Below, piece after piece: positions 1 through 64,000 of a DNA stretch of 64,000 bases (position 1 is its first letter; every line of letters starts with the position of its first letter). The position numbers were made by a program, and so were the translations under genes. The stretch is from contig JANWZS010000008.1 of assembly GCA_025054855.1 (NCBI GenBank), forward strand, positions 1-64,000, in the 5' to 3' direction. This DNA is from Candidatus Nitrosocaldus sp. GTDB taxonomy: Archaea; Thermoproteota; Nitrososphaeria; Nitrososphaerales; Nitrosocaldaceae. The notes beneath the pieces are model-generated. The model was given only the letters and a program-made list of their open reading frames with translations. It did no database searches and had not been told where the DNA came from.

Positions 1-995
1 TCGACAAGGAGGTCGTGCATGGAGGTATGCCGAAGAGGGTGGAGAAGGCCAGGATAGCACTGATAAACGCACCCCTGGAGATATAGAAGACCGAGTTCGA
101 TGCGAAGATAAGGATAACCAGTCCAGAGCAGATGAAGCTCTTCCTTGAGGAGGAGAACAGGATGCTCAAGAGCATGGTAGATAAGATAGTTGCTACAGGC
201 GCCAACGTCGTGATATGCCAGAAGGGTATAGATGATATGGCCCAGCATTATCTGGCCAAGGCTGGAGTGCTTGCAGTCAGGAGGGTCAAGGAGTCAGATA
301 TGTACAAGATGGCAAGGGCAACTGGTGCCAGAGTGGTTACAAACATAGAGGAGTTGACACCATCTGATCTAGGCTATGCAGAACTGGTAGAGGAGAGGAA
401 GGTGGAGACGGACAAGTGGGTATTCATAGAGGGGTGCAAGGACCCTAGGGCAGTGACCATACTGATAAGGGGAGGGTCTCAGCGTGTAGTTGATGAGGCT
501 GATAGGAGCATACACGATGCGATAATGGTTGTGAAGGATGTGGTTGAGAACCCTGCCATAGTGGCTGGAGGGGGTAGCATAGAGGCCTACATAGCGAAGG
601 AGCTGAGGGCATGGGCAAGCACCCTCCCTGGAAGGGAGCAACTGGCAGCAATCAAGTTCGCTGAAGCCCTAGAGACCATACCACTTACTCTAGCAGAGAA
701 TGCTGGCATGGACCCTATAGATACCATGACCGAGCTTAGGTCGAAGCAGAACAAGGGCTCAAAGTGGGCTGGAGTCGATGTGAAGAATACGCAGGTTGCT
801 GATATGTACAAGCTGGAGGTTCTCGAACCTGCAGTTGTCAAGTCGCAGATAATGAAGGCTGCTACTGAAGCAGCAATAATGATACTACGCATAGATGATG
901 TTATAGCAGCAGCGAAGGCAGAGATGCCAAAGGGAGGGAAGGGCCATGAAGGCGAGGAAGGTGCTGAAGGCATGGGCGGTATGGGTATGGAGTAG
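1..995 (+). CDS. Thermosome (group II chaperonin) subunit, 3' part, with in-frame TAG
   Basis: This is the C-terminal two thirds of a thermosome subunit; the 5' end lies outside the window. The reading frame (codons starting at 3) is homologous from the first base through DKEVVHGGMPKR and continues after 86 as KTEFDAKIRITSPEQMK. A TAG codon sits at 84-86 where the family has Glu (LEI-E-KTEF), so GAG to TAG is the simplest change. The first ATG after the stop is at 132, which would give a 287-residue fragment without the equatorial N-terminal half. The tail carries the GGMGM repeat typical of thermosomes. Role in the family: ATP-driven protein folding in a double-ring cytosolic complex. Identity is very sure; whether the gene is functional is open. 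Confidence 0.9.
84..86 (+). other. In-frame amber codon inside the thermosome gene
   Basis: TAG lies in the conserved frame between LEI and KTEFDAKI, where the family has glutamate. Sequence on both sides is intact and well conserved, so this is a single substitution and not a gene end. Confidence 0.85.
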
Positions 996-1066
996 TAATA
1001 GCAGCGGTGATCTGTGCCTTGTTGAGTTGCAGAGAACAAGAATAATATAATAATAATAAATATTTT

Positions 1067-1076
1067 TATTTATAAT
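1067..1076 (+). promoter_or_regulatory. TATA-like box before the PfkB kinase gene
   Basis: TTATTTATAA-type element in an A/T-rich spacer. A start of transcription about 26 bases downstream would fall near 1094, favouring the TTG at 1094 over the one at 1082 as first codon of a leaderless transcript. Confidence 0.4.
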
Positions 1077-1081
1077 CTCCA

Positions 1082-2140
1082 TTGTGGGATGAGTTGGATC
1101 TGGATGATACAATAAACATCCAATCTGCCCTAAGGAGTAGGGGCTATACAGTAGTTATGCATGACTTCTTCATAGACAGGGTAGTCAGGCTAGGGAGCAT
1201 CTCGCCAGAGATGCTATTGACCATGGTGAAGGAGAAGGTAGAGGTAGGAGGGGGTAGCATAAGGGGTATAGAGCAGGTTGAGATGAAGGGAGGGAATGCT
1301 GTGAACCTCGCATATGCTCTGGCCATGCTCGATGCTAAATGCAGGTTGATAACTATGGCAGATGGGTATGGTAGCGGTATATTGAGGCAGGTATTCTCAG
1401 GCTTGGATGGTGTGGACCTTGTAGTGCTTGAGGGGAGGCAGGGCTACACCCTAGCACTGGAGTTCCCTGCTGGTTCAGGGAGGGTTGCAAATGTGATGCT
1501 CAGTGATGTTGGTGATAATGCATGCTTTGGTGCTGATAGACTCAATGGCTTGGAGCCTATCCTCAGCAGCGCATCATGCATAGCGGTCGTTAACTGGGCA
1601 AGCAACATGAAGGGCACAGAGCTGGCAGGGAAGGCATTCAGCACATCGAGTAGTGCACTGCACTTCATCGATCCAGCGGATCTGGGCGATAGGGGTAAGG
1701 AGTTTGTACATGCTATACTTGAAGGGATGCTAAGGCCAGATGTTCTGAGCATGAATGAGAATGAGGCAAGGATAGTCGCTAGAGCGCTGGGGATTGAGCC
1801 AATGCCATACAACTACTCGATGGATGATGTTGCTAGACAGTGCAAGAGCATCGCTTCTACACTTGGCATGAGGGTTGATCTGCATACACCTATATGCTCA
1901 GCAACCTCCGATGGCAAGGGCTCCTCACACGCTGGAGCATTAAGGGTCAGTGCAGCAAGGATAGCAACTGGTGCAGGGGATGTCTGGGATGCTGCAGATA
2001 TAGTAGGTTATCTGTGCGATATGGATGATCATTCTAGGCTGTTATTCGCTAATGCATCTGCAGCATGCTATGTGAGCAGTGCAAGGGTACCGAGGCTTGA
2101 CGATGTGCTGAGTCTTGTAAGTACTGTAAGCGGAGAATGA
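1082..2140 (+). CDS. PfkB/ribokinase-family sugar or nucleoside kinase
   Basis: A 352-residue protein with the PfkB fold signatures: the substrate-side GGNAVNLA motif near residue 65, MNENEA in the middle, and the C-terminal anion-hole motif ATGAGD near residue 296, whose Asp is the catalytic base. Family members phosphorylate a sugar, nucleoside or related alcohol with ATP (sometimes ADP) in the cytosol. The substrate cannot be read from the sequence. The start is uncertain: TTG at 1082 or 1094, or ATG at 1158, which would remove the first strand. It stands alone between the thermosome and a membrane-anchored protein. A second, clearly different PfkB protein lies at 56524-57462. Confidence 0.8.
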   Translation: MWDELDLDDTINIQSALRSRGYTVVMHDFFIDRVVRLGSISPEMLLTMVKEKVEVGGGSIRGIEQVEMKGGNAVNLAYALAMLDAKCRLITMADGYGSGILRQVFSGLDGVDLVVLEGRQGYTLALEFPAGSGRVANVMLSDVGDNACFGADRLNGLEPILSSASCIAVVNWASNMKGTELAGKAFSTSSSALHFIDPADLGDRGKEFVHAILEGMLRPDVLSMNENEARIVARALGIEPMPYNYSMDDVARQCKSIASTLGMRVDLHTPICSATSDGKGSSHAGALRVSAARIATGAGDVWDAADIVGYLCDMDDHSRLLFANASAACYVSSARVPRLDDVLSLVSTVSGE

Positions 2141-2233
2141 ATTATTGCCTTCACCTAAGGGCGATATGTCTTAACATTCTTGTAAAAAAATAGAGAGAAA
2201 TTGTTATATTCTTTTAGGTATATTACTATAGTA

Positions 2234-2890
2234 ATGCTGCAAAGAACAGTATTGATGATAGGCGGTATGGCAGTAGTAGCACTGGTGCTAGTAGCAGTAT
2301 ATGCATACAACAGTTCCTTTCATCTCTTTGCTAGTAGTGTAGCACAGGATGACTATATAACAGCAGATGGTGTTCTGGATGGTGCTTGCTATACGTTTAC
2401 AGGTGAGGCCAAGAAGACACTGATCGTTGAGACGAATAGAGCCATGTACGCTGGTCTGCTTATACAGTTGGAGGCCATAGAGGGCCCTGATGCATTGATC
2501 TCGATAGGTTTTGAGGGCAGTAGCGGTGATGTCAACTCATTCATAGATAAGTATGGCATAACAGATATCAACATCATAAGAGGGAGTCTGGATGGTTCAC
2601 ATGCTTCGGTCCAAGGGCTTATAAAGAAATCGTACCTCGAGGAGATATTCGGGAGGTTAGTCAATACGCCTGAGGTCTTCGGTGACCCCTCTAAAGGTGT
2701 AGAGGCTACTATAGTGGTACTAGAGAGCTTTACGTCAGAGAATGGTACCAAGTACTTCAGTGAGTATCTGCCAATCAATCAGATACCTCCCAGTAAGGTG
2801 GGCGAGGTTCAAGAAAAGGTTAGAGAGCTCGACTATGAGGCTCATAAGAAGGCTGCTAGCATGCCTGGTGCCATAAAGGGTTGTTGGTGA
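2234..2890 (+). CDS. Membrane-anchored extracellular protein, unknown function
   Basis: Start chosen at ATG 2234 (an upstream in-frame TTG lies at 2201). The protein of about 218 residues opens with a short charged stretch and a hydrophobic segment (residues about 5-25, GGMAVVALVLVAVYAY), then a soluble domain with no family I recognise. A single N-terminal anchor with the bulk outside the cell is the likely topology. Its TGA stop overlaps the ATG at 2890 of the next reading frame, suggesting the two are translated together. An upstream A/T-rich stretch (2186-2220) could hold the promoter. Confidence 0.6.
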   Translation: MLQRTVLMIGGMAVVALVLVAVYAYNSSFHLFASSVAQDDYITADGVLDGACYTFTGEAKKTLIVETNRAMYAGLLIQLEAIEGPDALISIGFEGSSGDVNSFIDKYGITDINIIRGSLDGSHASVQGLIKKSYLEEIFGRLVNTPEVFGDPSKGVEATIVVLESFTSENGTKYFSEYLPINQIPPSKVGEVQEKVRELDYEAHKKAASMPGAIKGCW

Positions 2891-3353
2891 TGAGTATGAT
2901 AAAAATAGTGAATATAGCGTAATCGTTGTTTTACTAACATCCATCTCTGTATCATTTAGTCTTATAGAAGCTACACATGATGATACCGATGTACGTCATA
3001 GTATGCGTACAAGTGCTATAACCAGTGATAACTGCTCGACTAATGGACCACGGGTGTCTGCTGGGGATGCGAGTGCACCTACTGGCACTGGTACCAAGAG
3101 GGTTGCAGGTTCATTACACTGGTATGAAGGTTACAACGATCTGAACCTCAGGATGAGGGACCCTAATGGTATGTACACCACATCTGCACTTCCAGTAGGT
3201 TACATAGATGAGGAGACGTATCCTTTAACATGGTATTCAGGCATATACAGGATAGAGGTTCAATGTTACTATTATGATAGCACTAGGGATACGGATGGTA
3301 ACGTTGAGTATAATGCCATGATAACCAACTGGAGGCCTAGAAGCAGCAACTAG
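2890..3353 (+). pseudogene. Small exported protein, reading frame broken near its start
   Basis: The clear coding part runs in one frame to TAG at 3351-3353 (from ATG 3003, 116 residues). The same frame is open further upstream and encodes a signal-peptide-like stretch (VIVVLLTSISVSF) followed by IEATHDD. The natural start, ATG 2890 overlapping the previous stop, is in another frame and hits TAA at 2920. Adding one A to the AAAAA run at 2901-2905 joins ATG 2890 to the signal peptide and domain. An intact alternative is GTG at 2868 overlapping the previous gene. The domain (HWYEGYNDLNLRMRDP) looks like a secreted beta-rich protein; function unknown. Confidence 0.5.
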
Positions 3354-3391
3354 CCATCCAAGACAATCAAAATTTATTTTGCAGTCTGCAC

Positions 3392-4924
3392 TCACTGTGG
3401 CTCTATCGTTGCTGGTGGCTTGCTCGATATAACATATGTCACCCATGTAACGCCATCAACCTCATTTGTTATTCTGTTACTTATCCTTGCCAAGAGTTCA
3501 TGTGGCAGCCTTGCCCAGTCTGCTGTCATGGCATCCATGGACTCTACCACTCTTATGCTCACCACATGCCCATGGACTCTCCCATCACCCAGAACCCCAA
3601 CTGCCCTATCATCCCCTACTATTGCGAACGCCTGCCATACCCTATCATACCACCCTGCCCTTGCGAGTTCCTCCTCTACTATCTTACTTGCCCTTCTGCA
3701 TATCCTCAGCTTCTCCTCAGTGACCCTGCCTATTATTCTTACAGCAAGCCCTGGGCCTGGGAATGGATGCCTATTCACCATATGCTCTGGCACGCCTAGC
3801 AGTCTTGCCACTTGCCTAACCTCATCCTTGTAGAGCTGCCTTAAAGGTTCTAGGACCTTGAGGTTGAGCCACTTTGGTAGACCAGCAACGTTATGGTGAG
3901 ACTTGATCGTTGCTGCCTCCCTGGATATGGACACTCCACTCTCTATGACATCTGGGTAGAGCGTGCCCTGAGCTAGCCATTGGAATGGCCCATGCTCCCT
4001 CACAGCATCCTCAAATACCCTAGCGAACTCCTCGCCTATTATGAGCCTCTTCTCTTCAGGATCATCAACATCCTTGAGCCTCTCAAGGAACCTCCTGCTA
4101 GCATCTATGTACATGGGTTTTATCCCTAGAGCATTGAACATATCAAGCACTTCACCCTCTTCACCCTCCCTCAGCAGTCCATGGTTCACGAATATGCACG
4201 TGAGCCTATCCCCTATTGCTCTATGCACTAGCAGTGCAGTGACAGTAGAGTCTATGCCCCCGCTCACTGCAGCAAGGACCCTCTCCCCATCCCTAACCTT
4301 GCCCCTTATATCCCTTACAGCATCATCTATGAAGTTGCTCATACTCCACTCCTGCCTAGCATTGCATATCTCTACAGCAAAGTTCCTCAGTATATCGCTA
4401 CCATGCTCAGTATGTGCAACCTCTGGATGGAACTGTAGCCCGTATATCCTCCTTGCCCTATCGCCTATCGCTGCTGCAAACGAACTCTCCGTATGCGCTA
4501 GTACCCTGAACCCCTCAGGCAGTGCCTCAGCGGCATCGCCATGGCTCATCCAGCACCTGATCCTTGGCTTAATGTTCATGAAGAGATCGCTATCATCATC
4601 TATCATGAGTTCAGCGCTGCCATACTCCCTCCTCGCCTTCTTCACTACCCCTCCAAGCATATGCACCAGCATCTGATGCCCATAGCATATCCCCAGTATG
4701 GGTACCCCTAGCGTTAGTATCCTCCTGTCGCATATCGGGGCGTTGCTCTCATACACACTCGCTGGTCCCCCAGAGAAGACTATGCCCTTTGGGTTCATCC
4801 CTGCTAGCGTATCAGCGTCTATGTTGTATGGCAGCAACTCAGCATAGACACCCTGCTCCCTTATCCTCCTACATATGAGATGTGCATACTGTGACCCAAA
4901 GTCAAGCACAACTATCTTATCCAT
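3392..4924 (-). CDS. guaA: GMP synthase (glutamine-hydrolysing), fused two-domain form
   Basis: Converts XMP, glutamine and ATP to GMP. The 510-residue protein has a class I glutamine amidotransferase domain (residues about 1-195) with the nucleophile Cys80 in GICYGHQ and the His-x-Glu pair in LQFHPEVAH. The ATP pyrophosphatase domain follows, with the PP-loop AVSGGIDST near residue 220, and then the dimerisation domain ending in a typical C-terminus. Some archaea split this enzyme into two genes; here it is one. The gene starts at ATG 4924 and converges with the small exported gene at 2890-3353. IMP dehydrogenase, the preceding step, is at 7823-9304 on the other strand. Confidence 0.97.
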   Translation of the reverse strand: MDKIVVLDFGSQYAHLICRRIREQGVYAELLPYNIDADTLAGMNPKGIVFSGGPASVYESNAPICDRRILTLGVPILGICYGHQMLVHMLGGVVKKARREYGSAELMIDDDSDLFMNIKPRIRCWMSHGDAAEALPEGFRVLAHTESSFAAAIGDRARRIYGLQFHPEVAHTEHGSDILRNFAVEICNARQEWSMSNFIDDAVRDIRGKVRDGERVLAAVSGGIDSTVTALLVHRAIGDRLTCIFVNHGLLREGEEGEVLDMFNALGIKPMYIDASRRFLERLKDVDDPEEKRLIIGEEFARVFEDAVREHGPFQWLAQGTLYPDVIESGVSISREAATIKSHHNVAGLPKWLNLKVLEPLRQLYKDEVRQVARLLGVPEHMVNRHPFPGPGLAVRIIGRVTEEKLRICRRASKIVEEELARAGWYDRVWQAFAIVGDDRAVGVLGDGRVHGHVVSIRVVESMDAMTADWARLPHELLARISNRITNEVDGVTWVTYVISSKPPATIEPQ

Positions 4925-5035
4925 GCCATAACCTCAGCCTACCTCTATATATTTTAGTTGATATGATCGTTGATCACCATCCCATACTATCCCATCCACA
5001 TATATGCATGAGGTATCCCAACATCTATCTATCTA

Positions 5036-5680
5036 TCATCTTACCTTCTCCAGCATCCTTGTAAGTACCCATGTCGATGAGTTCATGAGTTCGTTGAGCC
5101 TATCCTTGTCCCTGTAGTTCCTTATCAGTATCCTCCTTATGTTCTTCCCCTCATCCAGATCTATGCTGTAGTCTAGTACCTGCTCACCCCTTATCTCGCC
5201 CTTTCTAGCCCTCTCCTCATCCTTACTCTTCATCTCCTTGAGTATCCTGTTCACGAAGAACGACTGGAATGGTGGTGTATTGACACTCAACTTGATATCG
5301 CTCGCTGGTACTATGCTCACGGCATCACTCCCTATGTATGCATTGGCCAACAGTATCCCATCCCTGGTCTTCAACTGTCTAACCTCAGTGTACTCAGCCT
5401 CTGCAACCCTCTCCCTCTCCACCCCCACCATCTCCCTAACCTCACCCCTAGCCTCTGTTACAGCCCTCTCCATGGCCTTGGCCTCCACACCAACACCGGT
5501 AACAGCCTTCTCCTCCCTTTGGAGCATCCCTGCTGGTCTGAAGCTCACCTGCTTGAGCATGTTATCGACTACTGCAAGCATCTCCCTCAGCCTCTCCAAC
5601 TCCTCCTCCTTCTCCTCCATCTGCTTCACTATCCACTCCCTGAGCATGGCAAACCTCTTTATCTCATCATCAGAGTACAT
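5036..5680 (-). CDS. Coiled-coil protein of unknown function
   Basis: A 214-residue soluble protein. Residues about 5-50 form a strongly charged coiled coil (MEEKEEELERLREML). A linker rich in Glu, Ala and Val follows, and then a compact C-terminal domain of about 115 residues (LKTRDGILLANAYIGSD through RMLEKVR). I do not recognise the family. The domain has mixed strand/helix character with no Cys or His cluster. It is divergently placed from nothing obvious and has 50 bases between it and the MptE-like gene upstream, so the two may share a transcript on the minus strand. Confidence 0.65.
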   Translation of the reverse strand: MYSDDEIKRFAMLREWIVKQMEEKEEELERLREMLAVVDNMLKQVSFRPAGMLQREEKAVTGVGVEAKAMERAVTEARGEVREMVGVERERVAEAEYTEVRQLKTRDGILLANAYIGSDAVSIVPASDIKLSVNTPPFQSFFVNRILKEMKSKDEERARKGEIRGEQVLDYSIDLDEGKNIRRILIRNYRDKDRLNELMNSSTWVLTRMLEKVR

Positions 5681-5730
5681 TACTCATTAAACCTCCATCT
5701 ATTCTTCCCAGAAGTGTAATAAATTGATTC

Positions 5731-6519
5731 CTACGCTCGATCCTTTATATGTTGTACCAGATCCTCATACTCAATATTCTTGAAGCCCTCTATCCTGCTC
5801 GGCGAGAGGTTGTACAGGCCTATGCCTGATCCTGCTCCTGCCAGATACTCAAGCAGCATCTGTGCAAACCTCATCTTCACGATCTTTACACCTGTGTTTA
5901 CAACTGGATGGGGCTTGGAGTACTGGCCTACCTCACTTCCTAGATCCATACCTATCAGGGTTATACTCCTTGCTCTCATCGCATGTGCAATGAATACAGC
6001 CCTATCTCCATCGGTGAACCCACCAAAGTTGTGCACATTATGCAATGGCCTCACCTGCGTAGTCCCTATGATATTTCTTAACCTTGGCACCATGAACTTG
6101 AGCAGGTTTATGTTATCGCCGTGTGCATGCACAACCATTATAGAGCCCAGGGTATCGGAGCAGAGCAGGTACTCATGGTCACCATCAAGATCTGTAACCA
6201 CAGCATCAGGCCTTATGCCATGCTCTATCAATGCTCTACATGCGCCATCCGCTGCCATGAGTACAACACTGCCCCTCATACTATAGATTGATGCTGATGG
6301 GTCTGAGCATATCCTGCTCATGGTATGCAGCAGTGATGGACCAGCACCGAATACCAGCACGTCCCTTCCTTCTATGAGCGCTCTTAACACTGCTAGATCT
6401 AATGCCCTATCCTTGATCATGGTTGAGAGTAGTGTTGCTGCACTGCTATCATCCACTAGACTGTAGTTCAACGCACCCCTTATCCTCTCATACCACCTGC
6501 TCCACTCATCCCAGTCCAT
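5731..6519 (-). CDS. mptE: MptE-like 6-hydroxymethyl-7,8-dihydropterin pyrophosphokinase (DUF115)
   Basis: A 262-residue member of the DUF115/MptE family, which transfers pyrophosphate from ATP to 6-hydroxymethyl-dihydropterin in archaea lacking FolK. Visible motifs are the nucleotide-binding loop VFGAGPSLL near residue 55, the acidic VTDLDGD near residue 105, and IGMDLGS further on. It is divergently arranged with dihydropteroate synthase at 6571, the enzyme that would use its product. The 51-base spacer must hold both promoters. This neighbourhood strengthens the assignment beyond family membership. Confidence 0.85.
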   Translation of the reverse strand: MDWDEWSRWYERIRGALNYSLVDDSSAATLLSTMIKDRALDLAVLRALIEGRDVLVFGAGPSLLHTMSRICSDPSASIYSMRGSVVLMAADGACRALIEHGIRPDAVVTDLDGDHEYLLCSDTLGSIMVVHAHGDNINLLKFMVPRLRNIIGTTQVRPLHNVHNFGGFTDGDRAVFIAHAMRARSITLIGMDLGSEVGQYSKPHPVVNTGVKIVKMRFAQMLLEYLAGAGSGIGLYNLSPSRIEGFKNIEYEDLVQHIKDRA

Positions 6520-6570
6520 AAGCGATTAGTGGTGCAAGAGTGATAAAATGGTTTAACGTGACTAATCAAC

Positions 6571-7392
6571 ATGGTGAGGATAATGGGGATAATCAATGTG
6601 AGCCCAGAGTCGTTCTACAAGAGCTCAGTAAGGGTTAGGGATGAGGAGATAGCATGCACAGCATCGAGCATGGAGGAGCAGGGAGCAAGCATAATAGATG
6701 TTGGTGCGATGTCCACAGCACCCTATCTGGATACTGTGATATCGGTTGAGGAGGAGATCTCGAGGCTCAAGCATGCTGTGAAGGTGATAAGGGATAGCTG
6801 TAGTCTAGCGATCTCAGTAGATACCCCTAGGGCAAGGGCTGCAGATGCTGCACTCTCTTCTGGTGCAACGATAGTCAATGATATCTCTGGCCTAAAGTAC
6901 GATCCAGATATGGCTAGGGTTGCTAGGGAACATAGCGCCTCACTGATAGTATCAGCATACTCGAGGGGTACTGTAAGGGGGGATGCCATAGCAGCCACGC
7001 TTGAACTCCTGAGGGAGAGTATAGGTATTGCGCTCGATGCTGGTGTAGATGAGAACAAGGTAGTGGTTGATCCTGCGATAGGCTTCTTCAGGGAGCATGG
7101 TAGGCATAAGTTCTTCACGAGGCTTGAGGGTATGACATGGTTTGAGAGGGACCTGGCAGTGATAAGGAGGCTGAGGGAGTTGAAGGTTCTAGGCAGGGAG
7201 GTGTGCGTATCACCCTCAAGGAAGTCGTTCATAGGTAGAGTCCTTGCACTGGATAGGCCAGAGGATAGGCTCTATGGTTCCCTTGCTGTAGAGGCTGTAT
7301 GCATAATGAATGGTGCAGATATAGTAAGGACGCATAGCGTGAGGGAGAGCATGCACGTAGCAAGGATGGTTGAGGCTATAATCCATGGATAG
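6571..7392 (+). CDS. folP: Dihydropteroate synthase
   Basis: Condenses 6-hydroxymethyl-dihydropterin pyrophosphate with p-aminobenzoate or a related arylamine. The TIM-barrel motifs are complete in 273 residues: MGIINVSPESF at the N-terminus, DVGAMSTAP, ISVDTPRA, IVNDISGLKYD, VDPAIGFF, SPSRKSFIG (phosphate and pterin loop) and RTHSV at the end. In many homologues the second motif reads DIGGESTRP; here it is GAMSTAP, so the loop 2 Arg-Pro is altered. It is divergent from the MptE-like gene. The start is ATG 6571, with the alternative ATG 6583 at GIINV. Confidence 0.92.
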   Translation: MVRIMGIINVSPESFYKSSVRVRDEEIACTASSMEEQGASIIDVGAMSTAPYLDTVISVEEEISRLKHAVKVIRDSCSLAISVDTPRARAADAALSSGATIVNDISGLKYDPDMARVAREHSASLIVSAYSRGTVRGDAIAATLELLRESIGIALDAGVDENKVVVDPAIGFFREHGRHKFFTRLEGMTWFERDLAVIRRLRELKVLGREVCVSPSRKSFIGRVLALDRPEDRLYGSLAVEAVCIMNGADIVRTHSVRESMHVARMVEAIIHG

Positions 7393-7550
7393 TAGTAAGA
7401 ATAACGGTGCGATATAGCGATCTTCTGCTCCACAGATACGCCTCGCCCGTAAGGGTTACAGATTGGTCACCTTTAGAGTATATGGTTCAATAGAACGACT
7501 TCCTGTAATAGTCATTATTGTTATTATGGAACCTGTTATAATTCACAGCG

Positions 7551-7808
7551 TTAATCGATCAGGCCCTTAATCATATACTTCTCGAGCAGGTCACTGCATA
7601 GGTTGCTACCTGTATGCACATGCCTACCTGTTGCCCTATCGTATGGACAGTTGCACCTCTCGCATATGGTGTAACCCTTGCAATCCTCAACGAATGCTGC
7701 TATGACATCATCAAACCCAATCCCAGCAGGGTTCACTGCCATCATACTCATGCCCAACACCTTGCATACATTCATTCTGCATAGGCTATCAGCGTTTGTG
7801 TGTAACAC
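7551..7808 (-). CDS. Small cysteine-rich protein, unknown
   Basis: Up to 85 residues, from GTG 7808. An internal ATG (MNVCKVLG, near 7772) is a likelier start because the longer form overlaps the IMP dehydrogenase leader. The C-terminal half has a Cys cluster (DCKGYTICERCNCPYD, then a later Cys in NLCSDLL) that could bind metal. No family recognised. It is divergent from guaB. Confidence 0.5.
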   Translation of the reverse strand: MLHTNADSLCRMNVCKVLGMSMMAVNPAGIGFDDVIAAFVEDCKGYTICERCNCPYDRATGRHVHTGSNLCSDLLEKYMIKGLID

Positions 7809-7822
7809 ATGCTATAACAGTA

Positions 7823-9304
7823 ATGCTTATAATACCATCTCTCGCTAGAAGCGAAGGGAAGAGTTTGGAGATAAGGGAAGGGCTAACGTTCGATGATGTG
7901 CTGCTGGTACCGAAGCGCTCCTCCGTAGTCTCCAGATCACATGTTAACCTTAGAACAAGGCTATCTAGGAGGATAAGCCTGAACATACCCATAGTAAGTG
8001 CAAACATGGATACTGTAACAGAGGCGAACATGGCCATTGCGATGGCTAGGGAGGGGGGCATAGGGATAATCCACAGGTTCATGAGCGTTGAGCAGCAGGT
8101 CAACGAGGTCAGGAAGGTGAAGAGGGCTGAGAATATAATAATAGAGCAGCCATACACGATAAGGCAGGAGCAGAGCCTTGCAGATGCCATAGAACTCATG
8201 AACGAGTACGGTGTCTCAGGCCTGCTAGTAGTTGATCATGATGAGAGGTTGGTTGGCATACTAACTAGAAGGGATATAATGTTCGAGAGCAGAACAGGGG
8301 AGAAGAGGGTATACGATGCCATGACCAAGAATGTCATATCTGCAAGGCATACAATAACCCTGGATGAGGCGAAGGAGATACTCCACAAGTACAGGATAGA
8401 GAAGCTCCCATTGGTGGATGAGCATAACAGGGTGAGGGGGCTAATAACGGCAAAGGACATACTGAGGAGGGAGCAGTACCCTCTTGCAGCGAAGGACAGG
8501 AAGGGCAGACTCTTGGTTGGTGCTGCCGTTGGTGTCAAGGGGGATTACATGGAGAGGACCGATAAGCTGCTAGATGCTGGGGCAGATGTTATAGTGGTTG
8601 ATATAGCGCATGGGCATAGCGAGAATGCAATAGATGCTATAAAGAGGATAAAGAAGGCTTACCCTGACTGCGAGTTGATAGCAGGTAACGTTGCAACTGC
8701 TCAGGGTGCAAAGGACCTTATAGATGTTGGTGTAGATGCAGTGAAGGTTGGTGTGGGCTCTGGCTCTATATGCATAACCAGGATAGTGACGGGCTCTGGC
8801 GTACCCCAGCTCACGGCCATAATGGACTGTGCAAGGCTGGCAAGGGAGTACGATGTGCCAGTTATAGCAGATGGGGGTATAAGGAACTCTGGCGACATAA
8901 CCAAGGCACTGGCAGCAGGGGCAGAGACTGTGATGGTTGGAAGTTTGCTTGCTGGTACGGATGAGAGCCCTGGAGTCAGCATAACCAAGAATGGCAAGAG
9001 GTACAAGATATACAGGGGTATGGCATCCTTCTACGCCTCTCTGGGAAGGAAGATGAGGGAGGAAGGGGCACTTAACATAGAGGATGATCTGAACGATTAC
9101 GTGCCAGAGGGTGTTGAGGCACTTGTAGAGTACAAGGGTAGCGTTGTGGAGATAGTGAGGCAGCTCGCTGGAGGGCTGAGGTCTGGCTTCAGTTACTGCG
9201 GTGCAAGGAGTATAGAGGAGTTGCACAGGAACGCTGAGTTCATAAAAATGACCATGGCTGGATACATAGAAAGCATGCCGCATGATGTGAAGGTCATCGA
9301 ATGA
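7823..9304 (+). CDS. guaB: Inosine-5'-monophosphate dehydrogenase
   Basis: Oxidises IMP to XMP with NAD, the committed step to GMP. It is a TIM barrel interrupted by a pair of CBS domains (SGLLVVDHDERLVGIL and EKLPLVDEHNRVRGLI, about residues 95-215). The catalytic Cys is coded at 8771-8773 in GSGSICITR, the IMP phosphate loop is VMVGSLLAG, and the flap Arg-Tyr region is at YRGMASFYASLGR. ATG 7823 is annotated, but the conserved protein begins at LEIREGLTFDDV. The TTG at 7865, preceded by GAAGGGAAG, is therefore an equally good start, and longer starts (TTG 7796) are possible. Confidence 0.95.
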   Translation: MLIIPSLARSEGKSLEIREGLTFDDVLLVPKRSSVVSRSHVNLRTRLSRRISLNIPIVSANMDTVTEANMAIAMAREGGIGIIHRFMSVEQQVNEVRKVKRAENIIIEQPYTIRQEQSLADAIELMNEYGVSGLLVVDHDERLVGILTRRDIMFESRTGEKRVYDAMTKNVISARHTITLDEAKEILHKYRIEKLPLVDEHNRVRGLITAKDILRREQYPLAAKDRKGRLLVGAAVGVKGDYMERTDKLLDAGADVIVVDIAHGHSENAIDAIKRIKKAYPDCELIAGNVATAQGAKDLIDVGVDAVKVGVGSGSICITRIVTGSGVPQLTAIMDCARLAREYDVPVIADGGIRNSGDITKALAAGAETVMVGSLLAGTDESPGVSITKNGKRYKIYRGMASFYASLGRKMREEGALNIEDDLNDYVPEGVEALVEYKGSVVEIVRQLAGGLRSGFSYCGARSIEELHRNAEFIKMTMAGYIESMPHDVKVIE

Positions 9305-9378
9305 AGCATCTACACCCAATCTTCTTTGACAGCGTATGCAGCCAATAAAAATAGTAGTAGTTATTGATGATGGTGCTG

Positions 9379-9468
9379 CTACTTCTTGCCAGACTGCTGT
9401 GCTGACTGTTGCTGCCCCTGCCCACCCTGTGCCTGATTTTTATCCTTCTTCTCCTTCTTCTTGGCCAT
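9379..9468 (-). CDS. 29-residue Lys/Gln-rich peptide
   Basis: A complete short frame from ATG 9468 to TAG 9379. It starts MAKKKEKKDK and continues with a Gln/Gly-rich stretch ending in QSGKK. A TATA-like element (9487-9496) sits about 23 bases upstream on the same strand, as for leaderless genes here, and the codons are typical of the neighbours. Composition resembles disordered, nucleic-acid-binding tails of ribosomal proteins, but I cannot assign a family. Confidence 0.45.
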   Translation of the reverse strand: MAKKKEKKDKNQAQGGQGQQQSAQQSGKK

Positions 9469-9486
9469 ATTATCTTATACATTCTC

Positions 9487-9496
9487 TTATAATTAA
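9487..9496 (-). promoter_or_regulatory. TATA-like box before the 29-residue peptide gene
   Basis: Reads TTAATTATAAG on the minus strand, about 23 bases upstream of ATG 9468. It supports that very short frame as a real gene. Confidence 0.4.
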
Positions 9497-9561
9497 GATT
9501 TTCTAAAACAGGGGAAGAGAGATGGCCTAAAGATTAAATCCCCCTCTAACATTGCAGAGGT

Positions 9562-10611
9562 ATGCGGAGTAGGATAAGGGTTGCTCTTATAGGCGTGGGT
9601 AACGTGGCATGTACCCTTCTACAGGGCATGGAGTACTATAGGAAGATGGGTAGCAATGATGGCCCTGCAAGGAAGGGTCTATGGCATGAGAGGGTTGGCA
9701 ACTACACCATAGATGATATAGATGTGGTCTGTGCATTCGATGTAGATGCGAACAAGGTAGGGAGGAGTATACATGAATTACTGGCTCGTGATGGTTCTGG
9801 TATTGGTGCGTACAGGGATCTGGAGGTTAGAGCAGGCATGATGATGGATAGGCCTCCAGAGCACTGGCATATGGATGTGGTTACATCTACAGTTGATGAG
9901 TTCACCAGCGCCCTAAGGCAGTACAACCCAGATGTTGTGCTGAACCTCATCTCCTCATCCCTGGATGGCTCATCCCTAGCATACGCTGAATCCGCATTGC
10001 GTGCAGGTGCAAGCTTCATCAACGCTACACCATCATCGCTCCAGAGCAACCATGCTCTGGCATCAGCGTTCAGGGGTAAGAACCTCCTACTCGTGGGGGA
10101 TGATCTTATGAGCCAGTTTGGAGGTACTGTATTCCACAAGGGCATACTCCAACTCCTCCACAGGAGGGGCATGACCATAGGCAGTTCATACCAGTTGGAT
10201 GTTGGGGGTAGCAGGGATACGAGGAATACCATGGTTGAGGAGGTCAGGGCAAGGAAGAGGAGCATAAAGACCGCAAGCATAAACGCTGAGATTCCCTATG
10301 AGTTCGGGATGACCGCTGGCACTACGGAGTACGTTGAGTTCATGGGGGATGACAGGATAAGTTACTACTGGTTCTACGCTGAGGGCTTCATGGGTTCACC
10401 GGTGAGGATAGATATCATGATGAGGAGCAATGATGGTGCGAATGCATGCAATGTGCTGCTCGATGTGATCAGGGCTGTGAAGCATGCCAGGGATAGGGGC
10501 GATCCAGGTCTCGCTGATATAATAAGTGCGTACGGATTCAAGAGCCCTCCAAATGTGATGGGTGTCATGGAGGCACAGCAGGAGTTCGAGAGGGTATTCA
10601 TTCATACGTAG
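9562..10611 (+). CDS. Inositol-1-phosphate synthase family protein
   Basis: A 349-residue member of the myo-inositol-1-phosphate synthase family, which converts glucose 6-phosphate to inositol 1-phosphate with bound NAD. The Rossmann motif is IGVGNVACTLLQG near residue 10. Later family motifs are VCAFDVDANKVG, NLISSSL, GDDLMSQFGGT (active-site region near residue 178) and GGSRDTRN. In archaea the product serves polar lipid head groups and, in thermophiles, inositol-based solutes. It is transcribed alone from a promoter between 9480 and 9560. The start ATG 9562 is well placed. Confidence 0.88.
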   Translation: MRSRIRVALIGVGNVACTLLQGMEYYRKMGSNDGPARKGLWHERVGNYTIDDIDVVCAFDVDANKVGRSIHELLARDGSGIGAYRDLEVRAGMMMDRPPEHWHMDVVTSTVDEFTSALRQYNPDVVLNLISSSLDGSSLAYAESALRAGASFINATPSSLQSNHALASAFRGKNLLLVGDDLMSQFGGTVFHKGILQLLHRRGMTIGSSYQLDVGGSRDTRNTMVEEVRARKRSIKTASINAEIPYEFGMTAGTTEYVEFMGDDRISYYWFYAEGFMGSPVRIDIMMRSNDGANACNVLLDVIRAVKHARDRGDPGLADIISAYGFKSPPNVMGVMEAQQEFERVFIHT

Positions 10612-10651
10612 CAAGGATAATGAATAAAAACCATCTACAGTAACCAGCAAC

Positions 10652-12139
10652 ATGCTCGACAAGGCCCCAGAGTTCCCAGAGGGGTTCAGATGGCTTAATG
10701 TGGGAGAGCCACTCTCGATGGCAAGGCTGAGAGGATACATAGTTGTGCTAGACTTCTGGACATACTGCTGCATAAACTGCATGCACATGATAGCAGAACT
10801 CACAAGGCTAGAGCATAAGTACAGGGATAAGCCTGTGGTATTCATAGGTGTGCACTCTGCAAAGTTCTACAATGAGCAGCATGCTGAGAACATAGAGCAG
10901 GCTATTATGCGCTACGAGATAGAGCATCCAGTCGTGGTGGATGAGGGTATGAGGATATGGAGGATGTATGGTGCAAATGCATGGCCAACGATAGTGATAG
11001 TAGACCCTCTAGGCAACATAGTGTATAGAAGGTCAGGGGAGGGGCAGGGCGAGTTGATGGATGAGGTCATAGAACTCTTGCTCCACAGGTACTCAGATGG
11101 CAGGCTTGCAGGCAAGCCCCTACATACGGGCACGGTAAGGTATAGCAGGCCTAGGAGCATGCTCTCATTCCCAGGCAAGTTGGCGTTCTCACCAGACGGG
11201 AGCATGATTGCTGTCAGCGACTCAAACAACAACAGGATACTGGTACTTGCACTGGATGGGAATGGTAGGCACAGGGCAAGGATGGTCGAGAGCATAGGCA
11301 ATGGCAAAGGTCTAAGAGATGGCGAATTCGATGAGGCCATGTTCTTCAGGCCCCAGGGCGTAGCATGGGCTGATCATAGCAGTATATACGTTGCTGATAC
11401 TGAGAACCATAGCATAAGGCTTGTGGATCTGAGCAGGAGGGAGGTTAGTACTGTGGCAGGGAATGGCAGGCAGGGCTACTACACCCATGGAGGGTATGGC
11501 AAGGGAGTATCGCTCAACTCACCATGGGATGTTGCGTACAGCAGAGAGAGGAATGCGCTCTTCATAGCCATGGCTGGGCTCCATCAGATCTGGCTCTACA
11601 GCATAGATGACTCCACAGCAAGACCATTCGCTGGGAGCGGGTATGAGGGTATAGTCGACTCTACACTCGAGCATGCACAGTTCGCCCAGCCCAGTGGGCT
11701 ATACCTGCAGGGTGAGCATCTGTACGTTGCTGATAGCGAGAGCTCATCCGTAAGGCTTGTGGATATAGCGAGAGGAAGGGTTCACACGTTAGTAGGTAAG
11801 GACCTCTTCATATTCGGGCATGAGGATGGTAGGTTGGATGAGGCGCTCTTGCAGCATCCCCTAGGCGTATCAGCCATGGGTGAAAGGGTATACGTTGCGG
11901 ATACGTACAACCATGCGATAAGGCTACTAGAACTTAGAAGGGGAGAGGTTAGCACCCTTGTGGGTAGAGCAGGTAGCATGGAATGCAGGCTGGATGAGTC
12001 ATGCACGCTCATGCTCTATGAGCCCAGTGATGTCAAGGTCAAGGGTGATCTGCTCTATATAACAGATACCAACAACCATCTGCTGAGGGTATTCGATACC
12101 AAGGAGAGGGTACTCTACTCTCTGGAGATAGTTGAGTGA
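10652..12139 (+). CDS. Thioredoxin-like domain fused to NHL-repeat propeller
   Basis: A 495-residue protein. Residues about 1-150 form a thioredoxin/AhpC-like domain with Cys-Cys-Ile-Asn-Cys, giving a CxxC at residues 40-43 after VVLDFWTY. The rest is a beta-propeller of NHL-type repeats; each blade carries a D(S/T)xNxxI/VR signature such as VSDSNNNRIL, VADTENHSIRL, VADTYNHAIRL and ITDTNNHLLRV. The domain order matches the NHLRC2-like family. There is no signal peptide, so a cytosolic redox or assembly role is likely; the substrate is unknown. It lies 40 bases after the inositol-phosphate synthase and may be co-transcribed with it. Confidence 0.85.
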   Translation: MLDKAPEFPEGFRWLNVGEPLSMARLRGYIVVLDFWTYCCINCMHMIAELTRLEHKYRDKPVVFIGVHSAKFYNEQHAENIEQAIMRYEIEHPVVVDEGMRIWRMYGANAWPTIVIVDPLGNIVYRRSGEGQGELMDEVIELLLHRYSDGRLAGKPLHTGTVRYSRPRSMLSFPGKLAFSPDGSMIAVSDSNNNRILVLALDGNGRHRARMVESIGNGKGLRDGEFDEAMFFRPQGVAWADHSSIYVADTENHSIRLVDLSRREVSTVAGNGRQGYYTHGGYGKGVSLNSPWDVAYSRERNALFIAMAGLHQIWLYSIDDSTARPFAGSGYEGIVDSTLEHAQFAQPSGLYLQGEHLYVADSESSSVRLVDIARGRVHTLVGKDLFIFGHEDGRLDEALLQHPLGVSAMGERVYVADTYNHAIRLLELRRGEVSTLVGRAGSMECRLDESCTLMLYEPSDVKVKGDLLYITDTNNHLLRVFDTKERVLYSLEIVE

Positions 12140-12143
12140 CTTC

Positions 12144-12169
12144 TGATCGATTGATCGATCAATCGATCA
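12144..12169. repeat. Perfect 26-bp palindrome built of GATC units
   Basis: TGATCGATTGATC followed by its exact reverse complement, just after the thioredoxin-NHL stop codon and in the convergent gap before pheA. More GATTGATCGA elements follow up to 12190. Likely roles are a bidirectional terminator hairpin or a protein-binding site. Confidence 0.75.
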
Positions 12170-12201
12170 CTGATGGGTTGATTGATCGACTGCTGATTGG
12201 A

Positions 12202-13143
12202 TTATGCATTGTATGGTATAGTAGCCTTTGGGTAGGAGCCTAGAACCTTGAGGAATACCACCTTGCTCTTGACCCTCTCAAGGCACTCGCCCACTATATC
12301 ATCAAGCATATGCCCCTCAAAGTCGAGGTAGAAGTTGTACTCCCATGGCCTATCCTTTATTGGCCTGGAGACTATCATGGTGAGGTTTATGCCCCTTGAT
12401 GCAAACTCCCCAAGCACATCGTAGAGTGCCCTTGGCCTATGCTCCAGCGTGAATATTATGGATGTCTTGCTTCCTACACTCATGCCCATACCTGCTGCCT
12501 CCCCTCCTGCCCTTCCTTCCCTTCCCCTTCCACTTCCTGCTGCTACTACTGTTACTGTTACTGTTGATGCTTCCCCTCTCCTCCTCCCCTCTCCCTCCCA
12601 TTCCTCATTCGCAAGCACTAGGAACCTCGTGTAGTTGTTACTGCTATCCTCTATACCCTCGGCGAGTATCCTCATCCCGTATATCTCTGCTGCCAACCTG
12701 CTGGCTATCGCAGCACTGGCATCAGGCCTCCTCTCCCTGAGCATCTTCACACTCCCTGCAGTATCATAGTAGGGTATGGGCTCATACCCATGCCTCTGTA
12801 TGAACCCTCTACACTGCCCTAGGGCCTGTGGATGGGAGTAGACGTACCTTATGCTATCCATGCTGCTACCCTCGTAGCCTATGAGGCAGTGCTCTATCCT
12901 CAGATACGCCTCCCCCTGTATCTTGAGGTGTGTGCTGAGCAGGTGATCGTACGTCTCGTTCACACTCCCCTCTATGGAGTTCTCTATGGGCACTATTGCG
13001 TAATCAGCCTCGTGCACCTCTGCTGAGTAGAATACATCTGCTATTGTACGCTTTGGGATGAGTTCTACACCCGTGTTGAAGTACTGGAGTGCAGCCATCT
13101 CGCTGTATGCCCCTCTCTCGCCCTGGAATACAACCTTGACCAT
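12202..13143 (-). CDS. pheA: Prephenate dehydratase
   Basis: Makes phenylpyruvate in phenylalanine synthesis. The 313-residue protein has the two-lobed dehydratase domain (VVFQGERGAYSEMAAL at the N-terminus, VPIENSIEGSV, and the NNYTRFLVL motif near residue 195). A C-terminal ACT regulatory domain follows (SIIFTLEHRPRALYDVL, and SRPIKDRPWEYNFYLDF for phenylalanine binding). Between them, residues about 203-250 are a low-complexity Gly/Arg/Glu/Thr-Val insert absent from ordinary family members, coded partly by ACTGTT repeats (12549-12566). The insert lies in the inter-domain linker, so activity is probably kept. Confidence 0.93.
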   Translation of the reverse strand: MVKVVFQGERGAYSEMAALQYFNTGVELIPKRTIADVFYSAEVHEADYAIVPIENSIEGSVNETYDHLLSTHLKIQGEAYLRIEHCLIGYEGSSMDSIRYVYSHPQALGQCRGFIQRHGYEPIPYYDTAGSVKMLRERRPDASAAIASRLAAEIYGMRILAEGIEDSSNNYTRFLVLANEEWEGEGRRRGEASTVTVTVVAAGSGRGREGRAGGEAAGMGMSVGSKTSIIFTLEHRPRALYDVLGEFASRGINLTMIVSRPIKDRPWEYNFYLDFEGHMLDDIVGECLERVKSKVVFLKVLGSYPKATIPYNA

Positions 13144-13198
13144 CCCATCACCCCATAGAAGGCATGCAACCTATGGGTATCAGCCAACCATCAGCTGT

Positions 13199-13756
13199 TC
13201 AGCTGCAACGCAATGCATTAACATTACCGTAATCCTCTGCAAGCTTCCTCGATGATACGGCATTGCACTCTACGCACTTGACCTCCTCTGCGTTGAGCCT
13301 CACGACCTCTCCACCGCACTGGTTGCATCTGGTGTATATGACACCAAGGTTACTGTCCCTGAATGTTACGTGTATGTACCCGTTGAGTATGCTCGCTACC
13401 TTGGCCCTGACCATATCCCCAACCCTGAACATGTTCTGAACCTTGATCTTGCCCCTCCCTATGTATATCGCATCGAACCTTGCATCGCTCCTCAACTCGT
13501 TTATGTAGACTATACGTATGTTGGCTGAGTTGGATGTGAGCATATGCACGAAGCCAATCACATGATCACCCACCTTCGGGAGCAGTATGCTCTTCAGACC
13601 ATTGACCCTCACGTACCTCTGCTTGAGATCGTATGTTACCTTGCCTACCCTGCTTGCCCTTAACATGCCATCGCTGTGCTGGTATACGCCATCGAGCCCC
13701 TCGAACTCCTCTATGGTTGCTATCCTATCTCCTGGGAGTGTGAACCTTACCCTCAT
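13199..13756 (-). CDS. csl4: Exosome RNA-binding subunit Csl4
   Basis: A cap subunit of the archaeal exosome, which binds RNA for 3'-5' decay or tailing by the Rrp41-Rrp42 core. The 185 residues show an N-terminal strand-rich domain, a central S1 domain (VGDHVIGFVHML through GDMVRAKVASILNGYIHVTF) and a C-terminal zinc ribbon with CNQCGG and CVECNA. Its 3' end is close to pheA and the 5' end follows dph2 on the same strand, so dph2-csl4-pheA may form one transcript. Confidence 0.9.
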   Translation of the reverse strand: MRVRFTLPGDRIATIEEFEGLDGVYQHSDGMLRASRVGKVTYDLKQRYVRVNGLKSILLPKVGDHVIGFVHMLTSNSANIRIVYINELRSDARFDAIYIGRGKIKVQNMFRVGDMVRAKVASILNGYIHVTFRDSNLGVIYTRCNQCGGEVVRLNAEEVKCVECNAVSSRKLAEDYGNVNALRCS

Positions 13757-13831
13757 CCCTCCCTACTATGATGCACTGGTATTTTATCCCTTTCCACACA
13801 ACACGAATCGAATCACGTATAGTAGATTCAT

Positions 13832-14857
13832 TCAGAGCCAGTGTGGGAGTACCAGGAACTCATCGTACTCTATGTTCTGCTTGTCTAGCAGCTTAAGCAG
13901 TGTATACGCTTGGGGTACGGAGAGTACTGGCCTTGAGAACTCATCGTCTATGGATATCCTTGGGCATGCGACCTGTATGAACGCATCTACATCACTGAAG
14001 ACCCTCAGCCTCTCCTCAGTAACCTCGGTCAATGCTATGAGCCTCACACTCCTCCCATGGGCCTCGAGCCTACTCTTGATATCCTTCACCCTGTTGAGCA
14101 TCATCTGCCCCTCCTTCAGACCGACTATGAGCCCTATCCTCTCCGCATCCAGTGCCTTGTACACAGCGAGCAGTGCCCTCCTCTTGAGCCCCTCTGCTAT
14201 GCCGTTGACCTCCCTGACCTCATCATAGTACGGGTCGAGCATGAGTGTCAACCTGTTGGTGGATAGCGCTATACCAACAGCATGGAAGATGCTCTGCCCA
14301 AGGAATAAGAAGGCATCTATTCTATCCCTCGCATAGAATGCAGGGTAGAACTCGCAGCCGAATACCTGTGCATCCATAAGCTGCCCCTTGCCTGTGGTTG
14401 TGGCAACGATGAACCCGTTATCCTGGAGCATCCTCCTAGCATTGCCCACCTGATGCACATGCTGGCTATCTGTCAGCACTGCAACACTCCTGATACCCCT
14501 ATCCCTCAGCACCGCTACGCACTTGGCGAGCACAGAGTCGAATGGGATATCATCGTATGCATCTACCATCACCACATTACCAAACTCCTTCATGGATATG
14601 CTATGCCCTACGTGGAAGAGTATATCTGCGTTGAGCCTCCTTGCAGCATCTGTGTTCAGATCGCACGAGCCATAGCAGGGATCTGCTATAACGTAGGCGT
14701 CTATCCCGAACTCCCTGCTCACCTTGTCTGCCAGGCTCGAGATCTTACCGAGTAGGGCCTCTGGGCCGTTGAATGCTACAACTCTGGGCCTCCTCTCCCT
14801 TATTGTGCTGAAGACCCTCTCCTCATCTATGTGTATCAACCTGTATGGATCACCCAA
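13832..14857 (-). CDS. dph2: 2-(3-amino-3-carboxypropyl)histidine synthase Dph2
   Basis: A radical SAM-type [4Fe-4S] enzyme that starts diphthamide synthesis on a histidine of elongation factor 2. Three separated cysteines expected to hold the cluster are visible: in ADPCYGSCD near residue 65, in VFGCEF near 165, and in VACPRISID near 290. The 341-residue length and the three-domain repeat pattern fit the archaeal homodimeric enzyme. Translation starts at ATG 14857. Confidence 0.9.
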   Translation of the reverse strand: MGDPYRLIHIDEERVFSTIRERRPRVVAFNGPEALLGKISSLADKVSREFGIDAYVIADPCYGSCDLNTDAARRLNADILFHVGHSISMKEFGNVVMVDAYDDIPFDSVLAKCVAVLRDRGIRSVAVLTDSQHVHQVGNARRMLQDNGFIVATTTGKGQLMDAQVFGCEFYPAFYARDRIDAFLFLGQSIFHAVGIALSTNRLTLMLDPYYDEVREVNGIAEGLKRRALLAVYKALDAERIGLIVGLKEGQMMLNRVKDIKSRLEAHGRSVRLIALTEVTEERLRVFSDVDAFIQVACPRISIDDEFSRPVLSVPQAYTLLKLLDKQNIEYDEFLVLPHWL

Positions 14858-14889
14858 CGCATATTATATGCCTTCTCACGCATGAGAAT

Positions 14890-15463
14890 CTACATGTATG
14901 TAGCATGCAACCTTATGCCCCTTGCCCCTGCCTCCTCCTCTGCCTCTGGCCTTATCGTATGCCCAAAGATGAACTTGAATGCATCCACACCCTTCGCCTC
15001 ATGGAACCTCCTTACATCGCTCCTGTCTATCCTCCCCTTCTTGACCTCGCCTATGACTATGATATCTCTACCATCCTTACCCTTGCCCTTCACATACACA
15101 CCGACCTCCCTCTCCTTGCCATCTACCCTCACAGGGTACCCCAGCCTTATATCGATCCTCCTTATAGTTATCCCATCATCCACCAACAGCCTAGGCAACT
15201 TGGTCACAGCAACCTCCTCAGGGTGAACAAGTTATCTGACAACCTGCCCACCTCCCTCCTCAGCGAGGCCAATGCGAGTTCTGTCCTTGCTTGGGCATCG
15301 GTGAGCCTTGCAATGGAATCCTCCAACTTTGCTACTGCATCCTGTAACCTTGAGACCGAGGCCCTTATATCCTCCAACCCTATAAGCCCTGCTACGGCGT
15401 ACCTGAACTCCTCGTCATTCCTTGAGTAGCCTGAGCATGCCCTTCTTGATCTGCTTAGTCCAT
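14890..15463 (-). pseudogene. Frameshifted coiled-coil/nuclease-like gene (paralogue of 39219-40079)
   Basis: Three pieces of one protein lie in different frames. Residues TKQIKKGMLRLLKE (from about 15463) end at a TGA near 15416. The next piece, DEEFRYAVAGLIGLEDI with a coiled coil, runs to TGA at 15217. The last is open from LVHPEEVAVTKLPRLL (GTG at 15207 gives 105 residues). The second piece matches the N-terminus of the intact gene at 39219 (KEFRYAVAGLIGLDDI). The third has the PD-(D/E)xK-like core VGVYVKGKG...IIVIGEVKKG and ends RGIRLHATY. Two, perhaps three, single-base changes would restore one frame. Either a real pseudogene or sequencing errors. Confidence 0.7.
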
Positions 15464-15586
15464 ACTGTATGCTGCCATGAGTCAGTATATAAATGATCAG
15501 CGCATAACAATGTGATGATCGCTATCTGCCTATCATTTGTGCCGATGCAGTAATATGCATGTCACTCTATCCTGCATCTGTTGAAG

Positions 15587-15751
15587 GTGAGGATACCCAT
15601 ACACCTTATCTTTATGCTTATAGTTGCGTTGATCGTACAACTCCTAATAGTCATAACGCTCATCTGTATCCATGGCATGATCACTGATGGCACTCCACCA
15701 GATCTACCTATAGCCTGTGTTATATGGGAGAGGGGGAGGTGGTACATCTAG
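15587..15751 (+). CDS. Possible 54-residue single-span membrane peptide
   Basis: The frame opens at GTG 15587 (in-frame TTG at 15581) and ends at TAG 15749-15751. It has a basic start, one long hydrophobic span of about 20 residues (IFMLIVALIVQLLIVITLIC) and a polar tail (TDGTPPDLPIACVIWERG). The charge pattern and clean span look like a real small membrane protein, but there is no convincing promoter and no family. Confidence 0.3.
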   Translation: MRIPIHLIFMLIVALIVQLLIVITLICIHGMITDGTPPDLPIACVIWERGRWYI

Positions 15752-16365
15752 CAACAAGCATAGCGGTTACAGGCATGTTGGCTACACTCAGCGAAGGCTC
15801 AGGGATACACTAACTAAATCTGCGTGCTTGCTTGAACAGCACATATAGCATACGATCACACTCCCTCCTTCCTCCCGCTACTAACAGTACGCATATCCAT
15901 ACGGTTGGGTTATAGGCGGTGCGCTGAGCAGAGATTGCAGCACCAACACATCCTCTCCCTGTAACATTCTTGCAGGGGAACATCCACTCCATGTATGGCA
16001 TATGGTTGGCATGAGCCAGGTGCAGGGCTAGCTCGGTCCACCTGTATCCTATCATCTACTGTGCTTCAGGTACTGCTTCCAACTCTTCGTGCATACATGC
16101 ACATGCTTAACCATACTGCTAGGTGTACACCACACCAGCCTCTTGTGCAGACATTATGTATGTGAGTGTGTGTGGTGAATAACCTGAATAGGATGACTCC
16201 AGTGGATTAGTCCATCGAGATTCATGCATAACCATCTTGATGTTCTGCATATAGGGGATAAAGAGTATTAATGCCAGCAGGAATAACAAATATTGATACA
16301 ACTAATATAATTAATAATGTGATCATACCTGCTAGAAGATATAAATTGGGATATCAAGGGGTAAA

Positions 16366-16377
16366 AATATTTAATAA
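16366..16377 (+). promoter_or_regulatory. TATA-like box for the RAM-domain gene
   Basis: AAATATTTAATAA element ending 21 bases before ATG 16399, fitting a leaderless transcript. Confidence 0.5.
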
Positions 16378-16398
16378 TGCGTCTCTACAATAGACTCC

Positions 16399-16632
16399 AT
16401 GCCAATAGCATTCGTGCTCATAAACGCAGAGATGGGCTCCGAGGAGGCACTGATAAAGGAGTTGAAGCAGTTGGATGGTGTGAAGGAGGTGTACACAGTC
16501 TACGGTGTATACGATATAATAGCAAAGGTTGAGAGCGACAGCATGGAGAAGGTGAAGGAGACGATAACATGGAAGATAAGGAGGCTACCAAACGTAAGGT
16601 CTACATTGACCATGATAGTGATAGAGAGCTAG
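16399..16632 (+). CDS. Stand-alone RAM (Lrp/AsnC ligand-binding) domain protein
   Basis: 77 residues covering only the effector-binding RAM domain of Lrp/AsnC regulators (AFVLINAEMGSEEALIKELK, then VYTVYGVYDIIAKVES), with no DNA-binding helix-turn-helix. Such small proteins form decamer-like rings and may sense amino acids or partner with full-length Lrp proteins. A full-length Lrp protein is at 40273-40755 and a RAM domain fused to a VOC domain at 37331-37954. It lies 10 bases upstream of tiaS, so the two are probably co-transcribed. Confidence 0.88.
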   Translation: MPIAFVLINAEMGSEEALIKELKQLDGVKEVYTVYGVYDIIAKVESDSMEKVKETITWKIRRLPNVRSTLTMIVIES

Positions 16633-16642
16633 GTAACAGACG

Positions 16643-18019
16643 ATGCTGCTGATAGGCATAGATGATACGGATAGTAGGCTTGGGAGGTGCACGACCCATC
16701 TTGCGTACAGGATAGTGGATTTTTTGCTCTCAAATGGTTACGAACTTGGGGAGTACCCATTCTTGGCAAGGTTGAACCCCAACATACCCTGGAAGACCAG
16801 GGGCAACGGTGCAGTGTGCATAAGCGTCAAGGTGGATATGGGTAGCAGGGATGGGGAGCGTATCATTGGAGCTATCAAGGAGATGGTTGCGAGTAACTCG
16901 ATGATAGGCTATGGAGCCAACCCTGGTGTGGTCTTCCTTGAGACGCACAGGTACGAGCCCGTGATAAGGTTCGCTAGGGATGCACTCTGGAGGGTTGTCA
17001 GCCCAAAGGGTGCACTGCAGGTTGCAGATGCGTACAGGGAGCATGGGGATGGGATAGAGTACATCGCAATGGGTAATGGGCAGGGTATCGTTGGGGCACT
17101 AGCATCCATAGGCATGGCAGTTGCAGGGCTCGAGGATTACACGTTCGAGGTGATAGCGTACAGGATGGATGGTATGTGTGGGCAACCAAGGTGCATAGAT
17201 GAGGCCAGTGTCATAGCCATGGACAAGGCTACGCATCCTTACACGTTCAACAACTACGACTACAAGCATGCTAGGGTGCTCATAGCACCACATGGGCCAG
17301 ACCCTGTGCTCCTTGGGGTCAGGGGTGATGATCCAGGTACACTCCTGGATGCGCTATCCATGCTCAAGGTCAGAGAACCTATGGATGGGTACATGTTATT
17401 CAGGAGCAACCAGGGCACGAATGCACACCTAGCGAATATGCTCGATGCCAGCAACCTAAAGGCGTACACCTCTGGCTACGTCAGGGGAACGGTGGCATCT
17501 GAGCCCATGGCCATGAAGGGGGGGCATACATTCTTTGCTTTAGAGTGCGATGGTATGGGCGATGGTGATGGCAGGGTACTGTGTGCAGTGTATGAGCCCA
17601 CTGGCTTGAGTCCACTGGCACAGATGCTCGGCAAGGGTGATCTGCTGGAGGTTGGTGGGGGGGTGAGGAAGGGTACCAGCAAGCATCCCAAGGTGCTCAA
17701 CGTAGAGTACATAAGGGTTATAGATGTAGCAAGGAGGGTCAGGTACATGAACCCCATATGCGTATGTGGCAAGAGGCTCAAGTCCGAGGGAAGGGGCAAG
17801 GGATATGGGTGCAAGCACTGTGGCTACAGGGTTAGGGATGCTGAGAGGGTTGAGGTGGAGGTTGGAAGGGGTGTAGAGCCAGGGCTCTATATTCCAGATA
17901 TGAAGGCACACAGGCACCTCACCAAGCCACTGCACAGGTACGGCATGAGGCCAGGGAGGATGAGGATGGATCTGGGGTGGTTCCGCAGGCATACAGGGGT
18001 GGGTACTGATCATGGCTAG
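16643..18019 (+). CDS. tiaS: tRNA(Ile2) 2-agmatinylcytidine synthetase TiaS
   Basis: Attaches agmatine to C34 of tRNA-Ile(CAU) so that it reads AUA, an archaea-specific and essential step. The 458-residue protein starts with the signature LIGIDDTDSRLGRCTTHLA. It continues with the kinase-like domain (ARLNPNIPWKTRGNGA), an OB-fold region, and a C-terminal zinc ribbon (CVCGKRL and CKHCGYR) followed by a basic tail. Its last 8 bases overlap the next gene at 18012. Confidence 0.94.
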   Translation: MLLIGIDDTDSRLGRCTTHLAYRIVDFLLSNGYELGEYPFLARLNPNIPWKTRGNGAVCISVKVDMGSRDGERIIGAIKEMVASNSMIGYGANPGVVFLETHRYEPVIRFARDALWRVVSPKGALQVADAYREHGDGIEYIAMGNGQGIVGALASIGMAVAGLEDYTFEVIAYRMDGMCGQPRCIDEASVIAMDKATHPYTFNNYDYKHARVLIAPHGPDPVLLGVRGDDPGTLLDALSMLKVREPMDGYMLFRSNQGTNAHLANMLDASNLKAYTSGYVRGTVASEPMAMKGGHTFFALECDGMGDGDGRVLCAVYEPTGLSPLAQMLGKGDLLEVGGGVRKGTSKHPKVLNVEYIRVIDVARRVRYMNPICVCGKRLKSEGRGKGYGCKHCGYRVRDAERVEVEVGRGVEPGLYIPDMKAHRHLTKPLHRYGMRPGRMRMDLGWFRRHTGVGTDHG

Positions 18020-18500
18020 TAGTAGGGATGATGGTAGTAGTAGTAGTAATAATAATAATAATTATGATGATGATGCTCTAACACACCTGGAGATGCTCTG
18101 TAGGATGGCAGAGATGAACCTAGCTCTCATAGTGGCTGAGCATGATGTGGACCTCAGCACTGCGCATTCCAGCAACACTATATACGTGCTGGAGTTGGAT
18201 GCGGGTGAGAGGGCTGCGGGTGGGAGAGTAGCAGGCTTCGGTTCCAGGAGGTTCAAGATGGTACACTGCTTCAGGTTAGAGGGTGGTAGGTGTGTCGAGA
18301 GGTACCATGAAGGTTACAATTACACATGTACTGGTACTGGTACTGGTACAGGTGGAGGTGCAGGTGCAGATTCGGATGTGGAGATAGGGTATATCGCAAG
18401 GCTACCAGTGAGGTTGAGTGATGGTAGCGAGGTTATGGCATCATGTTCCATAGATGCATATACTGTAAGCCTGCTCAACTCTAAGTTTGGTATTGTGTGA
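18012..18500 (+). CDS. Unknown protein with Ser/Asn and Thr-Gly low-complexity tracts
   Basis: A 162-residue protein starting at ATG 18012, inside the end of tiaS. Residues about 8-21 are Ser and Asn then Asp, coded by perfect AGT and AAT triplet runs (18035-18066). A second tract (residues about 104-117) is Thr-Gly then Gly-Ala, coded by repeated ACTGGT (18325-18345). Between and after them is a regular domain (NTIYVLELDAGERAAGG, then EIGYIARLPVRLSDGSE). No family recognised. The overlap with tiaS suggests coupled translation. Confidence 0.6.
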   Translation: MASSRDDGSSSSNNNNNYDDDALTHLEMLCRMAEMNLALIVAEHDVDLSTAHSSNTIYVLELDAGERAAGGRVAGFGSRRFKMVHCFRLEGGRCVERYHEGYNYTCTGTGTGTGGGAGADSDVEIGYIARLPVRLSDGSEVMASCSIDAYTVSLLNSKFGIV

Positions 18501-18508
18501 GATGTTCA

Positions 18509-18605
18509 TGGTAGCGGGGGGTGGATTTGAACCACCGCTCTGCGGGTCTCCCACCATTTTAGAAGTTATGAGCCCGCCGGGATAACCAGGCTTCCCCACC
18601 CCTGT
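18509..18605 (-). tRNA. Initiator tRNA-Met(CAT) with 19-nt anticodon-loop intron
   Basis: Read on the minus strand: D arm GGG...CCC, anticodon stem GCGGG/CCCGC with the three G:C pairs typical of initiators, and anticodon CAT at 18570-18568. An intron at 18566-18548 sits between positions 37 and 38. The T arm is GGTGG TTCAAAT CCACC, followed by CCCCGCT, A and an encoded CCA. Removing the intron restores the CTCATAA loop, and CTTC/GGAG inside it can form the helix of a splicing motif. The 3' acceptor strand expects 5' AGCGGGG, but ACAGGGG is found, leaving positions 2 and 3 mispaired. Confidence 0.85.
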
Positions 18606-18719
18606 AGGGCATAACAACTCACTCACTCACTCACCCATCCACCTGCTGCCTCGCTACTTCCCCACTACCACCTCCCCTTAGAAGGAGTCATTTTATTAAC
18701 CTTTCACAGTACCTATGGT

Positions 18720-19817
18720 ATGGGCACTGCACATAATACAGGGAGGTCTAGACTCTGGTTCATAGGCCTGATAGGTGGTGCAGTAGCGCTCATGGGAGCA
18801 CTCCTACTCCTGCCCAGGGGAGAGGTACCATTACCTGAGCCAGAGTACAGGGTGGAGGTTGTGGCAAGGAACCTAACCGTACCATGGAGCATAGATATGG
18901 ATGATGATGGGAACATATACTTCACAGAGAGGGTTGGGAGGCTGAATATGATAGGCAAAGATGGTACTGTAAGCACGATATATGCAAGAGAGGTTGCCAG
19001 CATAGGCGAGGCAGGGATGCTCGGCCTAGCCCTGGATCCAGAGTTCAAGAGCAATGGCTACATATACCTGTACTACACCTACTCAACAGACTCTGGCCTA
19101 CTCAACAGGGTAGTTAGGCTTGAGGGCAGGGATGGTAACTATAGGGAGCATGTGCTTCTAGATGGTATACCTGGAGGGGAGATACACGATGGTGGCAGGA
19201 TCAGGTTTGGGCCTGATGGGATGCTCTACATAACAACTGGGGATGCTGGCAGAGCAGATCTCGCACAGGATACAGGCTCTCTAGCAGGCAAGATACTCAG
19301 GATAGGCAGGGATGGCTCTATACCAGAGGATAACCCATTCGGTAATGCAGTATACTCGTATGGGCACAGGAACCCCCAGGGTCTTGCATGGCATCCTACA
19401 AGTAGGAACCTCTACGCTACAGAGCATGGACCGGTTGGGGAGGATGAGATAAACCTGATAAGGAAGGGGGCAAACTATGGTTGGCCAGTGGAGACATGCT
19501 CCAAGGCTGAGAGGTATGAGAAGCCCATACTATGCTACACAGTCAGCATAGCACCAGCAGGTGCAGCGTTCATGAGGGATGCGGATGGTAGGTATAGCCT
19601 CTTCTATGCAACCCTTAGAGGCCAGCATGTCGAGAGGATAGTATTCGATGAGGGTGAGGGTATAGCGAGGATAGAGAACTTCCTCACCGGTCTGGGTAGG
19701 ATAAGGGATGTCTATGCTGGGAAGGATGGCTACCTGTACATAGCAACCAGCAACAGGGATGGTAGGGGTATACCAGCAGCAGATGATGATAGGATACTCA
19801 GGGTAAGGTTACAGTGA
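18720..19817 (+). CDS. Membrane-anchored PQQ-dependent sugar (aldose) dehydrogenase family protein
   Basis: A 365-residue six-bladed propeller of the soluble glucose dehydrogenase/YliI (Asd) family. An N-terminal hydrophobic anchor (LWFIGLIGGAVALMGALLLL, residues about 10-32) puts the enzyme outside the membrane. Family motifs are LTVPWSIDMDDDGNIYFTER, GEAGMLGLALDPEF, GGRIRFGPDGMLYITTGD, YSYGHRNPQGL and ATEHGPVGEDEIN, the last holding PQQ and metal contacts. Relatives oxidise aldoses with PQQ, though archaeal members vary in cofactor need. ATG 18720 lies about 26 bases after TTTATTAA. Confidence 0.87.
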   Translation: MGTAHNTGRSRLWFIGLIGGAVALMGALLLLPRGEVPLPEPEYRVEVVARNLTVPWSIDMDDDGNIYFTERVGRLNMIGKDGTVSTIYAREVASIGEAGMLGLALDPEFKSNGYIYLYYTYSTDSGLLNRVVRLEGRDGNYREHVLLDGIPGGEIHDGGRIRFGPDGMLYITTGDAGRADLAQDTGSLAGKILRIGRDGSIPEDNPFGNAVYSYGHRNPQGLAWHPTSRNLYATEHGPVGEDEINLIRKGANYGWPVETCSKAERYEKPILCYTVSIAPAGAAFMRDADGRYSLFYATLRGQHVERIVFDEGEGIARIENFLTGLGRIRDVYAGKDGYLYIATSNRDGRGIPAADDDRILRVRLQ

Positions 19818-19862
19818 TCAGGTTGGGGTAGATTGGTAGGGTAGGGTAGGTTTGAACCCACA

Positions 19863-21413
19863 ATGTATTTAGATGACAGAGCCACTCCTCAGGCATTGAA
19901 GCATGAATGGCTCCTGCTCCTCTCAGTAACTGTGGTAGGCATAGTGGTATCCCTCCTGCTCTACTCCACAGATAGATACTCACTACTATACTACGGTGAT
20001 GCTGTATCCCATCTCGTAGGTTCAAGGAAGATAGCAGACTGGGAGAATCCAGGACTTGTGCAGATAGGCACCGTATGGCTGCCCTTACCGCATCTACTGC
20101 TCCTTGCCCCATCACTCGTAGATCCTCTCTTCACTACAGGCCTCGCAGGTACCGTAGTGAGCCTACCATCCCTAGCGCTTGGCACACTCCTCCTCTACAG
20201 GATAGTGAGGGATCAGTGTATGCTACACCCCTCCTCCAAGGATAGCAGCATGGCGTATCTACTTGCACTGCTCTACGCCTTCAACCCCAACATCATGTAT
20301 CTGGGCATAGTTGCCATGACAGAGGCGGTATTCATGCTATTCCTGCTAGCATCTATATACTACCTCCAGAGATGGTTGCGGTTGGGGTATGCAAGGGATC
20401 TACTGCTATCCTCCTCATTCGTATCACTTGCAACGCTCTGCAGGTACGAGGGTTGGTTCCTTCCCGTACTCCTCATAGCATCCGTCACAGCGCTCGCAAT
20501 AAGGTATAGACGCAAAGAGGGTCTGCAACTGCTACGCATGGTACCCATATCACTGCTCTCAACCACTGGCATAGTGCTATGGCTGGCATGGAACTACTCC
20601 ATCTACGGAGACCCACTCGAGTTCAGCAATGCGGAGTACTACTCTGCTGCATGGTACGCCATGCATAACCAGTACCATGAGATGTTCTTCATGAAGCCAT
20701 TGAGCGTTATTGATGTTTACATGTATAACGCAGTTCATGTGCATGGTCCTCTACTCCTCACTGGTATGGCAGGGTATCTCATCTACCTTAGAGGTAGTGT
20801 GAAGGGCAGTAAGGTGATACTTCCACTGTTCCTCATCCTCCCCCCAGCATTCACCATTGCATCTATGCTTATAGGTGTAGGGGAGATGAACTACGTATAC
20901 AACTCGAGGTTTACGGTACTGCTATCCCCTCTACTGCTCATAATGACATCCTTCCTCATAAGAAGGTCGTTGAGGTACAAGTGGTACATCATCGCACCCC
21001 TACTGCTATGGAATATCCTGCTCTTGGCATCTGGAGTCATGACGTACATGGACGCCTATGCTGGTTACTCAGCAAGGGATGTGCAACTTGCAGTCGATGC
21101 TGGTGAAGCGCTGAGGTTGCTTTACGATGGTGAAGGCAGGATAATGGTACTTGCTGGCTCTAGCCTAGAGCATAGGATTATGATAACCTCTGGTATAGCA
21201 CTCAACAGGTTCGATGAGATGATCGATCATAGCACCTGGAAGGCCTCATTCAGGATCCCATGGCTGTACGATACATGGCTGGTTATGGCCAAGAGGCCAA
21301 TGCATGACGCCATGAACGTTACGACTTACTGGCTAGAGAGGGAGGATGAACTGCTTATGCACTACAAGGTTGTTTATGAGAATGAGAACTATAGGATGAT
21401 GAGGCTCATGTAA
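19863..21413 (+). CDS. Polytopic membrane glycosyltransferase (GT-C type)
   Basis: 516 residues with about 10-12 hydrophobic spans. The first extracytoplasmic loop carries YYGDAVSHL, an acidic motif of the PMT/ArnT-like GT-C families, and a conserved W region follows (GTVWLPLPHLLLL). Such enzymes move sugars from lipid-linked donors to proteins or lipids on the outer face. The acceptor is unknown. It starts 46 bases after the sugar dehydrogenase and may be in its transcript. Confidence 0.78.
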   Translation: MYLDDRATPQALKHEWLLLLSVTVVGIVVSLLLYSTDRYSLLYYGDAVSHLVGSRKIADWENPGLVQIGTVWLPLPHLLLLAPSLVDPLFTTGLAGTVVSLPSLALGTLLLYRIVRDQCMLHPSSKDSSMAYLLALLYAFNPNIMYLGIVAMTEAVFMLFLLASIYYLQRWLRLGYARDLLLSSSFVSLATLCRYEGWFLPVLLIASVTALAIRYRRKEGLQLLRMVPISLLSTTGIVLWLAWNYSIYGDPLEFSNAEYYSAAWYAMHNQYHEMFFMKPLSVIDVYMYNAVHVHGPLLLTGMAGYLIYLRGSVKGSKVILPLFLILPPAFTIASMLIGVGEMNYVYNSRFTVLLSPLLLIMTSFLIRRSLRYKWYIIAPLLLWNILLLASGVMTYMDAYAGYSARDVQLAVDAGEALRLLYDGEGRIMVLAGSSLEHRIMITSGIALNRFDEMIDHSTWKASFRIPWLYDTWLVMAKRPMHDAMNVTTYWLEREDELLMHYKVVYENENYRMMRLM

Positions 21414-21510
21414 GGCATAGTAGTAGTAGGAGGAGGGTAGGAACAAAAGGTATAGATCAGGATGATGTAAAGCTTATTTACCATATGCTAGCTCATCAGC
21501 CTAGGTAGGC

Positions 21511-22758
21511 ATGAGGTTCTATGAACTGGATAGGGAGGGGAGGCTTGCACTGCTCAAGGATCATGCTTCCCTTAGTGATGATGAGGTTGAGATCCTCAGG
21601 CATGGCTCTGGCATAGACTTCAGGATGGCAGATAGCATGGTTGAGAATGCCGTATCCTTCATCTCCTACCCCTTGGGCATAGCAACGCACTTCACCATAA
21701 ACGGCAGGGATTATCTGGTACCAATGGCCATAGAGGAGCCATCGGTCATAGCAGCAGCAAGCAAAGGTGCCAAGATCGCCAAGGTAAGGGGAGGATTCAA
21801 GGCCCATGCAGACCCTTCAGTTATGATAGGCCAGGTTCAGGTCAAGGATGTGAGGGATGCTGAGAAGGCTGTAGAGGATGTCATGAAGAGCAAGGATGAA
21901 CTCTTGAGCATAGCGAACAGCAGGAGCAGCCTTGCAAGCAGGGGTGCTGGGGCAAGGGACCTCAGGTGCAGGGCAATAGATACCTCTAGAGGCAAGATGC
22001 TCATAGTTGAGTTGCTTGTAGATGTGAAGGATGCCATGGGCGCAAATGTGGTCAATACGATGTGCGAGGCCATAGCGCCTAGGGTTGAGGAGGTAACCAA
22101 TGGTAGGGTACTGCTTAGGATACTCTCCAACTACGCCTTACATAGACTGGTTAAGGCAGAGGCCCGGTTCGCAAGGGAGATGGTTGGTGATGATGCCATA
22201 GAGGGCATACTGGATGCTTATGCGTTCGCAGAGGCAGATCTCTACAGATGCGTTACCCACAACAAGGGCGTGATGAACGGGATTATAGCGGTTGCACTGG
22301 CAACAGCACAGGATACAAGGGCCATAGAGGCTGGGGCTCATGCATATGCATGCATGAACGGTAGGTACTCACCTCTCACACGCTGGAGGAGGGGTAGCGA
22401 TGGGGATCTGGTAGGTAGCATAGAGGTTCCCCTAGCTGTAGGCATAGTAGGCGGGCTCACATCTACACACCCCATGGCGAGGCTATCCCTGAGGATACTC
22501 GGGGTCAGCAGTGCACAGGAGCTCGCATGTGTGATGGCCTCTGTAGGCCTGGCACAGAACTTCTCTGCCCTATACGCACTGGTTAGGGAGGGGATACAGG
22601 CTGGGCATATGCGCCTGCATGCGAGGAAGGTTGCTATGCTTGCTGGGGCAGAAGGTAGCATGATAGATGAGGTTGCCAGGAGGCTGGCCAGGGAGGGCAA
22701 CATAACGGTTGAGCATGCAAGGCGGATAATTCAAGCGATCGAGAATGAGGGAGGTTAA
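21511..22758 (+). CDS. hmgA: Hydroxymethylglutaryl-CoA reductase, class II type
   Basis: Reduces HMG-CoA to mevalonate for archaeal isoprenoid lipids. The 415 residues carry class II signatures: ADSMVENAVSFISYPLGIA, INGRDYLVPMAIEEPSVIAA with the catalytic Glu, DAMGANVVNTMCE for the cofactor site, THNKGVMNGI with the catalytic Lys, and a C-terminal helix with the expected His (LHARKVAMLAG). Class II enzymes were first known as degradative, but in archaea they serve synthesis. The gene is monocistronic, with an A/T-rich box near 21474-21483. Confidence 0.93.
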   Translation: MRFYELDREGRLALLKDHASLSDDEVEILRHGSGIDFRMADSMVENAVSFISYPLGIATHFTINGRDYLVPMAIEEPSVIAAASKGAKIAKVRGGFKAHADPSVMIGQVQVKDVRDAEKAVEDVMKSKDELLSIANSRSSLASRGAGARDLRCRAIDTSRGKMLIVELLVDVKDAMGANVVNTMCEAIAPRVEEVTNGRVLLRILSNYALHRLVKAEARFAREMVGDDAIEGILDAYAFAEADLYRCVTHNKGVMNGIIAVALATAQDTRAIEAGAHAYACMNGRYSPLTRWRRGSDGDLVGSIEVPLAVGIVGGLTSTHPMARLSLRILGVSSAQELACVMASVGLAQNFSALYALVREGIQAGHMRLHARKVAMLAGAEGSMIDEVARRLAREGNITVEHARRIIQAIENEGG

Positions 22759-22841
22759 TAGTGAGTATTCAGCATATGCATCCATTACGTACGAGTGTTC
22801 AGAAATTATTTAAATAAGTATGAGGAATGATACCAGTGCAG

Positions 22842-23540
22842 ATGCTTGCCTACAGGCTTGTGGTCAAGGGCAGGGTGCAGAGGGTTGGGTTCAGGAGGTA
22901 TGTGCTAGAGCAGGCTAGAGCCTTGGGGCTCAAGGGTAATGTTAGGAATGAGGATGATGACTCTGTTCACATACACGCACAGGGCGATGAGGATATGCTG
23001 AGGAGGTTCATAGAACTGATAAGGTCTGCACCACCCCCAGCGTATGTGGCATCTGTGGAGATTAGCCCTGCAGCAGTGGTAGAGGATATGAGATCATTCA
23101 AGATAATCTATGGGGAGTTGGGGGATGAGCTTCAGGAGGGCTTTGGTGCAATGCAGAGCGTATTCGATGACTACAGGCAGGAGTTCAGGTCGTATGTTGG
23201 TGAGTTCAGGTCGTATGTTGGTGAGTTCAGGTCGTATGTTGGTGAGTTCAGGGAGTTTGCAAGGAGGACCGATCAGAACTTCGCTGAGATCAAGCAGGAG
23301 TTGAGACTGGTTAGGGATGATCTCAAGCAGGAGATACAGGCTACAAGGGAAGACCTAAAGCAGGAGATCAGGGGTGTTGGTGATAAGTTGCAGGCATTCG
23401 CAGATAGGACTGATAAGAACTTCATACTACTGACGACAAAGTACGATACGATAGCGGAGAGGATGGACAAGATACTCGCAGCGCTTACAGCAAACATAGA
23501 GATCCTTACAAGGATACTGGAGAGGGTCTCGAGGCAGTGA
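22842..23540 (+). CDS. Acylphosphatase domain fused to a repeat-built coiled coil
   Basis: Start placed at ATG 22842, 25 bases after the TTATTTAAATAA box; ATG 22827 is the alternative. Residues about 1-90 are a complete acylphosphatase domain: phosphate loop KGRVQRVGFRR with the catalytic Arg, and the catalytic Asn in GNVRNEDDD. The rest is a long coiled coil with three identical 7-residue units (EFRSYVG) and then longer EIKQELRLVRDDLKQ-like units, ending in the QAFADRTDKNF and ILTRILERVSRQ type of tail. The coiled coil resembles the N-terminal half of the DUF3782-like proteins at 14890 and 39219. Fusion with acylphosphatase is unusual; the role is unknown. Confidence 0.85.
   Translation: MLAYRLVVKGRVQRVGFRRYVLEQARALGLKGNVRNEDDDSVHIHAQGDEDMLRRFIELIRSAPPPAYVASVEISPAAVVEDMRSFKIIYGELGDELQEGFGAMQSVFDDYRQEFRSYVGEFRSYVGEFRSYVGEFREFARRTDQNFAEIKQELRLVRDDLKQEIQATREDLKQEIRGVGDKLQAFADRTDKNFILLTTKYDTIAERMDKILAALTANIEILTRILERVSRQ
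23181..23243 (+). repeat. Three exact 21-bp tandem repeats
   Basis: The unit GAGTTCAGGTCGTATGTTGG plus a final T occurs three times without any difference, in frame, coding EFRSYVG each time. A partial fourth copy (GAGTTCAGG) follows. Identity at the base level means recent slippage or unequal exchange. Confidence 0.95.
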
Positions 23541-23594
23541 TCCCAGCATGGCAATCCTCCTACCTATATATATGGTTCATGTATCCTCTACGCC

Positions 23595-24575
23595 ATGATA
23601 AAGTTCGCCATACCGAAGGGTAGCATAGAGGAGGCTACGTACAGGTTCATAGAGCAGGCCTGGTTTGCCCTACATGGTAGGGGTAGGAGTTATAGGGTTA
23701 GGGTCAACGATCCAGAGATACAGATGAAGATACTTAGGCCTCAGGAGATCCCAACGTTCGTTAGTAATGGGCTCTACGATATAGGGATAACTGGGAGGGA
23801 CTGGGTGGCTGAGACTAGCGCAGATGTGAAGACCATGCTCGATCTCGAGTATGGCTGGGTTAGGCTGGTATATGCCATACCGAAGAGTAGCAACTACAAC
23901 TCACTCGCAGAGATGCTCAGTGACTACTCTACCAGTGGTAGAACGTTGAGGGTCTCTACAGAGTACCTGAACCTTGCGAGCAGGTACATTATGGGTAATG
24001 GGGAGTACAGGAGGCTCTATGGGGATGAGGAGCCTATGATCATAACACCGTGGTGGAGTAAGGGGAGCAACAGGAGGGTCCAGATAATACTCTCGTTCGG
24101 TGCAACTGAAGCAAAGCCACCAGAGGATACAGATGCCATAATAGATATAACTGAGACCGGCACCACGCTTGAGCAGAATAACCTGAAGCCCATAGAGAGC
24201 ATAATGGAGTCCACTGCGGTGCTCATAGCAAACAGGGATTCGCTCAAGGATGCGAGGAAGAGGGAGAAGATATACGATGTTCTAACACTACTCAAGGGTG
24301 TAGTGGATAGCAGGAAGAAGCTCCATATATTTGCGAATGTCAGGGCTGAGAACCTCCAGGAGCTGCTCAGGAGCCTTCCAGCGCTCAAGAGGCCTACGGT
24401 GAGCCCACTGAGCGAGGAGGGATGGTATGCTGTGAACACGGTTATAGGCAAGGATGAGTTCGTGAAGATACTACCAACACTAAGGAGGCTTGCACAGGGG
24501 CTGGTGGTGCACGAGCCCAGACAGATACTTGCGTTAGAGGAGATAAGGAGGGATGAGGGGAACGGCATCTACTAG
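23595..24575 (+). CDS. hisG: ATP phosphoribosyltransferase
   Basis: First enzyme of histidine synthesis, joining ATP and PRPP. The 326-residue protein has the HisG start (MIKFAIPKGSIEEAT), VSNGLYDIGITGRDWV, and the PRPP loop near residue 185 (DAIIDITETGTTLEQNNL). The C-terminal region is long and could form the histidine-sensing domain of the long HisG type. It is the first gene of a his cluster reaching 30965. It overlaps hisD by 23 bases. A TATATATA-like stretch at 23563-23572 is the likely promoter. Confidence 0.93.
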   Translation: MIKFAIPKGSIEEATYRFIEQAWFALHGRGRSYRVRVNDPEIQMKILRPQEIPTFVSNGLYDIGITGRDWVAETSADVKTMLDLEYGWVRLVYAIPKSSNYNSLAEMLSDYSTSGRTLRVSTEYLNLASRYIMGNGEYRRLYGDEEPMIITPWWSKGSNRRVQIILSFGATEAKPPEDTDAIIDITETGTTLEQNNLKPIESIMESTAVLIANRDSLKDARKREKIYDVLTLLKGVVDSRKKLHIFANVRAENLQELLRSLPALKRPTVSPLSEEGWYAVNTVIGKDEFVKILPTLRRLAQGLVVHEPRQILALEEIRRDEGNGIY

Positions 24576-25929
24576 GGATGGTGCAGGTAGTAGTAGCAGT
24601 GGTGGTGGTACCGATGGCACTGGTGCGCCGATAAGGGTTGTGAGGCTGGATGTCAGTGCCTTGGATGCAGCACATATGCTGAGAAGCAGACTGAAGATGG
24701 ACGATGAGAAGGTCAGCATGGTCAAGTCCATAGTTGAGGATGTAAGGAGGAGGGGTGATGCTGCCCTATACGATTACACGCTGAGGTTCGATGGTGTGGA
24801 TCTACGCTCCACACCAATTAAGGTGTCTAGGAAGGAGGTAGATGATGCATACAGGTCGGTGAGCAGGGAGGAGGTCGACGCCCTTCAGGCCATGAAGAGC
24901 AGGATAGAGTATGTTGAGAGGGCATTCCTCTCATGCATAAGGGATATGCACACCACTCTGGGCTCGAGCAGGGTATCGAGGGTATTCAGGCCGTTGGGCA
25001 GTGTTGGATGTTATATACCTGGGGGCAGGGCTAGGTATGCGAGCAGTATGCTCATGTGTGCAGTACCAGCAAGGGTCGCTGGCGTGAAGAGAGTGGTTGC
25101 GTGCACACCACCAAAGGGCTCCAACGGTGCAGTGGACCCACTGACCCTAGTGGCAGCTGATCTGGCGGGTGTGGATGAGGTCTACAGGGTAGGAGGTGCA
25201 CATGCCATAGCAGCCATGGCCTATGGGAGTGAGAGCATAAGACCCGTGAGCAAGATAGTCGGGCCTGGAGGATTGCTTGTGACTATAGCCAAGCATATAG
25301 TCTCGAGCACGGTAGCAATAGATATGCTTGCAGGGCCTACAGAACTCCTTATAGTAGCAGATGAGAGCGCAGATGCAAGGTACATAGCACTCGACCTTAT
25401 AGCGCAGGCTGAGCATGCACCAGATACACTCTGCGGGCTCATAACGTGGTCTGATGCCCTAGCATACAGGGTAGTGGATGAGTTGTCATCGCTCCTTCCA
25501 GGTGCGAGCAGGGAGGGTATAGTCAGGGAGAGTCTATCCAGCAATGGGTTCATAGCATTATGCAGTGATGAGCGATACGCTCTAGACTTCGCCAACGAGT
25601 TTGCGCCAGAGCATCTGCAGGTCATGGTTGGTGATAGCATAAGGGATAGGGTGGTCGATGGCATAGAGTCTGCAGGTATGGTGCTGATAGGTTCATACTC
25701 ACCATCATCTGCAAGCGATTACTACACAGGTACGAATCATGTGCTACCTACCATGGGCTCAGCTAAGGCGAGGGCATCGCTCACCTGCCTGGACTTCCTC
25801 AAGCCTGTTAGCATGGTTGAGTTGAGCAGGGATGACCTCAGGGATATGGCTGGTGTGATAAGGCTCATGGCTAGGGCAGAGGGGCTTGAGAACCACTACA
25901 GGGCAGTAGAGGCGAGGCTTGCCGATTGA
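24553..25929 (+). CDS. hisD: Histidinol dehydrogenase, with low-complexity N-terminal extension
   Basis: Last enzyme of histidine synthesis: two NAD-dependent oxidations of histidinol. Family motifs are complete: PLGSVGCYIPGGRARYASS, VVACTPPKG, RVGGAHAIAAMAYG, IVGPGG, DMLAGPTELLIVAD, AQAEHAPDTLCG (catalytic Glu-His) and TGTNHVLPT. From ATG 24553 the protein has about 28 extra residues rich in Ser, Gly and Thr, coded by AGT/GGT triplets (24586-24625). Normal homologues begin at IRVVRLDV. A GTG at 24647 would start near there, but the overlap with hisG makes ATG 24553 natural for coupled translation. Confidence 0.93.
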   Translation: MRGTASTRDGAGSSSSGGGTDGTGAPIRVVRLDVSALDAAHMLRSRLKMDDEKVSMVKSIVEDVRRRGDAALYDYTLRFDGVDLRSTPIKVSRKEVDDAYRSVSREEVDALQAMKSRIEYVERAFLSCIRDMHTTLGSSRVSRVFRPLGSVGCYIPGGRARYASSMLMCAVPARVAGVKRVVACTPPKGSNGAVDPLTLVAADLAGVDEVYRVGGAHAIAAMAYGSESIRPVSKIVGPGGLLVTIAKHIVSSTVAIDMLAGPTELLIVADESADARYIALDLIAQAEHAPDTLCGLITWSDALAYRVVDELSSLLPGASREGIVRESLSSNGFIALCSDERYALDFANEFAPEHLQVMVGDSIRDRVVDGIESAGMVLIGSYSPSSASDYYTGTNHVLPTMGSAKARASLTCLDFLKPVSMVELSRDDLRDMAGVIRLMARAEGLENHYRAVEARLAD

Positions 25930-25980
25930 TCTATCGATCGACTGATAGGCTAGATAGCAAGTGGTAGGGGGTCGAGCAAC

Positions 25981-27030
25981 TTGGGCTGGTGGAGGGAGAG
26001 GATGGTCGAGTTGAGTATGCTTGGTGGGTATACCAAGCCCGAGAGGCCTGAGTCCAAGAATATGCTACGCATGGATACCAATGAGAACCTTGCCCTGCCA
26101 TTGGACCTCATCAAGGAGGTCATGCGTGAGGCTCTGGATGTCGATCCAAGGCTGTACCCAGAGCAGTACGATGAGTTGAAGGTCATGATATCACGCTATG
26201 CCAACGTGAGCAAAGATAGCATAGTTATAGGCAATGGCTCAGACCAACTCATAGACCTTGCACTCTCCGTATTCTGCAAGGGGAGGAGGGGCGTAACCAT
26301 AAGGCCAACATTCACATTCTACAGGGACAGGTGCATGTTACACGGTATAGGGCTGGATGAGGTCATGCTGGATGATGAGTTTACGTTCAGCAGCGGTTCG
26401 ATCAATGGTAGCGGGGCAGATGTATGCTACATATGCTCCCCAAACAACCCAACAGGTAACCAGTTCTCTAGGGACCTCATGATGGAGGTCATAGAGGGCT
26501 TCGATGGCCTGATCATGGTGGATGAGGCGTACGCTGAGTTCGCAGGTTACTCCCTAAAGGATGAGGCCGCGAAGAGGGATAACCTTATACTCTTCAGGAC
26601 ATTCTCCAAGGCATTCGGGCTTGCAGGTGCGAGGGTAGGCTATGCCATAGCATCCAGAGAGATCGTAGATGTGTTCAACAGGGTGGTCCAGTACCCTTAC
26701 CCTGTGAGCAGCATATCGTTGAGGGCTGCGATGGCCATGCTGAGGAGGGTAGAGCGGGTGAGGAGAGTAATAGATGGCCTCAAGGCTGAGAGGAGATGGC
26801 TGTATGAGCAGATGAGTTCCATTGGTATCAAGGCGTTCAGATCTGATGCTAACTTCATACTCTTCGATGCTCGCAGGGATGATGTGCATGCAAGGCTGAA
26901 GGAGGATGGTGTGCTGGTCAGGAGGATAGGGCAGGTAGGGCGCTACAGTACGTGTCTGAGGGTTACCGTGGGGAGCAGGGAGATGAACGAGGGGTTCATA
27001 GACTCCCTGAAGAGGGCTACCAGTGCATGA
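25981..27030 (+). CDS. hisC: Histidinol-phosphate aminotransferase
   Basis: PLP enzyme converting imidazole acetol phosphate and glutamate to histidinol phosphate. Motifs are MDTNENLALP, IGNGSDQLIDL, CYICSPNNPTGNQF, VDEAYAEFAG and the Schiff-base Lys in FRTFSKAFGLAGARVGYA. TTG 25981 gives 349 residues; ATG 26002 (MVELSML) is a reasonable shorter start. It follows hisD after a 51-base gap rich in GATC elements, which may hold a weak terminator or an internal promoter. Confidence 0.94.
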   Translation: MGWWRERMVELSMLGGYTKPERPESKNMLRMDTNENLALPLDLIKEVMREALDVDPRLYPEQYDELKVMISRYANVSKDSIVIGNGSDQLIDLALSVFCKGRRGVTIRPTFTFYRDRCMLHGIGLDEVMLDDEFTFSSGSINGSGADVCYICSPNNPTGNQFSRDLMMEVIEGFDGLIMVDEAYAEFAGYSLKDEAAKRDNLILFRTFSKAFGLAGARVGYAIASREIVDVFNRVVQYPYPVSSISLRAAMAMLRRVERVRRVIDGLKAERRWLYEQMSSIGIKAFRSDANFILFDARRDDVHARLKEDGVLVRRIGQVGRYSTCLRVTVGSREMNEGFIDSLKRATSA

Positions 27031-27059
27031 TTTAAAAATGGGCTACTTGAAGCATAGGC

Positions 27060-28091
27060 GTGAGGTATGTTGATCTAGATGGTGGCATACTCATTGGTGA
27101 GAACGTAACATCTATGGATGCTGATGCCCTAGTGCTCGACTGCGATGGCACGCTAGTGAGGATAAACAGATCCTATAACGCATGCATAGTAGAGACAGCA
27201 GGGAGGGTACTCTCCATGATGTTGGGGGATGGTTGGAAGGGGTTTGTGGATGAGCAGATGATACTTGCATTCAGGATGAGTGGGGGGTTCAACAACGATG
27301 TGGATACCACTTATGCATGCATACTTGCAGCGCTAGCATACACTAGCGATGCGCAGGATAAGGATGCCAGTCTTGAAAGCGCTAGGAGATTTGCACATGA
27401 GATGGCTAGACATGCAGATTCCAGAGGTGTAGAGTCTGTTGAGGAGTACCTGGCAGGTATAGGCAAGGCTCAAGCAGTTAAGGCTGCAAGGGAGTACACG
27501 GGTTACCCAGGGCTTGTAGGCTCAAGCATGCTTGCAACGCTCTTCGATGAGCTCTTCTATGGCAGCGAGCTGTTCAGGAGGATGCACGGTATAGAGCCTA
27601 GGTTCAACCATGGTAAGGGGTTCATAGAGTATGATGAGGTAGTGGTCAGCAGGGAGTGCCTGAGCATCCTTAATGATATCTTCCATGGCAACGTAGCGAT
27701 AGTCTCTGGAAGGAGCAGGATAGCAGCAGAGTATGCGTTGAGGGAACTTCTAGGGTACTTCAACATCAGCGCCTCGGTATTCATAGAGGATGAGGACAAG
27801 TATGTGAAGAGGAATGGTATAAAGATGAACGTAGTTAAGCCTAGCCCATATGCGCTCCTCAGATCCCTCAAGACCATGGATGCAAATAGTGCCATAGTGG
27901 TTGGGGACTCTGCTGAGGATCTGATAATGGCTAGGAGTGTAGCAAGCAATGGTTACAGTACGTACTTCATCGGTGTGTATGGCACAAGCATAGATGCGGA
28001 GAAGCAGAGGCAGATGTTCATGGATATGGATAGTGATGCGATACTGGAGAATGTTAACCTACTACCAAGGTTACTTGCCAGCAATACCTAA
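27060..28091 (+). CDS. HAD-family phosphatase in the his cluster, candidate histidinol-phosphate phosphatase
   Basis: 343 residues, GTG start at 27060. The four HAD motifs are present: LVLDCDGTLVRIN (nucleophile Asp near residue 31), IVSGRSR, the Lys in VVKPSPYALL, and VVGDSAEDLIMARS. A large helical cap of about 170 residues separates motifs I and II. The gene sits between hisC and hisB. No HisN, PHP-type or HisB-N phosphatase is present in the window, so this protein is the obvious candidate for the missing dephosphorylation of histidinol phosphate. Family membership is seen; the substrate is inference from location. Confidence 0.82.
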   Translation: MRYVDLDGGILIGENVTSMDADALVLDCDGTLVRINRSYNACIVETAGRVLSMMLGDGWKGFVDEQMILAFRMSGGFNNDVDTTYACILAALAYTSDAQDKDASLESARRFAHEMARHADSRGVESVEEYLAGIGKAQAVKAAREYTGYPGLVGSSMLATLFDELFYGSELFRRMHGIEPRFNHGKGFIEYDEVVVSRECLSILNDIFHGNVAIVSGRSRIAAEYALRELLGYFNISASVFIEDEDKYVKRNGIKMNVVKPSPYALLRSLKTMDANSAIVVGDSAEDLIMARSVASNGYSTYFIGVYGTSIDAEKQRQMFMDMDSDAILENVNLLPRLLASNT

Positions 28092-28105
28092 CTACTGCTA
28101 TACCC

Positions 28106-28115
28106 TTTATATAAT
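28106..28115 (+). promoter_or_regulatory. TATA-like box inside the his cluster, before hisB
   Basis: TTTATATAAT ends 22 bases before ATG 28138. It suggests hisB starts its own leaderless transcript and decides between ATG 28114 and 28138. Confidence 0.55.
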
Positions 28116-28137
28116 GCTGTTACATCCTACTCTGGAG

Positions 28138-28722
28138 ATGCAGGGGAGGAGGTCCAGGGTAGAGAGGTCTACCAGCGAGACGAGCGTTGAGGTTGAGGTC
28201 AACATGGATGGGGATGGCTCATACAGCGTAGAGACTGGAGTAAGGTTCCTCGACCATATGATAGCATCTATATCAAGGCACTCTATGGTGGATGTGAGGC
28301 TCAAGGGTATCAGCAGGGATGGAATAATGCACCACCTCATAGAGGATACAGCGATAGCGCTTGGGAGTGCACTGGACAAGGCCTTAGGAGGCAGGGAAGG
28401 CATAGAGAGGTTCGGTTATGCTATCGTGCCTATGGATGATGCACTGGCACTAGCATCCATAGACCTGGTGAGGAGGAGTTACCATCTGATAGATCTGAAG
28501 GTATCATCTGCGAGGATAGAGGACATGGCGAGGGAGGATGTGGAGCACTTCTTCGCCTCACTGGCATCGAACATGGATGCGTGTGTGCACGTAGTAGTGC
28601 AGTATGGTAGCAACGATCACCACAAGGTTGAGGCGGCATGCAAGGCACTTGCTGTGGCGCTCAGACATGCATCGAGCATAAACCCCAAGAGGAGTATAGC
28701 GAGCACGAAGGGCAGCATCTGA
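28138..28722 (+). CDS. hisB: Imidazoleglycerol-phosphate dehydratase
   Basis: A 194-residue monofunctional HisB without a phosphatase domain. Manganese-binding and catalytic motifs are TGVRFLDHMIASISRHS, MHHLIEDTAIALGSAL, DDALALASIDL, REDVEHFFASL and DHHKVEAACKALA. The frame is open further upstream, but the TATA-like box at 28106-28115 and family alignment (homologues begin a few residues before RRSRVERSTSET) support ATG 28138 over 28114 or 27994. Confidence 0.94.
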   Translation: MQGRRSRVERSTSETSVEVEVNMDGDGSYSVETGVRFLDHMIASISRHSMVDVRLKGISRDGIMHHLIEDTAIALGSALDKALGGREGIERFGYAIVPMDDALALASIDLVRRSYHLIDLKVSSARIEDMAREDVEHFFASLASNMDACVHVVVQYGSNDHHKVEAACKALAVALRHASSINPKRSIASTKGSI

Positions 28723-28777
28723 CCATCCGATGATTGTGGTGGTGTAGGTTTTTATCTGCCATTGGAGTACTCTCCCT

Positions 28778-29383
28778 GTGGTCATAGCCATATTCGATTA
28801 CGGTGCTGGCAACATATTCAGCATAAAGGTTGCGCTAGAGAGGTTAGGTGCACAAGTCTCAGTGATAAGGGGCATGGATGACCTTGCGTATGATGCGCTC
28901 GTGCTCCCAGGTGTAGGCAACTTCGATCCCGCCATGAGGAGCATCAGCCAGTACAGGGACAGGTTGAGGGATGCCATAGCATCTGGCATGCCAATGCTTG
29001 GGATATGCCTGGGCATGGAGATGCTCTTTGAGAGGAGTGAAGAAGGTACGCTCCAGGGTCTGAGCATCCTTGCTGGTGATGTGGTCATGCTGCCCAAGAG
29101 CGTCAAGGTTCCCCACATGGGCTGGAACAGGTTGAGGATGAGTGATGATAGCGATAGCATCCTCCTCAACGGTGTAGAGGATGGTGCATGGGTATACTTT
29201 GTGCACTCTTACCATGCCAGGCCTAGGGATGCTGGCATAGTGAAGGCGTCGTGTAGGTATGGTGTAGAGTTCCCAGCGGTCATAGAGCATGGCAGCCTAT
29301 TCGGTACTCAGTTCCATCCAGAGAAGTCTGGGGCGAAGGGCATGAGCATGCTGAGCAACTTCCTCGCATACGTGAAGAGATGA
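28778..29383 (+). CDS. hisH: Imidazole glycerol phosphate synthase, glutaminase subunit
   Basis: Supplies ammonia from glutamine to HisF. The 201 residues have the class I amidotransferase triad: Cys in MLGICLGMEML near residue 75, and His and Glu in FGTQFHPEKSG near 180. The start is GTG 28778 (VIAIFDYGAGN). Between its stop and hisA is a 46-base poly-purine run rich in G, described separately. Confidence 0.95.
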   Translation: MVIAIFDYGAGNIFSIKVALERLGAQVSVIRGMDDLAYDALVLPGVGNFDPAMRSISQYRDRLRDAIASGMPMLGICLGMEMLFERSEEGTLQGLSILAGDVVMLPKSVKVPHMGWNRLRMSDDSDSILLNGVEDGAWVYFVHSYHARPRDAGIVKASCRYGVEFPAVIEHGSLFGTQFHPEKSGAKGMSMLSNFLAYVKR

Positions 29384-29385
29384 AT

Positions 29386-29423
29386 GGGATGGGGGAGGGA
29401 GGGGGAGGAGGGGAGGAGGGGAG
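29386..29423 (+). other. G-run tract between hisH and hisA with quadruplex potential
   Basis: GGGATGGGGGAGGGAGGGGG meets the four-G-run rule with short loops, followed by further GGAGGGG repeats up to 29423. The 3' end (GGGGAGG) is close enough to ATG 29430 to act as a very strong Shine-Dalgarno element, so the tract may control hisA translation or pause transcription. Confidence 0.6.
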
Positions 29424-29429
29424 GTCCCA

Positions 29430-30155
29430 ATGATGATAATGGCAGCTATAGACCTGATGGATGGGAGGGTCGTGAGGCTCACAAAGGGGGACCCAGAGAA
29501 GCGGACAATATACAGCGATGACCCAGTAGGCGTTGCAGTGACCTGGGCTGAGCAGGGTGCGGATGCCCTGCATGTGGTTGATATAGATGCAACGCTCTCC
29601 CTTGCAAGCAACAGGAGTGTGGTTGAGAGGATAAGCAGGAGTGTGAGCATACCAGTGCAGGTGGCTGGAGGTATAAGGAGTATTGATGCTGCGGTATCCA
29701 TGCTTGAGCACGCACACTCTGTAGTCATAGGCACCCTTGCATTCAGGGATGAGCATGCACTATCCGAACTCCTTGCACGCTATGGCCATGGTAGGATAGT
29801 GATAGCATTGGATCACATAGATGGCATGGTCAGGATAGATGGGTGGAGGGACGGTGCAGGGCTTCACGTCCACGATGCACTAAGGCACTTTGGTGCCGTT
29901 GGTGTTAGGCGCTTCCTCTTAACCGATATAGGCAGGGATGGCACGATGGGAGGTATGAGCAGCACAGCCCTTGGGATGATCAGGTATGCAAGCGAAGCAG
30001 GGTTCGAGGTGATAGCATCTGGGGGTATAACGACTCTGGACGATGTTGCGATGGCAAGGGAGTCTGGGGCATCTGCGATCATACTGGGCAAGGCGCTGTA
30101 CGAGGGGAGGATAAGCATACCTGCCGCAAAGGCCATGGCAGTGGCAGGCAGATGA
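29430..30155 (+). CDS. hisA: ProFAR isomerase (phosphoribosylformimino-AICAR-P isomerase)
   Basis: A TIM-barrel isomerase of step four. The 241 residues hold the N-terminal catalytic Asp in AAIDLMDGRVVRL, GGIRSIDAAVSML, the second catalytic Asp in LTDIGRDGTMGG, and the phosphate loop ASGGITTLDDV. ATG 29430 and 29433 are both possible. The DxxGxDGT motif and half-barrel repeat separate it clearly from HisF downstream. Confidence 0.95.
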   Translation: MMIMAAIDLMDGRVVRLTKGDPEKRTIYSDDPVGVAVTWAEQGADALHVVDIDATLSLASNRSVVERISRSVSIPVQVAGGIRSIDAAVSMLEHAHSVVIGTLAFRDEHALSELLARYGHGRIVIALDHIDGMVRIDGWRDGAGLHVHDALRHFGAVGVRRFLLTDIGRDGTMGGMSSTALGMIRYASEAGFEVIASGGITTLDDVAMARESGASAIILGKALYEGRISIPAAKAMAVAGR

Positions 30156-30197
30156 GGTTGGGGTTAAATTAAATTATTCCTCACCCCTCTCTACACA

Positions 30198-30965
30198 GTG
30201 CTCACGAAGAGGATAATCCCCTGCCTGGATGTGGATAAGGGTAGGGTGGTCAAGGGTGTGCACTTCAGGGATATAAGGGATGCTGGAGACCCAGTGGATC
30301 TGGCTAGACACTACAGCAGGGATGGTGCCGATGAGCTCGTATTCCTTGACATAACTGCGAGTGAGGAGCATAGGGGTACCATGGTTGAAGTGGTCAAGGG
30401 TGTAGCAAGGGCCATAGATATACCGTTCACCGTAGGCGGGGGGATAAGGGGTATGGAGGATGCTAGGGCGATACTCCTTGCTGGTGCAGACAAGGTATCC
30501 ATAAACACCGCTGCAGTGAATAACCCCTCGCTCGTAACGGATCTGAAGGACCTGTTTGGTAGGCAGTGTGTAGTGGTTGCCATAGATGCGAAGGGCAGCA
30601 TGAGGGATGGAAGTAGGTTCTACGAGGTCCACATATACGGGGGGAAGAGACCTACTGGCATGGATGCAGTAGAGTGGGCGAAGAGGGTTGAGAGGCTAGG
30701 TGCAGGGGAGATACTGCTCACTAGCATAGATAGGGATGGTACAAGGGATGGTTACGATCTGGATCTGACTGCTAAGGTCAGCAGTGCTGTGAACATACCT
30801 GTGATAGCATCTGGGGGAGCGGGTAGGCCTGAGCATATGCTTGAGCTGTTCAAGCATACGGGTGCTGATGCTGCACTTGCAGCATCTATCTTCCACTACG
30901 GGCATTATACGGTAAGGGATGTGAAGGCGTACCTTAAGGCCAATGGCGTAGATGTCAGGTTGTAG
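30198..30965 (+). CDS. hisF: Imidazole glycerol phosphate synthase, cyclase subunit
   Basis: Partner of HisH, making imidazole glycerol phosphate and AICAR. The 255 residues show the catalytic Asp residues in [17 protein letters not shown] and [14 protein letters not shown], plus phosphate loops [10 protein letters not shown] and [10 protein letters not shown]. It starts at GTG 30198. It is the last his gene seen; hisI and hisE (the cyclohydrolase and pyrophosphohydrolase) are absent from the window and must lie elsewhere. Confidence 0.95.
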
Positions 30966-31363
30966 GGTAGGATGGTAGTGTGGGCTGAAGCAGATCTATA
31001 GTGTAACCTTACGTACAAGCACATGTAGGTTGATACACATGTACCCTTGCTATATTATAACCTGTAGGAAGATGATAGTAACAGCAGTCTCCTTGCTTGC
31101 TTACCTGATAGCCATCAGGCTAAACATACTGATTCCTCAACGATGACTGGCATGTATGGGATGAACTATCCCATACATACATACATACGTGCAGATTCCC
31201 ATGCACACTTGCCCAATCGTGTCATGTAACCTGCTTCATCCCAGCCTGCTACTCTTAAATCAAAATAGATGAGATGCCTTTCCTACAGTTGAGGTAATTA
31301 TTGTAACACTTCTACCTTACATAATACTAAAAAGTTCATAAATAAGCATGTGTATACTAGCAT
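30966..31363. other. Non-coding gap after hisF with a strong hairpin
   Basis: About 400 bases. It holds an 11-bp perfect hairpin (31152-31178, listed separately) running into ACAT tandem repeats. An A/T-rich stretch at 31322-31345 is the likely promoter of the zinc-ribbon gene. No gene of more than about 25 codons is convincing. Confidence 0.5.
31152..31178. repeat. 11-bp perfect inverted repeat, 5-base loop
   Basis: ATGTATGGGAT, loop GAACT, ATCCCATACAT. The right arm continues into (ACAT)n up to about 31188. It could be a terminator of the his transcript or a structured leader element; there is no U-run directly after it. Confidence 0.7.
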
Positions 31364-31513
31364 ATGGTAGAGGCGTACTGCGTCAAGTGTAGGAGGAAGG
31401 TGGAGATGAAGAGCCCCACACAGGTGACCATGAAGAATGGCAGACCCGCGGTGAAGGGTACATGCCCCATATGTGGTACAGTCCTGTACAGGATAGGTAA
31501 GGCAAGCAGATAA
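31364..31513 (+). CDS. 49-residue zinc-ribbon protein (DUF5679-like)
   Basis: The short frame ATG 31364 to TAA 31513 gives two CxxC pairs (YCVKCRRKVEM and GTCPICGTVLYRIGK) around a conserved core with KNGRPAVKGTCP. This matches the small zinc-ribbon proteins labelled DUF5679. One zinc ion is expected. Function is unknown; the size and basic character would suit binding to nucleic acid or to the transcription machinery. Confidence 0.85.
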   Translation: MVEAYCVKCRRKVEMKSPTQVTMKNGRPAVKGTCPICGTVLYRIGKASR

Positions 31514-31544
31514 GAGCATAGTGCAGTCAACCCCTTCCCCCACT

Positions 31545-32489
31545 TTATTTCGTGTCTAAATCCTTCAGATTGCATACCCTTGGGAGGGCACGCTTGTGCC
31601 TGCTCGACCTCAGCAGGTGCATCACCCTCTCCACCTTCTCCTCCTCTACCCCTAGCATGCTCGTGGTCTCATTCACACTCATCCCCATATCGAGTATGCA
31701 GTAGAGTATAGAATCTATCTCCTCATAGCTCATACCGAGTTCCTGCTCAGCATAATGCCCCTTCCAGAGCATAGGGCTACTCCTCTTCCTTATTATGGCA
31801 TCGTCTATCTGCAGATGCCTGGCAAGTTCCCTAACCTGGACCTTGTAGAGCCCTGCTATAGGGAGCAGGTCCGCCGCACCATCCCCGTACTTTGTGTAGT
31901 AACCCAGCATGAGCTCGCTTCTATCACTTGTGCCAAGCACTAGCCTATCGTTGATATTTGCGTAGTAGTAGAGGATGCACATCCTCAACCTTGCGAGGAG
32001 GTTCCCTGAGGCGACCATCTCCTTAACGCTTCTACTTCTGTCACCATCCCCTACCTCGCCTACTCCTACTCCTACTCCCCCACCCCCTCTCCCCCTACCC
32101 ATACCCCTCAACCTATCCACGAGCAGGGAGTGTACATCCCCAACCTCTATGACCTCATGCTCTATACCTATCCTCCCAGCAAGCCTTATGGCATCGTCAA
32201 CATCACTTGCTGGTGTTATACCGCTATGGGGTATTATGAGAGCGACTACGCTACCCTTACCCCTCCCGTACCCATGCATAGCCTCTGCTGCCAGTGCAGC
32301 AACGACCGACGAGTCTAGACCCCCGCTCAGGCCAAGGACGTAGCCATCCTTCCCTGATGACCCTAGTGTCTTGGATAGGAAGAGTTCTATCCTCTTCCTC
32401 ACGTATCCATAGTCTAGAGATGCCACAACCCTCTCCAGGAGGTCCCCTATGGCCATACCTCTTCCATCTGTTCTCTTGCTGTGATCCAT
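31545..32489 (-). CDS. nadE: NH3-dependent NAD+ synthetase
   Basis: Amidates nicotinic acid adenine dinucleotide using ammonia and ATP. The 314 residues include the PP-loop LGLSGGLDSSVVAAL near residue 53, VALIIPHS, ARLRMCILYYYAN, LVLGTSDRSELMLGYYTKYGDGA and IAGLYKVQVREL. A low-complexity insert of Gly, Val and Arg (residues about 131-152; DNA 32045-32110, TACTCC repeats) lies between the first and second halves of the catalytic domain, in a loop that is short in normal homologues. There is no glutaminase domain. Confidence 0.94.
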   Translation of the reverse strand: MDHSKRTDGRGMAIGDLLERVVASLDYGYVRKRIELFLSKTLGSSGKDGYVLGLSGGLDSSVVAALAAEAMHGYGRGKGSVVALIIPHSGITPASDVDDAIRLAGRIGIEHEVIEVGDVHSLLVDRLRGMGRGRGGGGVGVGVGEVGDGDRSRSVKEMVASGNLLARLRMCILYYYANINDRLVLGTSDRSELMLGYYTKYGDGAADLLPIAGLYKVQVRELARHLQIDDAIIRKRSSPMLWKGHYAEQELGMSYEEIDSILYCILDMGMSVNETTSMLGVEEEKVERVMHLLRSSRHKRALPRVCNLKDLDTK

Positions 32490-32497
32490 CTTATAGG

Positions 32498-33895
32498 TTA
32501 CTCGACGTGGTGGTAGTGTATGAGCTGGTCGTAGAACCTCACAGTCTTTATGTTCATGAACTCAAGCATCCCGTACCTCGAGAGCTCCCTGCCAAACCCA
32601 CTCTTCTTCACACCACCAAACGGTACCCTAGGGTCTGAGATGACCACATTGTTGATGGTTACTAGACCAGCCTCTATCGACCTGGCAAGCCTCTCAGCCC
32701 TGTCTAGATCAGTCGTCCATACGCTTGCACCCAGCCCAAACTCTGAGTCGTTGGCAAGCCTTATGGCCTCCCTCTCATCATCAACTATCATTATGGGTGC
32801 AACTGGACCGAAGACCTCCTCCCTGACTATCCTCATACCCTCCTTCACCTTGGTTATGAGCGTGGGGGCGTAGTAGTAGCCCTTGCTCCCCACCCTCTCC
32901 CCACCGACCAGTACCTCTCCCCCCTCCATCACCGTCTCCCTGACTATACCATCTATGTACTCTAGCGCATGTCTGTTCACTACTGGACCAAGATCGGTAT
33001 CATCATGCATAGGATCGCCTACACGCATACGCTCGGCCTTCCTTGCAAACGACTCTATGAACTCCTTCGCTACACTCCTCATCACTATGAACCTCTTGCT
33101 CGCTATACAACTCTGTCCATTGTTGATGAACCTGCCCTTCACCGCTGCACTGGAAGCCTTGTCTATGTCAGCATCATCCAGCACTATGAACGGATCGCTA
33201 CCTCCAAGCTCCAGTACGCACTTCTTAACATGCATGGCTGCTCTAGATGCTACTCTTGCACCTACCTCAACACTACCGGTGAATGTTACGGCATCCACTG
33301 GTGAGTCTATGAGCATCTCCCCAACCCTGGCATCACCTATGACTACAGAGAATATGCCTAGGTTATCCACGCTGGAGAAGATCCTCTCCAGCTCCTTACC
33401 GCACTGGAGGGTTGTGCTCGATGGCTTCATCACTATCGTGTTGCCAGCCATGAGCGCTGGTGCAGCGAACCTTATGCCCTGCCAGTAGGGGAAGTTCCAG
33501 GGCATTATGCTCCCTATGGTGCCTAGGGGCTCGAAGGCTATGAATGTCTTCCTTGCATCAGTTACTGTAACCTCATCGTCTATGAAGTGCTCCCCGTTAT
33601 CCGCAAAGTACTCTATGGTCCATGCACACTTCTCCACCTCCGCCCTTGCTTCCCTTATGGTCTTGCCCATCTCCATTGTCGCTGTCCTGGCCAGGTTATC
33701 CCTCTCCTTGCGCAGTATGCTTGCAACCTCATATAGTACGGATGCCCTCCTATGCGTATCCCTCCTCCAGTGCTGGAATGCCTCCTTGGCACTCTTCACC
33801 CTTGCTATAACCTGATCCCTGCTCATGACAACATGCTCCCCTACAACCTCTTCACTTGCAGGGTTTATCGTGACTATCCTATCGCTACTCATCAT
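32498..33895 (-). CDS. NAD(P)-dependent aldehyde dehydrogenase, succinate-semialdehyde type
   Basis: Start set at ATG 33895 (MMSSDRIVTINPASEE); a longer frame to 34003 has an unlikely N-terminus. The 465 residues contain IMPWNFPYWQGIRFAAPALMAGN, the cofactor Gly in FTGSVEVG, the general base Glu in LELGGSDPFIV, and the nucleophile Cys in NNGQSCIASKR. The pattern best fits succinate-semialdehyde dehydrogenase relatives, which could link to the succinate semialdehyde node of the 3-hydroxypropionate/4-hydroxybutyrate cycle or to PHA precursor metabolism. Substrate is inferred. It is 9 bases from nadE, so probably co-transcribed. Confidence 0.88.
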   Translation of the reverse strand: MMSSDRIVTINPASEEVVGEHVVMSRDQVIARVKSAKEAFQHWRRDTHRRASVLYEVASILRKERDNLARTATMEMGKTIREARAEVEKCAWTIEYFADNGEHFIDDEVTVTDARKTFIAFEPLGTIGSIMPWNFPYWQGIRFAAPALMAGNTIVMKPSSTTLQCGKELERIFSSVDNLGIFSVVIGDARVGEMLIDSPVDAVTFTGSVEVGARVASRAAMHVKKCVLELGGSDPFIVLDDADIDKASSAAVKGRFINNGQSCIASKRFIVMRSVAKEFIESFARKAERMRVGDPMHDDTDLGPVVNRHALEYIDGIVRETVMEGGEVLVGGERVGSKGYYYAPTLITKVKEGMRIVREEVFGPVAPIMIVDDEREAIRLANDSEFGLGASVWTTDLDRAERLARSIEAGLVTINNVVISDPRVPFGGVKKSGFGRELSRYGMLEFMNIKTVRFYDQLIHYHHVE

Positions 33896-34049
33896 CCTAT
33901 CATCGAGCGATGGGGTATAAAAATAATCTGCATGATACGTAAATGGTTGGCTTAAGTATAGGCTATGCTGATCATAGCATAAGCCTGCATTGGATGTTGA
34001 CACAATAAACTTAATAACTTTAATGTCATACCCTTAGTAGGTGCTAGAG

Positions 34050-34619
34050 ATGGAGAATAGGAGCAACGAGTATATCGATTCGGTAGAAAAACTACTCGAT
34101 TCGCTGGCATTGCTACGCAAAATACCGCAGTTCAGGGCGTTCATGCCTCTAAGAGTTATAGAGGTTACAGAGGAGGCACTCCTAAACTATATCAGAGCCA
34201 GCTCAAACCTGGCAGTTAACATAGCAGAGTACTACATGCTGCTGAGCGCAGCATCGCTCGAGGCTAGCAGGAAGGCTGCTCTAAGGATAGCAGAGAAGAA
34301 GGATGATGAGGATGCTAGGAAGGCATGGATAGATGTATTCGAGCAGGAGTTCAATGAACTCTTCAGATCGCAGAGGTTTGGTAACGTTGTTAATAACATG
34401 ATCACATCTTACAGTGATCTTCTGAAGGGTGTAGCAAGTATAGTGGAGGCTTACTTCAAGGAGTTGGGACTTCCAACCAGGAGTGAGATGGATAGCGTGT
34501 ATAGGGAGATGGTCAAGATGAAGCGTGATATAGCAAACATCAATGAGGAGGTGAAGAGGTTGAGGGAGCGTCTGGATAGAAGGGATGAGGAGATCCACAA
34601 CACCTCGTTGGTAAAGTAA
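34050..34619 (+). CDS. phaE: Class III polyhydroxyalkanoate synthase subunit PhaE-like
   Basis: A helical 189-residue protein from ATG 34050 (GTG 34041 also possible). The C-terminal signature GLPTRSEMDSVYREMVKMKRD followed by a coiled coil is the part of PhaE shared across the family. The first 100 residues are a variable helical region. PhaE has no catalytic residues and activates PhaC. The phaC gene follows after about 100 bases with its own TATA-like box, so the two may be transcribed separately or together. Confidence 0.85.
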   Translation: MENRSNEYIDSVEKLLDSLALLRKIPQFRAFMPLRVIEVTEEALLNYIRASSNLAVNIAEYYMLLSAASLEASRKAALRIAEKKDDEDARKAWIDVFEQEFNELFRSQRFGNVVNNMITSYSDLLKGVASIVEAYFKELGLPTRSEMDSVYREMVKMKRDIANINEEVKRLRERLDRRDEEIHNTSLVK

Positions 34620-34692
34620 CAACAACCCTTATTTTTGGACATAATTCTTCTATTATAAGTTATAATTATTTCCCAGAAATGCACCATAAGAG

Positions 34693-34700
34693 TTAAATAT
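34693..34700 (+). promoter_or_regulatory. TATA-like box before phaC
   Basis: TTAAATAT ends 23 bases before ATG 34724 and supports that start over GTG 34703. Confidence 0.45.
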
Positions 34701-34723
34701 TTGTGGTACAATCTCATAGTGAG

Positions 34724-35806
34724 ATGGAGAGTTACACTACGCTTGTGCAGGTGATGATGGAGAGCATCACCAGATACCAGGAGGGTCTGCTGAAGACACA
34801 GGAGTTGATGGAGAGGAACAGGGTGGAGGTTGGCTCAACACCCCACGATGTCATATACGTTGGTAGGAAGATAAGGCTACTGCACTACAAACCTGTGATG
34901 GATGCTAGGAGCCTGCATCCAGTACCTGTAATAGTCACATACGCACTTATAAACAAGCACTACATACTCGACCTGCAGGATGACAGGAGCTTTGTAGGTA
35001 ACCTCATCAGGCAGGGGTTCGATGTGTACATGGTCGACTGGGGTACCCCAGAGCCCATAGACAAGCATCTCACGTTCGATGATTACATTGGTAGGTACCT
35101 TGATAGGCTTGTGGATATGGTGAGGAACAGTAGTAGTGCAGAGAAGGTCACGCTGCTGGGATACTGCCAAGGAGGCACCATGAGCACCATGTACACAGCA
35201 CTCAAGCAGGAGAAGGTTGCCAACCTAGTCACGATAGCGCCAGTTATAGACACGGAGAAGGATACCAGTGTAGTGGCAAACTTGTGCAAGAGCATAGATG
35301 CGGATAGGATAATAGATACCTATGGCAATCTACCGGCGGAGTTCCTTCACAGGTTCTACATGATGCTCAAACCATTCACCCAAGGCATCTACAAGTACAT
35401 AAACCTGCTGGATAACCTTGACGATGAGTACTTTGTATCTAACTTCCTTAGGGTGGAGAAGTGGTTATTCGATACCCCTGCTATAGCAGGAGGACTCTTC
35501 AAGCAGTGGATAAACGATATATACAAGGATAATGCCCTAGTCAAGGGCAGGTTCTTCCTCTGTGGCAAGAGGATAGACCTGAAGAGCATAGAGGTACCAT
35601 TACTGAATATAGTTGCCAGTGATGATCACCTGGTTGCCCCAGAGTGCAGCATACCCCTGAACTACCACGTATCCAGCGAGGACAAGATGCTCAGGGTGTA
35701 CAACTGTGGCCATATAGGGCTTATAGCGAGTAAGTTATCCCAGAACAAGGTACTGCCAGAGGTGGGTAAGTGGCTCAGGAGTCGGGGCAGGAACAGCACG
35801 ATCTAA
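34724..35806 (+). CDS. phaC: Class III polyhydroxyalkanoate synthase, catalytic subunit
   Basis: Polymerises 3-hydroxyacyl-CoA into storage polyester on the granule surface. The 360-residue alpha/beta-hydrolase has the lipase-like box LLGYCQGGTM with the catalytic Cys near residue 148, the Asp in VASDDHLVAPE and the His in NCGHIGL. It also has VYMVDWGTPEP and the cap region. Start chosen at ATG 34724 from the TATA box. Substrate chain length cannot be read; class III enzymes usually favour short chains. Confidence 0.94.
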   Translation: MESYTTLVQVMMESITRYQEGLLKTQELMERNRVEVGSTPHDVIYVGRKIRLLHYKPVMDARSLHPVPVIVTYALINKHYILDLQDDRSFVGNLIRQGFDVYMVDWGTPEPIDKHLTFDDYIGRYLDRLVDMVRNSSSAEKVTLLGYCQGGTMSTMYTALKQEKVANLVTIAPVIDTEKDTSVVANLCKSIDADRIIDTYGNLPAEFLHRFYMMLKPFTQGIYKYINLLDNLDDEYFVSNFLRVEKWLFDTPAIAGGLFKQWINDIYKDNALVKGRFFLCGKRIDLKSIEVPLLNIVASDDHLVAPECSIPLNYHVSSEDKMLRVYNCGHIGLIASKLSQNKVLPEVGKWLRSRGRNSTI

Positions 35807-35903
35807 CATAAATTTTATATCTACTTACATTATCCAATATAGTATTTAGAATATAACGCTCCAGATCCTTCCTTATATCATTTATAAGGCATGCAGATAG
35901 CAT

Positions 35904-35928
35904 GTTTGCTTGCTTGCTTGCTTGCTTG
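35904..35928. repeat. (TTGC)n microsatellite
   Basis: About six TTGC units in the gap between the convergent phaC and alpha/beta-hydrolase genes. Confidence 0.85.
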
Positions 35929-35940
35929 ATCTCTGCCCTA

Positions 35941-36759
35941 TCAGGGATAAGAGTAAGAGGCTAGAACAGACTCGATGAACTCACTGACCAGACTCACGAA
36001 CCTCTCTGGCTGCTCGTAGAATGGTGTATGCCCGCACCCATCCATTATTATAAGCCTTGAGTTGCGTATCCTCCTCTGATACTCATACGCATGCTCAACA
36101 GGTATGAGCAGATCCTTCTCGCTCCATATTATGAGCGTTGGTACGTTTATGTTGTGAAGCCTCTCCTTAAGGTCTACTGCTGCCTGACGCATGCCCATGA
36201 GCGTTGATATGAATGCGTACTTGGCGTTCGGGAGCATCATCCTGTTCACAAAGTCCCTAAGGTACACCTCATCTATCGGTTTGCCACAGTGCATGAGTGT
36301 GAATGCCTTCCTGGCAGTCTCTATGTTAGGGTAGAGGGCAGCCATGACATACTGCGTGAATGCTTGAGTAGGCTCTATCGACATGCCAGATGGCGTAACA
36401 AGAACCAATGAGTTGAGCATATCGTTGGAGTGGGCTATGGCAAACTCTGTTGCTATCTGCCCACCTAGGGAGGAGCCTACGAGCGAGAACCTCTTGATAC
36501 CCAGAGCCAATGCCAGATCCCTAACGAACGATGTGAAGAACCTCATGGTGTAGTTAACATCTGGCTTATCGCTGTACCCAAAGCCTATGATATCTGGAGC
36601 GACCACATGGTAACCCTTTGCAAGTAGAGGTATGACCTTTGCCCAACGCTCCGCTGCAGCACCTATGCCATGGAGGAGCATTATATGCTTGGAGTTAGAT
36701 ATCCCATCCTCCAGTAGCCTCACCCTGTAGTTATTGACCGTTACAAACTCCTGTCTCAT
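35941..36759 (-). CDS. Alpha/beta-hydrolase
   Basis: A 272-residue hydrolase with oxyanion motif LLHGIGAAAERW, nucleophile Ser in VGSSLGGQIA near residue 95, Asp in SEKDLLIP and His in GCGHTPFYEQP. The cap domain and overall pattern resemble C-C bond hydrolases and esterases of the same fold. Its position directly convergent with phaC makes a role in polyester turnover possible, but this is inference only. The start ATG 36759 is followed by a typical first strand. Confidence 0.82.
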   Translation of the reverse strand: MRQEFVTVNNYRVRLLEDGISNSKHIMLLHGIGAAAERWAKVIPLLAKGYHVVAPDIIGFGYSDKPDVNYTMRFFTSFVRDLALALGIKRFSLVGSSLGGQIATEFAIAHSNDMLNSLVLVTPSGMSIEPTQAFTQYVMAALYPNIETARKAFTLMHCGKPIDEVYLRDFVNRMMLPNAKYAFISTLMGMRQAAVDLKERLHNINVPTLIIWSEKDLLIPVEHAYEYQRRIRNSRLIIMDGCGHTPFYEQPERFVSLVSEFIESVLASYSYP

Positions 36760-36902
36760 ACCTATGTCTCATACCTAAGGGTAATCAGATGCTAATATAA
36801 TGTAAATGTTTGTTAATTTTGAGTGATTACTTAATAGTATAGATAGTAGAGTGATCTCCATGGTATACATCCTGTTACCCTACAGCGGAGAGCACTTGCC
36901 AT

Positions 36903-37232
36903 CTAGTATTCAATAATATAGTCGTCATCCGCCTTTACACTCTTATCCTTGACATACTCCACAAGTAGTGATAGTATTGCAGCGGCAGAGGTGGCAGAGT
37001 TGTATGCCAACGTCCTTCCCAACCTAAGTCTGGTGCATAGGGCATCATCCCTATCACCACTCTCCGCCTCCCTCTCCAGACGGGATGCTATAGAGTATGA
37101 GAGAGTTATAACCTTCTCTATATCCCTCAGGATGTTACCCAAAGAGGGTACCTCCTTGCTTACAGTAGAGATGCATCTCTTCAACTCCTTCTCATCGACC
37201 ATCAGCACTATCTCGCTCGTGCTGCTCATCAT
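36903..37232 (-). CDS. Small helical protein, unknown
   Basis: 109 residues, mainly helical (EKELKRCISTVSKEV, then NSATSAAAILSLLVEYVKD). There is no signal peptide and no metal motif. An alternative ATG one codon in is equally good. No family recognised. It is on the minus strand between the hydrolase and the RAM-VOC gene, with about 100 bases on each side. Confidence 0.5.
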   Translation of the reverse strand: MMSSTSEIVLMVDEKELKRCISTVSKEVPSLGNILRDIEKVITLSYSIASRLEREAESGDRDDALCTRLRLGRTLAYNSATSAAAILSLLVEYVKDKSVKADDDYIIEY

Positions 37233-37330
37233 GAGTATAGAGATCTCATTCTATATAAGTATTTTCTATATAGGTATCCTCTATGTATGGTCGTGTATGG
37301 GATTGGGCAGCATCTATATAGTACTCCCTG

Positions 37331-37954
37331 CTACACTGGTGCGAACCCGTAGTACCCTGCCGCAGGGGCCTCCTCCTTGACCTTCGGCTCTACTATCGCT
37401 ATCCTATAGCCATCTGGGTCTTCCACCACCATATACTTTCCTCTACCATCCTCCTGCACATCCGTATGGAATCTAACGTTCATGCTCCTGAGCCTCTCCC
37501 TTACATGCTTGAGATCGCTCGTTATGAACCTCAGCATGATACCTTCGTTGCTGACCCTTATCTTGGTTGGATGCAGTGCCAGAACTGCCCCATCCTTCAG
37601 GAACTCCACCCAGTCTGGGGACTCGAACTTCAACTTCAAGCCCATGACCGAGCCGTAGAACTCCTTCGACCTGCTCATATCAGAGACCAGGAGGATCACA
37701 GCATTGACCTTCCTCAACAGCATAGCTGGCTGGAAGACAGTCAGCGTGTTTGTTGCCTTCACCCCCTCTATCGTTCTTATCAGTGCGACCACCCTGTTGA
37801 GTTCAAGCATATCGTAGCACTCTACCTTTGCGAATACATCGTACGAGCCCAGTACTGCATTGCTCTCCCTGACCTGTGGTAGCCTCTTCAACCTATCGAG
37901 TATGGACCTTTCTGCCCCGCTCTCCGTATTTATGAGTATGTATGCAGTGAGCAT
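37331..37954 (-). CDS. RAM domain fused to glyoxalase/VOC domain
   Basis: 207 residues. Residues 1-75 are a Lrp/AsnC-type RAM ligand-binding domain (AYILINTESGAERSILDRLK, then NAVLGSYDVFAKVE). Residues about 82-195 are a vicinal-oxygen-chelate domain (VNAVILLVSDMSRSKEFYG, and KYMVVEDPDGYRIAIVEP with the C-terminal metal Glu). The N-terminal His of the usual metal site is not obvious. The tail is Pro/Ala/Gly-rich. The fusion links effector sensing to a small-molecule enzyme or binding fold; it is not a combination I know well. Confidence 0.85.
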   Translation of the reverse strand: MLTAYILINTESGAERSILDRLKRLPQVRESNAVLGSYDVFAKVECYDMLELNRVVALIRTIEGVKATNTLTVFQPAMLLRKVNAVILLVSDMSRSKEFYGSVMGLKLKFESPDWVEFLKDGAVLALHPTKIRVSNEGIMLRFITSDLKHVRERLRSMNVRFHTDVQEDGRGKYMVVEDPDGYRIAIVEPKVKEEAPAAGYYGFAPV

Positions 37955-38038
37955 GTCTAAGGTAGGGTCAAAGGGTATAAAAGACTATTGTTAGCATGAC
38001 CAGCATACATGCTGCAGGTGTGCCGCTACCAGTGACCG

Positions 38039-38437
38039 TCATCTATCCACTCGCTGCCTATCATGGGATACTGATACCGTAACAGCCTTGACGGTCTTCA
38101 TCACCGCATCGACCACCTGCAATGCCTTCGACGTATCTATGCTGGGTTCAAGGCTCACAACCAGCATACCGCCCTTGCCAAAGACTATGAGCTGCTTTGC
38201 CCTTGCCCTCTCCACATACGTGAACCTAACATCACCATACTCATCGCTCAGTATCCTGTACATCTCAGCCTCTATGGCAACCTGCTTAAAGAAGCCATTG
38301 GGCAGCCTCCTCCTTCCATACCCATCCCTCTCCAATAGATGGAGCATCGAGCCATCGATACCTAGCACGCAGACGGAGCGTATGTTATTATCTGATGCCA
38401 TGATCCTCTCTGCCAACGCTGTGAATTCCATCCCCAC
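38039..38437 (-). CDS. Roadblock-like small protein, unknown
   Basis: 132 residues with the alternating strand/helix pattern of roadblock/longin-type domains: NIRSVCVLGIDGSMLHLL, KQLIVFGKGGMLVVSLEP, then a final helix. Thaumarchaeota have many small proteins of this shape. The assignment rests on pattern only. Start ATG 38437 or ATG 38431. Confidence 0.5.
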   Translation of the reverse strand: MGMEFTALAERIMASDNNIRSVCVLGIDGSMLHLLERDGYGRRRLPNGFFKQVAIEAEMYRILSDEYGDVRFTYVERARAKQLIVFGKGGMLVVSLEPSIDTSKALQVVDAVMKTVKAVTVSVSHDRQRVDR

Positions 38438-39218
38438 CTATCTCTATGAGGGTACTTTTAACCATATCTGAATAGGAAGGTATAATATTAACAAGTATTT
38501 AACAGGGTCGTTGATGTCTGAACATCACTTGCGTAACAATGGACTATCCAAGCAGAGAGATATAGACATTACCGTAGTATGGTAAGGAGCAGGTAGAGGC
38601 TGAACTATCTGGGAGGTTGGGTGCAGGCAGTATGCAATGCACCTCTATAGGAGTAGCATTGGACTAGTTGAGATGGATGGATTCTAGGAACCGTGTTAGG
38701 AGCGTTATGGTATGGATTGTGTACTTGCCATGTCCCCCATCTGTAAGTTACTACAGGTACTGGCTATTAGGAAGGTAGTAGCACGAAGATATGATAGCTC
38801 AGCAGAGTAGCGGGGAGGAGGTGAGAGATCGGAGAGTACATGCTGGCTTATCTGCTCATGATATAGTTTGTAGCAGATGGAGTCGGCTACAGCAGCGGAG
38901 ATAATACCGTGCTTGCAGAGAGCATGTGTAGGGAGGTAAGAGCAGAGCGTCAGGGTACTTACATGGCAAGGGAGTATGGGTTCATCCGAGATAGGGCTTG
39001 TTTGGCTATGGATGGGAAGATAGGCTTACCTATGCACAATGTTGTGTACTGGAAGTAGCATCTACCTATTATGGGAGGCCTAGCATACGGGAGCATAGGC
39101 GCCTAATGGTACAGATGTGTAACACGTCTCCATCCCACTCCATATTCATTCCACCTATCCTCATACTGGCAGACCAATCCAACCCTTATATACTACCTGA
39201 GCATATAAATAATTCGCT
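38438..39218. other. Gap with possible decayed coding sequence
   Basis: About 780 bases. One frame (38867-39058, plus strand) is open for 63 codons with protein-like composition (VADGVGYSSGDNTVLAES, then TYMAREYGFIRDRACLAMDG) but begins right after a TAG and has no start with a promoter. It may be the remnant of a gene. Nothing else is recognisable. The promoter of the next gene is near 39185-39210. Confidence 0.4.
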
Positions 39219-40079
39219 ATGCAGGCAAAGGAGCTCAAGGAGACCCTCTTACATTTGCTTGAGACAGATAAGGAGTTCAGGTACGCTGTAGCAGGGCTGA
39301 TAGGTTTGGATGATATAAGATCGTCGTTGAAGAGGCTTGAGGAGGCCGTAGCATTGCTTGCGGAATCGCAGATAAGGATTAGGGACAAGCTTGAGGAGCA
39401 TGATAACAAGTTCAATTCCATACTGGAGGAGATCAAGTCTCTAAGAGAGGATATGCAGGAGGGGTTCAGGAGGCATGATGAGGAGATCAAGTCTCTAAGA
39501 GAGGAGACTAACAACCTCAGGAGGGATATGCAGGAGGGGTTCAGGAGGCATGATGAGGAGTTCGCTAGGGTATGGAAGAGCATAGAGGATATGAGGAGGG
39601 ATATGCAGGAGGGGTTCAGGAGGCATGATGAGGAGTTCGCTAGGGTATGGAAGAGCATAGAGGATATGAGGAGGGATATGCAGGAGGGGTTCAGGAGGTT
39701 AGATACAAAGATATCAGCACTGGGTTCTAGATGGGGTATAGAGACTGAACAGTCTGTGAGGGAGGCGCTCAAGGGCATAGTGGGCAAGGAGTTAGGCTAC
39801 ACCATAGAGGAGTGGAATACACATGATTACGAGGGCTATGTCTACGGGTATCCAAGCAACGTACAGTTGGATGTGGTTATGAGCGATGGTAAGGTTATCC
39901 TTCTTGAGGTCACCTCACATGTCAAGAGGAGCGATCCATTTGTACTGAAGAGGAAGGCAGAACTGTATAGAATGAAGGTAGGTAGGGAGATAAGCAAGAT
40001 CATGTTCATCACACCATTCATCGATGATGAGGCTAGAGACGCATGCAGAGTGCTCGGTATAGAGGTGTATACTGCATAG
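39219..40079 (+). CDS. Coiled-coil protein with C-terminal PD-(D/E)xK-like domain (DUF3782-like)
   Basis: 286 residues. An N-terminal motif KEFRYAVAGLIGLDDI is followed by about 120 residues of coiled coil built from repeated units (RRDMQEGFRRHDEEFARVWK). The C-terminal domain of about 110 residues has nuclease-like core elements: VQLDVVMSDGKVILLEVTS (Asp, then Glu-x-Thr) and a later helix with KAELYRMKVGREISK. This order matches archaeal and bacterial proteins of the DUF3782 type, whose function is not established. A frameshifted relative lies at 14890-15463. An A/T-rich box (TATAAATAA) just before the ATG is close for a TATA element. Confidence 0.8.
   Translation: MQAKELKETLLHLLETDKEFRYAVAGLIGLDDIRSSLKRLEEAVALLAESQIRIRDKLEEHDNKFNSILEEIKSLREDMQEGFRRHDEEIKSLREETNNLRRDMQEGFRRHDEEFARVWKSIEDMRRDMQEGFRRHDEEFARVWKSIEDMRRDMQEGFRRLDTKISALGSRWGIETEQSVREALKGIVGKELGYTIEEWNTHDYEGYVYGYPSNVQLDVVMSDGKVILLEVTSHVKRSDPFVLKRKAELYRMKVGREISKIMFITPFIDDEARDACRVLGIEVYTA
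39519..39668 (+). repeat. Two exact 75-bp tandem repeats in the coiled-coil gene
   Basis: 39519-39593 and 39594-39668 are identical and in frame (25 residues each). A third, partial copy starts at 39669, and shorter related units lie upstream (39451-39518). Recent expansion by slippage or unequal exchange. Confidence 0.95.
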
Positions 40080-40272
40080 AGACTACCTTCTCCGTATCAG
40101 TTGGTAAGTACACGAATTATGATGGGTACACAGTGCTCCTGGTATGGATGATAACTGCGTAGCCCACGTTGCAAGGGTGAAGTTCAGACCGGTCAAGAGG
40201 TATGGGTATGGGCGAATAGGTTTAGGTGTATAGATCGACAAAAATTGGAGGTTATTGGTTACCTAATCCTAC

Positions 40273-40755
40273 TCAGGCGCTAACCCTCTGCTGCTCGAGC
40301 AAAGATCTCACATACACTGCCCTATTCTCACTCTTGTGGAGCTCAACGAACGTCTCTGTGTTGAGTATGCCATCTATCTTCCCTATCTTGTTTATCACAA
40401 CATTATGCAGCTCCTCAAGGTTCTTCACACCTATGCTCACGAGCATATCGAACCTCCCAGATACCTCTGAGATGTTGGTTACTTGGGGTATCTTCCCTAT
40501 CTCCTCATACACATGCTGCTTTGCCTTTGGGTCCCTGTTTATCCCGACTATGGCATTTATGTTGATCCCTAACTTGCTCTCATCAATTATTATGGTATAC
40601 CTCTTTATCACACCGAGTTTGAGCAGCCTCTTTATCCTGCTGTATATCACCGATGTGTTGGCCCCTATCTTCCTGCTCATCTCTGGCACCGATATAGATG
40701 CGTCGTTAACCAGCTCGTAGAGTATCTTCAGATCCAACTCATCAAGCCTGTTCAA
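40273..40755 (-). CDS. Lrp/AsnC-family transcription regulator
   Basis: 160 residues with the full two-domain plan: an N-terminal helix-turn-helix (LDLKILYELVNDASI, SVPEMSRKIGANTSVIYSRI) and a C-terminal RAM domain (INAIVGINRDPKAKQH, VSGRFDMLVSIGVKN). Such proteins bind DNA as octamers and respond to amino acids or other metabolites. It is divergent from the rpl1-rpl10 pair across a 134-base spacer, but no binding site is evident. Start ATG 40755. Confidence 0.92.
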   Translation of the reverse strand: MNRLDELDLKILYELVNDASISVPEMSRKIGANTSVIYSRIKRLLKLGVIKRYTIIIDESKLGININAIVGINRDPKAKQHVYEEIGKIPQVTNISEVSGRFDMLVSIGVKNLEELHNVVINKIGKIDGILNTETFVELHKSENRAVYVRSLLEQQRVSA

Positions 40756-40889
40756 TCTATCATAGATCTATATAGCACTCCTTAATAAATATAATTACTG
40801 TCGGATGCCATAGGGAATTTTTCAGCATATAATTCAAGCATAATGCGAGGGGAAACTATTTTAATAGCATCCAATCTAGCAAGATTGCG

Positions 40890-41540
40890 TTGGATGCAGA
40901 TCTGGTAGGTCTTATAAGGGAGGCTAGAGAGAAGGCAGGGAGGAGGAACTTCAAGCAGAGTGTAGATCTCATAATCAGACTTAAGGATATAGATGTGAAG
41001 AAGGGCTTCTCCCTGAATGAGGTGATCGCACTACCCCATGCACCAAACAAGAGGGCGAAGGTCTGTGTCATAGCATCTGGCGATCTTGCGTTGAGGGCAA
41101 GGAGGGCCAATGCAGACAGGGTCATGGAGGGGAGTGAGTTGGGTGCACTCTCCAACAGCAAGCGTGAGGCGAAGAGGCTCTCAAGGGTGTATGACTTCTT
41201 CCTTGCAGATACACAGTTGATGCCCACGGTAGGTAAGGTATTGGGTCCAGTGCTTGGGCCCAAGGGCAAGATGGCAATGCCATTACCCTTCAATGCACCA
41301 GTGGATGCCATGCTGGATAGGCTCAGATCATCCACAAGGGCAAGGACCAGGAACCAACTGATGGTAGCGTGCAGGATAGGGGATGAGGATATGGATGATA
41401 ATATGCTTGCAGAGAATGCCCTAGCGGTTATTAATGCGGTGGAGAAGAAGCTCCCAGCGGGTGAGAGGAATATAGCAGGTATCATGGCAAAGTTCACCAT
41501 GGGTAAGGTAGCAAGGCTACCATTGGTCAAGGTGGCATAG
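40890..41540 (+). CDS. rpl1: 50S ribosomal protein L1
   Basis: 216 residues from TTG 40890, placed about 25 bases after the ATTTTAATA box at 40858-40866. The L1 motifs are present: SVDLIIRLKDIDVKK, LMPTVGKVLGPVLGPKGKMA and NIAGIMAKFTMGK. L1 forms the stalk at the tRNA exit side and in archaea often represses its own messenger. It is followed within 2 bases by rpl10. Confidence 0.95.
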   Translation: MDADLVGLIREAREKAGRRNFKQSVDLIIRLKDIDVKKGFSLNEVIALPHAPNKRAKVCVIASGDLALRARRANADRVMEGSELGALSNSKREAKRLSRVYDFFLADTQLMPTVGKVLGPVLGPKGKMAMPLPFNAPVDAMLDRLRSSTRARTRNQLMVACRIGDEDMDDNMLAENALAVINAVEKKLPAGERNIAGIMAKFTMGKVARLPLVKVA

Positions 41541-41542
41541 AG

Positions 41543-42400
41543 ATGATGCAGCAGGCTAAGGTCTATCCAGAGAAGAAGCGGAGGATGTACGAGCTGCTAC
41601 GTGAGGCAGCAAGGAGGTACAGGGCGATAGCGCTGGTGAAGATGGAGAAGGTGAGATCAACGCAACTTATGCCATTGAGGAAGATACTTGCCGATGAGGC
41701 GAAGATGGTCATGGTGAAGAACAGACTGGCGGTCAAGGCGCTATCAGATTCAGGGGTGAAGGGTATAGAGAAGATACTTGCCGAGTTGGAGAACCAGAAC
41801 CTCCTCATATTCACCAACATGAACCCGTTCAAACTGCAGATGTTATTGGAGAAGAACAAGGTGTACCTACCAGCGAAGGGTGGTGATGTTGCGACTGAGG
41901 ATATAGTAGTGCCAGCAGGTAACACTGGACTCGCACCGGGACCAATACTATCGGAGTTCAGAGAAGCCAAGATACAGACCAAGATAGAGGAGGGGACTGT
42001 ATGGATAGCAAAGGATACCGTGGTGGCCAAGCAAGGCGAGGTGATATCTATGAAGCTCGCATCGTTACTCAGCAAGCTAGGTATAAAACCCATAAAGGCT
42101 GGTGTGAGCCTCCATCTCGTACTGGATGATGGTCTAGTGTACAGGAGCGAGGATCTCAAGATAGACGTTGAGGCATACAGGAGGAGTATAGAGGAGGCGT
42201 ACAGCAGTGCACTTGCCCTAGCGGTGAACTCTGCATACCCAACCAAGGAGAGCATAGCGATGATAATAGCCAAGGCGTACAGCAGTGCACTTGCCCTAGC
42301 GGTGAACTCTGCATATCCAGCGAGGGAGGTTGTGAGGGATATTCTAGCCCTTGCAGAGGCACGTGCGCAGGCTATAGCAAGGCGCATCAACATCCAGTGA
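41543..42400 (+). CDS. rpl10: 50S ribosomal protein L10 (P0)
   Basis: 285 residues; base of the ribosomal stalk. The N-terminal rRNA-binding domain is normal (LREAARRYRAIALVKMEKV, VMVKNRLAVKAL). The insertion domain and then the spine helices that bind P1/L12 dimers follow. Two spine segments are identical at the DNA level over 42 bases (SSALALAVNSAY twice, 26 residues apart). The protein ends at ARRINIQ without the acidic tail and GLSALFG-like end found on many archaeal P0 proteins; that end is present on P1/L12 at 43080. Confidence 0.93.
   Translation: MMQQAKVYPEKKRRMYELLREAARRYRAIALVKMEKVRSTQLMPLRKILADEAKMVMVKNRLAVKALSDSGVKGIEKILAELENQNLLIFTNMNPFKLQMLLEKNKVYLPAKGGDVATEDIVVPAGNTGLAPGPILSEFREAKIQTKIEEGTVWIAKDTVVAKQGEVISMKLASLLSKLGIKPIKAGVSLHLVLDDGLVYRSEDLKIDVEAYRRSIEEAYSSALALAVNSAYPTKESIAMIIAKAYSSALALAVNSAYPAREVVRDILALAEARAQAIARRINIQ
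42196..42315 (+). repeat. 42-bp exact direct repeat in rpl10, 78-bp period
   Basis: 42196-42237 and 42274-42315 are identical. They code two successive P1-binding helices, separated by PTKESIAMIIAK. Confidence 0.95.
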
Positions 42401-42500
42401 GTAGTGTGCACGTACAGTATAGTTGTGTGGTGCAGTAATTGCAGTAATTAACCCATTATACACACAAATGCATAGATCGTAACTCTGGGATAGGTAGCGC

Positions 42501-42911
42501 ATGTGGCGTCTCAATGTCAGGAGGGTGTACCTCAACACCGTATTCGATGTCGGTAAGTTCTTCGTCAACAGGAGGTTCAATATACAGGATGGGGAGTTGC
42601 TCCTTCTGAATCTGGTCAAGAAGGATGATCCTAGGCATCTGGGTAGGGTGAGGGGTGTACTGGAGTTCGATGGGATTGTTGAGGATAAGGGTGATGAGTC
42701 CGTAGAACTGTATGGCAGGAAGTGGAGGTACGCAATACTCGCAAGGAGGAGTGTGAGGTTGCAGCCCAGGGACTGGTTCGACCTGGATGATGTACTGGGC
42801 ATCTATGCTAGGAGGTACTATGGACAGGTAGAGGCTATGAGGCTTGATCACGATGATGCAGTAGCCGTGGAGAGAGCACTTGCAAGGTACATCAAGCATA
42901 TCAAGCAGTAA
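42501..42911 (+). CDS. Conserved-looking basic protein, unknown
   Basis: 136 residues starting MWRLNVRRVYLN, with no cysteine and no signal peptide. It looks like a compact mixed fold (GVLEFDGIVEDKGDESVELY, YAILARRSVRLQPRDWF). It lies about 100 bases after rpl10 on the same strand, where rpl12 would normally be. No family recognised. Confidence 0.6.
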   Translation: MWRLNVRRVYLNTVFDVGKFFVNRRFNIQDGELLLLNLVKKDDPRHLGRVRGVLEFDGIVEDKGDESVELYGRKWRYAILARRSVRLQPRDWFDLDDVLGIYARRYYGQVEAMRLDHDDAVAVERALARYIKHIKQ

Positions 42912-43079
42912 GCAAATAAAATGTATAGATCCAGTGCAGGATCATTATACCAATTAGGATAAGATCACCGGATATACCATGGGGTAACTTGCATCGCTGC
43001 TGCAGTAACCATCGACATACTCCTCCCAACCAACAACCTACCTACTATGCTATATCCAGATGCATCAGACGGCACTTGC

Positions 43080-43403
43080 TCAACCGAATAGCGCTGACAG
43101 CCCTGCCATCGCCTCCTCCTCTCCCTTCTTCTCCTCTTCCTCCTTCTCCTTCTTCTCCTCCTTCGGCTTCGCCTCTGCTGGCTTCGCCTCAGCTGGTGCT
43201 GCTGCAGAAGGTGCAGCTACCAATGGCGTGCTCTTCAGCGCCTCATCTATATTGATCTCAGCGAGTGCACTGACCAGTGCCTTGACCTTGACATCGTCTG
43301 GCTCAACACCCGCAGCCTTTACCACGTTCTTTATGCTATCCTCATCTATCTTCTGCCCAGTCTTGTGTAGCAGTAACGCAGCGTAAACATACTCCATTGC
43401 CAT
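43080..43403 (-). CDS. rpl12: 50S ribosomal protein P1/L12
   Basis: 107 residues: helical N-terminal dimer domain ([20 protein letters not shown]), an Ala/Pro hinge, a Lys/Glu tail and the universal end GLSALFG that recruits elongation factors. It is on the opposite strand to rpl1-rpl10, so the usual L1-L10-L12 operon is broken up by local inversion. Confidence 0.96.
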
Positions 43404-43460
43404 GGCATTCCCTCTTTACAATGGGTAATATAAAACTACCATGCTGCATCACTGACTGGA

Positions 43461-43964
43461 TCAGAGTATCCTGAGCTGTCTAGCGATGGCAGAGATAGTC
43501 TGCTTGAACTCACTATCGTATATGGAGTTGTACTTGTCCATGAATATCTGCTTTGCCTCCTCCCTCCTTGGGTCCATAGGGGATAGCAGTATCGAGAATA
43601 ACTCAGGGTAACCATCCCTAACCCATGTCTCTATCTCTGAGTACCTCTTCGCACCTATCCTGACCATGAAGGTACGGCTATGCAGGTAGTCATCGAAGTT
43701 GCCATACTCGACCCTGTCTATGAGCATGTGTATCATGTTATCTGGCGTTGGTGACCTGAGGACCTCCTGTTGCCTAGGTGTTATCCTACCTGACCTTGCA
43801 CGCTCGATCAGGCCTACAGGCTTTATGTATATGCCTGTGACCCTCAACCTGTCCATCTCTGCAAAGTTAACATACCCAACAACCACCTTGCTGTAGTCCC
43901 CCTCATCTACCGATGCGAATACGTAATCCCCCTCCTTGATCTGCTTCTTCCCAAAACCTAGCAT
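43461..43964 (-). CDS. Unknown soluble protein, possibly thaumarchaeal
   Basis: 167 residues. It begins MLGFGKKQIKEGDYVFASVDEGDYSK, then a strand-rich part and a helical C-terminus (PMDPRREEAKQIFMDKYNS). No family recognised. Regular codon use and good spacing between radA and rpl12 support a real gene. Confidence 0.6.
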   Translation of the reverse strand: MLGFGKKQIKEGDYVFASVDEGDYSKVVVGYVNFAEMDRLRVTGIYIKPVGLIERARSGRITPRQQEVLRSPTPDNMIHMLIDRVEYGNFDDYLHSRTFMVRIGAKRYSEIETWVRDGYPELFSILLSPMDPRREEAKQIFMDKYNSIYDSEFKQTISAIARQLRIL

Positions 43965-44012
43965 GTTATAACTCTCCCCTAGTATATTTAAATATATTTT
44001 GCTTGTATGCTA

Positions 44013-45044
44013 CTAAGCACTACTACTGCTGTTACTACTGCTACTACCGCTCCCCTTGCCCCTCTTCTCCTTATCCTTCTCCTCAACATCCTCTATCCCC
44101 TTCTCGCTGAGCATGAAGGTAACTTCCCTCTCTGGATGGTACGGGCTATCTACCATCCTTGCTATCCTGTGCCTTCCAGAGCGCTTCAGGTAGACCCTGT
44201 ACGTGCTCGTATGGGCAACCACATGCCCCCCAGTGGGCTTGAACGGGTCCCCAAAGAACATATCTGGCGAGGCCTGTATCTGGTTGGTTGCTACCGCTGC
44301 CACGTTGTATGTCTCTGCTATCCTCAGGAGCATGTGCATGAACTTGTTGAGCCTCTGCTGCCTCTCTGCCAGTGTGCCTCTCCCAAGGAACTCTGCCCTA
44401 TAGTGGGCAACAGCAGAGTCCACTATGAGAAGCTTCACATTGCTCTGCTCTATTATCTTGCTAGCCCCCTCGAGTATCAACTCCTGGTGTGAGCTGTTGT
44501 ATGCCTTGGCGACTATTATCCTGTCGAGCACAGATGTTGGGTCTAGGCCCCTGGCCTCTGCTATGGAGTATATACGCTCTGGTCTGAACGTATTCTCAGT
44601 GTCTATGTAGAGCGCCCCAGCACCCAACCCCCCCTTCTCCTTAGGCAGCTGCACCATCACGCACAGGGTATTGCATATCTGAGTCTTCCCAGTGCCATAC
44701 TCCCCATAGAACTCCGTTATCGCCTGTGTCTCAACACCCCCACCAAGGAGGTCATCCAGGCTTCTGCACCCTGTGGATATCCTCTCTATACTCTGCCTCT
44801 TCCTGTATATCTCGCTTGCAGTGACAAAGTCCTTCTCCAGTAACCCAAGTTCTACCAACCTCAGCCTTGCCCTGTTGCATATAGTAGTTGCCTTGTCCAG
44901 GTCGAGCCCTGTAACATCGGCTATCCCTACTGGTCCTCTGACCACCAGATCCATTATGTTCCTAACCCCAGCATCCATAAGCTTCTGCTTCGTTACTGGT
45001 CCTATACCCTCTATCCCCTCCAGCTCCAGCTCCTCCTCTAGCAT
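44013..45044 (-). CDS. radA: DNA repair and recombination protein RadA
   Basis: The archaeal Rad51/RecA recombinase. The 343 residues show an N-terminal helix-hairpin-helix domain (IEGIGPVTKQKLMDAG), the polymerisation motif region, Walker A GEYGTGKT at residues 114-121, Walker B LLIVDSAVAHYR, and loops L1/L2 (ATNQIQASPDMFFGDPFKPTGG). The C-terminus ends in a Lys/Glu stretch and then a Ser/Asn run coded by triplet repeats (about 44013-44050), which homologues lack. Confidence 0.96.
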   Translation of the reverse strand: MLEEELELEGIEGIGPVTKQKLMDAGVRNIMDLVVRGPVGIADVTGLDLDKATTICNRARLRLVELGLLEKDFVTASEIYRKRQSIERISTGCRSLDDLLGGGVETQAITEFYGEYGTGKTQICNTLCVMVQLPKEKGGLGAGALYIDTENTFRPERIYSIAEARGLDPTSVLDRIIVAKAYNSSHQELILEGASKIIEQSNVKLLIVDSAVAHYRAEFLGRGTLAERQQRLNKFMHMLLRIAETYNVAAVATNQIQASPDMFFGDPFKPTGGHVVAHTSTYRVYLKRSGRHRIARMVDSPYHPEREVTFMLSEKGIEDVEEKDKEKRGKGSGSSSSNSSSSA

Positions 45045-45114
45045 GGTATAGAGATGATCAACCGTTATAATAAACCTTTACACCCTATGCATATACCATA
45101 TTAAACCAGAAACC

Positions 45115-45125
45115 TTTATATATAT
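45115..45125 (+). promoter_or_regulatory. TATA box for the phasin-like gene
   Basis: TTTATATATAT, 25-35 bases before ATG 45150, typical for a strong leaderless promoter. Confidence 0.6.
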
Positions 45126-45143
45126 TGGTTTTTTATACCAATA
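45123..45143. promoter_or_regulatory. Perfect inverted repeat between TATA box and start codon
   Basis: TATTGGT, seven bases, ACCAATA. Its position over the transcription start would let a bound protein block initiation. A related TTGGTTTATATA element lies at 45611-45622 before the AbrB-type gene, with ATACCA just before that start codon. Confidence 0.6.
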
Positions 45144-45149
45144 CCAGCC

Positions 45150-45569
45150 ATGAGCGAGGCAGAGCGTGCGGGAAGGAGTATCTTCGATATATACAGGGAG
45201 AGTGTAACCAACATCATAAACGAGTTTGACAAGGTGAGGCCAGCGTATGTACAGTCCATAACCAACCTGCAGCAGCAGGCTATGGATAGCATGAGGAAGC
45301 TCACAGAACTGGCGCTTAGTGCTCAGAGGGAGTTCATAGAGCCTATTAGGCTGCCAGCCATGCCAGATGCATGGGTCAGGGGTACAGATGAGTTTAACGA
45401 TGCGCTTGCAAAGACCACATCCATAGCAAACAGGGCTATGATTGCAGGTATAGATACTGCCACACAGAACATAAAGATAGCAACCGATGCGTTCGAGACG
45501 TTTGCAAGGATAAACCAGAACATACTGAAGAGTATAAGGAGTACACTCACGCCAACAAAGGGTGAGTAG
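45150..45569 (+). CDS. Phasin-like helical protein
   Basis: 139 residues, almost entirely amphipathic helix, with no Cys and the low-complexity heptad pattern of granule-coating phasins (VQSITNLQQQAMDSMRKLTE, TATQNIKIATDAFETFARIN). A short Pro-rich hinge (PIRLPAMPDAW) separates two helical parts. Its own strong promoter, an operator-like repeat and an AbrB-type gene next door mirror the phaP-phaR pair known in haloarchaea. The phaE-phaC pair is 10 kb away. Granule association is inference. Confidence 0.6.
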   Translation: MSEAERAGRSIFDIYRESVTNIINEFDKVRPAYVQSITNLQQQAMDSMRKLTELALSAQREFIEPIRLPAMPDAWVRGTDEFNDALAKTTSIANRAMIAGIDTATQNIKIATDAFETFARINQNILKSIRSTLTPTKGE

Positions 45570-45610
45570 TGTCTATAGCCGGTGATACTGCTGCACCTCC
45601 AATTTATTTC

Positions 45611-45622
45611 TTGGTTTATATA
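45611..45622 (+). promoter_or_regulatory. TATA element with the same TTGGT half-site, before the AbrB-type gene
   Basis: TTGGTTTATATA ends 22 bases before ATG 45645 and supports that start over 45627. The TTGGT is shared with the repeat at 45123-45143. Confidence 0.5.
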
Positions 45623-45644
45623 GAGTGTGGGGGTAAGATATACC

Positions 45645-45998
45645 ATGAGTAGAATAGATGAACAGAAGGAGCAGGAGTACAAGAAGAGGGGCGCTACCAG
45701 CAGTAGTAGCAGTAGTGGTGGTGATCTGGGGCTGTTCACAAGCAGCATCCAGAGCATGCAGATGGAGATGATAAAGCAGATGCTATCGATGCAGATGGAT
45801 GCCATGCAGAACTTTGCAAACATGCTGCAACTCCTGACCAGATTCAACGCAGTCTTCAAGACCACCATTCAGAGCAATGGTAGGATATCTATACCAGAGG
45901 CTGAGAGGAAGGCGCTGGGCATAGAGGAGGGGGATCTAGTACAGGTTATAATAATACCTTTGGAGAAGCAGAGGAGAGAGAGTGGAGAGTCAACGTAG
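45645..45998 (+). CDS. AbrB/SpoVT-domain protein with helical N-terminus
   Basis: 117 residues from ATG 45645. The C-terminal 45 residues form a swapped-hairpin AbrB domain (TTIQSNGRISIPEAERKALG, EEGDLVQVIIIP). The N-terminal part has a Ser/Gly tract coded by AGT/AGC triplets (45698-45722) and then a Met-rich amphipathic helix (SIQSMQMEMIKQMLSMQMDA). That helix could bind polyester granules or the phasin, while the AbrB domain binds DNA, as proposed for haloarchaeal PhaR. The role is inferred from the domain and the neighbour. Confidence 0.75.
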   Translation: MSRIDEQKEQEYKKRGATSSSSSSGGDLGLFTSSIQSMQMEMIKQMLSMQMDAMQNFANMLQLLTRFNAVFKTTIQSNGRISIPEAERKALGIEEGDLVQVIIIPLEKQRRESGEST

Positions 45999-46352
45999 AT
46001 GGTATCGCCGTTGATCAATGAGCATCAGGGTAGCCAGAAGACCCTCCTAGACCGACACCAATCGTTAGCCTAAAGGTATTAGTTAGTGGTCATACTTCTG
46101 ATTTACTGCTGTTATCTGGTAGTAGCATTATGTACTATTCCAGGAGGGGCTAGTTACTACTAAACCCATCTATGCACCATCTATGTATGGAATCCTGCGA
46201 TTGCCGATATACCGACTCCTGACTGTGCTATATCCTCCTAGCATCAACTAATAAAGTACATGGATAGCAGATTGTGTGATATATTTATATGATGTTGGGG
46301 TTAAGCCATATATTCTAACCAATAAATAATGTGGAGCGTAGCCGTACCCACC
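45999..46352. other. Gap without recognisable genes
   Basis: About 350 bases between the AbrB-type gene and the convergent dps gene. No frame, tRNA fold or clear repeat was found. It becomes A/T-rich toward 46270-46330. Confidence 0.5.
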
Positions 46353-46856
46353 CTATTCTAGGTATGCCCTCAACATCCAGGCCATCTTCTCATGCTTCTG
46401 CATTATACCTATGAGGAAGTCATTGGTACCCATATCGCTGTACTTACCTGCAACGGTCTCGGCATCTACCCTGATAGCACGTATGATATGCTCGTGATCA
46501 CTCAGCAGGTTACTGAGCATAACCCTTGCGTCTGGGTACCTGCCTGGCTCCTCCTTTATCCTTGCGTTAGATATGAACTCTGCCAGCGTGCCAGTGGCAT
46601 ATCCCCCGAGCTGCCTTATCCTCTCCGCTATCTCATCGACCATCTCATCAAGCTCCTCATACTGCTTGCCGAAGAACTCATGTAACTCGTTGAAGTCTGG
46701 GCCTGTAACATTCCAGTGGTAGTTCTTCGTCTTCGTGTATAGTATGTACTCATCAGCAAGCAGTGCTGTAAGTATCTTTATGGTGCCTTCCCTGCTCTCC
46801 TTGCCCAACCCTATATCTACTTCAGTGGTGGCAGTGGTAGTAACCGTAGTCTCCAT
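46353..46856 (-). CDS. dps: Dps-family ferritin-like protein
   Basis: 167 residues. The four-helix Dps fold has its inter-subunit ferroxidase ligands: His in NYHWNVTGPDF, then His and Asp/Glu in FNELHEFFGKQYEELDEMVDEIAE. It stores iron and consumes peroxide, protecting DNA. The N-terminal 20 residues are Thr-rich and disordered. It is transcribed alone, with an A/T-rich region upstream (46862-46885). A superoxide dismutase is elsewhere in the window. Confidence 0.92.
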   Translation of the reverse strand: METTVTTTATTEVDIGLGKESREGTIKILTALLADEYILYTKTKNYHWNVTGPDFNELHEFFGKQYEELDEMVDEIAERIRQLGGYATGTLAEFISNARIKEEPGRYPDARVMLSNLLSDHEHIIRAIRVDAETVAGKYSDMGTNDFLIGIMQKHEKMAWMLRAYLE

Positions 46857-46908
46857 ATCTAATTCAAGGATGCATGATATTTAAGATTTCTCTAGGCTGA
46901 CTATTCGC

Positions 46909-47385
46909 CTATCCCAACTCAACCCTGCCCTCGTCTATGGCCTTCAGCATGTCCTTTGGCTTCTTCCCATCGACTGTGACCCCTAGGCTCACACATGCGC
47001 CTATGACCTCCTTCACCGCTGACTTTAGGCTCCTAGCATAACTTGAGTTCATCTTGAGCCTTGCAACCTTGATCACCTTATCCATGCTTATATCCCCAAC
47101 GTACTCATGTCCAACCTTGCCAGACCCCTTGCTTATCCCTGCCTCCTTCATTATGAGCATTGCTGTGGGAGGTATACCAACGTCTATCGTGAACTCCTTG
47201 CTCTCAACATCCACCTCAACCTTGACTGGCACCTTCATGCCAGCATACTCTCTAGTCCTCTCGTTTATGGCATTCACCACAGCAAGGATGTTGACGCCTA
47301 GTGGGCCCAGTGACGGGCCTAGTGGTGGTCCAGCACTAGCCTCTCCTCCAGTCACAAGTAGGGATAGTGTCTTCTTCTCTCCCAT
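46909..47385 (-). CDS. rpl11: 50S ribosomal protein L11
   Basis: Start set at ATG 47385 (MGEKKTLSLLVTGG); an upstream in-frame start at 47403 adds six residues. The 158 residues carry the L11 motifs: GGEASAGPPLGPSLGPLGVNI, PPTAMLIMKEAGISKGSG and VIGACVSLGVTVDGKKPKDM. L11 forms the GTPase-associated centre with P0. It belongs to the secE-spt5-rpl11 minus-strand group, interrupted here by a broken gene. Confidence 0.95.
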   Translation of the reverse strand: MGEKKTLSLLVTGGEASAGPPLGPSLGPLGVNILAVVNAINERTREYAGMKVPVKVEVDVESKEFTIDVGIPPTAMLIMKEAGISKGSGKVGHEYVGDISMDKVIKVARLKMNSSYARSLKSAVKEVIGACVSLGVTVDGKKPKDMLKAIDEGRVELG

Positions 47386-47431
47386 GCCATTATGCTCTTG
47401 CAAGGATATTATTATTCTTAACCATTACGAC

Positions 47432-47936
47432 CTATGCTATGAGCCTTACTCCAAGTGCAGATACAGCAGCCATTATCATCACTGTCATTGCTGTAGGAAA
47501 CTCTGGCACAACCACTATGCTGAACTCAGCATCCTCGCCTGTATCATTAACATTGCTTATCAGAACAGTTAACGGTCCAGCATGCTCCTCCATGAGTGTG
47601 TACTCATGCACATAATCTGCATGCTCTGCATACTCCTCAAATATTACACTGCCATTCCTTCACTAGCATGAATGTATGTGGCACAGTATCCTTCAACTCG
47701 CCTGTGATGCTATCCATGAACTCGTGGGAGAACCTTACTGGCACATTGGGTTCTATGGTTGCTGGTTCTACTATCAACTCTACATGCAGACCTGCTACGG
47801 TGCTTGCAGAATGCAACTTGCTGTGTTCATGCTTTGCATCATGGGCCTTGTCCTCTCCTCTACCTTCAGCATGGCCAATGCTCAAGAGCAATGGTGGTAA
47901 GAGTAGCACCGTTAGGGCCAGATGAATCTTTACCAT
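47432..47936 (-). pseudogene. Exported protein with PEF-type C-terminal sorting signal, frameshifted
   Basis: The first frame (ATG 47936) has a signal peptide (IHLALTVLLLPPLLLSIGHA), then a strand-rich domain, and stops after VKEWQCNI. The next frame continues seamlessly: GSVIFEEYAEHADYVHEYT, a beta-sandwich-like stretch, then PEFPTAMTVMIMAAVSALG and a stop at 47432. The ending is a PEF motif plus a hydrophobic span, as in PEF-CTERM proteins handled by archaeosortase. The total length of 505 bases is one more than a multiple of three, and one inserted base near 47650 explains everything. It sits between rpl11 and spt5. Confidence 0.7.
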
Positions 47937-47979
47937 AGAATAAGTTAGATGAATACTATATATTATGTGTTATCTCTCT

Positions 47980-48450
47980 TCACTCTGCCTTCTGCTGCTG
48001 TGATGCCTTCTGTAGTAGCTTGAGGTAGTTGGTATCTATGGTTACAGGTAACTGGTACTGTGCATCCAGAAGCACTACTCTGGCTTCCTGCTTATCATAG
48101 TCAACCCTTGTTATCCTTGCCTTCATACCCTTGAATGGCCCGCCTATTATCTCAACAACATCATCTATTGCAAGCTCACTGACTGCTGGCTTCTTGACCA
48201 GCATACCCTCTATATCCTTGAAGTCCATCTCGCCCTTCAGCTGCCCCCTAACATGCTTGAGCCCTGAGAGCGCCTCTATGAGGGCATTGCCATCTATAGC
48301 CTCTATCACTATGTAGCCCTTCATGTTCTCAAGCACTAGAACTGATAGTATGCCTATGTTCTTTACCGCTATCCTATTCTCTATGAGCCTTGCAACTGTA
48401 TGCTCTTGCCCTCCAGTGGTCCTGATTATGAAGAACTTTGACTCTGGCAA
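47980..48450 (-). CDS. spt5: Transcription elongation factor Spt5 (NusG)
   Basis: 156 residues with an NGN domain (FFIIRTTGGQEHTVARLIEN, KGYIVIEAIDGN) that binds the RNA polymerase clamp and a KOW domain (VVEIIGGPFKGMKARITRVD). A Gln/Lys-rich tail follows. It lies 13 bases after secE, the classical archaeal order. Confidence 0.95.
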   Translation of the reverse strand: MPESKFFIIRTTGGQEHTVARLIENRIAVKNIGILSVLVLENMKGYIVIEAIDGNALIEALSGLKHVRGQLKGEMDFKDIEGMLVKKPAVSELAIDDVVEIIGGPFKGMKARITRVDYDKQEARVVLLDAQYQLPVTIDTNYLKLLQKASQQQKAE

Positions 48451-48463
48451 CCCTTCCTACACC

Positions 48464-48652
48464 CTAGCCTCCAAATGTGAGCGTTATATATGTGGCTATC
48501 AACTGTATTATGAATGCTAGTACCCCTACTACACCCAGCCCTAGGAGGAGCATCCTCAGGTGTATATTGTACTCCTCCTTGTCTGGCTTCTTGGTCAACT
48601 TGATTGTATTGTACATCTCCCTCAGCCTGTTCTCTATCCTTGCTAATAGCAT
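48464..48652 (-). CDS. secE: Protein translocase subunit SecE
   Basis: 62 residues: an amphipathic helix with basic residues (MYNTIKLTKKPDKEEYNIHL) followed by one membrane span (LLLGLGVVGVLAFIIQLIAT). This is the Sec61-gamma type and is in operon with spt5. Confidence 0.92.
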   Translation of the reverse strand: MLLARIENRLREMYNTIKLTKKPDKEEYNIHLRMLLLGLGVVGVLAFIIQLIATYITLTFGG

Positions 48653-48696
48653 ACCTACTCTATAAATAAGACATAATATAATATTTCTTTCTGTGT

Positions 48697-49572
48697 ATGT
48701 CTATGCGCCCATTGCTTGTAGCCTCTAGGGATGATGTATGTGCTATGAACATGGCCTCATACCTAATCGATCAGTGCAGCATGGAGGAGGTTTATGCTGA
48801 TGGGATGGGTAAGAAGAGGAGTCTCTACTCATGTCCATACTTTATGCTGATGCTGATGGATGGTAGTGCGCTTGAAGCAGAGTGGATAGACTCATGGATA
48901 AGGGAGCATGATGCTAGCAAGGATGGTGCTTCTGCTGTAAGCACACTTGCAACTGCCGAATGCTACATATTCCTCTCAAGGCATAGGTCTGAGAGCGGTA
49001 GGCCAACTCTAACCTCTCATAGTACTGGGAACTTCTCCAATGCTACCATGGGAGGGAATGCTGGGGAGTTGGCATACACATACCCAAACCTCCAGAAGGG
49101 CTACATGCTCAACCTGTACTCTAACAGGGGCAGGGTCCCTGATTACGATATAGTGATAGAGGCTACACACCATGGCCCAACATCCCTAGCAAGGCCAGTA
49201 CTCTTCATAGAGATAGGCTCTAGCGAGAGGGAGTGGAACGATACGAATGCTGTTAGCGTTGTATGCGAATCCCTCATAGCAACGCTCATGGACTTCAAGC
49301 AGCATAGCAGCAAGGTTTGCATAGCGCTTGGAGGCACCCATTACCCTGATAAGTTCACTAGACTACTAATAGACTCAGATATCGCTCTAGCTAGTGTGGC
49401 ATCGAAGCATAACCTTAGGTATGTGGATGAGCATATGATGAGGCAGATGGTAGAGAAGAGTGTTGAACCTGTTAGATACATACTGCTGGACTGGAAGGGC
49501 TTAGGAGGTGAGAAGGATAGGATAGTTGAGCTTGCTAACAGCATGGATGGGATGGAGGTGATCAGGGTATGA
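48697..49572 (+). CDS. dtdA: D-aminoacyl-tRNA deacylase (archaeal DTD2 type)
   Basis: 291 residues of the archaeal/plant deacylase family that frees tRNA from D-amino acids. Family motifs are TYPNLQKGYMLNLYSN, EATHHGPTSLARPVLFIEIG and ALGGTHYPDKFTRL. An internal stretch (residues about 100-130, TSHSTGNFSNATMGGNAGEL) matches the family's active-site loop with HSTGN. It overlaps the next gene by 4 bases (ATGA). Confidence 0.93.
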   Translation: MSMRPLLVASRDDVCAMNMASYLIDQCSMEEVYADGMGKKRSLYSCPYFMLMLMDGSALEAEWIDSWIREHDASKDGASAVSTLATAECYIFLSRHRSESGRPTLTSHSTGNFSNATMGGNAGELAYTYPNLQKGYMLNLYSNRGRVPDYDIVIEATHHGPTSLARPVLFIEIGSSEREWNDTNAVSVVCESLIATLMDFKQHSSKVCIALGGTHYPDKFTRLLIDSDIALASVASKHNLRYVDEHMMRQMVEKSVEPVRYILLDWKGLGGEKDRIVELANSMDGMEVIRV

Positions 49573-49934
49573 TGGATAATGATGCGAATGATGATGATGT
49601 GGGTGCGGATATGTTGAGCAGTAGAGTCTACATGCTTGTCAGCATGATACCCAAGGGCAGGGTATGCACATACGCAGATATAGCAAGGGCAATAGGGAGG
49701 CCCAGAGCATCTAGACTTGTAGGGAGGATACTGAACAGGAATCCTAACCCTGTTATAGTGCCATGCCATAGGGTTGTTAAGTCTAATGGCAGTGTAGGAG
49801 GATACATGTATGGTTATGATGCGAAGAGGGCACTCTTAGAGAGTGAAGGAGTGCACGTGGATTGCAAGGGGAGGATAATCGGTTTCGATTCTGTAAGGTT
49901 CAGGTTTGATCTGGGCAGTGAAGTAGATAAATAA
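49569..49934 (+). CDS. Methylated-DNA-protein cysteine methyltransferase (short form)
   Basis: 121 residues containing only the C-terminal alkyltransferase domain: helix-turn-helix (VCTYADIARAIGRPRASRLVG), asparagine hinge NRNPNPV and the acceptor Cys in IVPCHRVV. The N-terminal domain found in Ogt/MGMT is missing, giving a size like alkyltransferase-like proteins, but the Cys is intact. It is translationally coupled to the deacylase gene. Confidence 0.88.
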   Translation: MMDNDANDDDVGADMLSSRVYMLVSMIPKGRVCTYADIARAIGRPRASRLVGRILNRNPNPVIVPCHRVVKSNGSVGGYMYGYDAKRALLESEGVHVDCKGRIIGFDSVRFRFDLGSEVDK

Positions 49935-49957
49935 TGAAATAATAAATAATGGATAGA

Positions 49958-50530
49958 TCAAGATCGGCCAGTGAGTGCAACCCTTATATCATCCAACTTG
50001 GCCTTTATGGCATCCTCATAGTGGCTATCAACCACAAGTATCGTTGCCCCTACACCAGAACCATCCTTGAACCCTACCCCGCCTACAGTTAGGTTGTTGC
50101 CGAAGAGGAACTCCTCATCAAGGTCCTCAACCCTCACAGGTGAGCCATCTGGCTTCTTGAGCGTTGGGTCTATCACAAATCTAACAGTGCTTGAAGGGGC
50201 AAGTATATTGCCATAGTTATCGTACTGACCCTTTAGGGAAGCACCGCTCCTATGATCATCCCTGAGCCTCATCCCTACTATGCTCTCTATCGCACTCATA
50301 GCAGATCCAGCATCCATCTTGGTATATGGGAGTATGAAGACGGTTAGGTTCCCTGTCCTTACGGGTTCAGAGCCAGTGTAATCTATATTTGCTCCATAAG
50401 ATCTATCCCTCTGTATTCTCTCCATCAGTCGTTCATCATCTGCATTAAGGTAGGCATTGACTCCTGCTACTATCCCTGCTATAACCACAGCAGCAACTGC
50501 AGGTATTATGTAATAGTAACCCCTCTTCAT
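49958..50530 (-). CDS. Membrane-anchored protein, unknown
   Basis: Start chosen at ATG 50530 (MKRGYYYIIPAVAAVVIAGI). About 190 residues: one N-terminal membrane span, then a soluble outer domain (NLTVFILPYTKMDAGSAMSA, STVRFVIDPTLKKPDGSPV) of unknown family. Its 5' end overlaps the frame of the preceding exported protein; see that entry. Both resemble, in general layout only, the anchored/exported pair at 2234-3353. Confidence 0.6.
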   Translation of the reverse strand: MKRGYYYIIPAVAAVVIAGIVAGVNAYLNADDERLMERIQRDRSYGANIDYTGSEPVRTGNLTVFILPYTKMDAGSAMSAIESIVGMRLRDDHRSGASLKGQYDNYGNILAPSSTVRFVIDPTLKKPDGSPVRVEDLDEEFLFGNNLTVGGVGFKDGSGVGATILVVDSHYEDAIKAKLDDIRVALTGRS

Positions 50531-51047
50531 ACCTCTCACCTACACTATCAGATTGAGTACGGCATAAGCATATATACCCTGTTGTGGATGAGCCTGCTAC
50601 CCTGCCTACAAGTGTGAATGTATCCGTATCACCATTAGTCACAGGCTCTGCTATCGATAGTGCTGCCATCCTATCATCCAGTGCACAACTGCTACCACCA
50701 ACACCAACGCATTGTGTGAAACCTCTGGTCACTGTTGAACCATCGACCCTCAACTCTGTGAAGAACTGTCCACCGTAACCAGTGAACTGCTCATAATTGC
50801 TTACTGCTAGCACACCACAGCCAAGCGACGAATTACATGTATAGGATAAGGTCATAGATACACTGCCACAGTTCACTGTAGTAAAACTTGTATTTGTAGT
50901 GCTCCATGTGCATGGTAGCGTCCTATTCCATACCTGCACCGCCTCTGCCTCATCCATAACCATACTGCTACTTGTTATGCCAATGATGCTACATAATGCT
51001 AGTAGCAGTAATGGTAGTGACGTTCTTTCTGTTCTTATCCTCATTAA
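50445..51047 (-). CDS. Exported Cys-rich beta protein, 3' end uncertain
   Basis: From ATG 51047 (MRIRTERTSLPLLLLALCSI): a signal peptide, then a Ser/Thr/Cys-rich domain (CGSVSMTLSYTCNSSLGCGV, then RGFTQCVGVGGSSCALDDRM). After TDTFTLVGRVAGSS the frame becomes odd (many Cys, Arg, Ser) and overlaps the next gene to 50445. One base shift near 50595 would instead end the protein as GSRLIHNRVYMLMPYSI at a TGA near 50553, just before the next start. The shorter, frame-corrected form is more plausible. No family recognised. Confidence 0.5.
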   Translation of the reverse strand, partial: LMRIRTERTSLPLLLLALCSIIGITSSSMVMDEAEAVQVWNRTLPCTWSTTNTSFTTVNCGSVSMTLSYTCNSSLGCGVLAVSNYEQFTGYGGQFFTELRVDGSTVTRGFTQCVGVGGSSCALDDRMAALSIAEPVTNGDTDTFTLVGRVAGSSTTGYICLCRTQSDSVGERYEEGLLLHNTCSCCCGYSRDSSRSQCLP

Positions 51048-51144
51048 GAGATTACGCCAACTTCTGATATATATATAGGTCAAAATCACTAGTCGGTTGA
51101 TAGCACTTACTAACTACTGGCTTACTGCCCTACTAACTAACTGA

Positions 51145-51594
51145 CTATGCCTGCTTCCTCTTCTTCTCCTCCTCAACAAGCATCCTGAGATGTGCCAGTG
51201 ATCTCACCTGCCCTCCCTTAACCTTCCTGTACAGTGACCAGAAGACCTTGTTGCTTATCTCCTTCCTATCCTTAAGAACCTTGAGGTGCCTCCTGTATGC
51301 CCTAACCCTTGTGACCCAGAGCTCCTTCTTGCCCTCCCTTGCGCTCTTCTTCCCTTCTTTGGAGCCTTTACCCTTGCCCCTCATCTTCTCCTTCTCATGC
51401 CTTATCCTTGCCCTTGCTCTAGATGTGCCCTTTATGCCCTTGATCAGTATGGTTCTAGCAGTGAGCAGACTCCTCATATCTGCCCTTGTTATGGCATCCT
51501 CCACATCCTCCAGGTAGTTTGGATCGAACTTGATCCTGTTCGCTCCTACTCCCAGTGCCCTGGCAGCGAGTTCACGCTTGTTCCTAAGGTTCAT
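51145..51594 (-). CDS. rpl19e: 50S ribosomal protein L19e
   Basis: 149 residues, archaeal/eukaryotic L19e: LRNKRELAARALGVGANRIK at the start, basic helix (RARARIRHEKEKMRGKGKGS) and WVTRVRAYRRHLKVLKDR. The central Lys/Gly stretch is expected. It lies 9 bases after rpl32e. Confidence 0.95.
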   Translation of the reverse strand: MNLRNKRELAARALGVGANRIKFDPNYLEDVEDAITRADMRSLLTARTILIKGIKGTSRARARIRHEKEKMRGKGKGSKEGKKSAREGKKELWVTRVRAYRRHLKVLKDRKEISNKVFWSLYRKVKGGQVRSLAHLRMLVEEEKKRKQA

Positions 51595-51603
51595 CCAATC
51601 ACC

Positions 51604-51975
51604 TCATGGGTTGAGAACCTTTATACCCAGTTCTTTGGCCTTGCTTACTATCTGTGCTCTCTTCCTCGCCCCTACAGTAGAGGCTATCCTTGCTGCATCT
51701 CTAGCAGGATCTAGTTTGCTCAACTCATCAGTGTTATGGATGAGCACATCCCTATAGCCAGAGGGATGGAGGTACCTTGCTACTCTAGGCCCTCTATACC
51801 CTACCTTGACTATCGCTGGCCATCCCTTGACCTGCAAACGCATCTTGCTGTCTATGCCTCTAGGCCTCCTCCAGTTCTCCTTCACACGCACATACCTCCA
51901 ACTCTCCTGCCTAACGAAATCTGGCTTCCTCGACTTTATGGCCCTCCTGAGCTCGAGCAACTCCCTGTTTATCAT
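51604..51975 (-). CDS. rpl32e: 50S ribosomal protein L32e
   Basis: 123 residues with RPDF-like KSRKPDFVRQESWRYVR, WRRPRGIDSKMRLQ and GYRGPRVARYLHPSGY. Same strand order as in archaeal ribosomal protein clusters (L32e then L19e), but the rest of that cluster is not here. Confidence 0.95.
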   Translation of the reverse strand: MINRELLELRRAIKSRKPDFVRQESWRYVRVKENWRRPRGIDSKMRLQVKGWPAIVKVGYRGPRVARYLHPSGYRDVLIHNTDELSKLDPARDAARIASTVGARKRAQIVSKAKELGIKVLNP

Positions 51976-52061
51976 GATGATTCACCTGCATACTGCAGTA
52001 GATAAATATATTTCTATTCTGTAAGCGGGTTGCTCTACAAATAGTTAAATAACCCCTCGTC

Positions 52062-53657
52062 ATGCCCATCCCTATGGGCTTTGGGCTGGAGTTGAGTATA
52101 AACGGTTATCCTATAAGCCCAAGCAAGGTGTACAGGAACCCTTCCGTTGACAATCTCGTGAATATGGCAGTTGAGAGGAGGGAGGGTGTCCTGGCATCCA
52201 ATGGTGCTCTAACCGTGTATACTGGCAAGTACACTGGAAGGTCTCCAGATGACAAGTTCATAGTGAGGGATGAGCGTACAAGGGATACTGTGGACTGGGG
52301 TAATGTGAACCATCCATTCGAGCCTGATGCGTTCGATTCACTGTGTAGAAGAATGGTAGAGTACCTCAACGGCAAGGAACTCTTTGTATTCGATGGTTAT
52401 GCTGGGGCTGATGAGAAGGCTAGGCTCAACCTTAGGATTATAACGGATACGGCATGGCAGTGCCTCTTCGCAAGGAACCTCTTCATAAGGCCCAAGACCA
52501 ATGAACTGGATGGGTTCAAGCCAACGTTCACCGTAGCATCCATAACTGGGTTCTTCGCAGATCCATCAAGGGATGGGACGAGGAGCGAGGTATTCATAAT
52601 ACTTAACCTCACCTCAGGGATAACCCTTATAGGAGGGACATCTTACGCTGGGGAGATAAAGAAGGCTGTGTTCTCTGCGATGAACTACTATCTGCCAGAG
52701 AAGGGGATAATGCCCATGCACTGTGCTGCGAACATGGGCAGGGATGGGGATGTGGCACTATTCTTCGGGCTCTCTGGTACTGGGAAGACGAGCCTATCAG
52801 CAGATACCAACAGGATGCTCATAGGGGATGATGAGCATGGATGGTCGGATGATGGTGTATTCAACTTCGAGGGAGGTTGCTATGCCAAGTGCATAAACCT
52901 GAGCAGGGAGAAGGAGCCACAGATATGGGATGCGATAAGGTACGGTGCGATAATGGAGAATGTTGTGCTGGATGAAGGTGGGAACCCAGACTACAAGGAT
53001 GCAAGCATAACTGAGAATACAAGGGTTGCATACCCCCTCGAGTACATACCCAACTCGATGGTACCGAGCAAGGGTCCGCATCCCAAGGTCATAATCTTCC
53101 TCACCGCAGATGCATTTGGTGTGCTACCCCCGATAGCAAGGCTGAGCAAGGAGGGTGCGATGTACCACTTCCTCTCAGGCTACACGAGCAAGTTGGCAGG
53201 CACTGAGAGGGGGGTAACAAAGCCCAAGGAGACGTTCTCCGTATGCTTCGCTGCACCATTCATGCCTAGGCCTGCAATGGTGTATGCAAAGATGCTTGGT
53301 GAGAGGATAGAGAGGTATGGCACAAGAACCTACCTCATAAACACTGGATGGATTGGAGGACCATATGGTGTTGGTGAGAGGATAAGTATAGAGTACAGCA
53401 GGGCAATGGTCAAGGCTGCTATAACTGGTGAGATAGAGAGGGCAGGGTTCGTGCACGATGAGATATTCAACCTTGATGTCCCAACGTCATGTCCCAGTGT
53501 CCCAGATAGCATACTCATCCCAAGGGAGAGCTGGCAGGAGAAGGATGCATATGATATAGCAGCAAAGAGACTTGCAAGGCTATTCGTGGAGAACTTCAAG
53601 AGGTTCAGGGATGTACCCAAGGAGATAGTTGATGCTGGGCCCAAGGTATACGATTGA
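52062..53657 (+). CDS. pckA: Phosphoenolpyruvate carboxykinase (ATP)
   Basis: Gluconeogenic conversion of oxaloacetate to PEP. The 531 residues show TGKYTGRSPDDKFIV, GTSYAGEIKKAVFSAMNYYL, the kinase loop FFGLSGTGKTSLSAD, the metal site IGDDEHGW, FNFEGGCYAKCI, and the C-terminal substrate residues RYGTRTYLINTGW. It is ATP-type, not GTP-type. ATG 52062 is used; ATG 52074 is the alternative. The spacer before it contains the A/T-rich AATAGTTAAATAA box (52039-52051). Confidence 0.95.
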   Translation: MPIPMGFGLELSINGYPISPSKVYRNPSVDNLVNMAVERREGVLASNGALTVYTGKYTGRSPDDKFIVRDERTRDTVDWGNVNHPFEPDAFDSLCRRMVEYLNGKELFVFDGYAGADEKARLNLRIITDTAWQCLFARNLFIRPKTNELDGFKPTFTVASITGFFADPSRDGTRSEVFIILNLTSGITLIGGTSYAGEIKKAVFSAMNYYLPEKGIMPMHCAANMGRDGDVALFFGLSGTGKTSLSADTNRMLIGDDEHGWSDDGVFNFEGGCYAKCINLSREKEPQIWDAIRYGAIMENVVLDEGGNPDYKDASITENTRVAYPLEYIPNSMVPSKGPHPKVIIFLTADAFGVLPPIARLSKEGAMYHFLSGYTSKLAGTERGVTKPKETFSVCFAAPFMPRPAMVYAKMLGERIERYGTRTYLINTGWIGGPYGVGERISIEYSRAMVKAAITGEIERAGFVHDEIFNLDVPTSCPSVPDSILIPRESWQEKDAYDIAAKRLARLFVENFKRFRDVPKEIVDAGPKVYD

Positions 53658-53730
53658 TCGTTGGTTTGATCGATGGTTTAGTGGCAGATAGCGCTGATAG
53701 TTCCAGCATACAGTATTAACCGATCAATCG
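53651..53730. repeat. Separated inverted repeat of GATTGATC type after pckA
   Basis: CGATTGATCG at 53651-53660 and its reverse complement CGATCAATCG at 53721-53730, with a TTTGATCGATGG element between. It lies in the convergent gap between pckA and the subtilase; the left arm begins in the last codon of pckA. Confidence 0.65.
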
Positions 53731-53743
53731 ACAAAGAAATAGA

Positions 53744-56497
53744 TCACTTCTTCCCATCATCAGCTTCAGTAACATCATCATCAGCATCAGCAGCAACAGC
53801 ATCACCACCATCCTTACCCTTCTCCTTCATGTCATCACCATCAATGGCTATCCCATAATCATTGCCCTCATCACCATCACCACCAACCATCCCTTGCATT
53901 GCATCAACGCCTGTACCATCATTCATGCCCGCAGGGGTGGTTGATCGGGCAGGGTCTTGGTTGGGGTATTCATGTACCGCACTGCTGTAGTAATACCTAC
54001 CACTACCTTGCACCTCTCCTGTGCTGGAATCGGAGCCATGGCCTATACCAGTACCTGCTGCTACTGCTGCACCACCATCTAGATCATCCGCATCACCGTG
54101 CCTCCTGTTGAGCACGAATGCTATGAGCGTAACTACACCAACAAACCCCACGATTATAACAAGCTCCCTTAGGGGCAGCGACTGTGATTCAACGAGCACG
54201 ACTCCCTTGCCTACATTGCTAACATCTACCGTTGATAACACCTTCAGCGTGCCGTTGTTGGTTATGACAGATGCGTCTATCCAGTACTCACCCCTGTTGA
54301 TCACCGGCACGCTCACAGATCTGCTATCTGGTGTTAGTGTCACCATCCTGCTCTTCATACTTGCTGCATCTGTAACCTTGATCCTAGCAGACTTCCATGC
54401 CACATCTCCACCATCGAGTGAGATGAGGAGCATACCATCAGAGTTCTTGACGTGCATGGCTAGAGGGTTGATGTATATGGCTACGGGTATGGAGAGTGTT
54501 GTAGAGCCACTGCTCACTACCAACCTCCCCTCGTGTCTACCAGCGGCCTTGCCATCCACTGCAACAGTTAAATGCACCACTGCACTCCTCCCATCCATCT
54601 GGATATCTGTATCCACACCAACCATACCATCATCGTTACCACCATCACCATCACCAACCCATCTCACTGATACGCTACCCTCATCAAACCTGTACGAGTC
54701 ATCCAGCACCCTCAACGTGATGCTCTTGCTCACCCTCTCTCCAGGGTTCAGGTAGAACATAAGGCTATGGGGTAGCGCTACAAACTCTGCGCTCAACGCC
54801 CTATCCACTGCCAGCCTACCAGCACCAGCACTATCGAGTGGATACACCTTATCGTACGGATCCGTCACAGGCTCTGCAGTGGTTACAAGCAGAGATGCCA
54901 CCTCCTCAGGCCTCAGATCAGGATACTTCTGGAGGATGAGTGCTGCAGCACCACTCACATGGGGTGCGGCGAAGCTCGTACCACTGTTCATCACATATGT
55001 GCCATTCAAGCCAGTTGAGTTTATACCAGTTCCAGGGGCTACCAGGTCAGGCTTGATGTAGAATGGTGATACTGGGCCCTTTGAACTGAACGAGGCTACC
55101 AGATCTGGCTTTGAGAGTATCCTCAACTCTATCGATGCTACTCCACCAGCGAGCATCTCCCTTATCCTCAGCCCATCCTCCCTAGAGATGGATACTACGG
55201 GTATCCTCGGCCTGTAATCTGAGGAGTTGTTCTCATGTATCAACGTGCCGTAGAAGGCTCCGGGCTCGTTGTTGTACACTATGAGTGCTATAGCGCCCTT
55301 GCTTGCAACATTCCTCTCCTTGTCAGAGAAGTATACTACCTCCCTCCTCTCAACACCATTGACCACCTGTACTGGGCCTCCCCTCTCAGCAAGCACTACC
55401 TTGCCGTTGAGGTCCAGACCCTCAACATCCCTTGCGGTAGCAAAGTTTGCATACACCAGTTCTCCCTTCACCACACCATCATCTCCTCCATCCACCGCAG
55501 AACCAAGCATGGGTATGGCCTCGAACCTGGTATCGTTTATCCTGAGTGTAGCGATGACATTGGATGGCGTGCTCAGGGTTGCACCAACTGTTATGGCATT
55601 CCTTGCAGTCGCTGGACTACCCATGCCATTCTGCCCGTTGTTACCTGCAGCAGCAACAACGACTATCCCCTTCCTCACCAGGCTGTTCACGGCACTGTCA
55701 ATATCCTCGTTGACCCTATCCATGCCTATGCTTATATTCACTATATCAGCACCATCCCTTGCTGCCCTCTCCAGTGCCCTAACTATATCCAGCGAGGAGG
55801 TGTAGTTGTTGCCGGAGGCTATCTTGTATGCTAGGAGCCTGGCCTTTGGTGCTATGCCCTTCATCTCACCATCAGCTGCTATTATCCCTGCCACTGCTGT
55901 ACCATGGCCATCCACATCGAGAGGATCGTCATCCTTCTCCAGGAAGTCATACCCTGCTATCACCTTGCCATCACTGCCCAATCCATACAGATCGCTACGG
56001 GTATAGTCAACCCCAGTATCTATTATGGCTACCTTCACACCCTCCCCAGTCAGTGCTCTACCCTGTCCATCCCTCATACCCTCTACCCTACTCAACCCCA
56101 CTATCTCAAAGCTTGTTGGTGATATGGGGGATGAGTGGGGAGAGGGGGAGGAGTAGGATGATGCCTGTGGTTGTATCTGTGACCCTGCTACTATCATCAC
56201 CTCCTCATCGAGGCTCACCCTCTTGACCATGCACTCCTGCCTCAACATCCCAACCTGGTCAGGGCGTATGTAGAGTATGGCACCATCTGCAACGTTGCTC
56301 AGCACCTCTATGGGCTCGATATCATAGCCCTTACCGCTCAGGTACTGCAGCCAATGCTCTGTGCTACCTATGAACTCCACCATCACCTTGGTGTAGCCTG
56401 CATGGGTTGTGGTATATGCTGGTAGCGATGGTGATATGATGAGTATTATGAGTAGTGTTACTGCTGCTACTGCTAGCAGTGCCCTCCATCTCAACAT
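53744..56497 (-). CDS. Secreted, membrane-anchored subtilisin-like protease (S8)
   Basis: 917 residues. Signal peptide (ALLAVAAVTLLIILIISPSL), propeptide, then the S8 catalytic domain with Asp in KVAIIDTGVDYTRSDL, His in DVDGHGTAVAGIIA and Ser in NSGTSFAAPHVSGAAAL. A protease-associated (PA) domain is inserted before the Ser (KVVLAERGGPVQ, GAIALIVYNNEPGAF). After the protease are beta-sandwich domains, one membrane span (LVIIVGFVGVVTLIAFVLN) and an acidic Ala/Asp/Gly tail coded by triplet repeats, presumably cytoplasmic. It probably digests or matures proteins outside the cell. Monocistronic. Confidence 0.93.
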   Translation of the reverse strand: MLRWRALLAVAAVTLLIILIISPSLPAYTTTHAGYTKVMVEFIGSTEHWLQYLSGKGYDIEPIEVLSNVADGAILYIRPDQVGMLRQECMVKRVSLDEEVMIVAGSQIQPQASSYSSPSPHSSPISPTSFEIVGLSRVEGMRDGQGRALTGEGVKVAIIDTGVDYTRSDLYGLGSDGKVIAGYDFLEKDDDPLDVDGHGTAVAGIIAADGEMKGIAPKARLLAYKIASGNNYTSSLDIVRALERAARDGADIVNISIGMDRVNEDIDSAVNSLVRKGIVVVAAAGNNGQNGMGSPATARNAITVGATLSTPSNVIATLRINDTRFEAIPMLGSAVDGGDDGVVKGELVYANFATARDVEGLDLNGKVVLAERGGPVQVVNGVERREVVYFSDKERNVASKGAIALIVYNNEPGAFYGTLIHENNSSDYRPRIPVVSISREDGLRIREMLAGGVASIELRILSKPDLVASFSSKGPVSPFYIKPDLVAPGTGINSTGLNGTYVMNSGTSFAAPHVSGAAALILQKYPDLRPEEVASLLVTTAEPVTDPYDKVYPLDSAGAGRLAVDRALSAEFVALPHSLMFYLNPGERVSKSITLRVLDDSYRFDEGSVSVRWVGDGDGGNDDGMVGVDTDIQMDGRSAVVHLTVAVDGKAAGRHEGRLVVSSGSTTLSIPVAIYINPLAMHVKNSDGMLLISLDGGDVAWKSARIKVTDAASMKSRMVTLTPDSRSVSVPVINRGEYWIDASVITNNGTLKVLSTVDVSNVGKGVVLVESQSLPLRELVIIVGFVGVVTLIAFVLNRRHGDADDLDGGAAVAAGTGIGHGSDSSTGEVQGSGRYYYSSAVHEYPNQDPARSTTPAGMNDGTGVDAMQGMVGGDGDEGNDYGIAIDGDDMKEKGKDGGDAVAADADDDVTEADDGKK

Positions 56498-56523
56498 TAT
56501 AATATCCTATCGATGAGCAAGGA

Positions 56524-57462
56524 TTAATGCTTTACCCTCTCCAATAGCATACGTGCGTACTCCTCTACCTCCCTACTATGCGGTACCTTATCCAAGCCGA
56601 GCATGCCAGAGCCCAATGCAATGTAAGCAGCTGCAGTACCATGGCATAGTGCCCATACAGGGTCCCTGCTGCTTATATAGGCTGATACGTATGCTCCAAC
56701 GAATATATCCCCTGCCCCAGTACTGTCCCTGCTCCTCAGCATATCCGTGGTAAGTTCATACACAGCATCCTTGCCACTGCTGTACATGAATACCCTGTTA
56801 TCCATGCTTAGGATCACTATATCCGAGTACCTGCTCAGCCCATTCAGTGAACCCAGCCCGTATCTGCCAGTGAGCGCATACGCCTCATCCGCATCCACCT
56901 TCATCGCATCCACCCTAAGCCCATCCATATCCTTGCTACGCACAAGGCTTACTCTCCCATCCTCCCCAACTATCCTGAGTAGGCCCTGTGGATCGAGTAG
57001 CGTAAAGCCCGAGTGCCGTACGATGGTCCTTATTGCATCGATACCAACCTCGCCCATCACTGGGCTCACTATGCATGCATCATACTCAACATCCAGCACC
57101 TCCTGAGTTATATCTGCACACCTGGCTATGAGGTAGAGCGTCCTCCTCTGCCTACCCCCTTCCATGCTCATCACTAGCCTGAACCTGGTGGTTGGAAGGC
57201 CGCAGAAAGCCTCGGATGGTATGTGCATACCATACCTCCTTCTCAGCATATCTGCATGCCCTGCAAAGTCAGTTCCTACCCTGGTCACTATGATGGTGTT
57301 ATGTGCATACCTACTCGCCATGAGGCCAGCATAGCATACTGGCCCTCCCACGGTTATGACCTCCCCTTCACCTGCACCTTCGCCTTTACCATCATCCTCA
57401 ACCTCACCCCTGACTATATGATCTATAGTTGCATGGGATACTACAGCCACATCCACGTACAT
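56524..57462 (-). CDS. PfkB-family carbohydrate kinase
   Basis: 312 residues: VDVAVVSHATIDHIVRG at the start, GGPVCYAGLMASRY, VKVDADEAYALTGRYG-type middle motif and DSTGAGDIFVGAYVSAY with the catalytic Asp near residue 255. Substrate unknown. A Gly/Glu stretch (DDGKGEGAGEGEV) near residue 25 is low complexity. It lies 26 bases upstream of the subtilase on the same strand, so the two may share a transcript. Confidence 0.85.
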   Translation of the reverse strand: MYVDVAVVSHATIDHIVRGEVEDDGKGEGAGEGEVITVGGPVCYAGLMASRYAHNTIIVTRVGTDFAGHADMLRRRYGMHIPSEAFCGLPTTRFRLVMSMEGGRQRRTLYLIARCADITQEVLDVEYDACIVSPVMGEVGIDAIRTIVRHSGFTLLDPQGLLRIVGEDGRVSLVRSKDMDGLRVDAMKVDADEAYALTGRYGLGSLNGLSRYSDIVILSMDNRVFMYSSGKDAVYELTTDMLRSRDSTGAGDIFVGAYVSAYISSRDPVWALCHGTAAAYIALGSGMLGLDKVPHSREVEEYARMLLERVKH

Positions 57463-57475
57463 GGAGAGAATAAGG

Positions 57476-57487
57476 TTTAATTAATAT
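57476..57487 (+). promoter_or_regulatory. TATA box of the superoxide dismutase gene
   Basis: TTTAATTAATAT ends 24 bases before ATG 57512 and decides for that start over GTG 57494. Confidence 0.55.
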
Positions 57488-57511
57488 GATTATGTGCCAG
57501 CATTGATCGGC

Positions 57512-58111
57512 ATGAAGTACACGCTACCCAACCTGCCATATGCATACGGTGCACTGGAGCCTCACATAGCAAGGGAGATAATGGAGCTGCACCACAGCAA
57601 GCACCATCAGGCATACGTGAACGGTGCTAATACTGCGCTAGACAAGTTGGAGCAGGCAAGGAAGAACAACTTCCAGGGAGTAGATGTTAGAGCCATAGAG
57701 AGGGACCTCTCATTCCACCTCTCAGGCCATATACTACACTCGATATTCTGGCCCAACATGAAGCCATCGGGGGGAGGCAAGCCTGGAGGCACTCTGGCTG
57801 ATATGATAAATGCGAGCTTTGGCAGCTTCGATGCATTCAAGGCGCAGTTCACAGAGACTGCAAAGAGCGTCGAGGGTATAGGCTGGGCCATGCTGGTGTA
57901 TGAACCCAGCAGCAACCAGCTCCTAACACTCAACATAGAGAAGCACAACATGCAGGCTGCCCACGGTACCGTGCCACTGCTCGTGCTGGATGTGTGGGAG
58001 CATGCATACTATCTGCAGTACAAGAACGATAGGGCAAGTTACATAAATGCATGGTGGAACGTTGTTAACTGGGATGATGCAGATGCAAGGCTGAGGAAGA
58101 GCAAGGTATAA
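57512..58111 (+). CDS. sod: Superoxide dismutase (Fe/Mn)
   Basis: 199 residues from ATG 57512 (MKYTLPNLPYAYGALEPHI). Metal ligands are visible: His in MELHHSKHHQAYVNGAN, His in SGHILHSIFW, and Asp and His in LLVLDVWEHAYYLQYKNDR. It destroys superoxide in the cytosol. Fe or Mn preference cannot be told from the motifs. Monocistronic and leaderless. Confidence 0.96.
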   Translation: MKYTLPNLPYAYGALEPHIAREIMELHHSKHHQAYVNGANTALDKLEQARKNNFQGVDVRAIERDLSFHLSGHILHSIFWPNMKPSGGGKPGGTLADMINASFGSFDAFKAQFTETAKSVEGIGWAMLVYEPSSNQLLTLNIEKHNMQAAHGTVPLLVLDVWEHAYYLQYKNDRASYINAWWNVVNWDDADARLRKSKV

Positions 58112-58116
58112 CCACA

Positions 58117-58126
58117 TATTTATTTT
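58117..58126 (+). promoter_or_regulatory. TATA-like box before the zinc-finger gene
   Basis: TATTTATTTT ends 20 bases before ATG 58147, supporting the short start. Confidence 0.4.
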
Positions 58127-58146
58127 TGTGCAATGGTATATGCTCC

Positions 58147-58308
58147 ATGAGGAGGTATACGATCAAGTGCAGGCTATGCGATGCATCGTTCATGAGCTAC
58201 GGGGATTATGAGAGGCATGTAGTTGAGGGGCACAGGGATAACCTTGCATACAGGTTCAGACCTATGGTGGTGAGGGATGAGGCTGAGGATTGTGAGAGCA
58301 AGGAGTGA
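58147..58308 (+). CDS. 53-residue C2H2 zinc-finger protein
   Basis: From ATG 58147: a single classical finger with CRLCDASFMSYGDYERHVVEGH (Cys2, then His-x4-His), a basic linker and an acidic tail. Single C2H2 proteins of this size are common in Thaumarchaeota and may bind DNA, RNA or a partner protein. Longer start at 58126 is possible. Confidence 0.75.
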   Translation: MRRYTIKCRLCDASFMSYGDYERHVVEGHRDNLAYRFRPMVVRDEAEDCESKE

Positions 58309-58353
58309 GTGTTAGGTAATGCATTTATAAACAGGGGGTGATGAACGATAGTT

Positions 58354-58794
58354 ATGAGCGTTGAGGAGAGGCTTTACTCCCTAGCAGCACAGCTGAAGAT
58401 GCTGGAAGCCTACATGAACGATCTCCTAGCAAGGGAGGATACCATAGTCAGGTTCATACAGGATGCTAGGCTTGCGATGGAGGCGATAAGGGGGCTAGAC
58501 TCCAAGGAGGGTGATGACCTGCATACGTTCATGCCCATAGGGGTTGGTGTATACGTACATGCCAGGGTCAGTACAAAGGAGAGGCTCTTGGTGAGTGTGG
58601 GTTCTGGCATCGCCATAGAGAAGGGTAGGGATGATGCCATAGCGTACATAGAGACCAGGGTGAGGGAGCTGGAGGGCGCACTGGTCTCCATAGGTAATCA
58701 GAAGCAGGAACTACAGGCTAGGATAGAGAGTATCAGGGGCGAGATGAACTCCATCATGCAGCAGATGCAGCAGAAGCAGGTGCAGAGGGGCTGA
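58354..58794 (+). CDS. pfdA: Prefoldin subunit alpha
   Basis: 146 residues: two long coiled-coil helices (EERLYSLAAQLKMLEAYMND; EGALVSIGNQKQELQARIE) bracketing a beta-hairpin region (FMPIGVGVYVHARVS). Prefoldin hands unfolded proteins to the thermosome. A TTTATAAA box at 58322-58329 lies 25 bases upstream. It is followed by ftsY in the order usual for archaea. Confidence 0.93.
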   Translation: MSVEERLYSLAAQLKMLEAYMNDLLAREDTIVRFIQDARLAMEAIRGLDSKEGDDLHTFMPIGVGVYVHARVSTKERLLVSVGSGIAIEKGRDDAIAYIETRVRELEGALVSIGNQKQELQARIESIRGEMNSIMQQMQQKQVQRG

Positions 58795-58829
58795 TACGTG
58801 CTGATGGTTGTGGGAGTACTGTGCGGGTT

Positions 58830-58839
58830 GGAGGAGTGA
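58830..58839 (+). promoter_or_regulatory. Shine-Dalgarno element of ftsY
   Basis: GGAGGAGTGA ends 6 bases before ATG 58846; shows that genes inside operons here use ribosome binding sites, unlike first genes. Confidence 0.55.
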
Positions 58840-58845
58840 AAGTTC

Positions 58846-59763
58846 ATGTTCGATAGGCTCAAGAAGGCCTTCTCCAGCATGGTGAAGGGGCTGAGCGAGA
58901 AGGAGATCAGCGAGGCCGATGTGGATAGAGTGTTCTCTGAGATGGAGTTGGCCCTGCTTGAGAGCGATGTTGCACAGGAGACCGTTGCCCATCTCCACGA
59001 CACGCTCAGGAAGGCGCTAGTAGGTAAGAGGTTCGATAAGAGTAGGGATACGGAGAGGATAGTCAAGGATACCCTCAAGGATATAATGCTCTCAATATTC
59101 AGTAGTGCTGGGAGCGTGGATGTGATAGGGAGGATAAAGGATAAGGGTAAGGGTAAGGAACCCTACATCATACTCTTCCTTGGGATAAATGGTACTGGCA
59201 AGACCACCACCATAGCAAAGTTCGCAAACATGCTCAGGAAGCATGGCATCTCATCGGTCATAGTCGCTGGGGATACCCATAGGGCAGGGGCTATAGAGCA
59301 GATAACCGAGCATGCGAACAGGCTAGGTGTAAAGGTTATAGCACAGCGCTACGGCGCTGATCCAGCAGCGGTAGGTAGGGATGGCGTTCTGTATGCTAGG
59401 GCTCACAGGGTGGATGCTGTGCTCATAGATACTGCAGGTAGGATGCAGACGAGCAAGAACCTAATGGATGAGATGGCGAAGATAGTTAGGGTGGTGAAGC
59501 CTGATCTGAAGATATTCGTTGGTGACTCCCTGGCTGGGAACGATACAATAATGCAGGCCAAGGAGTTCCAGAGGTATACAGACTTTAATGCTATAATACT
59601 CACCAAGAGCGATAGCGATTACAAGGGGGGCTCTGCACTATCCATAGTGCATGTGACCAACAGACCAATACTGTACTTGGGTGTAGGGCAGGGGTACGAT
59701 GACCTCGTAGAGTTCAATGCCAGGGAGTTCGTGGAGCAGATAGTCGAGGGTAACAGCATGTAG
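58846..59763 (+). CDS. ftsY: Signal recognition particle receptor FtsY
   Basis: 305 residues. Short N domain with helices (LLESDVAQETVAHLHDTLRK), then the SRP GTPase: P-loop LGINGTGKTTTIAKFA near residue 110, GDTHRAGAIEQ, VLIDTAGRMQTSKNLMDEM, TKSDSDYKGGSALS and closing loop LGVGQGYDDLVEF. It docks ribosome-SRP complexes at the membrane. There is almost no acidic A domain. Next gene argF starts 11 bases after. Confidence 0.95.
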   Translation: MFDRLKKAFSSMVKGLSEKEISEADVDRVFSEMELALLESDVAQETVAHLHDTLRKALVGKRFDKSRDTERIVKDTLKDIMLSIFSSAGSVDVIGRIKDKGKGKEPYIILFLGINGTGKTTTIAKFANMLRKHGISSVIVAGDTHRAGAIEQITEHANRLGVKVIAQRYGADPAAVGRDGVLYARAHRVDAVLIDTAGRMQTSKNLMDEMAKIVRVVKPDLKIFVGDSLAGNDTIMQAKEFQRYTDFNAIILTKSDSDYKGGSALSIVHVTNRPILYLGVGQGYDDLVEFNAREFVEQIVEGNSM

Positions 59764-59773
59764 GTGGTGTGTC

Positions 59774-60832
59774 ATGCAGAAGGACCTCTTGACCCTGATG
59801 GAATTGGATAGCAAGGATATAGCGAGGATACTAGGGCTGGCGGAGATCATGAAGGGTGGTTATAGGAGCAGGGGTAGGGGTGGTGGTAGTAGTAGGGGTA
59901 GAAGGATAGGGATGGAGAGGGTGAAGGATAAGGTATTCGTCATGATATTCCAGAAGCCATCCACGAGGACCAGGGTGAGCTTCGAGGTTGCCATGGAGCA
60001 ACTTGGCGGTCATGCTATATCACTCAATGCAAGCGATATCCAGCTATCCAGGGGGGAGAGCATAGAGGATACGGCCAGAACACTCTCAAGGTATGCAGAT
60101 GCCATAGGCGCAAGGGTGTACGCACACAGGGATGTGGAGAGGCTTGCCATGGCCGCAGATGTACCAGTGATAAACATGCTCTCAGATATGTACCATCCAT
60201 GCCAGATACTCGGTGACCTGCTCACGATAAAGGAGGTGAAGGGGAGGCTTGCTGGGCTCACACTCGCATGGGTTGGGGATGGGAACAATGTATGCAACAG
60301 CCTCATAGTAGGGGCAGGGCTCACAGGCATTATGGTTAGGGTTGCATGCCCGAAGGGCTACGAGCCATCACAGGATGCCATAAACTTCGCAAGGGAGCAT
60401 AACGGCTACATAGAGGTCATGGAGGAGCCCAAGGATGCGGTCAGGGATGCAGATATAGTCTATACGGACTCTTTCGTATCCATGGGCAAGGAGGGTGAGA
60501 GGGAGGAGAGGCTTAGGGTATTCCTGCCAAGGTACCAGGTAAACGATGATCTACTTGCTCTAGCTAAGAGCGATGCAGTCTTCATGCACTGCCTACCAGC
60601 GAAGCGTGGAGAGGAGGTTACAGATAGCGTTATAGATGGTGTGCACTCTGTTGTATGGCAGCAGGCAGAGAATAGGCTACATGCACAGAAGGCACTTCTG
60701 TACATGGTCTTGACTGGAGAGGGGAGAGATGGCGTGGGCAAGAGGGATGATGTAAGGAGAAGGGAAGTGAGGGGAAGAGGAGGAGTAGGAGCAGGAAGAG
60801 GTAGCAGGAGTGGATCGAGATCGAGGCTATGA
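59774..60832 (+). CDS. argF: Ornithine carbamoyltransferase with low-complexity insert and tail
   Basis: Makes citrulline from ornithine and carbamoyl phosphate. The 352 residues include the carbamoyl phosphate loop FQKPSTRTRVSFEVAMEQLGG (first 20 diagnostic), HPCQILGDLLTI, and the ornithine motif FMHCLPAKRGEEVTD. Between the first helix and strand (residues about 33-48) is an Arg/Gly/Ser insert coded by GGT/AGT repeats (59869-59904). The C-terminus adds about 35 Arg/Gly/Ser residues (60724-60829). Both lie outside the conserved core and give the protein an unusually basic surface. Confidence 0.93.
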   Translation: MQKDLLTLMELDSKDIARILGLAEIMKGGYRSRGRGGGSSRGRRIGMERVKDKVFVMIFQKPSTRTRVSFEVAMEQLGGHAISLNASDIQLSRGESIEDTARTLSRYADAIGARVYAHRDVERLAMAADVPVINMLSDMYHPCQILGDLLTIKEVKGRLAGLTLAWVGDGNNVCNSLIVGAGLTGIMVRVACPKGYEPSQDAINFAREHNGYIEVMEEPKDAVRDADIVYTDSFVSMGKEGEREERLRVFLPRYQVNDDLLALAKSDAVFMHCLPAKRGEEVTDSVIDGVHSVVWQQAENRLHAQKALLYMVLTGEGRDGVGKRDDVRRREVRGRGGVGAGRGSRSGSRSRL

Positions 60833-60879
60833 ACCAAACATAAATAAATAGGTAAGATAATCTTCTGCTGAAGGTCCTG

Positions 60880-61536
60880 TCATGTATGCTGGTGATCCTC
60901 TAGTGCAGCAAGCACGTACTGCGCAAAGTACGGCTCTGGTACAGCACCCTCGAACTCTATCCTGTCATTTATAACAACCTTGGGCACAGCCATTACATTG
61001 TACCTGTTTGCTAGCTGTGGGAACTCTATGGACTCTATCATGTGTGCGGTTATATGCTCACTCTCCATGGCGAACTGGTGCGCTAGCCTTACCATCTTGG
61101 GGCAGTACGGGCATGTGGGTGTGACGAAGACCTTTATGTTTATGCTCTTGTCAACCCTCCTCAACATCTCCCTGGTAGTGTTTGCCAGTCTGGTCCTCCT
61201 GTTGGAGACATCTATTATATCATCTATCAGCGCACCGAACTCGTACCCTGTAGGTATGCCGAAGAACCTTATCCCGTAATCCTTCTCTCCTATCAGTGCT
61301 ATTGCTGGTATCTTATCTATGGCATACTCCCTAGCCTTCGACTCGTGCTCAACAAAGTCGTATACCTCAACCTTTATTCTTGCATCTAGCGATGCCAACT
61401 CCTCCACGAGCTCCCTGTTCTCCTTGCAGTATGAGCACTCGAAGTTCTGTGTGAAGACTACTATCCTTACATCGTGCTTGAGCTTGCTTGCGAATACCTC
61501 CCTTATATGCTGCTGCTCCCTTGCTGGGATGAGCAT
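60880..61536 (-). CDS. pdo: Protein disulfide oxidoreductase with two thioredoxin-fold units
   Basis: 218 residues in two thioredoxin-fold halves, each with a CxxC: FECSYCKEN near residue 33 and TPTCPYCPKM near residue 138. Each half has its cis-Pro (DKIPAIALIG; VMAVPKVVIND). This is the glutaredoxin-like PDO of thermophiles, used for intracellular disulfide chemistry. Convergent with argF; the start ATG 61536 or ATG 61533. Confidence 0.93.
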   Translation of the reverse strand: MLIPAREQQHIREVFASKLKHDVRIVVFTQNFECSYCKENRELVEELASLDARIKVEVYDFVEHESKAREYAIDKIPAIALIGEKDYGIRFFGIPTGYEFGALIDDIIDVSNRRTRLANTTREMLRRVDKSINIKVFVTPTCPYCPKMVRLAHQFAMESEHITAHMIESIEFPQLANRYNVMAVPKVVINDRIEFEGAVPEPYFAQYVLAALEDHQHT

Positions 61537-62105
61537 GATTATGCTAGATGGCGTCGGTATATAATCATTGTAGATGATGAGTTATGTTAACCATCTATAG
61601 AGTCTGCGTTAAGCGTACCCTGAATGATGCTGATGCTGTAATAACAATGAGCTGGTGGTAGCTAGCTAGAGTATATACAACGTTGCAGATATATAACAAT
61701 AGAACATGTAATATATATCAAGCCGAACAGGATCTACAAAGGATACCTTATAGCAATCCCACCTCATCTTTTTACATCCTCTACCGCCACTTATGCATAA
61801 AATCTCACCCCGCCCCTAAAGCCCCAAGCCCTATAGCTTCAACCATCGAACGCCCTGCTGTTTATACCGCTGTATCAATTCTATACATATCTATATATCA
61901 CATGGCGGTGCTGGTGATGCATAGGAACATGATGAGCGTGGGTTAATCTATATCGATGGTCTACTAACACTCTCTTCTTATTACGGTAACTGGCTCATCT
62001 ATACGTCACTCCTAATAGAATCAGTATAGGCTCTTACCGACCTATCTATAGTATATATCAGTTATTAACGTGTAACTTATAGAGAAGGATACTTAATCTC
62101 CATAA
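61537..62105. other. Boundary gap before the AT-rich segment
   Basis: About 570 bases with no convincing gene; a frame at 61683-61946 (plus) has unnatural composition. It contains a G-quadruplex-type tract on the minus strand (61808-61831) and a TTATGCATAA palindrome just before it (61792-61801). From about 61960 on, A+T rises steeply. Confidence 0.5.
61808..61831 (-). other. Four-G-run tract with quadruplex potential
   Basis: On the minus strand: GGG CTT GGGG CTTTA GGGG C GGGG, loops of 3, 5 and 1. It stands out because the surrounding 500 bases are A/T-rich. Either a structured RNA segment or a DNA structure at the boundary of the AT-rich block. Confidence 0.5.
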
Positions 62106-63002
62106 TTAATTTAAAATAATGTTGTTACTTCGAACGAAATCTAGAGTAGCCGTATAGTCATCTTCTAATACTCTAGCTATCTCTGCTGGTATCATCTTCA
62201 CAAAGATATTATCTTTCTTAGTTTTTACTTTCTTTTCTATGAATCTCTTGGCAAATTTATATCTTATGCTGTTAAATGTTCGCCTGCCTATACTTTCTAT
62301 ACCAAGATCTCGTGAGATATTTAGAGATTCTACGATGATTAAATATAAGATGAACATAGTATATCTATAGAGCTTATTATCAAATGGCGTAACCATGCTT
62401 GGATTCCTATATATAGGTACGATATCTATCGATTCTACATCCAGAAATTTAAAGATGGAGTTCAGCGTTGATTGGGGGTTGTTTTTAAGGTCTGAATTAT
62501 CAACGACTCTAAGATTATCACCAAATACATCATAGTATGCCTTAACTTTATTATAAATTAAAAATGTATCTAGTGCTGGTACGAAATACTTTTCTATCCA
62601 TAGCTGGAGGTTATCTTCTCTATGGCTTAGATAAGTAAATAGATACGAACTGATTAGCCTCGACTTCTGTTCCCTTATACACATTATTATCTTTGCATCT
62701 GGATTGAACTCCTTTATCCGCTTTGCTGTGTCTGTATTGAATGTGTATGATGTGGAACCATCCACCCTGTATCTATAATCCTTACTATTTCTATATAATT
62801 TAAGGTAGGAAGAGGTGTTTAGTTTCCCCATCTTATATCTTGTATTGAACCACGATGGTAGAGTTTCTAGTTCTGTTAGCGTATGCGGTTCCTTTCTCCA
62901 TGGAACAAATATATCCTTATGCTGTGCTAGATAATCTACTAATACAGTGGTACCTGCTTTGGAGAAGCCTGGAATAAATAGATTCGGTTTCAGGTCATTC
63001 AT
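62106..63002 (-). CDS. PAPS-dependent sulfotransferase
   Basis: 298 residues. The PAPS phosphosulfate loop is near the N-terminus (FIPGFSKAGTTVLVDYL) and the 3'-phosphate motif follows (KIIMCIREQKSRLISSY), with KEPHTL between. It is homologous to sulfotransferases that modify carbohydrates, lipids or proteins. Base composition is far more A/T-rich than in the first 61 kb, and codons such as AAT, AAA and TTA are common, pointing to transfer. It probably works in surface glycan modification together with its membrane-protein neighbour, which lies 20 bases upstream. Confidence 0.85.
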   Translation of the reverse strand: MNDLKPNLFIPGFSKAGTTVLVDYLAQHKDIFVPWRKEPHTLTELETLPSWFNTRYKMGKLNTSSYLKLYRNSKDYRYRVDGSTSYTFNTDTAKRIKEFNPDAKIIMCIREQKSRLISSYLFTYLSHREDNLQLWIEKYFVPALDTFLIYNKVKAYYDVFGDNLRVVDNSDLKNNPQSTLNSIFKFLDVESIDIVPIYRNPSMVTPFDNKLYRYTMFILYLIIVESLNISRDLGIESIGRRTFNSIRYKFAKRFIEKKVKTKKDNIFVKMIPAEIARVLEDDYTATLDFVRSNNIILN

Positions 63003-63022
63003 GTTTAGAATTGGAGAGCACT

Positions 63023-63997
63023 CTAACGCATATATATCTTGCTGGTGCTGGAATTTATAATTAGATTCTCCTTCTTAAGGACAAAATCCTCCACATCATT
63101 ATAAATATCATCTAATTGATATTGCAGCTTTAGAATATGGCTCTCGTTAGTACTGAATACTATGAATGTCCTAGTATGAACCTTATCAACTAAGATATCG
63201 TACAGTTCTTTCTCGCTAACACCGTCGGACAATTTAGTGTTTATAAGATGTCCTAACTGGGTAATTTTAACTGGTGCTGTCTGCTCATTCTTCACAGATG
63301 TTAAATACTTATATATGAATGGTAAGGTGTTTATCCCAATTAGACCAGTGTTAGGGTCTATCTGGGTATTTACCAATATATTGAGAGCATGATACGATGA
63401 GTATGGGGAATATGCCGTGGGTAACTTGCCAAACTTGGTTACTGGTAACAGTACTAGTGATGCAGCTATCAATATAACGAAAAGCCATGTGAATATTCGC
63501 TGATATCTGGATAGATGTGTTGCAACATATACAGTTAGTATAGACCAGATTATAAGTGCGTACGTATAGTTCCTTGTAAATAGGAAGGTAGCTGTTACGG
63601 CTGTTATTGCCATAGCAAATAGTAGAACGCCTACCAGAATAGTTAAGAATAATATAGCATGTTCCCTCGATCTGAACACTGAATAACCTACAACAATAAG
63701 ACCCGTTCCTATTATAATAATAGAAAATATGGTCTTTAGCATGACATGATATACATAGGATGGTGCTGGATTAGGCGTGATCTTGATATCCTCGGCTAGA
63801 TCGAATGAAGTGCTTACATCTATCAGCTCTTCTGCTTTGAGAAGTACTTTTGAAACTATGAACATAGAGTCAGTATCCTTACTCAATAGAATTAAGCTCA
63901 ACGTCAGCGCTAATAAGAGAGTTGTACGGGCGTAGACTTGAATCTTGGTACCTCCGGCATTATTAATATTAATTCTATCCTTAATCATGAACATCAT
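63023..63997 (-). CDS. Polytopic membrane protein, C-terminal part (cut by window edge)
   Basis: At least 324 residues and open to the window end, so the start is probably outside; MMFMIKDRINI at the edge is unlikely to be the natural N-terminus. It has at least five or six hydrophobic spans (TTLLLALTLSLILL, TIFSIIIIGTGLIVVGYSV, AILFLTILVGVLLFAMAITA, YALIIWSILTVYVA, FTWLFVILIAASLVLL). A soluble tail of about 110 residues follows. The layout resembles membrane glycosyltransferases or oligosaccharide-handling proteins, but no motif proves it. It shares the low G+C of the sulfotransferase. Confidence 0.65.
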   Translation of the reverse strand: MMFMIKDRININNAGGTKIQVYARTTLLLALTLSLILLSKDTDSMFIVSKVLLKAEELIDVSTSFDLAEDIKITPNPAPSYVYHVMLKTIFSIIIIGTGLIVVGYSVFRSREHAILFLTILVGVLLFAMAITAVTATFLFTRNYTYALIIWSILTVYVATHLSRYQRIFTWLFVILIAASLVLLPVTKFGKLPTAYSPYSSYHALNILVNTQIDPNTGLIGINTLPFIYKYLTSVKNEQTAPVKITQLGHLINTKLSDGVSEKELYDILVDKVHTRTFIVFSTNESHILKLQYQLDDIYNDVEDFVLKKENLIINSSTSKIYMR

Positions 63998-64000
63998 ACC

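Follow-up and report, generated by a model that had tools for sequence, protein, structure and literature searches.

A probable counterpart of the haloarchaeal granule regulator PhaR, with a candidate operator array, beside a phasin gene of ammonia-oxidising archaea (AOA)

Introduction

The closest described system to the locus considered here is the haloarchaeal PhaR-PhaP pair, as in phaRP of Haloferax mediterranei (Cai et al. 2012/2015, as recounted in PMC9049629). In that system PhaR, which is homologous to the protein described below, has an N-terminal helix and a C-terminal AbrB domain; the phasin gene pair lies beside phaEC; and the promoter carries tandem repeats with a TACCA/TGGTA core and a phasing of about 10 bp. 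PMC10948481 and PMC9049629 describe H. mediterranei PhaR as a PHA-responsive repressor of phaRP, and the latter adds a second, PhaP-independent role of haloarchaeal PhaR in promoting PHA synthesis.

AOA such as Nitrosopumilus maritimus are reported to contain polyester granules (PMC11082331). The AOA storage papers in the openly searchable literature name PhaC/PhaE and catabolic enzymes only, and we found no account of an AOA PhaR or PhaP in that literature on Nitrosopumilus, Nitrososphaera and Thaumarchaeota.

Results

The window, i.e. the whole 64,000-nucleotide stretch analysed here, contains two genes side by side on the forward strand, as the initial annotation had stated: an ORF for a protein of 139 aa with two long predicted helices (45150-45569), here called phaP-like, and an ORF for a protein of 117 aa with a predicted N-terminal amphipathic helix and a C-terminal AbrB domain (ATG at 45645, stop at 45998), here called phaR-like. 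The AbrB protein matches TIGR01439 above the cut-off, and a tblastn search of 72,556 plasmids matches it best to PhaR genes inside haloarchaeal phaRPEC clusters (Haladaptatus, 44% over 77 aa, E 1e-12; Haloferax larsenii, 62.5% over 48 aa). The C-terminal AbrB-like domain is homologous to that of haloarchaeal PhaR, and the alignment of AOA and haloarchaeal PhaR has a near-invariant core, FKT-QS-GRISIP-AER-L-GD-VQ-P. A haloarchaea-first profile, scanned against 84,980 genomes, returned 324 relatives; the best 80 of these 324 are haloarchaeal except for two MAG bins with bacterial labels, and within the same best 80 of 324, phaC adjoins phaR in 74 and phaE in 76. Haloarchaeal-type phaR genes were seen in two bins (L192, L158) that carry the labels Ectothiorhodospiraceae and Salinivenus, where binning contamination is likely. 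Among 398 genomes of the window's own phylum, long PhaR matches occur in the AOA order only, with weak AbrB-domain matches elsewhere, and an E-value gap from 6e-19 to 5e-7 parts the full-length proteins from the weak ones. Judged by sequence, the protein of 45645-45998 is a homologue of haloarchaeal PhaR, beyond a mere analogue. The core of the parallel with haloarchaeal PhaR-PhaP drawn in the initial annotation thus holds in a stronger form than was claimed.

The structural model of PhaR, built from sequences of the window and of genome loci only, places a helix at residues 27-67 with low confidence (pLDDT 64), and its top PDB matches are AbrB/SpoVT-like, none of them significant for this low-confidence model. 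A Met-rich helix of the AbrB protein had been proposed as the granule contact. A helix is indeed predicted, and its position is conserved; its Met-richness varies, being marked in the genus of the window and not general, so the proposal finds no support in that form.

The helical protein of 45150-45569 is best described as an AOA phasin whose sequence appears unrelated to haloarchaeal PhaP. Its AF2 model shows helices at 11-63 and 73-133, with low confidence (pLDDT 66). The bacterial family Phasin_2 (PF09361) scores it at 23.8 bits (E 5e-5), just short of the cut-off of 24.9, and gives weak matches to 3 of 11 AOA phasin members. Homology to haloarchaeal PhaP was rejected (hhalign probability 2.6%), and a search for homology between PhaR and PhaP through a shared helix found none. 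Some AOA genomes (e.g. G110, G149, G166) carry up to 8-9 phasin-like paralogues.

The PHA synthase genes of the window lie about 10 kb from the pair, as claimed: a phaE-like subunit gene (34041-34619, forward strand; TIGR01834 E 1.6e-10, below the cut-off) and phaC of class III (34703-35806, forward strand; TIGR01836, 417 bits against a cut-off of 365). They are followed on the reverse strand by an alpha/beta hydrolase gene (35941-36759), a member of the AOA pha cluster that adjoins phaR in most AOA. The hydrolase matches NF050089, an intracellular PHA depolymerase model, at E 9e-27, far below its cut-off and as just one of many hydrolase models that match this protein; it is possibly a granule depolymerase. 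Between these genes and the pair are an ORF whose product combines tandem coiled-coil repeats (RRDMQEGFRRHDEEFARVWKSIEDM) with a nuclease-like C-terminus (39219-40079) and a uL10-like ribosomal protein gene with an internal duplication, AYSSALALAVNSAYP (41543-42400). Elsewhere in the same genome (L252, contig C37), a second, longer PhaC-like protein of 497 aa (6009-7502) adjoins an ADP-forming acyl-CoA synthetase-like ORF (3318-6008), with no phaR or phaP nearby.

Like its haloarchaeal counterpart, AOA phaR has a phasin gene and phaEC as neighbours, the window itself standing apart by its distance of about 10 kb. Two families were compared, which we take as Nitrosopumilaceae-like (f2) and Nitrososphaeraceae-like (f3), both names being inferred. 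In most f2 genomes the order is hydrolase-phaR-phaP><phaC-phaE within about 4 kb: phaR and phaP form a tight tandem under one promoter (phaR>phaP in at least 79 of 89 genomes), and phaR is convergent with phaC at less than 2 kb in at least 86 of 89. In f3, phaR remains beside phaC or the hydrolase gene and phaP is located elsewhere. The genus of the window has the order radA<>phaP-phaR, then hydrolase><phaC-phaE, and each gene of the pair has its own TATA box rather than a single common promoter; we take common versus separate promoters as a trait that varies with gene arrangement and does not define the protein family. The distance from phaR to phaC is 3 kb in three sister species and about 10 kb in the window, where the phaP-phaR pair is inverted relative to the hydrolase gene. 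Thus the wider separation is a local rearrangement, i.e. a derived arrangement.

Each of the three genes was searched for in one set of 150 genomes from the class, 125 of which belong to the AOA order. There were 113 genomes positive for phaP, 114 for phaC and 112 for phaR (the last count including G020, a marginal domain match), and the phaP-bearing genomes are almost exactly the phaC-bearing ones. The initial annotation had proposed a co-occurrence check: within the AOA order, 110 of 125 genomes have phaP, phaR and phaC, and 10 have none of the three. These ten genomes come from six genus groups, two of which (g8 and g11) have other members that retain all three genes; by genus grouping, this suggests repeated joint loss. 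The sole apparent pair without phaEC is in G146, whose contig stops 125 bp past phaP, so no real instance of the pair without phaEC, which the initial annotation had named as evidence against its reading, was found. G132 is likewise discordant only through a contig end (phaC is at the contig start), G128 has a more divergent PhaC alone, without the pha cluster, and G098 has only paralogues on the contigs found. Genus g14 (L120, L227, L237, L238, L239) keeps phaP, with PhaR undetected in 5 of 5 genomes; in its genome G069, phaP and phaC are present and PhaR is truly missing. The phaP/phaR pairing is real and in excess of chance.

Upstream of phaP, the perfect 7-bp inverted repeat that had been described between TATA box and ATG is present at 45123-45143 (TATTGGT-TTTTTAT-ACCAATA), next to the TATA box TTTATATA (45116-45123, forward strand, conserved). 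A search for TATTGGTN7ACCAATA, as had been proposed, finds this as the only match in the 1.56-Mb genome. Dinucleotide shuffles of this AT-rich 60 bp contain some 7-bp inverted repeat in 10% of cases, and in 1.2% a repeat whose arms each have two or more G/C; taken by itself, the repeat is therefore only mildly unusual. Its conservation is the stronger fact: four congeneric species share, without a difference, a 28-bp block comprising the TATA box and the inverted repeat, whereas the sequence on either side diverges. Upstream (45093-45109) are two more conserved half-sites, ATACCAT and AAACCAG, which are spaced by 10 bp and share the helical phase of the inverted repeat, and all four species have conserved CC/GG centres at -53, -43, -22 and -11. 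The inverted repeat would thus be the inner pair of putative PhaR half-sites within a larger array, in which ACCA/TGGT half-sites recur about every 10.5 bp around the TATA box. The upstream half-sites may also be part of the divergent radA promoter.

The second operator copy, a matching TTGGT...ACCA arrangement said to precede phaR, was rejected: its ACCA overlaps the start codon and is missing in the three sister species. The conserved element of the phaR promoter is instead TTATTTCTTGGTTTATATAG. In the window the promoter reads CCAA-N8-TTGG immediately 5' of a TATA box TTTATATA (45599-45622, forward strand); the upstream CCAA keeps this register in three of the four species and is displaced in the other. 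Within the same genome, TTGGTN5-9ACCAA has 8 sites, compared with 15 for the reversed control pattern, and the three other sites that we examined are inside or next to genes with no relation to this system; the genome thus gives no sign that a regulon of this exact form extends further.

A repeated cis-element was found in phaP/phaRP promoters of both archaeal groups. ATGGTA/TACCAT occurs in 61 of 80 haloarchaeal phaRP promoters, compared with 5.8 expected, which is consistent with the tandem repeats reported for the H. mediterranei promoter (PMC9049629). The spacing of haloarchaeal ACC/GGT pairs peaks at 10 bp (120 versus 10.6) and 20 bp (59 versus 9.8), and also at about 30 bp. The 10-bp phasing is found in haloarchaea, f3, f2 and the genus of the window alike. 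In f2 phaRP promoters, CC recurs at -23/-22, -13/-12 and -3/-2 with the TATA box at -30 to -24, and f3 phaP promoters carry arrays such as TATGGTAATTATTACCGATTATTACCAACATATATA around the TATA box. In-phase pairs per promoter number 3.35 versus 0.19 in f3, 1.10 versus 0.28 in f2 and 6.5 versus 0.55 in the genus of the window. The half-sites do differ in detail, being ACCAA in the window and ACCAT in haloarchaea.

To compare the groups more quantitatively, we trained a matrix on haloarchaeal phaRP promoters alone and scored AOA promoters against control promoters of the same genomes. It picks out f3 phaP promoters (p 3e-12, indicative only, as promoters related by descent overstate p) and f2 phaRP promoters (p 2e-6, overstated in the same way). 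The f3 phaR promoters are not separated from controls (p 0.4). In the genus of the window, where four related species are effectively one observation, phaP promoters reach only p 0.04, and the result for phaR promoters is null. In genomes that have phaP apart from phaR, the array remains with phaP. In genus g14, whose PhaR loss represents one clade, none of four readable phaP promoters has in-phase pairs. Genus g12, which keeps PhaR but has a weak array, is a counter-example. The inverted repeat, called operator-like in the initial annotation, resembles the haloarchaeal phaRP repeats and belongs to an array that follows phaP, and we regard it as part of a predicted PhaR operator.

Discussion

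By sequence, gene company and shared target repeats, the AbrB protein appears to be the counterpart of the haloarchaeal PHA-granule regulator. We consider it probable that AOA PhaR is an AbrB-fold repressor that acts on the phasin gene through the phased ACCA/TGGT array and is released from it when granules titrate PhaR. The homology of PhaR, its linkage and co-occurrence with phaC, and an array that is conserved, phased and associated with phaP are the sequence-based parts of this model; that PhaR binds the array is inferred. By analogy with H. mediterranei, PhaR is best read as a repressor of phaP that granules would titrate. It would occupy ACCA/TGGT half-sites that recur with each helical turn about the phaP TATA box and start and, bound on one face of the helix, would block TBP/TFB or initiation, so that phaP would be shut off when no polymer is present. 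Once PhaC/PhaE make polyester, PhaR would be drawn to the granule via its N-terminal amphipathic helix, freeing the array, and the phasin then made would coat the granule.

Other readings of the same genes were weighed against this one. It is very improbable that the AbrB protein acts as an antitoxin of MazE type, or as a general regulator of the AbrB kind, and lies near the helical protein by chance: the Pfam model MazE_antitoxin does match it (E 1e-4), though below the cut-off, but the gene has phaP, radA and a Dps-like gene as neighbours with no toxin partner beside it, and both its homology to PhaR and its co-occurrence and linkage with phaC across the AOA order argue against this. The antitoxin was rejected. 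PhaR might instead be mainly a structural or assembly protein of AOA granules, whose AbrB domain tethers granules to DNA in PhaM/PhaF-like partitioning with the array as anchor. This would suit the phasin-like character of its N-terminal helix, the PhaP-independent promotion of PHA synthesis by haloarchaeal PhaR that PMC9049629 reports, and the f3 phaR promoter, which has no array, so that classic autoregulation is missing in f3. We nevertheless regard this role as unlikely: the array is set precisely around the TATA box and start codon of phaP, follows phaP, and is missing in the genus without PhaR, all as would be true of an operator. Less probable again is that, when carbon is in excess, the AbrB protein serves as an activator of phaP rather than a repressor. 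In f3 and in the genus of the window some half-sites do precede the TATA box, but half-sites of f2 and of this genus overlap the start region, where a bound protein would block initiation, and the haloarchaeal homologue is described as a repressor (PMC10948481).

With repression as the preferred reading, the comparison suggests one storage-control switch common to two distant archaeal groups. We somewhat favour the further view that Haloarchaea and AOA share a single PhaR-operator code for granule sensing, ACCA/TGGT with helical-turn phasing, which would have outlasted replacement of the target phasin by an unrelated protein, gene separation and local loss. A phasin and a regulator can now be named, and a candidate operator given, in the majority of AOA-order genomes, and the regulator-operator pair looks conserved across archaeal phyla while the target protein changed.

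It is instructive to set these features beside the known systems. The swapped-hairpin proteins AbrB, SpoVT and MazE (PDB 2glw, 5itm, 2w1t) share with PhaR the fold family of the DNA-binding domain and have no granule link; unlike them, PhaR has an extra N-terminal helix and the conserved core FKTxxQSxGRISIPxAER. Bacterial phasins of Phasin_2 (PF09361) are likewise short helical proteins beside PHA genes, although the AOA phasin matches them weakly, below the family cut-off, and homology over the full length is not established. The PhaR of Cupriavidus necator and PhaP1 follow the same logic, a PHA-responsive repressor of a phasin, and bacterial phaP and phaR each have their own promoter, as in the genus of the window. 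To our knowledge, however, the bacterial PhaR of C. necator type is not the AbrB-type protein compared here. Haloarchaeal PhaP, for its part, is no sequence homologue of the AOA phasin. The layouts differ as well: haloarchaeal phaRP lies upstream of phaE, whereas AOA phaRP is convergent with phaC, and in f3 phaP is unlinked from phaR. The genus of the window has phaP ahead of phaR, each under its own promoter, and one half-site is inverted relative to the haloarchaeal tandem, which turns the repeat into a palindrome.
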